NCBI RefSeq assembly: GCF_001499735.1
Contig: NZ_LN848257.1
Coordinates: 707,894-744,733, forward strand
DNA: 36,840 bases
Direction: 5' to 3'
Origin: Thiocapsa sp. KS1
GTDB lineage: Bacteria > Pseudomonadota > Gammaproteobacteria > Chromatiales > Chromatiaceae
In this document: one piece after another, positions 1 to 36,840 of the stretch
How the letters are laid out: the number at the start of each line of letters is the position of its first letter
Numbering within the stretch: the stretch's first letter is position 1
Translations under genes and position numbers: made by a program
Notes under the pieces: model-generated
Database searches by the model: none
Told to the model about the DNA's origin: nothing
What the model saw: only the letters and a program-made list of their open reading frames with translations

Positions 1-404
1 CCGCAAAGGCTGCGGGTGCAAAGCGTGCGGTGACCTTGCCGGTCAGCGTCCCCTCGCATTGCGCACTGATGCGTCCCGCCGCGGATCGGCTCGCCGAGCG
101 GTTGGCGGCGATAGAGATCCGGGTTCCGGAGGTTCCGGTCCTGCACAATGCCAGTGTGGAAAGCGCCCCCGACAGCGCCGCGCTGCGCGACCTGCTGGTC
201 CGACAGCTCTATCGTCCGGTGCGCTGGGTGGAGACGGTTCAGGCCGTCGCGGCGCAGGGGATCCGCAGCGCAATCGAATGCGGGCCGGGCAAGGTGCTGG
301 TCGGTCTCAATAAACGAATCGACGACAATTTGACGACGCTGCCGGTCTTCGACCCGAAGTCACTCGACGCAGCACTGGAGGCGATAGGCAATGCTGAAGG
401 GTGA
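1..404 (+). CDS. fabD: Malonyl-CoA:ACP transacylase, C-terminal part (5' end outside window)
   Basis: FabD moves the malonyl group from CoA to acyl carrier protein, the entry step of type II fatty-acid synthesis in the cytoplasm. Only the last ~133 residues are present; the first complete codon is at position 3 and the frame stays open to the window edge. The segment holds the VPSHCALM motif carrying the active-site histidine that pairs with the catalytic serine (outside the window), and the ECGPGKVL motif near the C-terminus. It overlaps the fabG start by 14 bp, and the downstream order fabG-acpP-fabF matches the standard proteobacterial fab cluster. The identification is secure; the true start cannot be seen. 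Confidence 0.95.
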   Translation, partial: AKAAGAKRAVTLPVSVPSHCALMRPAADRLAERLAAIEIRVPEVPVLHNASVESAPDSAALRDLLVRQLYRPVRWVETVQAVAAQGIRSAIECGPGKVLVGLNKRIDDNLTTLPVFDPKSLDAALEAIGNAEG

Positions 405-1131
405 AATCGCGCTCGTGACGGGCGCATCACGCGGGATCGGTCGATCGATCGCCATGGCGCTGGCCGAGCAGGGTGCTGCCGTGGCCGGCACGGCGACGAC
501 CGAGGGCGGTGCGCGCGCGATCGAGCAGGCGCTGCTCGACGCCGGTCACCAGGGCATCGGGGTTGTGCTCGACGTCTCCGATGGTGCCTCGGTCGAGGCC
601 GCCATCGCGCAGATTACCGAGCGGCTCGGCGCACCCGGAATCCTCGTGAACAATGCCGGAATAACCCGCGACAACCTTCTGATGCGAATGAAGGACGAGG
701 AGTGGGATTCGGTCATCGAGACCAACCTCGGCTCCCTGTATCGCGTCTCCAAGGCCTGCCTGCGCCCCATGACGAAGGCGCGCAAAGGCCGGATCATCAA
801 TATCGCCTCCGTCGTCGGCGCCATGGGCAATGCCGGCCAGACCAACTATGCCGCCGCCAAGGCAGGCATGATGGGTTTCACCAAGGCGTTGGCCCGCGAG
901 GTCGGATCCCGCTCGATCACGGTCAACTGTGTCGCCCCGGGCTTCATCGACACGGATATGACACGTGCGTTGCCCGATGCGCAGCGCCAGGCATTGATCG
1001 GAAGCATTCCATTGGGCCGGCTCGGACAGCCCGAAGAGATCGCCGGCGCCGTGGTGTTTTTGGCCTCCCCTGCCGCGGGCTACATCACCGGCGAGACGCT
1101 CCATGTGAACGGCGGCATGCACATGGCATAG
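391..1131 (+). CDS. fabG: 3-oxoacyl-[ACP] reductase FabG
   Basis: NADPH-dependent reduction of 3-oxoacyl-ACP to 3-hydroxyacyl-ACP, the first reductive step of each elongation cycle. The 246-residue length is typical of the family. A Rossmann dinucleotide-binding motif TGASRGIG lies near residues 10-17, NNAG at about residues 87-90, and the short-chain dehydrogenase triad appears as Ser140, Tyr153 and Lys157 (YAAAK). The C-terminus GGMHMA is also typical of FabG. The ATG at 391 overlaps the end of fabD, which suggests translational coupling. A 154-bp gap separates it from acpP, so acpP may also have its own promoter. Confidence 0.97.
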   Translation: MLKGEIALVTGASRGIGRSIAMALAEQGAAVAGTATTEGGARAIEQALLDAGHQGIGVVLDVSDGASVEAAIAQITERLGAPGILVNNAGITRDNLLMRMKDEEWDSVIETNLGSLYRVSKACLRPMTKARKGRIINIASVVGAMGNAGQTNYAAAKAGMMGFTKALAREVGSRSITVNCVAPGFIDTDMTRALPDAQRQALIGSIPLGRLGQPEEIAGAVVFLASPAAGYITGETLHVNGGMHMA

Positions 1132-1148
1132 ATGCCGCTCCGATCGAT

Positions 1149-1162
1149 ATGATTAAGATCAA
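1149..1162. promoter_or_regulatory. FNR/CRP-like dyad in the fabG-acpP gap (weak call)
   Basis: ATGATTAAGATCAA matches 9 of 10 defined bases of the FNR/ANR consensus TTGAT-N4-ATCAA. It lies 124 bp upstream of the acpP start, just after the fabG stop, in a locally AT-rich stretch. Fatty-acid genes are not usual FNR targets, so this could be chance. Confidence 0.25.
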
Positions 1163-1270
1163 GTAAATCAAATCCTTGTGCTTTTTAACCGACAGTTGAT
1201 GCGGCTTTCATCGGCCGTCGATTGTCACTAGAATACCGCCTGGTCCAGCGAGGACCACCTTTTTTCATCC

Positions 1271-1276
1271 GGAGGA
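1271..1276 (+). promoter_or_regulatory. Strong Shine-Dalgarno of acpP
   Basis: GGAGGA, 9 bases before the acpP ATG at 1286, is close to a full anti-16S match. It is one of the strongest ribosome sites in the window, in line with the very high expression of acyl carrier protein. It fixes the start of acpP. Confidence 0.8.
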
Positions 1277-1285
1277 ATCAGTCCC

Positions 1286-1522
1286 ATGAGCAGCGTTGAA
1301 GATCGAGTCCGCAAAATCGTTGTCGAGCAGCTTGGCGTCAAGGAAGAGGAAGTGACCTCGGAGGCGTCTTTCGTCGACGATCTGGGCGCGGACTCACTCG
1401 ATACGGTTGAGTTGGTCATGGCCCTCGAAGAAGAATTCGAAACCGAGATCCCGGACGAGGACGCGGAGAAGATCACCACGGTCCAGCAGGCGATCAACTA
1501 CATCAACGAGCACCAAGCCTAG
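1286..1522 (+). CDS. acpP: Acyl carrier protein
   Basis: Small acidic carrier that holds growing acyl chains on a 4'-phosphopantetheine arm during fatty-acid synthesis, and also serves lipid A and phospholipid acyltransferases. The 78-residue length is standard. The attachment serine is Ser37 in the motif [13 protein letters not shown], and helix III is rich in Glu and Asp as expected. A strong GGAGGA ribosome site precedes the ATG. It sits between fabG and fabF, its normal place. Nothing unusual is seen. Confidence 0.98.
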
Positions 1523-1637
1523 GCAGGTGTCCGGCACCCGGGTCGGGTGCTCCGAGGCTCGAAGGCCGTCGGCCGCAGCTGGATGCCGGCGCGGCGGCGA
1601 GCGTCGAATATCGCGATTCGAACGAAAGGGGTAGGCA

Positions 1638-2876
1638 ATGTCAGGCAGAAGGGTAGTGGTCACCGGTTTGGGCCTCGTGGCGCCGGTCGGTTTGGACGTC
1701 AAGTCCTCCTGGGACAACATCCTCGCCGGCAAAAGCGGGATCAAACCCATCACCCATTTCGATATCGAGCCGTTCAGCACCCGCTTCGGCGGTCCGATCT
1801 ATGGCTTTGAGATCGGCGATTACATCTCCGAAAAAGAAGCCAAAAAGATGGATAAGTTTATCCATTACGGCATGGCGGCGGGCTGTCAGGCCATCGCCGA
1901 TGCCGGGCTGGAGATCGACGATTCCAACCGACGTCGGATCGGCGTCGCGATCGGATCCGGGATCGGCGGCATCACGGGCATCGAGAACAACTACGAGGCC
2001 TACCGCTCCAAGGGCCCGCGTCGGATCTCGCCTTTCTTCGTGCCGGCCAATATCATCAACATGGTCGCCGGAAACCTTTCGATCAAGTTCGGGCTCAAGG
2101 GGCCGAACTATTCCATCGTCTCCGCGTGCAGCACCGCGACCCACAACATCGGCGAGGCGGCGATCATGATCCGCCACGGCTATGTGGACGTCATGATCGC
2201 GGGCGGTGCCGAGATGGCGACCTCGCCGGTCGGGCTCGGCGGATTCGCCGCGGCCCGTGCGCTCTCGACCCGCAACGATGCACCCCAGGCGGCGAGTCGT
2301 CCGTTCGATCGCGATCGCGACGGATTTGTCCTCAGCGACGGGGCCGGGGTCGTGGTTCTCGAGGAGTACGAGCGCGCCAAGGCGCGCGGTGCCCATATCT
2401 ATGCCGAGCTGGTCGGCGTCGGAATGAACTCCGATGCCTACCACATGACCGCCCCCTCCGAGAACGGCGAAGGCGCTTGCGACTGCATGCTGCTCGCCCT
2501 CGCGGATGCCGGTCTCAACACCGACCAGGTGCAGTACATCAACGCGCACGGCACCTCGACGCCAGCCGGGGATGTAGCCGAGACCATGGCCATCAAGCGC
2601 GCGTTCGGCGAACGTGCCTACGATATCCCGGTCAGCTCGACCAAGTCCATGACCGGGCATATGTTGGGCGCTGCCGGTGGCGCGGAGGCCATCTTCACCA
2701 TCCTCGCGCTTCGTGATCAAACCGCACCTCCAACCATCAACTACGAGACGCCGGATCCCGACTGCGATCTGGACTATGTGCCCAATACCGCCCGCGAGAT
2801 GCGAATCGATGTCGCACTGACCAACTCCTTTGGTTTCGGCGGCACCAACGGCACCCTGGCGTTCCGTCGGGCCTAG
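1638..2876 (+). CDS. fabF: 3-oxoacyl-[ACP] synthase II (FabF)
   Basis: Condensing enzyme that extends acyl-ACP with malonyl-ACP, including the palmitoleoyl to vaccenoyl step that sets unsaturated fatty-acid content. The 412 residues match the family length. The thiolase-fold Cys-His-His triad is visible: nucleophile near Cys164 ([14 protein letters not shown]), a histidine near residue 304 ([11 protein letters not shown]) and one near residue 341 ([12 protein letters not shown]), followed by the glycine-rich C-terminal NSFGFGGTN. The start follows GGGGTAGGCA. It lies 115 bp after acpP and 17 bp before pabC. Confidence 0.97.
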
Positions 2877-2893
2877 GTCGAGCACGCCATCGC

Positions 2894-3786
2894 TTGGCCG
2901 ATCGGCCGCCGTCGTTTCGGACATCCGGTCCGCCGGATCTCGGAGGCGTTTCGGCGGGCGATCCCTGCCGCGTCTTAGTGGATGGTTGCGATCTGGACCG
3001 CATCCCCGTTGCGGATCGCGGTCTCCACTACGGCGACGGCCTTTTCGAGACCATTCCGATCCGAGACGGCATGCCCTGTCTCTGGGATCGGCATATGGCG
3101 CGTCTTGCGCTCGGTGCGGGGCGGCTCGGATTCGTTCTGCCGTCGCTCGGGATTCTGCGTGATGAGGCTGCTCGGAGCAGCGCGGAGCTGGGCTGCGGGA
3201 TCCTGAAGCTGATCGTGACGCGTGGCGTAGGCGGTCGCGGCTACCGTCTTCCCGCGTCGGTGCACCCGCGGCGCATTCTGCTGTCGTATGCCGCGTCCCC
3301 GATCCCCGATCCGCTCGTGAACGGCGGTGTTGCAATCCGCTATTGCGAAACCCCTGCATCCGTGAACCCGCGTCTAGCCGGAATCAAGCATCTCAATCGC
3401 TTGGACTCTGTTCTTGCGCGAGCCGAGTGGGATGATGCGCAGATCGCCGAGGGCTTGATGTGCGACGAGGACGGTTCAGTCGTCGGCGGTACTATGACGA
3501 ATCTCTTCGTCTGGGACGGCGTCGCACTTGTTACGCCATCGGTGGAGCGCTGCGGCATCGCCGGGACGGTACGTGCGGTCGCAATCGAGACCGCAGCCCG
3601 CGCCGGCATCGCCTGCCCGGTGCGACCCGTCACGCGAGAGGAGATCGATCGTGCCGCGGGGCTTTTTTTGACGAATGCGCGGATCGGTGTCTGGCCGGTC
3701 GCCCGGCTCGGTGATCGGCTGTACGATGCCGATCGTTTGCCGCTCGATCTCTTGACCAGGGTTCGACAGACGGCTCATACACCCCG

Positions 3787-3802
<16 letters not shown>
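2894..3802 (+). CDS. pabC: 4-amino-4-deoxychorismate lyase
   Basis: PLP-dependent lyase that turns 4-amino-4-deoxychorismate into p-aminobenzoate plus pyruvate in folate synthesis. It belongs to fold-type IV, related to branched-chain aminotransferases. Visible features are the N-terminal DRGLHYGDGLFETI motif and the Schiff-base lysine, about Lys165, in GIKHLNRLD, with GGTMTNLF downstream. The TTG at 2894 gives 302 residues. A GTG at 2978 would give about 274 residues, nearer the usual 270-290, and begins just before the conserved DG, so the start is uncertain. Position between fabF and mltG is the standard gammaproteobacterial order. Confidence 0.92.
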
Positions 3803-6511
<2,709 letters not shown>

Positions 6512-6514
6512 CCG

Positions 6515-6886
6515 ATGACGACACCTGGCTCATCCACCGGCTCACTCGCGGGACAGCAGCGAATCCTCAGCTTCGCGATCAAGGACAAGAGTGCGCTCTA
6601 TGCCTCCTTCATGCCCTTCATCAAGAACGGAGGGCTCTTCATCCCGACCACCAAGCGCTACCAGCTCGGCGACGAGATCTTTCTTCTGCTGCAATTGATG
6701 GACGAGACCGACCGCATCCCGGTGGCGGGCAAGGTGGTCTGGGTCACGCCGCCGGGTGCCGAGGGGAGTCGCGCGATCGGGGTCGGTGTCCAGTTCAGCG
6801 ATCAAGACAAGGGCATGGCGCGTCGCAAGATCGAGGAATATCTCATCGGCGCCCTCAACTCCGACCGTCCGACCCACACCATGTAG
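6515..6886 (+). CDS. pilZ: Type IV pilus assembly protein PilZ
   Basis: PilZ-domain protein of the type founded by Pseudomonas aeruginosa PilZ, needed for type IV pilus biogenesis. There it acts with PilB and FimX rather than by binding c-di-GMP itself. The 123 residues contain KDKSALYA, KNGGLFIPT, GDEIFLLLQL, VAGKVVWVTPPGA and GVGVQF, and end in PTHTM, all close to the founding protein as I recall it. The RxxxR and D/NxSxxG c-di-GMP ligands of canonical PilZ domains are not seen. It starts 3 bp after holB and is followed by tatD, the conserved operon position. It suggests that pilus genes exist elsewhere in this genome. Confidence 0.92.
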   Translation: MTTPGSSTGSLAGQQRILSFAIKDKSALYASFMPFIKNGGLFIPTTKRYQLGDEIFLLLQLMDETDRIPVAGKVVWVTPPGAEGSRAIGVGVQFSDQDKGMARRKIEEYLIGALNSDRPTHTM

Positions 6887-6894
6887 GAGAGGGG

Positions 6895-7704
6895 ATGCTC
6901 GTCGATTCGCACTGTCACCTCGATCGGGTGGATCTTCGCCGATACGAGGGCGATTTCACCAAGCTGATGCAGGCAACCGCCGATGCAGGCGTGACCCGGA
7001 TGCTCTGCGTCTCGATCGATCTGGAGCACTATCCGGAGATGCGGCGCTTGGTGGACCCCTTTGCGCAGATTGCCGTGTCGGTCGGCGTGCATCCGAACCA
7101 TGCGGAGGGCTGCGAGCCGACGCCGGAGCAGCTCGTCGCGCTGGCGTCGGATCCCCGCAATGTCGCCATCGGCGAGACCGGACTGGACTATTTCCATCGC
7201 GACCTCGACCCTGCCCGGCAACACGCACGTTTCCGCGTTCACATTGCCGCGGCACGCGAGTGCGGCAAGCCTTTGATTGTTCATACACGCGATGCGCGCG
7301 AAGACACGATCGCCATCTTGCGGGAGGAGGGTGCCGATGCGGTGGGCGGGGTGCTGCACTGCTTCACCGAGAATTGGGAGATGGCGAAGGCCGGCCTGGA
7401 TCTGGGCTTTTATATCTCCTTCTCCGGCATCGTCACCTTCAAAAGCGCCGAGGACCTGCGCGAGGTCGCCCGCCGCGTCCCGCTCGATCGCCTTCTGATC
7501 GAGACCGACTCGCCCTACCTCGCTCCCGTGCCGCATCGAGGCAAACCCAACGAGCCCAAGCTGGTCACTCATGTCGCGAGTTGTATCGCCGCGCTGCGCG
7601 GGATGGACTCGGCGCAGATCGCCGCGGCGACATCCGAGAACTATTTTCGTCTGTTCGGCACGGCGGCGACCGACGCTGCGCAGCCCAACCGCACCCTCGT
7701 CTAG
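6895..7704 (+). CDS. tatD: TatD-family metal-dependent hydrolase (YcfH-like)
   Basis: Amidohydrolase-fold protein of the TatD/YcfH group, thought to be a metal-dependent DNase or deacylase; the natural substrate is unsettled. The ATG at 6895, 8 bp after pilZ and preceded by GGAGAGGGG, gives 269 residues. Metal ligands are visible: SHCHLD (His6, His8), GETGLDYF (Glu), LIVHTRDA (His), a further His in GGVLHCFTEN, and ETDSPYLAP (Asp). The C-terminal LFG motif is also present. It closes the fab-to-tatD cluster and is followed by a convergent gene. YcfH is the paralogue usually found at this locus. Confidence 0.92.
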   Translation: MLVDSHCHLDRVDLRRYEGDFTKLMQATADAGVTRMLCVSIDLEHYPEMRRLVDPFAQIAVSVGVHPNHAEGCEPTPEQLVALASDPRNVAIGETGLDYFHRDLDPARQHARFRVHIAAARECGKPLIVHTRDAREDTIAILREEGADAVGGVLHCFTENWEMAKAGLDLGFYISFSGIVTFKSAEDLREVARRVPLDRLLIETDSPYLAPVPHRGKPNEPKLVTHVASCIAALRGMDSAQIAAATSENYFRLFGTAATDAAQPNRTLV

Positions 7705-7755
7705 GCCGCGTCAGGTCTGCGCGGTATGACGTTGTTCGTGAACAAATGACGTCAT

Positions 7756-7777
7756 GCGCGCCGGCACTCCGGCGCGC
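7756..7777. terminator. Hairpin between convergent tatD and the polyphosphate enzyme
   Basis: GCGCGCCGG and CCGGCGCGC form a perfect 9-bp stem with a 4-base loop in the gap between two genes that run towards each other. No T-run follows on either side, so it could be a bidirectional pause or mRNA end-protection hairpin rather than a classical intrinsic terminator. A second small dyad, TTGTTC-GT-GAACAA, and the palindrome ATGACGTCAT lie just before it. Confidence 0.45.
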
Positions 7778-7819
7778 CGACACATCTCGGGTGACGTTTC
7801 GCCGACAGGATACGGAGGA

Positions 7820-9397
7820 TCAGGGCTCCGGCTTGCCGTTCGATCCCTTCTTCATCTGCTCGGGTCGCTTGTCCCCGCAGGGTAGATAACCGGCCGTGGG
7901 CTCGGGATCACGCGTGAGTGCGTCTCTCACGGTGTCGCAGATCGTTTTCAGAACCTTGACCCGCGCATAGGGCTTATCGTTGCCCTCGACCAGCGTCCAG
8001 GCCGCGTGCTTGGTGCTCGTGCGCACCACCATCTCGTTGATGGCATCCTTGTATTGAGGCCATTTCTCGCGGTTGCGCCAGTCTTCGTCCGTGATCTTGT
8101 AGCGCTTGTAAGGAACACTCTCGCGATCCTTGAAACGTTTGAGCTGCTCGTCCTGGCTGATGTGGATCCAGAACTTGAGCAGGATCACGCCGCTGTCGAC
8201 CAACTGCTCCTCGAACCGATTGATCTCCGAATAGGCGCGTTGCCACTCCGCGTTGCCCGCGAAGCCTTCGACCCGCTCGACCAGGACTCGCCCGTACCAG
8301 GACCGGTCGTAGAGCGTGATATAGCCCGCCCGCGGGACATGACGCCAGAAGCGCCAGAGATAGTGGTGCGACTTCTCCTCGTCGGTCGGCGCGGCAACCG
8401 GGATGGCGCGATAGAGTCGCGCATCGATGGCGGTCGTGATCCGGCGGATCGCGCCGCCCTTGCCGCCGGCATCGACACCCTCGAAGACCAGAACGGTCGA
8501 GCGCTTCTGATTGTATGCACTCCAGGCCAGCTCGTTGATCTCGGTCTGCAGCCGCTTCATTTCCGCCTTGTAGGTGTCCCTGTCCAAGGCAAGCGAAAGA
8601 TCCAGCTGATCGAGGAGCGTGATCTGGGCTCGTGCGCCGCTCGGCAGCTCGGGACTGCCGCCGCTGCTCTTCGGCTCTTCAGGCGGGGTCTCGCGCAGAC
8701 GCGAGCGAATGGCGTGCAGAAGGGTCTTACCGACGGTGAGATCGCGATAGCGCCTGTCCTCGGCTTCCACCAGATACCAGGGGCAGACACCCCGGTCGGT
8801 GTGGCGGATGACGCGCTCGGCAACCTGCTCGAACGCCGCATACTGCTCCGAGAATTTAGTCTTGTCCGGGAGCATCTTCCAGCGGCTCTTGTCGTCGCGC
8901 GAGAGCTCTTTGAGGCGTGCCTTTTGGTCCTCTTCGGACATGTGGAACCAGAATTTCAGGATGAGTGCGCCGTCCTGGATCAGCATGCGCTCGAAGTCGA
9001 CGATGCGGTTGAGCTCCCCGTCGAGCTCCGCGTCGCTGCAATGACCCTGGAAACGATGCTCGATCGGGGTCTGATACCAGCCGCCGAAGAGGATCGAGAT
9101 CTCCCCGCGAGGCGGCATCGAACGCCAAAACCGCCAGTAGCGCGGACGTGCGCGCTCCTCGTCGGTCTCGTCCCAGAAGGCGAAGGTCTGAACGCCTCGG
9201 GTGTCCAACCATTCGTTCAGTCGGTTGACCACCTCGCCTTTGCCCGCGGCCTCGACCCCGGAGATAAGGACGACCACCGGAATATCGGAGTCCTTCAGAT
9301 CGCGTTGCGCCGAGAGCAGCTCGGTGCGCAGCTCCTCCTGTTGCTCTTTGAAGTCGTCCTTGCTGACCGATCGCCCCACCTTTGTCGATTCGAACAT
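7820..9397 (-). CDS. pap: Polyphosphate:AMP phosphotransferase (tandem PPK2, class II)
   Basis: Transfers phosphate from inorganic polyphosphate to AMP, making ADP. This tandem-domain PPK2 layout (about 500 residues) is typical of the AMP-phosphorylating class; exact substrate preference is inferred. Two PPK2 P-loop domains are present: domain 1 with Walker A GVEAAGKG at residues 47-54 and FGGWYQTPIEHR, and domain 2 with GVDAGGKGG around residues 307-315, then DRSWYGRVLVERVEG. Both Walker lysines are kept (Lys53, Lys313). GAGGATATGACGC before the ATG gives a ribosome site. It stands alone and divergent from the NfeD-like gene. Confidence 0.92.
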   Translation of the reverse strand: MFESTKVGRSVSKDDFKEQQEELRTELLSAQRDLKDSDIPVVVLISGVEAAGKGEVVNRLNEWLDTRGVQTFAFWDETDEERARPRYWRFWRSMPPRGEISILFGGWYQTPIEHRFQGHCSDAELDGELNRIVDFERMLIQDGALILKFWFHMSEEDQKARLKELSRDDKSRWKMLPDKTKFSEQYAAFEQVAERVIRHTDRGVCPWYLVEAEDRRYRDLTVGKTLLHAIRSRLRETPPEEPKSSGGSPELPSGARAQITLLDQLDLSLALDRDTYKAEMKRLQTEINELAWSAYNQKRSTVLVFEGVDAGGKGGAIRRITTAIDARLYRAIPVAAPTDEEKSHHYLWRFWRHVPRAGYITLYDRSWYGRVLVERVEGFAGNAEWQRAYSEINRFEEQLVDSGVILLKFWIHISQDEQLKRFKDRESVPYKRYKITDEDWRNREKWPQYKDAINEMVVRTSTKHAAWTLVEGNDKPYARVKVLKTICDTVRDALTRDPEPTAGYLPCGDKRPEQMKKGSNGKPEP

Positions 9398-9625
9398 GCG
9401 TCATATCCTCGTGATGCGCGATCCTCTTCCGCCTCCTGGCTACATCAAGCGCCAAGGGGGCCGACTTGAGGGGTATGGTCTTCGCATGGACGCGATCGAG
9501 CAAGCGCAATTAAACCGCGGAGAACCGGTGGTCGGGCCGTATCGGCGAATGCCATGCGACGGCTTGGGTGGTAGAGTTCGGGCTGATCCCGGTAACGGAT
9601 GGACTGATCGGCCGGAGCCCTGCCA

Positions 9626-10093
9626 ATGATCGATTGGACCTTTACCCCCGCGTCCCTGTGGACCCTGATCGGTGTTCTGCTGATCCTGTCCGAGCTCGCG
9701 CTGCCCGGTGTGATCGCGGTCTTTTTCGGTCTCGCCGCTCTGCTGATCGGATTGCTCCTATATCTCGATGTCCCGATCGATCCGCCCGCCCAGATCCTGC
9801 TTTTCGGTGTCCTGGGTGCCGCACTCCTGCTGTTGGCTCGCAACCGCCTCAAGCCCTGGTTCCGTGGTCAGGAGGATACGGGCGGTGGCGGCAGCGAAGT
9901 GCTGCCGCAAGGCACGCGAGCATTGGCGCAGACCGACTTTGCGCGCGGTGCCGGCGTCGTGTCTCTCAACGGGGTTCGCTGGAATGCCGAGTCGCCGGAT
10001 ATCATTCGGGCGGGCGATCCGGTCTGGCTCGTCGGGCGGCGAGGGCTTGTCCTGAAGGTCACTGCAACGCCTCCGAGCACGACCGAACGTTGA
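9626..10093 (+). CDS. NfeD-like membrane protein (short form)
   Basis: Short-form NfeD-family protein: two or three hydrophobic segments (about residues 10-75) followed by a soluble OB-fold-like domain with the conserved RVALxP-like region (QGTRALAQTDFARGAGVVSLNG) and a GDPVWLVG-RRGLVLKV end. Members sit beside SPFH/stomatin genes and are thought to act with them in membrane microdomains. That is the case here: the next gene is an SPFH protein, 151 bp downstream. The long N-terminal protease domain of 1510-N type NfeD is absent. The precise function is not known. Confidence 0.88.
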   Translation: MIDWTFTPASLWTLIGVLLILSELALPGVIAVFFGLAALLIGLLLYLDVPIDPPAQILLFGVLGAALLLLARNRLKPWFRGQEDTGGGGSEVLPQGTRALAQTDFARGAGVVSLNGVRWNAESPDIIRAGDPVWLVGRRGLVLKVTATPPSTTER

Positions 10094-10244
10094 GTCGATC
10101 CGCGTGGTCTCTCGGAATGGCGATCTGGTTCTTTTTGATCTGAACCGGGTCGACCGACCCCGTGTGCTGCCCGCGAGCGCTGGCTCCGGTGAACGATCAT
10201 TTTCCGCTCCTACACAGGACGCGCTCTAGAGGAGAGACTGCACG

Positions 10245-11201
10245 ATGGATGACATGTATCTCAGCATCAGTACCCTGATCTCGCTCGTTGCCGTGGCCGT
10301 GATCGTGATCGCGCTGGTCAAGACGGCGCAGATCGTTCCCCAGCGTTCGGCCTACATTATCGAGCGCTTGGGACGCTATTCGCGCACGCTAGATGCCGGA
10401 TTTCATATCCTGATTCCCTTCGTGGATCGGGTCGCCTACCGCCATACCCTGAAGGAAGAGGCGCTCGATGTCCCGAAACAGCAATGCATCACCAAGGACA
10501 ACATCGCCGTCAGCGTCGACGGCGTGATCTACCTCCAGGTCATCGACCCCCAGTCGGCAAGCTACGGCATCACGGACTATCGATTTGCCTCCATGAGTCT
10601 GGCGCAAACGACGCTGCGCTCGATCATCGGGCAGATCGATTTGGACAGGACCTTCGAGGAACGCGGCCGGCTCAACGAGGAGGTCGTAAAGGCGCTTGAC
10701 GAGGCCGCGCAGCCTTGGGGCGTCAAGGTCATGCGCTACGAGATTGCGGATATCGTCATGCCCGGCACCATTACCGACGCACTCGAGCAACAGATGCGTG
10801 CCGAGCGCGAACGTCGGGCGGTGGTGGCGCGCTCCGAGGGCGAGCGCCAAGAGAAGATCAATATCTCCGAGGGCCAGAAGATCCAGGTCATCAATCTCTC
10901 GGAGGCGGAGAAGCAGAAGCAGATCAACGAGGCGGAGGGCAAGGCGAGAGAAATTCAGATGCTCGCCGAGGCAACCGCGATCGGGATCGAGCGCATCGCC
11001 GCGGCCATCGAGAAGCCCGGCGGGAAGGATGCGGTGAGTCTGCGGATCGCCGAGCAGTACGTGCGCGAGTTCGGTCGCATCGCTCAATCCGGGACCACCC
11101 TGATCTTGCCCGCGGAGCTCGGCAACATCGGTGCGGCGGTGGCCGGGTTGGCCAAGACCCTGCAGAGCGTGGATAGAGCCGGGGCGGGGGATCGTCCTTG
11201 A
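10245..11201 (+). CDS. SPFH/Band 7 membrane protein, QmcA/paraslipin type
   Basis: Stomatin/prohibitin-like scaffold anchored by one N-terminal transmembrane segment (about residues 7-27, LISLVAVAVIVIALVKTAQ). The Band 7 domain follows (VPQRSAYIIERLGRYSRTLD; LKEEALDVPKQQCITKDN; TLRSIIGQIDLDRTFEERG). A long charged coiled coil at about residues 185-260 is rich in Glu, Lys and Gln (RAERERRAVVARSEGERQEK). It resembles E. coli QmcA and alphaproteobacterial slipins, which form oligomeric membrane assemblies and can interact with FtsH-type proteases. The ATG at 10245 follows AGGAGAG. It pairs with the NfeD-like gene. Confidence 0.92.
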   Translation: MDDMYLSISTLISLVAVAVIVIALVKTAQIVPQRSAYIIERLGRYSRTLDAGFHILIPFVDRVAYRHTLKEEALDVPKQQCITKDNIAVSVDGVIYLQVIDPQSASYGITDYRFASMSLAQTTLRSIIGQIDLDRTFEERGRLNEEVVKALDEAAQPWGVKVMRYEIADIVMPGTITDALEQQMRAERERRAVVARSEGERQEKINISEGQKIQVINLSEAEKQKQINEAEGKAREIQMLAEATAIGIERIAAAIEKPGGKDAVSLRIAEQYVREFGRIAQSGTTLILPAELGNIGAAVAGLAKTLQSVDRAGAGDRP

Positions 11202-11230
11202 GGCATCCCCGATCGACGTCGCAGTCAAGG

Positions 11231-12787
11231 TCAATAGGCGTTTTCGGTGTTGAAGAGCGCGAAAGGCGTTCTGATCATGATGTATATGTCGAACAGGATC
11301 GACCAGTTCTCGATGTAATAGATATCGTACTCGACCCGCTTGTGAATCTTCTCGGGCGTGTCGACCTCGCCGCGCCAGCCGTTGACCTGCGCCCATCCGG
11401 TGATGCCCGGTTTGACCTTGTGGCGGGCGAAATAGCCATCGACGACCTGCTCCCAGAGGCGTTCGTCGGTGTGTGCGTTTACGGCATGCGGGCGTGGGCC
11501 GACCAACGACAACTCCCCGCTCAACACATTGAAGAGTTGTGGAAGCTCGTCGATCGAGGTCTTGCGGATAAAGCGTCCGACCCGCGTGATCCGAGAGTCA
11601 CCCTTGGTGACGACACGCTTGGCCAGTGGATCCGAGAGGTGGTGATACATCGAGCGAAACTTGAAGACATCGATCACCTCGTTGTTGAACCCGTAGCGCT
11701 TTTGGCGAAAGAGGACAGGTCCGGGACTGTCCAAGCGGATCGCCAGGGCCGTCGCAAGCATGATCGGCGACAGTAGGATCAAGGCGAGAGTGGCGACCAG
11801 CAGATCCAGTGCGCGCTTGACGATTGCATCCCAGTCCGCGACCGGCTTGTCCACCACGTCGACGAAGGGCACGCCCCCGATGAACGAGGAGGCGCGATCG
11901 CGAAAGTCCAAGCTGGCGGTATGGGCGGAGAGACGGATATCGACCGGCAAGACCCAGAGCTGCTTTAAGAACTCAAGCAGTCTGCGCTCGGCATTGATCG
12001 GAATTGTCACGATCAGCATGTCGACCCGGGCGATACGGGCGAACTCGACCAAGTCGGCGACGCTGCCGAGTTTCGGATACCCCGCAACGACGGCAGGCGA
12101 TCGGTCGTTCTTGCGGTCGTCGAAGATCCCGCAGATCCGAATTGCATGGCTCGGCTGCTTCTCGATGTCCCGGATCAGCTCGGCGGCAGCCTCGCCTCCG
12201 CCAACGATCACCGCGCGGTGCTCCAGCCGGCCGGCTTTGGTCCAACGGCGCAGGAGGACGGCGAGCCAGAGGCGCATGGCAAGCAATGTCAAAAGGGTCA
12301 GGCCAAACCAGAGTCCGAGCCAAGTAGGAGGCAGCGAAAGGTCATAGTCGATCAAAACCGGGATCGTAAAGAAGGCACCGAAGATCAGCGAAAGGCCGAT
12401 CATGATGCGCGTCAGCTGCGGGAGCAGGGTGCGCATCACGGAGACCTGATAGCAATCCGCGGCTTGAAACACGAGCGTCACCAGGACGACGCCGATGAGG
12501 ATCCCCAGAACGGCAAGCGGATGCACAGCGACCGGACCGGCCGCCGATACCAGCGTCAGTGCCCCGAGCGATGCGACGGTAACGGCATCCACGGCACGGA
12601 CGACTCCGGTCAGAACGGACGCGGAGATCGTAGAGGTCCGAAGACTTTCCGCAACCGCCAGTGCTTGATCGGAGAGTTTCCGGGTCTTTTGAAGGTCGTC
12701 GCCCTTCGGAATCTCCTGTTCCTTTGCGTTCGAATCGATCATAGTCACGCTCTTGAGCAACCGCGCAGAGAGTTCTTCCGGAAACAT
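11231..12787 (-). CDS. Undecaprenyl-phosphate sugar phosphotransferase (WcaJ/EpsE-type)
   Basis: Initiating glycosyl-1-phosphate transferase that loads the first sugar, probably glucose, onto undecaprenyl phosphate for exopolysaccharide. The 518 residues show the full-length PNPT-type layout: four N-terminal membrane helices (about residues 60-200), a CoA-binding-like Rossmann domain (VIVGGGEAAAELIRDIEK), a fifth membrane segment (LDLLVATLALILLSPIM), then the bacterial sugar transferase domain. Its hallmarks are SPGPVLFRQKRYG, FKFRSM, IRKTSIDELPQLFNVL, SLVGPRPHA and VKPGITGWAQVNG. No other polysaccharide genes lie nearby, so it is a lone initiating enzyme here. It converges with the SPFH gene with a 29-bp gap. 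Confidence 0.92.
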   Translation of the reverse strand: MFPEELSARLLKSVTMIDSNAKEQEIPKGDDLQKTRKLSDQALAVAESLRTSTISASVLTGVVRAVDAVTVASLGALTLVSAAGPVAVHPLAVLGILIGVVLVTLVFQAADCYQVSVMRTLLPQLTRIMIGLSLIFGAFFTIPVLIDYDLSLPPTWLGLWFGLTLLTLLAMRLWLAVLLRRWTKAGRLEHRAVIVGGGEAAAELIRDIEKQPSHAIRICGIFDDRKNDRSPAVVAGYPKLGSVADLVEFARIARVDMLIVTIPINAERRLLEFLKQLWVLPVDIRLSAHTASLDFRDRASSFIGGVPFVDVVDKPVADWDAIVKRALDLLVATLALILLSPIMLATALAIRLDSPGPVLFRQKRYGFNNEVIDVFKFRSMYHHLSDPLAKRVVTKGDSRITRVGRFIRKTSIDELPQLFNVLSGELSLVGPRPHAVNAHTDERLWEQVVDGYFARHKVKPGITGWAQVNGWRGEVDTPEKIHKRVEYDIYYIENWSILFDIYIMIRTPFALFNTENAY

Positions 12788-13113
12788 GATCGACCTCGAT
12801 TCGGGCGATTATCGGTTTGATCGGCAGGATGCCATCCGTGTAAGCAAATTTCGCGCCGAACCTCAAACTGCACCGCATCCAGCTATCTCTTCGACGTACA
12901 CGGCGGTTCTTCACGCTCAGCGACCGCTTTGAGAGACGACAGCGCACTTCCAAGGTGTCGCGCTTCGAACCCGAAGGATCCGAGAAGATTACCGGAACGA
13001 CGGGGAAGGGTATCGAAGATGCGTCAAGAAATGTCCGAAAGGTCCGAAAAGAGGCTCTCGCGAACGCAGGCCGAGGTGCCTCCCACGGCAGATACGCGGC
13101 AGGCGAGCACCCG
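12788..13113. other. 326-bp gap upstream of the sugar transferase
   Basis: No convincing gene is visible. Short frames on both strands (for example plus-strand 12955-13152) have no recognisable protein features or ribosome sites. The part nearest 12790-12900 is less GC-rich and should hold the promoter of the minus-strand sugar transferase. No clear operator or terminator was recognised. Confidence 0.5.
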
Positions 13114-13500
13114 CTATACCCGCAACGCGTCCACCAGCCGGCTCGCTTGTGACTCGACCGCGGAAAAACCATCGGAAATCAGCACGGCATCACCCAGCCG
13201 TGCCGTGCGTTCCAATGCCTCGATCGCCTCGTCCAAAGCCGGGACACCGCAATAGCGGGTTGCACCGCGCACCTGATGCGCGTGCTCGGCCAGCGCGGTC
13301 CAATCCGATTCGGCGATGCAGGCACGGAACTCCTGGATCTCGGCGGGTAAACCGGCCAGCAAGGCGTCCAACAGCTCGCGTGCGAGATCGGCATCGCCAC
13401 CCGCGCTCCGAAGTGCAGCTGCATCATCTCGAGCCGGCAAAGCGTCCGGTCTGGATCTTTGATCGATCATCCGCGGCACTGTCCCGAAGGAGGTCATCAT
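13114..13500 (-). CDS. Stand-alone HPt (histidine phosphotransfer) protein, BarA/GacS-like
   Basis: Phosphorelay carrier that takes a phosphoryl group on histidine between a hybrid kinase and a response regulator. The phospho-acceptor is His75 in HQVRGATRYCGVPAL, which fits the HPt pattern. The TRYCGVPAL end resembles the HPt domain at the C-terminus of BarA/GacS kinases. The protein is 128 residues of almost only the four-helix HPt domain, with no kinase or receiver. A second ATG at 13470 (residue 11) is an alternative start. It is divergent from cysM. In E. coli barA is adjacent to rlmD, and in Pseudomonas gacS lies near cysM-rlmD, so this may be a separated HPt of that pathway. Confidence 0.85.
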   Translation of the reverse strand: MMTSFGTVPRMIDQRSRPDALPARDDAAALRSAGGDADLARELLDALLAGLPAEIQEFRACIAESDWTALAEHAHQVRGATRYCGVPALDEAIEALERTARLGDAVLISDGFSAVESQASRLVDALRV

Positions 13501-13645
13501 TGGAAGTGATACTCTAAAGGCATTCGGTCTGCAACGTCCAGGCGGAGCCAGGCCGCCGCGGTTGCGGCTTGGTCGCTGCCCGATGCTGGTGCAGAATGCG
13601 TACAGCCAACCTCATCCCCCGGCGCGATGCCGATGTGAGCAGACG

Positions 13646-14536
13646 ATGTCCTATCCAGCGATCGAAGACTTTGTCGGCAAAACGCCGCTGGTCAGACTCC
13701 AGCGCCTTGCGGGCACCACCGACAATCTGATTCTGGCCAAGCTCGAGGGCAACAATCCGGCGGGCTCGGTCAAGGATCGGCCGGCCCTGAACATGATCCG
13801 TCGCGCCGAGGAGCGCGGGACCATCAAACCCGGCGACACCCTCATCGAGGCAACCAGCGGCAACACGGGGATCGCCCTCGCGATGGCGGCGGCGATCAAA
13901 GGTTACCGGATGGTATTGATCATGCCCGAGCATATGAGCGCCGAGCGGCGCGGCGTCATGCGCAGCTTCGGGGCCGAGATCGTTCTCACGCCGAAAGCCG
14001 GGAGCATGGAGGCGGCAATCGATCTGGCCAATGCGATGGAAGCGCGCGGCGAGGGCATCCGGCTCGATCAATTCTCGAATCCGGACAACCCGGCCGCGCA
14101 CTATGAGTCGACCGGCCCCGAGATCTGGCGGGACACCGGCGGGTGCGTCACGCATTTTGTCAGCGCCATGGGCACGACCGGAACCATCATGGGTACCGGT
14201 CGCTATCTCAAGGAGCAGAATCCGGAGATTCAGATCGTCGGCGTGCAGCCGAATGAGGGCTCGAGTATTCCGGGGATACGACGCTGGCCCGAGGCATATC
14301 TCCCCAAAATCTTCGATCCCGCGGGCGTGGATCGCATCATCGACGTGTCTCAAGATCTCGCCGAGCAAACCGCGCGCGAGCTGGCTGCGCGGGAAGGGAT
14401 CTTCGCCGGGGTCTCGTCCGGTGGTTGTATCGCCGCCGCATTGTTGCTCTCCCGGGAGCTGCACAACGCGGTCATCGTGGCGATCGTGTGCGACCGGGGT
14501 GATCGGTATCTGTCGACGGGCGTCTTTCCGGCTTAG
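13646..14536 (+). CDS. cysM: Cysteine synthase B
   Basis: PLP enzyme that makes cysteine from O-acetylserine and sulfide, and in the CysM form also accepts thiosulfate to give S-sulfocysteine, which would suit a sulfur oxidiser. The ATG at 13646 (MSYPAIEDFVGKTPLVRL) gives 296 residues, the CysM length; the frame is open 84 bp further up but that part is not conserved. The PLP lysine lies in NNPAGSVKDRPA, and the phosphate and substrate loops are EATSGNTGIALA and GTTGTIMGTGRYLKE. CysM rather than CysK is supported by length and by the following rlmD, the usual gammaproteobacterial neighbour. Confidence 0.94.
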   Translation: MSYPAIEDFVGKTPLVRLQRLAGTTDNLILAKLEGNNPAGSVKDRPALNMIRRAEERGTIKPGDTLIEATSGNTGIALAMAAAIKGYRMVLIMPEHMSAERRGVMRSFGAEIVLTPKAGSMEAAIDLANAMEARGEGIRLDQFSNPDNPAAHYESTGPEIWRDTGGCVTHFVSAMGTTGTIMGTGRYLKEQNPEIQIVGVQPNEGSSIPGIRRWPEAYLPKIFDPAGVDRIIDVSQDLAEQTARELAAREGIFAGVSSGGCIAAALLLSRELHNAVIVAIVCDRGDRYLSTGVFPA

Positions 14537-14576
14537 GGTTCAGGTCCGGGATGGTTCGGTTTAGGGTTTGATTTGA

Positions 14577-15920
14577 GTGTCGAGGACGCAGTCCGTGTCG
14601 AGAAAACGCAAAGTACTTCCCCAAGAGCCTGTCGAGGCCGAGATCGAGGGCCTCACGCACGAGGGTCGCGGACTGGCGCACTTCGACGGCAAGGCGGTCT
14701 TCATCGACGGCGCACTCGCCGGAGAGCGCGTGCGTTTTCGCTATACGCGCATGCAGCGACGCTACGACGAAGGCGTGGTCGTGGAGGTCCTGCGGGCGGC
14801 GCCCGAGCGCGTCTCGCCCAAGTGCAGTCATTTCGGTGTCTGCGGGGGATGCAGTCTGCAACATATGGAGGCGGATGCCCAGATTCGCGCCAAGCAGGCC
14901 AGTCTCGAGGATGTGCTCGCGCGCATCGGGAAGGTGACCCCGCAGACCTGGCTTGCGCCCTTGACGGCGGGTGCTTGGGGGTATCGGCGCAAGGCGCGGC
15001 TCGGTGTGCGCTATGTGGCGAAAAAGGGCCGGACCCTCGTCGGTTTTCGCGAGCGCGGCAACGCATTCATCACCGATGTGAGCCGCTGCGCGGTACTCCA
15101 CCCCAGCGTCGGCGACCGGATTCAGGCGATCGGTGCCGCGGTGGATGCCCTGAGCATCCGCGAGCAGGTGCCTCAGATCGAGGTGGCGATGGGCGATACG
15201 CCCCCGGTCTTGGTGTTCCGTGCCTTGAGTCCGCCGAGTGCGGCCGACTTGGGCGTGCTCGAGGCGCTCGGCGAGAGCGAGGGTTTCCACATCTATCTTC
15301 AGGAGGCCGGACCGGAGAGCATCCGACCGCTCCCCGGTCAGGGGATCACCCTGCATTACGAGCTGCCGCGCTACGATCTTCGGATCGAGTTCGAGCCGAC
15401 CGACTTCACCCAGGTCAATCTGGAGCTGAACCGATCGATGCTTGACCAGGCGCTCGCACTCCTGGATGTTCAAGCCGACGAGCGGGTTCTCGATCTCTTC
15501 TGCGGTGTGGGCAATTTCACCTTGCCGCTCGCCCGTCAGGCCGAGGCGGTGGTCGGGGTGGAAGGCGATGCCGGATTGGTGGCGCGCGCCCAGGCGAACG
15601 CGGTCTTGAACAAGATCGGAAACGCGCGGTTCTATACGGCTGATCTTTACGGCGCGCTCGATCAGGAGACCTGGTCACGCGAGGGTTTCAGCAAGGCCCT
15701 GCTGGATCCGCCCCGCAGCGGCGCGCTCGCGGTGCTCGACTGGCTGCCGCGGCTCGGGGTGGAGAGGGTGCTCTATGTGTCCTGCTATCCGACGACCCTG
15801 GCGCGCGACGCCGATCGTCTGGTGAATGCGCTTGGTTATCGGCTTGTTTCGGCGGGCGTGATGGATATGTTCCCGCAGACGGCCCATGTGGAGTCGATGG
15901 CCCTGTTCGAGCGCTGCTGA
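14577..15920 (+). CDS. rlmD: 23S rRNA (uracil-1939-C5)-methyltransferase RlmD
   Basis: SAM-dependent methyltransferase that makes m5U1939 in 23S rRNA and carries a [4Fe-4S] cluster. An N-terminal TRAM domain (residues ~15-70, GLTHEGRGLAHFDGKAVF) binds RNA. The cluster ligands are Cys83, Cys89, Cys92 and Cys171 (CSHFGVCGGC). SAM and catalytic motifs are LDLFCGVGNFTLPLA, LLDPPRSGA and YVSCYPTTLARD, with the nucleophile near Cys403. The start is GTG at 14577; a second in-frame GTG at 14595 repeats the same GTGTCGAG sequence and could be used instead. It lies 40 bp after cysM. relA, often next, is not here. Confidence 0.94.
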   Translation: MSRTQSVSRKRKVLPQEPVEAEIEGLTHEGRGLAHFDGKAVFIDGALAGERVRFRYTRMQRRYDEGVVVEVLRAAPERVSPKCSHFGVCGGCSLQHMEADAQIRAKQASLEDVLARIGKVTPQTWLAPLTAGAWGYRRKARLGVRYVAKKGRTLVGFRERGNAFITDVSRCAVLHPSVGDRIQAIGAAVDALSIREQVPQIEVAMGDTPPVLVFRALSPPSAADLGVLEALGESEGFHIYLQEAGPESIRPLPGQGITLHYELPRYDLRIEFEPTDFTQVNLELNRSMLDQALALLDVQADERVLDLFCGVGNFTLPLARQAEAVVGVEGDAGLVARAQANAVLNKIGNARFYTADLYGALDQETWSREGFSKALLDPPRSGALAVLDWLPRLGVERVLYVSCYPTTLARDADRLVNALGYRLVSAGVMDMFPQTAHVESMALFERC

Positions 15921-16005
15921 ATCGCGTCTTCGGAGCGGCATGTTGGGTTGTCGGCTCGGGGCGCGTGTGCGTGCGACCAGCATGGTCGGAGCTGACGCGA
16001 TTCAG
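15917..16005 (+). terminator. Long inverted repeat across the rlmD stop, followed by a short T-run
   Basis: CTGAATCGCGTC (15917-15928, containing the rlmD stop codon) and GACGCGATTCAG (15994-16005) are perfect 12-bp arms separated by 65 bases. Inside the loop lies a second small hairpin, GACCA-GCA-TGGTC. A TTTTT run follows at about 16009-16013. In RNA this would form a long branched stem closing on the stop codon. A terminator or 3' end structure is the simplest reading. Confidence 0.45.
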
Positions 16006-16176
16006 GAATTTTTAGTAGGGTTAATGCGACCTGGTTCACCCTTCGCATGAAGCATGCTATGCACGACGTCATTGACGAGTTCCGGTTCAATTCTAAACCG
16101 CGCCGACTAAAAGGCTTATGGTTGCTCGGAACATGCGAACCCGATGACTTTTATATTTCCACTCCGGGCGCGCTTT

Positions 16177-16644
16177 ATGGGCCTTGAAATCGAGCGTAAG
16201 TTTCTGGTGAGGAACGCATCTTGGCGCGACAGCGTCGAGGATCGCGAGCCGATTCTCCAAGGCTATCTCGCGGAGGTCGGCCGAGCCACGGTCCGGGTGC
16301 GGGCGAAAGGCGATCGCGGCTTCCTGACCATCAAGGGCAGGACGACGGGCGTGACCCGCTCCGAATTCGAGTACGAGATCCCGATCGACGACGCTCGGGC
16401 CATGCTGGAGACCTTGAGCAGCCTGCCGGTCATCGACAAGGTGCGCCATCGGGTGCGATGCGGCGGCCATCTCTGGGAGGTCGATGTCTTCGCCGGCGAG
16501 AATGCCGGGCTGGTGCTCGCGGAGATCGAGCTGGCCTCCGAAAACGAGGCGTTCGAGCGGCCGGATTGGGTCGGGGCGGAGGTGTCCGACGATCCGCGCT
16601 ACTACAACTCCAACCTGGCGCGTCATCCCTTCCGCAGCTGGTGA
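16177..16644 (+). CDS. CYTH-domain triphosphate tunnel metalloenzyme
   Basis: Small single-domain CYTH protein of the triphosphate tunnel family. The N-terminal signature GLEIERKFLV places the ExExK metal/phosphate motif at residues 4-8. Alternating basic and acidic strands follow (TVRVRAKGDRGFLTIKG; SEFEYEIPIDDARAML; DKVRHRVRCGGHLWEVDVFAGENAGLVLAEIEL), as in the 155-residue Nitrosomonas europaea enzyme, which hydrolyses tripolyphosphate. ATG at 16177 gives 155 residues; an upstream ATG at 16144 would add 11 non-conserved residues. It overlaps or abuts the L,D-transpeptidase-like gene. The exact substrate (inorganic triphosphate or a nucleotide) is inferred only. Confidence 0.9.
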   Translation: MGLEIERKFLVRNASWRDSVEDREPILQGYLAEVGRATVRVRAKGDRGFLTIKGRTTGVTRSEFEYEIPIDDARAMLETLSSLPVIDKVRHRVRCGGHLWEVDVFAGENAGLVLAEIELASENEAFERPDWVGAEVSDDPRYYNSNLARHPFRSW

Positions 16645-17207
16645 GGAAGGCGCACGCAAACCCGGCGATGTGGTGGCACGCGAGACACATCTTGATCGAC
16701 ATCGATCGCCAGACCCTGGGGCTCTATCAGGGCGCGCGACGACTGGGCGAGTACCGGGTGTCGACCGGACTCAAGGGCGTCGGAGAGCTGAACGGCAGCG
16801 GCTGCACCCCGCGGGGTCTGCACCGGGTGCGGATCCGCATCGGCGAGGGATGCCCGCTCGGGACCGTCTTTCGCGGGCGTCGAGCGACTGGCGAGGTTTA
16901 CGACAGCGTGCTCGCCGCGGCGCATCCAGGACGGGATTGGATCCTGACGCGGATCCTCTGGTTGACCGGGTGCGAGTCGGGCCGCAATCGCGGCGGCGCG
17001 GTGGATACGCTGCGCCGCTTCATCTATATCCACGGCTGCCCGGATACCGAGCCGATGGGCATCCCTTGCTCCCACGGCTGCATCCGCATGCGCGGCCCCG
17101 AGCTGATCGAGCTGTTCGACGGCACACCGGTCGGAACGCATGTGCTGTTGCTCGGCTCGGACGCGTCGCCCGACCGGACCTCGGACCCTCGGGCGCGCTC
17201 GGACTGA
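16641..17207 (+). CDS. YkuD-type L,D-transpeptidase-like protein, no visible signal peptide
   Basis: YkuD fold with the catalytic motif IHGCPDTEPMGIPCSHGCIRM; from the ATG at 16668 the nucleophile is about Cys138 with the histidine two residues before. L,D-transpeptidases make 3-3 peptidoglycan cross-links or attach proteins in the periplasm. This protein is short (179 residues from ATG 16668, or 188 from GTG 16641, which overlaps the preceding TGA) and starts straight into the domain (ILIDIDRQTLGLY). No signal peptide, LysM or membrane segment is visible, so either it is cytoplasmic or secretion is not by a normal leader. The overlap with the CYTH gene suggests one transcript. Confidence 0.85.
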   Translation: MRKAHANPAMWWHARHILIDIDRQTLGLYQGARRLGEYRVSTGLKGVGELNGSGCTPRGLHRVRIRIGEGCPLGTVFRGRRATGEVYDSVLAAAHPGRDWILTRILWLTGCESGRNRGGAVDTLRRFIYIHGCPDTEPMGIPCSHGCIRMRGPELIELFDGTPVGTHVLLLGSDASPDRTSDPRARSD

Positions 17208-17240
17208 GCCGACGATCATGTCTGGATCGGGGCCGGCCCG

Positions 17241-17705
17241 CTACGAGGCGTCGGATCCGCGCCGTCTTCGACGGGGTCGGTAGGCCGCGATCTGCTGCAT
17301 GATTTGCGGAAAGGGCAGGTGCTCGATCGCGCCGAAACGCGCGATGGCGGCGAGCAGAAGTGCGCGCACGTCCGGAATGGCGTCGGGGGCAGGCTTCTCC
17401 GGATCGAGGGCGACGGCGATGCCACGCAGCCCGCCGATCTGCAGGCGCATCGCCTTCGCATGCGGGAGCACGCGCTGCAGCTCGCTGGTCTTGAGCGCGA
17501 ATCGGGCCTGCCGGCGCAGGAGGTCGAGCACGGCGATGCAGGTCTCCTGAGCCTCGTCGGAGCCGCAACGCACGCCTTCACGCTCGGCGATGCAGAAGGT
17601 CTTGGCCTCCGAGCAGGCGCATTGACGGGTCAGGATGCCTTTCTCGTAGGCGCAGTAACGCTCGTTGACGGCGCGATAGATTCGACGAAAGGCATCGCTG
17701 TCCAA
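17241..17705 (-). CDS. Unknown Cys-rich protein, last gene of the grx-hslR operon
   Basis: I do not recognise this protein. From the TTG at 17705 (GGAG lies 11 bases upstream), just 7 bases after the hslR stop, it has 154 residues. The first ~60 residues hold six cysteines (ERYCAY, RQCACSEAKTFC, VRCGS, ETC), enough for a metal or Fe-S site. A helical middle part follows (LDLLRRQARFALKTSELQRVL), then a C-terminal domain and a basic tail (RPRRRRRG). The frame remains open upstream across hslR but that part is only its shadow. Its operon partners suggest a role in thiol or stress physiology, which is a guess. Confidence 0.65.
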   Translation of the reverse strand: MDSDAFRRIYRAVNERYCAYEKGILTRQCACSEAKTFCIAEREGVRCGSDEAQETCIAVLDLLRRQARFALKTSELQRVLPHAKAMRLQIGGLRGIAVALDPEKPAPDAIPDVRALLLAAIARFGAIEHLPFPQIMQQIAAYRPRRRRRGSDAS

Positions 17706-17712
17706 GTGGCGG

Positions 17713-18123
17713 TCAACTCCCCGAGTCCGTCGGAATCTTGAAGCGCTGGATGAGACGGCGATCGCGCTTGGTGGGGCGCCCGGAGGCATCGCTCGCGCCG
17801 ACGCCTGTATCGCGGCGCTCGCGCACGATCTCCTGACGCTTGAGGCGACTCGCCTCGTCCTCGACATAGAGCAGGGCAGCCTCGCCGGCGGAGCGGCGTT
17901 GTTTGTCGGCGCGGAGAACCTCGATCTCCCAGACGAGACCGCCCTTCTGGATCTCGATGCGCGTGCCCTTGTCGATTCCCCGTGCCGGCTTCGCACGCAG
18001 GCCGTTGACCTTGATCTTTCCGCCGTTGATGGCCTCGACGGCGAGATGGCGGGTCTTGAAGAAACGTGCCGCCCAGAGCCATTTGTCCAGGCGGACCGAG
18101 GTCGAGTCCCCGTCTTCACGCAT
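17713..18123 (-). CDS. hslR: Heat shock protein 15 (S4 domain RNA-binding protein)
   Basis: Hsp15 binds free 50S subunits carrying stalled nascent peptidyl-tRNA and moves the tRNA so that the subunit can be rescued. The ATG at 18123 gives 136 residues, the family length. The S4 domain is at about residues 8-70 (VRLDKWLWAARFFKTR; AVEAINGGKIKVNG), with the basic KRDRRLIQRF tail typical of Hsp15. Its start overlaps the end of the glutaredoxin gene by 8 bp. E. coli hslR sits in the yrfG-hslR-hslO set, so the glutaredoxin partner is a different arrangement with a similar redox-stress flavour. Confidence 0.92.
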   Translation of the reverse strand: MREDGDSTSVRLDKWLWAARFFKTRHLAVEAINGGKIKVNGLRAKPARGIDKGTRIEIQKGGLVWEIEVLRADKQRRSAGEAALLYVEDEASRLKRQEIVRERRDTGVGASDASGRPTKRDRRLIQRFKIPTDSGS

Positions 18124-18379
18124 CGGCCGATCCGAGCAGCGGATCCAGCTCGCCTCGCGCATCCAGCATCGCAAGATCGTCGTAACCGCCGATGTGTCGA
18201 TCGTCGATGAAGATCTGGGGCACCGTATGTCGGCGGCTGCGCCGGCGCATGATCGCCATCTGCTCGCGGTCGTGGTCGACCGAGATCTCCTCGAAGACGA
18301 CGCCCTTGCGCTGGAGTAAATGGCGTGCACGGGAGCAGTAGGGGCAAATCATCGTGGTATAGATGGTGACATGAGGCAT
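18116..18379 (-). CDS. grxC: Glutaredoxin 3 type (GrxC)
   Basis: Glutathione-dependent dithiol oxidoreductase of the small Grx3 type. The 87 residues include the active-site CPYC at residues 12-15, the TVPQIF cis-proline motif and GGYDDL near the C-terminus, which binds glutathione. The ATG at 18379 begins MPHVTIYTT. It is the first gene of a three-gene minus-strand operon (grxC-hslR-unknown) and is divergent from pepN, 192 bp away, so that gap should hold both promoters. In E. coli grxC lies with secB; no secB is present here. Confidence 0.94.
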   Translation of the reverse strand: MPHVTIYTTMICPYCSRARHLLQRKGVVFEEISVDHDREQMAIMRRRSRRHTVPQIFIDDRHIGGYDDLAMLDARGELDPLLGSADA

Positions 18380-18571
18380 CGCAGTCTTCACCCTGCAGGC
18401 GATGGACGTTCGAGGGGCGTTTGGAGATGATGACAAAGCTTCGCCGTCCGGGCTACCGGACGTCAACCCGACCTTGAAAACCCGGCGTCGAGACCGGAGG
18501 AAACGAAACAGACCCAAGGTCGGTGCACCGCCCGGGCACGCCCATCCATCGACGCCATCGTCAGGATCATC

Positions 18572-21241
18572 ATGTATCGCGACACGCCGCACCCGATCCA
18601 CCGCAACGACTATCGCCCGCCCGAGTTCCTGATCGATCGAGTCGATCTCAGATTCGAGCTGGACCCGGATCGCACCTGCGTGGAGGCGACCCTGCAGATG
18701 CGCCGCAACCCGGCGGCGACGCGCGGCGACGGCTCGTTGAGGCTCGACGGCGAGCAGCTGGATCTGGACGCGGTGGCGATCGACGGCCATGCGTTGTTGC
18801 CGGCCGAGTATCGCGTCGAGCCCGACTCGCTCATCCTGAAACGCGTGCCGGATCGATTCAGGCTCGACACGCGCGTGCGCGTTCACCCGAATCTCAACAC
18901 GGCTTTGGAGGGGTTGTACCAGTCCGGTCGGATGCTCTGTACCCAGTGCGAGGCCGAGGGTTTCAGGCGAATCACCTACTTCCTGGATCGCCCCGATGTC
19001 ATGGCTCGCTTTCGCACGACGCTGATCGCCGATCGCGAGCGCTTTCCCGTGCTCCTGTCCAACGGCAACCGGATCGAGGAGCGCCTGCTGACGGATGGTC
19101 GACACCTGGTCTCCTGGGAGGATCCCTTTCCGAAGCCCAGTTATCTCTTCGCACTGGTGGCCGGCGACCTGAGCCGGATCGAGGACAGCTTCACGACCGC
19201 ATCGGGTCGCGATGTCGCCCTGCAGATCTATGTCGAGCCGCATAATCTGGATAAGTGCGACCATGCGATGCAGTCGTTGAAGAGGGCGATGCGCTGGGAC
19301 GAGGAACGTTTCGGGCGCGAGTACGACCTCGAGGTCTACATGATCGTGGCGGTCAGCCATTTCAATATGGGGGCCATGGAAAACAAGGGACTCAACGTCT
19401 TCAACGACAAGTTTGTGCTGGCGAGGCCCGACACCGCAACCGACGACGATTTTCAAGGCATCGAGGGCGTCATCGCACACGAATACTTCCACAACTGGAC
19501 GGGCAACCGCATCACCTGCAGGGATTGGTTCCAGCTCAGCCTCAAGGAGGGCTTTACGGTCTACCGGGACCAGGAGTTCTCGGCCGACGTCGGCTCGCGG
19601 GGCGTGAAGCGCGTCGCCGATGTGCGCCTGCTTCAGGCCCATCAGTTCCCCGAGGACAGTGGTCCGATGGCGCACCCGGTGCGACCCGACTCCTATGTCG
19701 AGATCAATAATTTCTACACCGCGACCGTCTACAACAAGGGTGCCGAGCTGGTGCGGATGCAGGCGACCCTGCTCGGCCCAGAGCTCTTTCGCAAGGCGAC
19801 CGATCTCTATTTCACACGCCATGACGGCCACGCGGTGACGACCGACGACTTCGTCGACTGCATGGAAGACGCGAGTGGCCGGGATCTGCTGCAGTTCCGT
19901 TGCTGGTATTCGCAATCGGGAACCCCCTGTCTGGACATCAAGGCCGAGTACGACGCCGAGCGAGCGACCTACAGTCTGCGGATTCGACAAGAGATCCCGC
20001 CGACGCCCGACCAGCCGGAGAAGGCCCCGCTGCATCTGCCCCTGGCGATCGGACTCCTCGATGCGAACGGACAGGATATGGTGCTTCGTCTGGAGGGTGA
20101 GCCGATCGGATACGAACCCGGGACGCGTGTCTTGGAGCTGCGTGAATGGGAGACGCATCTGCGCTTCGTCGATGTCGCCGAGCGGCCGGTGCCCTCTCTC
20201 CTTCGCGGATTCTCGGCCCCGGTGAAGCTTAGGTTCGACTACACCGACGAGGAGCTGATGTTCCTGCTGCGTCACGACAGCGACGGCTTCAGCCGCTGGG
20301 ATGCCGCTCGGACCCTCATGCAGCGTCTCCTGCTGAGCATGGCAAAGGATCCGGAAACCCTGGTCCCGGCGCGTTTCATCGACGCCTTCCGGGGCGCGCT
20401 TCTGGATTCGCAGACCGACAAGGCCCTGCTCGCCGAGGTGCTGACGCTGCCCTCCGAGTCCTATCTCGGAGATCAGATGGAGGTGGTCGATGTCGAGGGG
20501 ATCCACCGCGCGAGCACCGAGCTGAAGCGAGCGCTCGGCGCACAGCTCGCCGACGTGCTGCTGGCGACCTACCGCGCCAACAGCGAGAACACGCCCTACG
20601 CACCGACACCCGAGGCGATCGGTCGACGTGCGCTCAAGAACCTCGCACTGGGATACCTGATGGCGGCCGGCAACGCGCAGGGGCTTGCACTGTGTCGCGC
20701 GCAGTTTGCCGATGCCGGAAACATGACGGACTCGATCGCCGCGCTGCGTCTGCTCGTGGATTACGAGGGCGCCGAAGGGCCGCCGGCCCTGGACCGCTTC
20801 TACGGGCGCTGGTCCAAGGAGCCGCTGGTCATCGACAAGTGGTTCAGCGTCCAGGCGACCAGTCGTCGCGAGGGAACCTTGGGCGCCGTGATCGGCCTCC
20901 TGCAGCACCCGGACTTCTCGCTGCGCAATCCCAATCGGGTGCGCAGCCTCGTCGGCGCCTTCGCTTCCGCCAATCCGGCGCGTTTCCATGCCGCCGACGG
21001 CAGCGGTTATCGATTCCTCGCCGACCGAATACTGGAGCTGGATCTCCTGAATCCGCAGATCGCGGCACGACTGCTCAAGGCACTCATTTGTTGGCGCCGG
21101 TACGACGCGGGCCGTCAGGCGCTGATGCGCGCCGAGATCGAGCGCATCCTGGAGGCCGACGAGCTCTCCAGCGACACCTTCGAGATCGCGTCGAAGGCGT
21201 TGGAGGATAGTCGGCATCCGAACCGTCCGAACGCCCCCTGA
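18572..21241 (+). CDS. pepN: Aminopeptidase N (M1 zinc metallopeptidase)
   Basis: Broad-specificity zinc aminopeptidase that removes N-terminal residues from peptides in the last steps of protein turnover. The 889 residues cover the four-domain PepN layout. The N-terminal beta domain is followed by the exopeptidase motif GAMEN at residues 267-271 and the zinc motif HEYFH at 303-307 with the third ligand Glu326. The C-terminal helical half (TDEELMFLLRHDSDGFSRWDA onward) matches the E. coli type of PepN. The ATG at 18572 follows GTCAGGATCATC. It is separated from lptF by about 84 bp and may be transcribed alone. Confidence 0.95.
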   Translation: MYRDTPHPIHRNDYRPPEFLIDRVDLRFELDPDRTCVEATLQMRRNPAATRGDGSLRLDGEQLDLDAVAIDGHALLPAEYRVEPDSLILKRVPDRFRLDTRVRVHPNLNTALEGLYQSGRMLCTQCEAEGFRRITYFLDRPDVMARFRTTLIADRERFPVLLSNGNRIEERLLTDGRHLVSWEDPFPKPSYLFALVAGDLSRIEDSFTTASGRDVALQIYVEPHNLDKCDHAMQSLKRAMRWDEERFGREYDLEVYMIVAVSHFNMGAMENKGLNVFNDKFVLARPDTATDDDFQGIEGVIAHEYFHNWTGNRITCRDWFQLSLKEGFTVYRDQEFSADVGSRGVKRVADVRLLQAHQFPEDSGPMAHPVRPDSYVEINNFYTATVYNKGAELVRMQATLLGPELFRKATDLYFTRHDGHAVTTDDFVDCMEDASGRDLLQFRCWYSQSGTPCLDIKAEYDAERATYSLRIRQEIPPTPDQPEKAPLHLPLAIGLLDANGQDMVLRLEGEPIGYEPGTRVLELREWETHLRFVDVAERPVPSLLRGFSAPVKLRFDYTDEELMFLLRHDSDGFSRWDAARTLMQRLLLSMAKDPETLVPARFIDAFRGALLDSQTDKALLAEVLTLPSESYLGDQMEVVDVEGIHRASTELKRALGAQLADVLLATYRANSENTPYAPTPEAIGRRALKNLALGYLMAAGNAQGLALCRAQFADAGNMTDSIAALRLLVDYEGAEGPPALDRFYGRWSKEPLVIDKWFSVQATSRREGTLGAVIGLLQHPDFSLRNPNRVRSLVGAFASANPARFHAADGSGYRFLADRILELDLLNPQIAARLLKALICWRRYDAGRQALMRAEIERILEADELSSDTFEIASKALEDSRHPNRPNAP

Positions 21242-21324
21242 GCCCCATCCTCTCCGAGCATCTCGGGCTGTGTCTGAGCCCGTTGCGCATGGCAGAATGC
21301 GGCATTGCCTCAATAGGGAAGATC

Positions 21325-22455
21325 ATGCTCGGAATCGTCGATCGCTATCTGCTCTCGGAAGCGACCAAGGTCTTCTCCGCGATCGTCGCGATCCTGGTGC
21401 TGATCGTCGCGAGCATGCTCTTTCTGCGCACCCTCGAGGAGGTAAACGTCGGGGCACTGAGCGTGCACTTGGTGCTCAACTTTCTCGGCTTTCAGGTCGT
21501 GCGCGACATGCCGAACCTGTTGCCGCCGGCCTTTTTCCTGGCGCTCCTGGTGACCTTGAGTCGGTTCTCCCGGGACAGCGAGCTCATCGCGATGAGTGCG
21601 TGCGGCATCGGTCCTCGTCGACTGCTGCGGGCCATGCTGCTGCTCGCCGTGCCGGTTGCATTGGTGACCGCGTGGCTTTCGTTGGTGCTGCAACCCTGGG
21701 CCGCGGCCGGGATCCATCAGATCCGGATGCAGCAAAAGGAGCAGGCAGCGCAGATCGCCGGTCTTCAACCCGGGCGTTTCTATCTCGAGCAACGCGGAGA
21801 GCTGGTGCTCTACATCGGCGCCATCGACCGTCAGCAGTCACTCGGCGATGTTTTTATCCTGGACCGTCGAGGGGATGTCGCCCGTCTCGTCGTGAGCAAG
21901 GGCGGTCAGCATCGGCTCGAAGAGGAAACGGGCGACCATATCGTGACCCTGTCGAGCGGGCACCGCTTCGACGGTGATCCGGGCTCGGCGGCCTTTATGA
22001 TCGGTGATTTCGAGGAGTATCGGATTCGCATCCGCGCTTCGGGTGCGGCCCAAGGTGTGATCTCCAAGCGCTCCACGACGCCCTCGGCGACGCTTCTGGC
22101 CTCGTCCGATCTGCCCGATCGCGCCGAGCTCGAGCATCGTCTGGCGGCGCCGCTCGCGATCCTCATCCTGACTGTCGTCGCGATTCCGTTGGTCGCGCTC
22201 TCGCCGCGCCAGCGCAGCTCGGGCCGCTTGTTCCTGGCCTTCTTGGCCTACTTCAGCTTCTTCAACCTACAGCGCTTGGCCGAGAATTGGCTGGCGACAG
22301 GCGTGACGCCGGCCTGGTTGACCAGCTTCTGGTACCAGATTCTGATCCTGGGTGTGGTCTATCTGGTGCTGCTCCCCGAAAGCCTCTGGCTCAAGCGTTT
22401 GATCGAGCGACTCTCGGGCGCCCAGGCAGCGAGGCTCCGCGGGCAGCCCGGATAA
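21325..22455 (+). CDS. lptF: LPS export ABC transporter permease LptF
   Basis: Inner-membrane permease that, with LptG and the ATPase LptB, extracts lipopolysaccharide and feeds it to the LptC-LptA bridge. The ATG at 21325 (MLGIVDRYLLSEATKVF) gives 376 residues. Membrane segments are visible at about residues 12-35, 50-80, 95-120 and three near the C-terminus (about 280-370), flanking a beta-jellyroll periplasmic domain with the LptF-type QKEQAAQIAGLQPGRFY. The EATKVF start and HRLAAPLAILILTVVAIPL motif are typical of the YjgP/YjgQ family. Unusually, lptG does not follow. The next gene is a convergent hemerythrin. Confidence 0.9.
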   Translation: MLGIVDRYLLSEATKVFSAIVAILVLIVASMLFLRTLEEVNVGALSVHLVLNFLGFQVVRDMPNLLPPAFFLALLVTLSRFSRDSELIAMSACGIGPRRLLRAMLLLAVPVALVTAWLSLVLQPWAAAGIHQIRMQQKEQAAQIAGLQPGRFYLEQRGELVLYIGAIDRQQSLGDVFILDRRGDVARLVVSKGGQHRLEEETGDHIVTLSSGHRFDGDPGSAAFMIGDFEEYRIRIRASGAAQGVISKRSTTPSATLLASSDLPDRAELEHRLAAPLAILILTVVAIPLVALSPRQRSSGRLFLAFLAYFSFFNLQRLAENWLATGVTPAWLTSFWYQILILGVVYLVLLPESLWLKRLIERLSGAQAARLRGQPG

Positions 22456-22505
22456 GAGGCAAGTCGGACGGCCGAGCGGGGTAGGCGATGGCCGCGGCGA
22501 GCGAC

Positions 22506-23084
22506 TCAGGGCCGAGTGGTGTTGGCGTAGGCATCGGCAAGGCGCCGGTCCTCGGCAATGAAATGGTCGAAGCACCAGCGCTTGATCCATTGCAGCGATT
22601 CTCGGCTGAAATGGGCGCGCCCTTCGCTCAGCAACTGGCGGCGCAGCTCCGTCAACTCGGCCAACTGCAGGCTATGCTCGCACTTGTGGGTCTGGAAGTC
22701 GTCGTAATCGATCGACAACATGAGCGCCTCTTCGCGCTCGAAATGATGCCTGAGATGATCCACCAATGCCTCGAACCGTCTCAGCGGCTCGGCGCGTGTC
22801 AGGTCGACGGACCGGTGATGGTCGTCCTCGCGATCCGGCTCCGGCTGACCGGCCGGTTGTCCGGTGAGCAGGATATTGACCAGTTTGACGAGCTTGCGGT
22901 GGTCGGCGTCCAGCGTCGGGATGCCCATGCACCATTCGTCGCGCCAAACCAGCGGGCTTTCGGATGTGTGCTCCGTCGCCCTGTGCGGGCGTGGGCTGCC
23001 TGTCTCGGTGGACGTCGGACTCGTGTCCGACCCGGCCGGGCTCCGGGGCAGAGCCCCGGTCTCATACGTCGTCTGTCGGTTCAT
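22506..23084 (-). CDS. Bacteriohemerythrin-like protein
   Basis: Hemerythrin-fold O2 or NO binding protein with a di-iron site. The ligand motifs are visible: DADHRKLVKLVN (first His), HLRHHFEREEALM (two His and Glu), HKCEHSLQLAEL (His-x3-His) and WCFDHFIAEDRRLA (His and Asp). A ~45-residue N-terminal extension rich in Ser, Thr and Pro precedes the domain. Two ATGs, 23090 and 23084, are 6 bp apart; the AAGAGG site is immediately before the first and 6 bases before the second, so 23084 is preferred. Function could be O2 sensing, storage or NO/iron handling. The FNR-type site upstream fits an oxygen link. Confidence 0.88.
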   Translation of the reverse strand: MNRQTTYETGALPRSPAGSDTSPTSTETGSPRPHRATEHTSESPLVWRDEWCMGIPTLDADHRKLVKLVNILLTGQPAGQPEPDREDDHHRSVDLTRAEPLRRFEALVDHLRHHFEREEALMLSIDYDDFQTHKCEHSLQLAELTELRRQLLSEGRAHFSRESLQWIKRWCFDHFIAEDRRLADAYANTTRP

Positions 23085-23152
23085 CGTCATCCTCTTCTGC
23101 GAATGCGGCCGCCTGCGGGTGAGAGCTTAAGGCCGCTTGCTTTTGTCGATCC

Positions 23153-23166
23153 TTAATCCGGATCAA
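23153..23166 (-). promoter_or_regulatory. Probable FNR/ANR-type site upstream of the hemerythrin gene
   Basis: TTAATCCGGATCAA on the plus strand (TTGATCCGGATTAA on the gene strand) fits 9 of 10 defined bases of TTGAT-N4-ATCAA. Its centre is about 69 bp from the hemerythrin start. With the usual -41.5 spacing the transcript would start near 23118. A weak TTAAGC -10 like element lies at 23125-23130. The only gene it can serve in this direction is the hemerythrin. Confidence 0.55.
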
Positions 23167-23276
23167 GTCGGCGGCTCGGTCCGGACGCGATCGATCTGTC
23201 GGCGCCCCGAGCGAGGAAGTCTCGCCGCAGACGCATCGGTTGTCATGCCTGACTATTGCCCGCGGAGACCAACTCA

Positions 23277-24077
23277 TCACGCCCCGCGACCGCGGCGCAT
23301 CGAGATCCCCGCGATGACGACGGCCAGGGTGACAACCGCGACGATAATGGTCGCGAGCGCATTGATCTGCGGCGAGACACCCATGCGCACGCTCGAGTAG
23401 ATCACCATCGGGAGCGTCGTGGAGCCGGGTCCGGCGACGAAGCTTGCGATGACCAGATCGTCGAGCGAAAGGGTGAAGGCCAACAGCCATCCCGAAAGCA
23501 GGGCCGGCGCGATCAGCGGAAGCGTGATGGCGAGATAGACGCGCAGCGGCCGGGCGCCCAGATCCATCGCGGCTTCTTCGAGCGAGCGGTCCATCTGGGA
23601 CAGGCGCGCGCGCACCACGACGGCGACATAGGCCATGCTGAAGGTGACATGGGCGATGGTGATGGTCGTGAAGCCGCGACCGTCGGGCCAGCCGATGGTT
23701 TGCTGCATCGCCACGAAGAGCAGAAGCAGCGAAAGCCCGATGATCACATCCGGCATGACCAGAGGGGCGGTGAGCAGCAGCTCGAATCCGGTGCGTCCGC
23801 GAAAAGTGCCATGGCGCACCAAGGCGTTGGCGGCCAGGGTCCCGAGCACGACGGCAAGGGTCGCATTCACGGCGGCGATACGCACGCTCAGCCAGGCGGC
23901 ATCGAGCAGCTGCTTGTTGCGAAAGAGCTCGACATACCACTTGGTCGAGAATCCGGTCCAGACGGTCACCAAGCGCGACTCGTTGAATGAATAGAGGATC
24001 AGCAGCAGGATCGGCACATACAAAAAGGCATAGCCGAAGGCGAGGACCGTCAGCAGGGGCCAGCGACGACGCCTCAT
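23277..24077 (-). CDS. potI: Putrescine ABC transporter permease PotI
   Basis: One of the two inner-membrane subunits of the polyamine importer. The 266 residues contain six predicted membrane helices, and the EAA loop is visible as EEAAMDLGARPLRVYLAITLP, the contact for the ATPase. The LTLLSFNESRL-like stretch near the N-terminus (ILYSFNESRLVTVWTGFSTKWY) is typical of PotI/PotC. The ATG overlaps the stop of potH by 4 bp. Order and lengths (potF 363, potG 378, potH 306, potI 266) match the E. coli potFGHI putrescine operon better than potABCD. Confidence 0.9.
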   Translation of the reverse strand: MRRRRWPLLTVLAFGYAFLYVPILLLILYSFNESRLVTVWTGFSTKWYVELFRNKQLLDAAWLSVRIAAVNATLAVVLGTLAANALVRHGTFRGRTGFELLLTAPLVMPDVIIGLSLLLLFVAMQQTIGWPDGRGFTTITIAHVTFSMAYVAVVVRARLSQMDRSLEEAAMDLGARPLRVYLAITLPLIAPALLSGWLLAFTLSLDDLVIASFVAGPGSTTLPMVIYSSVRMGVSPQINALATIIVAVVTLAVVIAGISMRRGRGA

Positions 24078-24994
24078 GGGCGGCTACCCTCCATACGCTG
24101 CTGCAGACGCTGCATCATGACGAAGGGGACGACGAGCAACGCCAGCAGCAGGATCGCCAGCGCCGAGGCCAACGGCCAATCCTTGTTGGAGAAGAACTCG
24201 GTCCAGAGCAGCTTGCCGATCATGAGACTCCCGGGTCCGCCGAGCAGATCGGGGATCACGAACTCGCCCACGACCGGGATGAAGACCAGCATGCTGCCGG
24301 CGACGATGCCGGCCATCGAGAGCGGCAGGGTGACCCGCAGAAAGGCCCGCATGGGTCGGCAGCCCAGATCCGCGGCGGCTTCGAGCAGGCTCAGATCGAG
24401 CCGCGTCAGGTTCGCGTAGAGCGGCAGGATCATGAAGGGCAGATAGGAGTAGACGACGCCGATATAGATGGCCGTATTGGTGTGCAGGATCGCCAAGGGG
24501 GTGTCGATCAGACCCGACCAGATCAGCAGATCGTTGAGCAGACCGTTGGACTTGAGGATCCCGATCCAGGCATAGACGCGGATCAGGAAGGATGTCCAAA
24601 AAGGCAGGACGATCAGCATCAGCAGGATGATCCGCCAACGCTCGGGTGCGGTCGCAATGGCATAGGCCATCGGATAACCCAGCAGCAGGCAGAGCAGGGT
24701 GCAGATGAAGGCGACCTGCAGCGAGTTGAGCAGGGCGCTCAGATAGAGGTCGTCCTGCCCGACCAGCATGAAGTTGCGCAGATTGATCTCGATGCGCAGC
24801 AGACCCTCGTCGATCCACTGCCAGAGCGCGGTGTAGGGCGGCTGCGCGAGCGCCGGCTCGGCCACGCTGATCTGCAGCACGATGACGAAAGGTAACAGGA
24901 AGAAGAGCCCCAGCCACAGATAGGGGATGCCGATGTTGACCAGTCGGCTCGTGCGATGCGCTTGCCTGGATTGATTCGGGGGCGGTGCGGGCAT
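24074..24994 (-). CDS. potH: Putrescine ABC transporter permease PotH
   Basis: The second permease of the polyamine importer, forming the channel with PotI. The 306 residues begin with a ~30-residue cytoplasmic stretch, then about six membrane helices (YLWLGLFFLLPFVIVLQIS at about 30-48 onward). The EAA loop reads LLEAAADLGCRPMRAFLRVTLP, near residues 205-226. The PotH-type IAVAEPA-like motif (ISVAEPALAQPPYTALW) and NTAIYIGVVYSYLPFM are seen. It begins 21 bp after potG and overlaps potI by ATGA. Confidence 0.9.
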   Translation of the reverse strand: MPAPPPNQSRQAHRTSRLVNIGIPYLWLGLFFLLPFVIVLQISVAEPALAQPPYTALWQWIDEGLLRIEINLRNFMLVGQDDLYLSALLNSLQVAFICTLLCLLLGYPMAYAIATAPERWRIILLMLIVLPFWTSFLIRVYAWIGILKSNGLLNDLLIWSGLIDTPLAILHTNTAIYIGVVYSYLPFMILPLYANLTRLDLSLLEAAADLGCRPMRAFLRVTLPLSMAGIVAGSMLVFIPVVGEFVIPDLLGGPGSLMIGKLLWTEFFSNKDWPLASALAILLLALLVVPFVMMQRLQQRMEGSRP

Positions 24995-25015
24995 GGTGCT
25001 GAATCTGCCGAAAGG

Positions 25016-26152
25016 CTACTCGGTCAAGACGACGCCGCTGGTCGGCGACCACTCGATGGCGACCTCTTGCTCCCAGGTCAGCGCCTGCTCGGTGCGCGGC
25101 TGGACGTTGGTGAGCGTCATCTCGACCAAGGCACCGTCGCCGACGCGAATTCGATAGATGGAAACATCGCCGAGATAGGCGATGTCCTCGACCCGCCCTT
25201 TGAGCTGATTGACCCCGTCTTCTCGGAAGTCCGCACAGAGCCGCATCTTCTCCGGTCGTACCGCGACCGTGACCGGGGTGCCGAGCACCATGGGATGGAA
25301 GCTGCGCATGCGCATGGGTCGGCCGACGCGGGTCTCGACCACCACCTCGTCGCCCTCGGTGGCGACGACCTTGCCTTCGAACAGGTTGATCGAGCCGATG
25401 AACTCGGCCACCAGGCGACAGGTCGGGAACTCGTAGATCGCGGTCGGGGTGTCGACCTGCATGATCTGACCGGCATCCATGACGGCGATCCGTGTGGACA
25501 TGGTCATCGCCTCTTCCTGATCGTGCGTGACGGTCACGAAGGTGATGCCGAGGCGTTCCTGAAGGTTCACCAGCTCGAACTGGGTGTTCTCGCGCAGGCG
25601 CTTGTCGAGTGCGCCGAGCGGCTCGTCGAGCAGCAAGAGCTTCGGGTGTTTGGCGAGACTACGGGCCAGTGCGACGCGCTGGCGCTGTCCGCCCGAGAGC
25701 TGATCGGGCCGGCGTTTGCGCAGCTCGGTGATCTTCAGGAGCTCAAGCATCTCGCCGACACGCTCGCCGCGCTCGCGCCGCGACATCCGATCCTGCTTGA
25801 GCCCGAACTCGATGTTCTGCTCCACGCTCATGTGCGGGAAGAGGGCGTAAGACTGGAACATCATGTTCACCGGCCGCGAATAGGCCGGGACATCCGTGAC
25901 ATCCACGCCGTCGATGTAGATGCGTCCGCTGCTCGGATACTCGAGCCCGGCGAGCATGCGCAGCAGCGTGGACTTGCCGCACCCGGAGCTGCCGAGCAAG
26001 GAGAAGAATTCGCCTTGGAAGATCTCCAGGCTCACGTCGTCCACGGCATAGACGTCACCGAACTTCTTGGTGATGCGGTCGATGCGCAGATAGGGGACGG
26101 CCTTGGGATCCTGCCAAGGCTCGAGCGAGCGACGCTCGGCGAGGGTAGCCAT
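25016..26152 (-). CDS. potG: Putrescine ABC transporter ATP-binding protein PotG
   Basis: ATPase that drives polyamine uptake through PotH-PotI. The 378 residues show a Walker A GSSGCGKST at 54-62, Q-loop FQSYALFPHM, ABC signature LSGGQRQRVALARSLA, Walker B LLLLDEPLGALD and the switch histidine in VTVTHDQEEAM. The C-terminal TOBE-type regulatory domain (about residues 270-378) is present, as in CUT1-like importers. It lies 20 bp after potF and 21 bp before potH. Confidence 0.93.
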   Translation of the reverse strand: MATLAERRSLEPWQDPKAVPYLRIDRITKKFGDVYAVDDVSLEIFQGEFFSLLGSSGCGKSTLLRMLAGLEYPSSGRIYIDGVDVTDVPAYSRPVNMMFQSYALFPHMSVEQNIEFGLKQDRMSRRERGERVGEMLELLKITELRKRRPDQLSGGQRQRVALARSLAKHPKLLLLDEPLGALDKRLRENTQFELVNLQERLGITFVTVTHDQEEAMTMSTRIAVMDAGQIMQVDTPTAIYEFPTCRLVAEFIGSINLFEGKVVATEGDEVVVETRVGRPMRMRSFHPMVLGTPVTVAVRPEKMRLCADFREDGVNQLKGRVEDIAYLGDVSIYRIRVGDGALVEMTLTNVQPRTEQALTWEQEVAIEWSPTSGVVLTE

Positions 26153-26172
26153 GCGCGGGGGCCCGATCCGTG

Positions 26173-27264
26173 TCAGCGATTGGCCTTGAGGCGCGTCCAG
26201 AGACGGTTCAGCTCGCGGATCTCCCGATCGCTGCGTTCCGATGGTGCGAAGAGACGCGCCTTGACCTCCGCCGGCGGGTAGATGGTCGGATCCTCACGCA
26301 CCTCCTCGTCCAGGAGCGGGGTAGCTTCGAGGTTGGCGTTGGCGTAATAGACGGCGTTGGAGACCGCGGCGATCGCGCCGGGCTGAAGCATGTAGGCGAT
26401 GAAGGCGTGCGCGGCATCCGGATTGGGTGCGTCTTTGGGGATCGCCATCACATCGATCCAGACGGCTGCGCCCTCGCGCGGGAGCAGGTAGTCGATCACG
26501 ACGCCCTTGCCGGCCTCTTCCGCGCGCGACTGTGCCTGAAAGACATCGCCCGAGTAGCCCATGGCGACACAGAGATCGCCGTTGGCCAGATCGCTCATGT
26601 ATTGCGAGGAGTGGAAATAGCGCACATGTGGGTAGACCGCCTTGATCAGCGCCGAGGCAGCGTCGAGGTCGGCCTTGTCCAGGCTGTTGGGATCCTTGCC
26701 CAGGTAGGCGAGCGCGGCCGAGAAGACCTCGGTCGGATCGTCCAGAAGACTGATTCCGCAATCGCCGAGCTTGGCCGCCGTGTCGGGATCGAAGATCAGC
26801 GCCCAGGTGTCGAGATCCGCCGCCTCGCCCAAGGCGGCCTGCACCTTGTCGCGATTCACCCCCAGACCCGATGTGCCCCACATGTAGGGTACGATGTGGG
26901 CGTTGTCGGGATCGATGCTCGCCAGCTGGCTCATGATGGCCGGGTCGAGTCGATCCAGTCCGGTGAGCTTTGTCTTATCCAGCGGTAGGTAAAGCCCGGC
27001 CTTGAGATGACGCGCCGCGAATGGACGGGCGGTCGGGAAGACCAGGTCGTAGCCGCTTTGACCGGCGAAGAGCTTGGCCTCGAGGACCTCGTTGGAGTCG
27101 TAGACATCCAGCCGCGGACGGATGCCGGTCTCGGCCTCGAAGCCGGACAGGGTGTCCTCGGCGACATAGTCGCTCCAGTTGTAGAGATGAAGCGTGTCTT
27201 CGGCGACCGCGACGACCGTGAATGCCGACAGGGCGAAGAGGAGTGCGAAGGAGGCTCTTTGCAT
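26173..27264 (-). CDS. potF: Putrescine-binding periplasmic protein PotF
   Basis: Periplasmic solute-binding protein that delivers polyamine to PotGHI. The first ~21 residues form a Sec signal peptide (RASFALLFALSAFTVVAVAED, cleavage after AVA). The mature protein starts TLHLYNWSDYVAEDTL, the characteristic opening of PotD/PotF. Further ligand-region motifs are DVYDSNEVLEAKL, VPYMWGTSGLGVN and MGYSGDVFQAQ, including Trp and Asp positions typical of polyamine binding. The 363 residues are the PotF length. Whether it prefers putrescine or spermidine cannot be told from sequence alone. It heads the operon and is divergent from the MerR gene. Confidence 0.92.
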   Translation of the reverse strand: MQRASFALLFALSAFTVVAVAEDTLHLYNWSDYVAEDTLSGFEAETGIRPRLDVYDSNEVLEAKLFAGQSGYDLVFPTARPFAARHLKAGLYLPLDKTKLTGLDRLDPAIMSQLASIDPDNAHIVPYMWGTSGLGVNRDKVQAALGEAADLDTWALIFDPDTAAKLGDCGISLLDDPTEVFSAALAYLGKDPNSLDKADLDAASALIKAVYPHVRYFHSSQYMSDLANGDLCVAMGYSGDVFQAQSRAEEAGKGVVIDYLLPREGAAVWIDVMAIPKDAPNPDAAHAFIAYMLQPGAIAAVSNAVYYANANLEATPLLDEEVREDPTIYPPAEVKARLFAPSERSDREIRELNRLWTRLKANR

Positions 27265-27303
27265 GCTGTCCCCGGATTCGATGACATGGATACCGCGCCG
27301 AGA

Positions 27304-27315
27304 GTCGGCGCCGAC
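27304..27315. promoter_or_regulatory. 12-bp palindrome upstream of potF
   Basis: GTCGGCGCCGAC is a perfect palindrome 40-51 bp upstream of the potF start, in the divergent gap with the MerR gene. It could be an operator, but short GC palindromes are common in a GC-rich genome. Confidence 0.25.
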
Positions 27316-27469
27316 AGGGGCGTAATGCTACTTCAGATTCGCCGAACGGGCCTCGGTTTCGAGCGTGCTGCCGTCGGCGGTCGGGATTGGTCTGCGTTCG
27401 GTCCGTTCATGGACAAGGCTTGGACATCGACACGGTCAATCCCACTATCGAGCCATCGCCGCCCACCAC

Positions 27470-27475
27470 GAGGAG
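27470..27475 (+). promoter_or_regulatory. Ribosome site that fixes a TTG start for the MerR regulator
   Basis: GAGGAG lies 6 bases before TTG at 27482. The frame is open further up to a GTG at 27365, but that region has no ribosome site and no conserved protein, so the TTG is the better start. Confidence 0.65.
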
Positions 27476-27481
27476 ATCACA

Positions 27482-28468
27482 TTGGCCGACCAGGATGCCG
27501 TCGTTCCGGGTCATACCTATCGCATCGGTGCCGTGTCGCGATTGACTGGGGTGCCCGCCGACACCCTGCGGGTCTGGGAGCGGCGATACAGCGTTGTCTC
27601 GCCGGTTCGATCGGACTCGGGAACCCGTCTCTACGGACCGGACGACGTGAGTCGTTTGACCCTGATCAAACGCCTGGTCGATCGAGGCGATGCCATCAGC
27701 AGTGTCGCAAACCTGACTCTGGATCAGCTGCGTGAACGCATTCGCGGCACGGATCTGCCCGAGCAGAAGAGTCAGCCGGAGCGGCCTTGTCGCGTGATGG
27801 TCATCGGGTCATCGCTCGCCGCTCGATTGCGGCGAGAGGCGCACCTTCTGGACGACATCGACTTCGTCGGACTCTACGACTCCCGCGAAGCCTTCTTCGC
27901 CGCCGAGCGCCCGGCGATCGCGCCGGACCTGTCGGTGCTTGAGTACCCGACCGTGCACGGCGACCAGGTGCGCGAGATCGGCGAGCTGGCTGCTCGATGC
28001 GGCGCGGCCCGCGCGATCCTCGTCTACACCTTTGCCAGTCGAGCCACGCTCGATCGATTGGATGCGCGCAGGCTGATTCCGAAACGTGCCCCCCTGAATC
28101 CTCGGGAGCTGCGCCAGTGGTGCCTGAGCCGGCCTGCGCAGGCGCCCGCGGAGGATGCCGAGGATCCCCTGGACCTCTCGTTGCCGATCCCCTCGCGGCG
28201 ATTCGCCGACGCGGATCTGATTCGAATCGCCGCTGCCTCCCCGACTGTGCGGTGCGAATGCCCGCATCACCTGGTCGATCTGGTGCTCTCCTTGAATGCA
28301 TTCGAGCGCTACAGCGCCGAGTGCGAGGACCGCAACGCGGAAGATGCCGCATTGCACGCCTATCTGCATGCCTCGACGGCACGCGCACGGACCCTGATGG
28401 AGGCCGCGCTCGCCCGTGTCGTTGCGGCCGAGGGGATCGCGCTCGCGGCGCCGGAAGGAGAAATCTGA
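27482..28468 (+). CDS. MerR-family regulator with B12-domain-like C-terminus
   Basis: A transcription regulator with an N-terminal MerR winged helix (about residues 12-80: YRIGAVSRLTGVPADTLRVW, then RYSVVSPVRSDSGTRLYG). The layout resembles LitR/CarH proteins, in which a MerR head is followed by a cobalamin-binding region. Here the middle part (RVMVIGSSLAARLRREAHLL through AARAILVYTFASRATLDRL) looks like the Rossmann-like fold, but the DxHxxG cobalamin-ligand motif is not seen. A Cys-rich CECPHHLVDLVLSLNAFE segment follows near residue 257. TTG at 27482 gives 328 residues. Target genes are unknown; potF (divergent) and hisHF (95 bp downstream) are the nearest candidates. Confidence 0.82.
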   Translation: MADQDAVVPGHTYRIGAVSRLTGVPADTLRVWERRYSVVSPVRSDSGTRLYGPDDVSRLTLIKRLVDRGDAISSVANLTLDQLRERIRGTDLPEQKSQPERPCRVMVIGSSLAARLRREAHLLDDIDFVGLYDSREAFFAAERPAIAPDLSVLEYPTVHGDQVREIGELAARCGAARAILVYTFASRATLDRLDARRLIPKRAPLNPRELRQWCLSRPAQAPAEDAEDPLDLSLPIPSRRFADADLIRIAAASPTVRCECPHHLVDLVLSLNAFERYSAECEDRNAEDAALHAYLHASTARARTLMEAALARVVAAEGIALAAPEGEI

Positions 28469-28563
28469 ATCTCCCTGTCCGATAGCGCTAAGATAGCGGT
28501 TTCGTCCGCAGGTCCAGCGACCCGCGCTTCCGGCATCAACACGACCCCCTCGGATCTCCGCCC

Positions 28564-30153
28564 ATGATCTCCCTGCTCGACTACGGCGCCGGCAATGTGC
28601 GTAGCCTGCGCAATGCAATCCACTCCCTGGGTTTCTCCTTGACAGAGATCGAGCACCCCTCCGACATCCTCAAGGCGGAGCGGTTGATCTTTCCCGGGGT
28701 GGGTGCATTCGGCGCAGCGATGGAGCGCTTGCACCGACTCGGCTATGTGGAGCCCTTACGCGAGTATCTTGCGGCGGGCCGGCCCTATCTCGGGATTTGT
28801 ATCGGGCTTCAAACCCTCTTCGAGGGCAGCGACGAGTCTCCCGGCGTGCCCGGGCTCGGGATCATCCCGGGACGGATCCGCCGCTTCGACCCGGGTGCGC
28901 TCGCGGTCCCGCACATGGGCTGGAACGACGTGCGGGTGGAGCGCGACTCGCCCTTGTTCGGGGACTACGCCGGGGAGAAGCTCTACTTCGTTCACTCCTA
29001 TTACGCGGATCCGGCGGCCGAGAACCTGGACTGGCAGCTTGCGATGACGGACTACGGCCGCCCCTTTCTCAGTGCCGTCGAGCGGGGACGTATCGCCGCG
29101 GTGCAATTTCACCCGGAGAAGAGCGGAAGCGCCGGTTTGCGTCTTCTGCGCCGCTTTCTCGCCGTCGACGAGCAGCCGGTGGCCGGGATCACCTCCGCGA
29201 GCAAACGCACGCCGACGCGCCTGGCCAAGCGCATCATCGCCTGTCTGGACGTGCGCACCAACGACGCCGGGGATCTGGTCGTCACCAAGGGCGATCAGTA
29301 CGACGTGCGCGAGGCGGGCGAGGTCCGCAACCTCGGTAAGCCGGTCGATCTGGCACAGCGCTATTACGACGAAGGCGCCGACGAGATCACCTTCCTCAAT
29401 ATCACGGCCTTCCGGGACTTCCCGCTCGCGGATCAACCCATGCTCGAGGTCCTCCAGCGCGCCTCCGAGCGGGTCTTCGTGCCGCTCACCATCGGCGGGG
29501 GCATTCGGGCCTTTACCGACGCGGAGGGGGTCGAGTATTCGGCCCTCGATGTCGCCAATGCCTATTTCCGCGCCGGCGCGGACAAGATCTCGATCGGCTC
29601 GGACGCGGTCGATGCCGTCGAAGGCTTTCTGCGGCGCGGAACCAAAGACGGCAGCACGGCGATCGAGCAGATTGCGCGCGTCTACGGCAACCAGGCCGTG
29701 GTGATCTCCATCGACCCGCGTCGCGTCTATGTCCGATCTCCCGAAGACACGCCGCATTACACGGTCGCGACGCGCACGCCGGGACCCGAGGGCGAGCGTT
29801 TTTGCTGGTTTCAGTGCACGGTCAAGGGCGGGCGCGAAGGTCGCGACGTCGACGCCGTAGAGCTGGCACGGGCTTGCGAGGCGTTGGGCGCCGGCGAGAT
29901 CCTGCTCAACTCGATCGACCGCGACGGCACCGGCGCCGGCTTCGATTTGGAGCTGGTGCAGGCCGTGAGGTCCGCCGTCGGCATTCCGGTCATCGCCTCG
30001 AGCGGTGCCGGCTGCGTCGAGCACTTCGCGGAGGTGTTCGCGGCGACGGATGTCGAGGCCGCGCTGGCAGCGGGGATCTTCCATCGGCGCGAGGTTCCGA
30101 TCCGGGCCGTCAAGTCCTATCTGCTCGAACAGGGAATCGAGATCCGGGCCTGA
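28564..30153 (+). CDS. hisHF: Imidazole glycerol phosphate synthase, fused HisH-HisF
   Basis: One 529-residue chain that would carry both halves of imidazole glycerol phosphate synthase: glutamine hydrolysis and cyclisation of PRFAR to IGP plus AICAR in histidine synthesis. HisH part, residues 1-200: nucleophile Cys79 (LGICIGLQTLFEG) with His183 and Glu185 (QFHPEKSG). A short linker follows (about 200-220), then the HisF barrel with catalytic Asp229 (IIACLDVR) and Asp384 (VISIDPRR). The two aspartates are 155 residues apart versus 119 in ordinary bacterial HisF (11 and 130), because of eukaryote-like insertions such as TNDAGDLVVTKGDQYDVRE. No stop or frameshift separates the halves. No hisA is nearby. 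It overlaps the next gene as TGATG. Confidence 0.93.
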   Translation: MISLLDYGAGNVRSLRNAIHSLGFSLTEIEHPSDILKAERLIFPGVGAFGAAMERLHRLGYVEPLREYLAAGRPYLGICIGLQTLFEGSDESPGVPGLGIIPGRIRRFDPGALAVPHMGWNDVRVERDSPLFGDYAGEKLYFVHSYYADPAAENLDWQLAMTDYGRPFLSAVERGRIAAVQFHPEKSGSAGLRLLRRFLAVDEQPVAGITSASKRTPTRLAKRIIACLDVRTNDAGDLVVTKGDQYDVREAGEVRNLGKPVDLAQRYYDEGADEITFLNITAFRDFPLADQPMLEVLQRASERVFVPLTIGGGIRAFTDAEGVEYSALDVANAYFRAGADKISIGSDAVDAVEGFLRRGTKDGSTAIEQIARVYGNQAVVISIDPRRVYVRSPEDTPHYTVATRTPGPEGERFCWFQCTVKGGREGRDVDAVELARACEALGAGEILLNSIDRDGTGAGFDLELVQAVRSAVGIPVIASSGAGCVEHFAEVFAATDVEAALAAGIFHRREVPIRAVKSYLLEQGIEIRA

Positions 30154-31046
30154 TGAGGCGAGGGCGAGACACCGCAATGCCACGGCCCCTCGCCATCCTC
30201 CTCCTGGGTGTTGCGGTCGGGATCCTCTGCGGTTGCGCGATTTCGGACTCGGGCTCGGGCCCGATTGCGGGATCGGCCCACCCGCCGCAAGGCCTGAGCC
30301 AGGCGGATTGGCTGTCCAGGGTCGCGGCCTGCCATCTCTTGCGGGTCGGTCAGAATCTCGATGTCGCCGTGACCGACACGGCTGTGATCGCCGCCGCGGA
30401 CAAATACGGTTTCCGCGTCGACGCCATCATCGACCGATCCAATCAACTGGTTACGGAGTACGGCTCACGCGGACCGGCGCTCGTCGCCTTCGCCGCCGAA
30501 TCCTGCCGCCAGGTCTCGGAGGCGACCGGCGTGACCTCGGCCCTGGTCCGATTCGAGCCCGACGGGACCTTGCGCACGACCTGGCTGCGGCTCGACGGCG
30601 TCGAGATCGCGGACGGATTTGCCGAGGAGACCATCTCCGAGATCCGCCTTCGCCGCGTCGTCGGCCTGGTGATCAACAGCCCCGGCGGCTCGGTCTACGA
30701 AGCGCGCAAGCTCGGACGCTACCTGCGCACCATGGGTTTGCGTACCGCGGTCGATCGGTCATGCACATCGGCCTGTATCGATGTCCTCGCCGGAGGGGTC
30801 GAGCGCTATGTGACGCCCGCTGCCAAACTGGGGATCCATCAAAGCCGCGTCCCGAGACGGTTCAGCAGCCACGAGGGCGGACAGCTGTATGTCGCCGATG
30901 CCTTCCTCTATCTCCGCGAGATGGGAATCGATCCGGACGTAGCGATCGCCGCGGCCTCGGTGCCCAACAATAAGATCCTCCTGATCTCTCTGCCCGACGC
31001 ACTCCAGACCGGTCTCGTTACGGACGTCATCGAGCGTCTGGACTGA
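30153..31046 (+). CDS. ClpP/crotonase-fold envelope protein (probable lipoprotein)
   Basis: A secreted protein with a ClpP-like serine protease fold, of the COG3904-like periplasmic type; no substrate is known. The leader MPRPLAILLLGVAVGILCGC ends in a lipobox-like LCGC, although Cys at the -2 position is uncommon. The C-terminal half has NSPGGSVYEARKLGRYLRT (oxyanion strand), SCTSACIDVLAGG with the probable nucleophile Ser, and KLGIHQSRV with a probable His. The ATG at 30153 overlaps the hisHF stop (TGATG), giving 297 residues; an ATG at 30177 gives a cleaner signal peptide and is the alternative. Coupling to hisHF may be only transcriptional. Confidence 0.75.
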   Translation: MRRGRDTAMPRPLAILLLGVAVGILCGCAISDSGSGPIAGSAHPPQGLSQADWLSRVAACHLLRVGQNLDVAVTDTAVIAAADKYGFRVDAIIDRSNQLVTEYGSRGPALVAFAAESCRQVSEATGVTSALVRFEPDGTLRTTWLRLDGVEIADGFAEETISEIRLRRVVGLVINSPGGSVYEARKLGRYLRTMGLRTAVDRSCTSACIDVLAGGVERYVTPAAKLGIHQSRVPRRFSSHEGGQLYVADAFLYLREMGIDPDVAIAAASVPNNKILLISLPDALQTGLVTDVIERLD

Positions 31047-31326
31047 TCAGAGATTCGCCCTCGGAACGGTGCGCCGTGTCCACGCACCGAATCCAAAAAA
31101 ATATCTGGATCAAGGTCTTCCGTAGTTATGCAATACTAACGATTTACAGAATTATGAAAATTAATAAATCATAATTCCGTAAAATTAGCAGAGTCTATTC
31201 GAGCGGCAACCACACCATGCACGCGGCCAGGCAACGCGGCTGGATCTGAAGACCGGGTGACCAGAATCACGACCTCGCCCGGACTGCACGCGGTTTCCGT
31301 CCGACCTTTGCCTGATTGAGCAGTCT
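31047..31326. other. 280-bp control region before the RnfB-like/PFOR genes
   Basis: No gene is visible. About 31130-31190 is strongly AT-rich in a GC-rich genome and holds a large inverted repeat. A weak FNR-like half-site match, AATATCTGGATCAA (31100-31113, 7 of 10 bases), lies 30 bp before it. No clear sigma-54 (GG-N10-GC) element was recognised. The start codon at 31327 has only a weak ribosome site (TTGAGC). Confidence 0.5.
31143..31183. promoter_or_regulatory. AT-rich inverted repeat, 15-bp arms, likely operator
   Basis: TTACAGAATTATGA (31144-31157) and TCATAATTCCGTAA (31169-31182) are inverted copies with one mismatch, and the flanking T/A pair extends each arm to 15 bp. The 11-bp spacer is AAATTAATAAA. 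It has no following T-run and lies 144 bp upstream of the next start, so an operator or promoter-bending element is more likely than a terminator. It matches no regulator site that I can name. Confidence 0.6.
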
Positions 31327-32193
31327 ATGGCATCCATCTTCACCGCTGTCGGCTTCATGGCCGCGCTTGGTCTATTGCTCGCCCTGATCCTGATCCTGGC
31401 GAATCGCCGGCTGTACGTCTACGAAGACCCGCGCATCGATCAGGTCGAAGACCTGCTGCCGAGGGCCAACTGCGGTGCCTGCGGCACGGCGGGATGTCGG
31501 CCGTTCGCCGAGATGCTGGTCAAGGGCGAGATCGCGCCCGGCCGGTGCACCGTCAACTCGCCCGCCATGAACAAGCTCATCGCCGGCTTTCTGGGCGTCG
31601 ACCTCGGTGCCGACGAAAAGCGCGTGGCTCGGCTGGCCTGTGCCGGCGGCGCCCATGTCGCCTTCATGCGGGCCTCCTACGGCGGCATCCCATCCTGCCG
31701 CGCGGCCGCATTGGTCTCGGGGGGCGGCAAGGGCTGCTCCTGGGGCTGTCTCGGAATGGGCGACTGCGCCGCGGTCTGCAATTTCGACGCGATCCGGCTC
31801 GATCGGCATGGTCTGCCGGTCGTGGACGAGGCCAAGTGCACGGCCTGCGGGGATTGCGTCACCGTCTGTCCGAAGGATCTCTTCAGTCTGCATCGGATCA
31901 GTCACCGCTTGTGGGTCGCCTGCAAGAACCTGGACCAAGGCGACGAGGGCGAGCACGAATGCGATGTCGTTTGCACCGCATGCGGACGCTGTGCACAGGA
32001 TTCTCCCGAGGGATTGATCAAAGTCCAGGACAACCTGGCCGTCATCGATTACACGAAGAACACCCTTGCATCCAAGATCGCGATCGAGCGCTGTCCGACC
32101 GGCGCGATCGTCTGGCTCGAGTCGGACGGCAGAACCATTAAAGGGAAGGACGCCAGGAAGGTCGTCCGCAAAGAGGCATTGCCGCTGGCTTGA
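31327..32193 (+). CDS. RnfB-like membrane iron-sulfur protein
   Basis: Homologue of RnfB, the Fe-S entry subunit of the Rnf ferredoxin complex, but with no other rnf gene beside it. One N-terminal membrane helix (about residues 5-25) anchors it. The RnfB Fe-S domain has Cys49, 52, 57 and 74 (C-x2-C-x4-C-x16-C). A ferredoxin pair follows: Cys137/141/147/151 (GCLGMGDCAAVCN) and Cys171/174/177/181 (CTACGDCVTVCP). A last ferredoxin module keeps Cys216/219/222 (CTACGRC) and Cys256 (ERCP), but has Ser226 where the fourth Cys would be and no first three Cys in its second motif. The protein has 288 residues. It sits 128 bp before the pyruvate:ferredoxin oxidoreductase, so a role in passing its electrons to the membrane is inferred. 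Confidence 0.85.
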   Translation: MASIFTAVGFMAALGLLLALILILANRRLYVYEDPRIDQVEDLLPRANCGACGTAGCRPFAEMLVKGEIAPGRCTVNSPAMNKLIAGFLGVDLGADEKRVARLACAGGAHVAFMRASYGGIPSCRAAALVSGGGKGCSWGCLGMGDCAAVCNFDAIRLDRHGLPVVDEAKCTACGDCVTVCPKDLFSLHRISHRLWVACKNLDQGDEGEHECDVVCTACGRCAQDSPEGLIKVQDNLAVIDYTKNTLASKIAIERCPTGAIVWLESDGRTIKGKDARKVVRKEALPLA

Positions 32194-32320
32194 CGCGCCT
32201 CGTCCGGGATCGACAGCTCCCGGAAGCGACACCTCGACGAATCGAAGCATCCCCTGTTGTTTCCGCGAGTCCCGGCGTTGCGCCGTGGGCGGGTGCGGGG
32301 GTCAACCACAGAGAAGCCCC

Positions 32321-32346
32321 ATGTTCGGAAAGCCCATGTTCGGAAA
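32321..32346 (+). repeat. Direct repeat at the start of the PFOR gene
   Basis: ATGTTCGGAAA occurs at 32321-32331 and again at 32336-32346, 15 bp apart and in frame. Each copy carries a possible start; GAGAAG precedes the first and GGAAAG the second. The duplicated residues are MFGKPMFGNK. Confidence 0.7.
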
Positions 32347-35300
32347 TAAGGACGAGAAGCAGGTCAAGTATCCCGGCACACGGATGGCGATGGACGGCAA
32401 TACCGCCGTCATCATGTGCGAGCGCGAAGCCTCGGACGCCGCCGGCGCCTATCCCATCACGCCCTCCACCCAGATGGGCGAGTATTGGGCCGAGGAGGTC
32501 GCCAAAGGCCACCTCAACGTGTCGGGAAATCCGCTGATCTTCGTCGAGCCCGAATCCGAGCATGCGGCGGCGGCCGTTACCGCCGGCATGTCCATGACCG
32601 GCCTGCGCGCGGTGAACTTCTCCTCCGCCCAAGGCGTCGCCTTCATGCACGAGTCGCTTTATGCGGCCGTGGGCAAGCGTCTGCCCTACGTGCTGAATAT
32701 CGGCGCGCGCGCCATCACCAAGTCGAGCCTGAACGTCCACTGCGCGCACGACGACTATCACTGTATCGACGATACCGGCTTCACCCAGGTCTACGGCAAG
32801 AGTGCCCAAGAGGCGGCGGATCTCAACCTGATCGCCCGCAAGATCGCCGAGCTGACCTTGACGCCCGCCGCGGTCGGCCAGGACGGCTTTCTGACCACCC
32901 ATCTGATCGAGCCGCTGCTGGTGCCCGAGCGTGAGTTGATCGCCGAGTTCTGCGGTCGCCCGGACGACATCATCGCCTGCCCGACGCCGGCCCAAAAGCT
33001 GGTCTACGGACCGACCCGCCGCCGCGTCCCCATGGTCTGGGACGTCGACAACCCGGTCACATCGGGCTCCGTGCAGAACCAGGACGCCTACATGCAGGCC
33101 GTCGCCGCCCAGCGCCCGTATTTCTTCGATCATATCGAGCCGATTGCCGATCAGGTCATGGACGAGTTCCATGCCCTCACCGGGCGGCGCTATCAGCGCG
33201 TCGGTGGGTATCGCACCGAGGATGCCGAGTATCTGATCCTCGGCCAAGGCAGCATGATCACCCAGGCCGAGGCGGTCGCGGATTATCTGCGCGAGACCCG
33301 CAAGCTCAAGGTCGGCGTCGTCAACCTGACCATGTATCGGCCCTTCCCGGGCGATCTCATCGGGCAGATGCTCAAGGGCAGGAAGGGCGTGGCGGTGCTC
33401 GAGCGTACCGACCAGCCTCTGGCCGAAGATCTGCCCGTCATGCGCGAGATCCGCGCGGCCCTCACCAAGTGTCTGGAAAACGGCAGTGTGGAGAAGGGCG
33501 AGCGTCTGCCCTATCCGGACTACGCTGTCTACCGTCAGGGCGACATGCCGCGGCTCTACTCGGGCTGCTACGGTCTGGGCTCGCGCGACTTGCAGCCCGA
33601 GGGCCTGATCGCCGCAATCGAGAACATGCTCCCCGGTGCCGCGCACCGTAAGTTCTTCTATCTGTCGGTCGACTTCATCCGCAAACCCTTCGACCCCAAG
33701 GACGAGATCCGCATCCAGCGTCTGAAGGACGCCTATCCGCACATCGGCGAGCTCGCCCTGCGCGGAAGCGAGAACCCCAATCTCCTGCCCAAGGGCGCCA
33801 TCACCGTGCGCATGCACTCGGTCGGCGGCTGGGGCGCGGTCACGACCGGTAAGAACCTGGCGATGACCCTTTATGACTTGCTGGGTTTTGACATCCGCGC
33901 CAATCCCAAGTACGGCTCGGAAAAGAAGGGTCAACCGACCACCTATTTCCTCTCCGCCGCACCCGAGCCGATCCGGCTCAACTGTGAATACACCTATGTC
34001 GACGTGGTCCTGAGCCCGGACCCGAACGTCTTCACCCATTCCAACCCGCTCGCCGGGCTGGATCGGGGAGGGCGCTTCATCGTCCAGTCGAGCCTCGACA
34101 ACCCCGAGCAGGTCTGGGCGAGCTTCCCGCCTGCCGCGCGCAAATACATCGTCGAGCACGAGATCCGCGTCTACTACATCGACGGCTTCAAGATCGCCCG
34201 TGAAGAGGCGTCCGACCCGGAGCTGCAGATCCGCATGCAGGGCAACACCTTCCAAGGTGCCTTCTTCGCCGCGTCCCCGCTGATGGAGCGCGCCGGACTC
34301 GACGAGGCCGGGCTTTTCGCCGCCATGGAGGAGCAGATCCGCCACAAGTTCGGCGCCAAGGGCGAGCGCGTCGTGCAGGACAACCTGCGCATCGTGCGCC
34401 GCGGCTTCGACGAGATCGTCGAGATCGTCGACAAACCCATGATCAGCGGTCAGCTCCTGCCCCGCAAGGAGACGGGTCTCCCGGTCATGCTCAAGCAGTT
34501 GCCCGAGGGCGACGGCGGCATCACCGACGTGCACCGCTTCTGGGAGCAGACCGGCGCCTTCTACGCGAGCGGCCGCGGCAGCGACAACCTCGCCGATCCG
34601 CACATGGCACTGTCGTTGATGCCGGCTTCCAGCGGCGTCTATCGCGACATGACCCAGATCCGTTTCACCTATCCGAAATACGTGCCCGAGAACTGCACCG
34701 CTTGCGGCAACTGTTTCTCGGTCTGCCCGGACAGCGCCATCCCGGGTCTGGTCAATACGATCTCGGACATCTTCGCCGCCGCTATCGCCCGAGTGGAGCG
34801 CGGCATGCCGACCCAGCATCTGCGTCGCGAGACCCGCAGCGTGGAGAAGCGTCTGCGCAAGCTCATCGAAGCGGCCGGAGATGCACCGGATATGCGTGCG
34901 CTGATGGACCGCGCGGTGCTCGAAACCCTCGCTGCCTATCAGGGCGAGCCCGAGCAAAAGGCCATCATGGAGCAGGAATTCGGCCTCATGATGCAGGCCC
35001 TCGGCGACTATCAGTTTGCCGTGACCAAGCCCTATTGGAGCAACCGCGAGAAGAAGCAGAAAGGCAGCGGCGGGCTCTTCAGCATCACCGTCAATCCCTA
35101 CACCTGTAAGGGCTGCAATGAGTGCATCGAGGTCTGCGACGACGGCGCCCTCGTTTCCGAGCCCCAGACGACGCAGACCATCGAGGAGATGCGCGCCAAG
35201 TGGGACTTCTGGCTCGACCTGCCGACCACGGCCCCGGACTTCATCCGCATCGATGATCTGGACGACAAGGTCGGCGCGCTGGAGACCCTGCTGCTCGACA

Positions 35301-36840
35301 AGTCGAACTATCAGTCGATGGTCTCGGGCGACGGCTCCTGCATGGGGTGCGGCGAGAAGACGGTGATCCATCTGTTCACGGCGACTGTCGCCGCGTTGAT
35401 GCAGGGACGTGTCAAGCGACATCTGGCCGAGCTCGACGATCTGATCAACCGGTTGGAGACCCATGTCCGGTTGAAGCTGGCCGCCAAGATCGACCTGACC
35501 AACACGGCAGCCATCAGCAAGGCGGTCAACGCGCACAAGGATGCGGACCTGCGCCTCTCGGATCTGTCCGCCGAGTTGGATCAGGATCGCAGCGCCGAGC
35601 CGGTCGACCCCGAATGGCTGACCTGGGTGACGGGTCTGCTCGACAAGCTGCGTCATCTCAAGGCCCAGTACACCGCCACCCAGCCGCGCTCGGCCATGGG
35701 CATCGTGAACTCGACAGGTTGCTCCTCGGTCTGGGGCGCGACCTTCCCCTTCAACCCCTATCCCTTCCCCTGGTCGAATCACCTCTTCCAGGACTCGCCC
35801 TCGATGGCGCTCGGTCTCTTCGAAGGTCACATGCGCAAGATGGGCGAGGGCTTCAAGGCGATCCGCATGGCGCGCCTGGAGCTGGAGCGCGGCTACAACC
35901 CGGCCGAGCACGGCGAGGCCCTGACCTACTTCGGCTGGAAAGACTTCTCCGACGAGGAATGGCTGCTCTGTCCGCCGGTTGTCGCGGTCGGCGGCGACGG
36001 GGCCATGTACGACATCGGTTTCCAGAACCTCTCCCGTGCGCTCATGTCCGGCCACCCCGTGAAGATCATGGTGCTCGACACCCAGGTCTACTCCAACACG
36101 GGCGGTCAGTCCTGCACCTCCGGCTTCATCGGCCAGGTCGCCGACATGGCCCCCTACGGCAAGACGGCCAAGGGCAAGACCGAGATCCGCAAGGAGATGG
36201 GCCTCATCGGCATGGCCCACCGCACCAGCTTCGTGCTCAACGGTGCGGCCGGCAACCTCACGCACCTGCTCGAAGGCTTCATCGACGGACTCAACGCACG
36301 TCATCCGGCGCTGTTCAACATCTACACCAGCTGCCAGCCCGAGCACGGCATCGGCGACGAGATGTCCACGCATCAAAGCCGCATGGCGATCGAGTCGCGC
36401 GCCTATCCGCTGTTCCGCTTCGACCCGGATGCCGGCACCAGCTTCGAGGAATGCTGCTCCATCGAGGGCAACCCGAACATCGACCAGGACTGGATCAGCT
36501 GGACGCTGAAGTACACCGACGAGAAGGGCGAGCCGGCCGAGATGACCGTTCCCTTCACCTTCGCGGACTTCGCGATGACTGAGGGTCGGTTCCGCAAACA
36601 CTTCCGCAAGGCGCCGCCCGAGACCTGGAACGATTCCATGATCCCCATGGCTGAGTTCCTCGAGATGGACGAGGACGCGCGCATCGGACACTTCCCCTAC
36701 ATCTGGGGCGTGGACGCCAAGAACCGCTTGATGCGGGTCCTGGTCTCCCAAGAGCTGGTGGCCTCCTGCGAAGAGCGCCGCGCCTTCTGGACACAGTTGC
36801 GCGGGATCTGCGGGCACCTCAACAAGGTCGACGTCGAGGC
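32321..36840 (+). CDS. nifJ: Pyruvate:ferredoxin (flavodoxin) oxidoreductase, long form, 3' end outside window
   Basis: TPP and Fe-S enzyme that interconverts pyruvate and acetyl-CoA plus CO2 using ferredoxin or flavodoxin. At least 1506 codons are present with no stop, against about 1170-1200 residues for usual NifJ. Domains: N-terminal PP-like domain with AYPITPSTQMGEYW near residue 43; gamma domain with GGWGAVTTGKN near 501; ferredoxin motif CTACGNCFSVCP from Cys792 and CKGCNECIEVC from Cys929; CMGCGEK near 1007 for the proximal cluster; TPP motif GGDGAMYDIG near 1225 and NTGGQ near 1258. The ferredoxin motifs are 137 residues apart, with a helical insertion between them. The ATG at 32321 and another at 32336 begin with the same repeated bases, so the start is ambiguous by five codons. 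Confidence 0.92.
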   Translation, partial: MFGKPMFGNKDEKQVKYPGTRMAMDGNTAVIMCEREASDAAGAYPITPSTQMGEYWAEEVAKGHLNVSGNPLIFVEPESEHAAAAVTAGMSMTGLRAVNFSSAQGVAFMHESLYAAVGKRLPYVLNIGARAITKSSLNVHCAHDDYHCIDDTGFTQVYGKSAQEAADLNLIARKIAELTLTPAAVGQDGFLTTHLIEPLLVPERELIAEFCGRPDDIIACPTPAQKLVYGPTRRRVPMVWDVDNPVTSGSVQNQDAYMQAVAAQRPYFFDHIEPIADQVMDEFHALTGRRYQRVGGYRTEDAEYLILGQGSMITQAEAVADYLRETRKLKVGVVNLTMYRPFPGDLIGQMLKGRKGVAVLERTDQPLAEDLPVMREIRAALTKCLENGSVEKGERLPYPDYAVYRQGDMPRLYSGCYGLGSRDLQPEGLIAAIENMLPGAAHRKFFYLSVDFIRKPFDPKDEIRIQRLKDAYPHIGELALRGSENPNLLPKGAITVRMHSVGGWGAVTTGKNLAMTLYDLLGFDIRANPKYGSEKKGQPTTYFLSAAPEPIRLNCEYTYVDVVLSPDPNVFTHSNPLAGLDRGGRFIVQSSLDNPEQVWASFPPAARKYIVEHEIRVYYIDGFKIAREEASDPELQIRMQGNTFQGAFFAASPLMERAGLDEAGLFAAMEEQIRHKFGAKGERVVQDNLRIVRRGFDEIVEIVDKPMISGQLLPRKETGLPVMLKQLPEGDGGITDVHRFWEQTGAFYASGRGSDNLADPHMALSLMPASSGVYRDMTQIRFTYPKYVPENCTACGNCFSVCPDSAIPGLVNTISDIFAAAIARVERGMPTQHLRRETRSVEKRLRKLIEAAGDAPDMRALMDRAVLETLAAYQGEPEQKAIMEQEFGLMMQALGDYQFAVTKPYWSNREKKQKGSGGLFSITVNPYTCKGCNECIEVCDDGALVSEPQTTQTIEEMRAKWDFWLDLPTTAPDFIRIDDLDDKVGALETLLLDKSNYQSMVSGDGSCMGCGEKTVIHLFTATVAALMQGRVKRHLAELDDLINRLETHVRLKLAAKIDLTNTAAISKAVNAHKDADLRLSDLSAELDQDRSAEPVDPEWLTWVTGLLDKLRHLKAQYTATQPRSAMGIVNSTGCSSVWGATFPFNPYPFPWSNHLFQDSPSMALGLFEGHMRKMGEGFKAIRMARLELERGYNPAEHGEALTYFGWKDFSDEEWLLCPPVVAVGGDGAMYDIGFQNLSRALMSGHPVKIMVLDTQVYSNTGGQSCTSGFIGQVADMAPYGKTAKGKTEIRKEMGLIGMAHRTSFVLNGAAGNLTHLLEGFIDGLNARHPALFNIYTSCQPEHGIGDEMSTHQSRMAIESRAYPLFRFDPDAGTSFEECCSIEGNPNIDQDWISWTLKYTDEKGEPAEMTVPFTFADFAMTEGRFRKHFRKAPPETWNDSMIPMAEFLEMDEDARIGHFPYIWGVDAKNRLMRVLVSQELVASCEERRAFWTQLRGICGHLNKVDVE

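Follow-up and report, generated by a model that had tools for sequence, protein, structure and literature searches.

A HIS7-type single-chain imidazole glycerol phosphate synthase in Thiocapsa sp. KS1 that appears to stand in for native hisH and hisF

We found a single imidazole glycerol phosphate (IGP) synthase gene in Thiocapsa sp. KS1 (G000), a fused hisHF, and sequence comparison makes it very probable that this sole gene was transferred from a prokaryote near the sulfate reducers, that the native hisH and hisF were lost, and that the HIS7-type cyclase was probably built in prokaryotes. Fused HisHF is best known from yeast and plants. The function of the enzyme appears ordinary and its kind is known; the interest lies in its history.

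Domains, catalytic residues and barrel loops of hisHF

The window, meaning the whole stretch of 36,840 nt that was analyzed, carries hisHF as one unbroken frame (Table 1), and no tRNA or Rfam family was found in it. As proposed in the original prediction, this frame holds a complete HisH and a complete HisF, since the translation of 529 codons passes the cut-offs of both NCBIfam profiles, with 199.3 bits for HisH (TIGR01855, cut-off 105.4) and 324.4 bits for HisF (TIGR00735, cut-off 294.55). The top match among 71 distinct PDB sequences was yeast HisHF (1jvn; E 1.6e-177, residues 2-528), and the alignment gave 54% identity between the hisHF product and yeast HIS7. The five residues singled out beforehand, C79, H183 and E185, which we take to be the glutaminase triad, and D229 and D384, presumably the cyclase aspartates, were invariant across hisHF, yeast HIS7 and six relatives. 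Both insertion strings quoted earlier, plus HRREVPIRAVKSYL, were found in the translation. In each of 10 same-genus genomes the hisHF match ran full length with no internal stop. This makes a sequencing error between the halves very unlikely, and such an error was ruled out as an explanation; the stop or frameshift that would have told against the original prediction did not turn up. At the level of sequence we regard it as confirmed that hisHF encodes a HIS7-type single-chain enzyme, with no role for chance.

Table 1. Features of hisHF, with positions in the window
Feature	Position	Strand	Evidence
hisHF, single-chain imidazole glycerol phosphate synthase, 529 residues + stop	28564..30153	+	Translation, profiles, PDB match, alignment
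HisH glutaminase domain, residues 1-200, with C79, H183, E185	28564..29163	+	TIGR01855 on residues 2-200
Inter-domain linker, residues 201-219	29164..29220	+	Alignment; differs among fused relatives
HisF cyclase domain, residues 220-529, with D229, D384	29221..30150	+	TIGR00735 on residues 220-528
Loop I1, residues 231-256, 26 residues (ordinary HisF 16), strand 1/helix 1	29254..29331	+	Segment lengths, predicted fold
Loop I2, residues 282-291, 10 residues (ordinary HisF 7), strand 2/helix 2	29407..29436	+	Segment lengths, predicted fold
Loop I3, residues 316-330, 15 residues (ordinary HisF 4), strand 3/helix 3	29509..29553	+	Segment lengths, predicted fold
Loop I4, residues 350-366, 17 residues (ordinary HisF 5), after strand 4	29611..29661	+	Segment lengths, predicted fold
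Loop I5, residues 388-415, 28 residues (ordinary HisF median 8, range 4-20), strand 5/helix 5	29725..29808	+	Segment lengths, predicted fold

Among fused relatives the spacer between the two domains ran from 13 to 69 residues, with a median of 16 (63 rows). Two fused genes have unusually long spacers compared with that median, one of 69 residues (L163, 4254-5999, + strand) and one of 54 (L165, 796-2529, - strand).

Barrel insertions of HIS7 type had been predicted and are present; two had been named, whereas the segment lengths give five, I1 to I5. Taken in that order, the lengths are 16/7/4/5/median 8 (range 4-20) in ordinary HisF (n = 57), 20/7/4/5/19-28 in archaeal HisF (n = 5, comprising three Methanothrix or Methanosaeta rows, G491 and G570), 27/7/4/17/28 in a stand-alone long HisF (n = 3), a median of 26/10/15/17/28 in fused rows (n = 66, with KS1 hisHF counted twice and two incomplete genes included) and 29/10/15/18/28 in yeast HIS7. 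In the predicted fold of the hisHF product (12 sequences, mean pLDDT 74.5, several loops below 50), each of the five loops links a barrel strand to the helix after it, at strands 1 to 5. The strand-to-helix side is the catalytic face of the HisF fold, so the insertions would bear on the active site of the cyclase, not on the place where it joins HisH.

Distribution and phylogeny of the HIS7-type cyclase

In the order to which KS1 belongs, 60 of 147 genomes matched at E 1e-90, all of them in family f1 and spread over 20 of 48 genera; 57 matches were whole-length and three came as two pieces within one frame. A second phylum, that of G169, gave 46 matches in 247 genomes, of which 41 were fused in one frame, two were incomplete (G329, which lies at the end of a contig, and G220, whose HisH part is shortened) and three were stand-alone HisF, and a draw around G180, which belongs to the same phylum, gave 34 of 198. 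This phylum is most likely Desulfobacterota, because the kin are named Desulfobulbaceae, Desulfobacteraceae, Desulfobacterales and Deltaproteobacteria. Of 196 genomes in the phylum of G184, three passed E 1e-60. G626 has a fused gene; G491 and G570 scored close to the threshold with a stand-alone HisF some 280 residues long. HIS7-type HisF was found in 1 of 398 genomes drawn from the phylum of KS1, that one being KS1 itself, and in 0 of 216 and 0 of 221 genomes of two further draws, neither of which contained a positive control. A contig pattern scan returned, among the matches listed, at least 12 loci fused in one frame and at least 68 that were not, which is no census, since a general HisH motif served as one of the two patterns and the counts concern only those matches. 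A tblastn search of 72,556 plasmid records matched 93 of them, all below 60% identity, and the exact fused-type motif occurred in 0 stretches of viral contigs. The flanks of 18 fused loci, of the sulfate-reducer kind plus G626, gave no match to the hisB, hisA, hisI or hisE of KS1. The original prediction was right about the HIS7 type of the enzyme but incomplete in calling the fused form the eukaryotic arrangement, as the form is also present in the 60 and 41 genomes just counted and in prokaryotes in print (2007, 2024, from the portions of those papers available). Fused HisHF is not to be taken as the mark of a eukaryote.

Two contigs of the IMG/VR viral collection (L022, L023) carry adjoining but separate, distant hisH-like and hisF-like genes, with 35-39% identity to the hisHF product over the best segment. 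A long frame upstream of hisHF in L168 had no Pfam match and was put down to chance.

The trees placed these sequences on a ladder. A HisF tree of 79 rows and 252 columns, limited to columns that ordinary HisF also has, joined archaeal HisF to the rest (96/95), stand-alone long HisF to fused genes and yeast (100/100), and fused genes to yeast (100/99). The same three branches received 98/97, 100/100 and 100/100 in a 46-row HisF tree rooted with six HisA, and 99/99, 100/99 and 100/100 in a combined HisH and HisF tree (61 rows, 513 columns), the bootstraps of the 79-row and 61-row trees not having settled. Loop lengths follow the same ladder, from ordinary to archaeal to stand-alone long to fused and yeast. 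In a HisH tree built by a quick method (91 rows), fused genes grouped with yeast (86). HisH from the class with the stand-alone long HisF joined a row from Armatimonadota (87), and the archaeal HisH clustered with further archaea plus one cyanobacterial row (84). Since this tree shows no ladder, the ladder is a history of HisF and not of HisH. On the archaeal branch, which adjoins the HIS7-type HisF, I5 has 19-28 residues in Methanothrix HisF and in two genomes of its phylum (L056, L058, L060, L181, L182).

KS1 hisHF did not fall within ordinary gammaproteobacterial HisF, the placement that would have told against the original prediction, and lay outside ordinary HisF in both the 79-row and the HisA-rooted trees. 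The fused genes of its family form one clade inside the fused group (97/97 in the HisF tree, 100/99 in the combined tree), and most other rows of that group are kin of sulfate reducers. The nearest kin of the clade are L118, L121, L117, L123, L124, L163 and the archaeal L212 in the combined tree (95/94), L124 and L163 in the HisF tree (80/86), and a wider set beside it in the HisA-rooted tree, and thus differ between trees. It had been proposed that the gene was either transferred or a bacterial relative of the stock from which the eukaryotic form came, and both readings fit a gene that nests among the fused genes of sulfate-reducer kin.

The rung just below the fused genes is occupied by an unfused HisF found in all three genomes examined of one class (G281, G245, G207). 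This stand-alone long HisF has 298-308 residues, scores 325.7-332.7 bits against the HisF cut-off of 294.55, and carries three of the five HIS7-type loops, I1, I4 and I5, with I2 and I3 at the ordinary 7 and 4. G245 and G207 carry a HisH on a separate contig, and a genome search of G281 found none at E 1e-5. We found no earlier report of such a HisF in the open literature. In all three genomes (stretches L150 2358-6394, L151 3363-8369 and L152 5205-8995) the gene is not part of a his operon; its neighbors encode a radical-SAM protein that has a B12-binding domain on one side and a glycerol-3-phosphate acyltransferase on the other.

A HIS7-type cyclase built in prokaryotes would probably have begun as a stand-alone HisF that gained I1, I4 and I5; I2, I3 and the joining with HisH would have followed, in an order that we leave unassigned. 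A living intermediate would place the making of the eukaryotic-type enzyme in prokaryotes. We lean toward the view that the enzyme was assembled there stepwise and that eukaryotes then obtained it from prokaryotes close to the sulfate reducers, which is opposite to the direction in print. According to Fani et al. (2007), the fusion arose in eukaryotes and moved from plants to delta-proteobacteria, in which case hisHF would be a later hand-on among bacteria. Their tree, in the part of the paper available, holds 18 eukaryotic and 3 bacterial bifunctional sequences and clusters the bacterial ones with plants (PMC1963479). Our own AU tests leave room for it, as they did not reject a single clade of prokaryotic fused genes that excludes yeast (p 0.136, 0.33, 0.205), and yeast was not placed inside these genes with significance. 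Yeast, the sole eukaryote in our trees and a long branch, did fall among the prokaryotic fused genes in both HisF trees, and its place does not settle the direction between eukaryotes and prokaryotes. What makes the published direction unlikely is the prokaryotic stand-alone HisF, which has three of five loops and branches just outside fused genes and yeast (100/99, 100/100). Joining it to yeast was rejected (p 0.003), as was joining it to the prokaryotic fused genes with yeast outside (p 0.0007), these groupings having been chosen after the tree was seen. The loops would then have preceded the fusion, in prokaryotes, which argues against a transfer from plants to bacteria.

The stand-alone long HisF could also be a fused gene that split again and lost I2 and I3, given that all three carriers, three genomes only, belong to a phylum rich in fused genes. 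We consider this improbable, because I2 and I3 have exactly the ordinary lengths, the tree without loop columns puts this HisF outside all fused genes, and the HisH found alongside it in G245 and G207, two of the three carriers, stands apart from fused HisH. The origin of HIS7 becomes testable with sequences through this stand-alone long HisF and the numerous fused genes from kin of sulfate reducers.

The job of hisHF and the loss of hisH and hisF from the his operon

A whole-protein search of the KS1 genome hit two places, hisHF itself and a 21-bit match that is HisA (257.9 bits, cut-off 228.95), and no further HisH or HisF was found at E 0.001. The second, ordinary hisH/hisF pair that the original prediction had allowed for was thus not found in this genome, and without it there is no sign of the other job that had been suggested. 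As hisHF is the only IGP synthase found, its product almost certainly carries out the ordinary fifth step of histidine synthesis. By analogy with its family, the N-terminal half would strip ammonia from glutamine, the ammonia would pass through the barrel, and the C-terminal half would convert PRFAR to IGP, which goes to histidine, and AICAR, which goes to purines, as in yeast HIS7. HisF-like paralogues of the WbuZ/HisF2 kind exist, and one genome of the genus (G007) has an extra HisF-like gene, so hisHF might instead serve a task such as sugar amidation while histidine is made otherwise. That is very improbable, as hisHF misses the cut-offs for WbuZ (TIGR03572, 162.5 of 299.7 bits) and HisF2 (NF038364, 114.7 of 310 bits), and KS1 keeps hisB, hisA, hisI and hisE yet has no other HisH or HisF that we found.

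The extra gene in G007 (L262, 3628-4410, + strand) encodes 260 residues, reaches 279.6 bits against the HisF cut-off of 294.55, is also under the WbuZ and HisF2 cut-offs, and has a phospholipase A1 and an AraC-type response regulator as neighbors. The KS1 assembly measures 10.38 Mb in 43 contigs (one of 5.07 Mb, stated contamination 1.13%); ten same-genus genomes measure 3.3-6.1 Mb.

We read the his operon in nine of the 11 genomes that represent the KS1 genus, the sole fused genus of the family so read (G003 and G004 gave no HisA place). All nine (G000, G001, G002, G005-G010) have hisB-A-I-E-tatC, with hisH and hisF gone. In KS1 itself, where the original prediction had proposed to look for a normal hisBHAF operon, hisB, hisA, hisI and hisE stand in a row with tatC further on, and hisHF lies elsewhere in the genome. 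Spacers between matched ends in the genus are 75-92 bases for hisB-hisA and 31-219 bases for hisA-hisI. Twelve same-family genomes of other genera included ten with separate hisH and hisF, one fused (G014) and one without a match (G019). In seven of these ten the order hisB-H-A-F-(I)-E-tatC was found in one stretch, with hisI seen in one of the seven; G015 has B-H-A-F-E up to a contig end, G011 has B-H-A and F-E-tatC split over two contigs, and G018 has H-A-F-E in a stretch without hisB and tatC. The kept neighbors and short spacers indicate that hisH and hisF are gone from the operon. A hisI match was absent from nine of the ten separate-gene stretches with hisF and hisE (L230, L231, L233-L237, L246, L248), and only L232 has hisI.

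We suggest that an ancestor of some members of this family acquired hisHF horizontally, from a prokaryotic lineage close to the sulfate reducers, and that native hisH and hisF were then lost from a hisBHAF(I)E operon. The gene looks borrowed, and one foreign fused gene would stand in for two resident genes. The GC3 of hisHF (0.83) is like that of two window neighbors, fabF (0.81) and pepN (0.82), so base composition keeps no trace of a transfer. An independent fusion of native hisH and hisF within this family is scarcely credible even though relatives hold both genes in one operon, since hisA sits between them there, native HisF is without HIS7-type loops, and the trees put hisHF with HIS7-type HisF, outside ordinary HisF. 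Displacement by transfer would make the hisB-A-I-E operon of this genus a clear natural example in which a single foreign fused gene replaced two residents, and no earlier report of hisH/hisF displacement in such an operon was found in the open literature.

Comparison with known systems

Fused prokaryotic HisHF is already in print, in 2007 and 2024, in those parts of the papers that were available. Of the 21 bifunctional sequences found by Fani et al. (2007), two delta-proteobacteria contributed 3; the authors noted insertions in common and proposed a transfer from plants (PMC1963479). The accessible text of a 2021 paper has the fusion either arise in the ancestor of eukaryotes or come from a still unknown prokaryotic donor (PMC8305728), and that of a 2024 paper describes, in two Archaeoglobales, a fused HisHF with about 70% identity to those of sulfate reducers (PMC11237513). 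The portions available of three others (PMC10138114, PMC2530860, PMC6214176) held nothing bearing on prokaryotic HisHF. Added here are the operon displacement, the nesting among fused genes of sulfate-reducer kin and the stand-alone HisF with part of the loops.

Saccharomyces cerevisiae HIS7 (PDB 1jvn, 1ox4, 1ox5, 1ox6) likewise has HisH and then HisF in one chain, with five loops of similar length, whereas hisHF has a bacterial host. The Sedimenticola selenatireducens pair (L083) shares both domains and, judging by family, the reaction, but as two genes without HIS7-type loops within hisB-H-A-F-E-tatC; its HisB, HisA and HisE are 79, 72 and 79% identical to those of KS1, and its HisH and HisF share 41 and 40% identity with the fused hisHF. 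The HisHF of delta-proteobacteria (PMC1963479) and of Archaeoglobales and sulfate reducers (PMC11237513), as described in the available parts of those papers, is prokaryotic and of the same fused type with shared insertions; hisHF differs from it in lying in a family of gammaproteobacterial type, with a his operon that lacks hisH and hisF.
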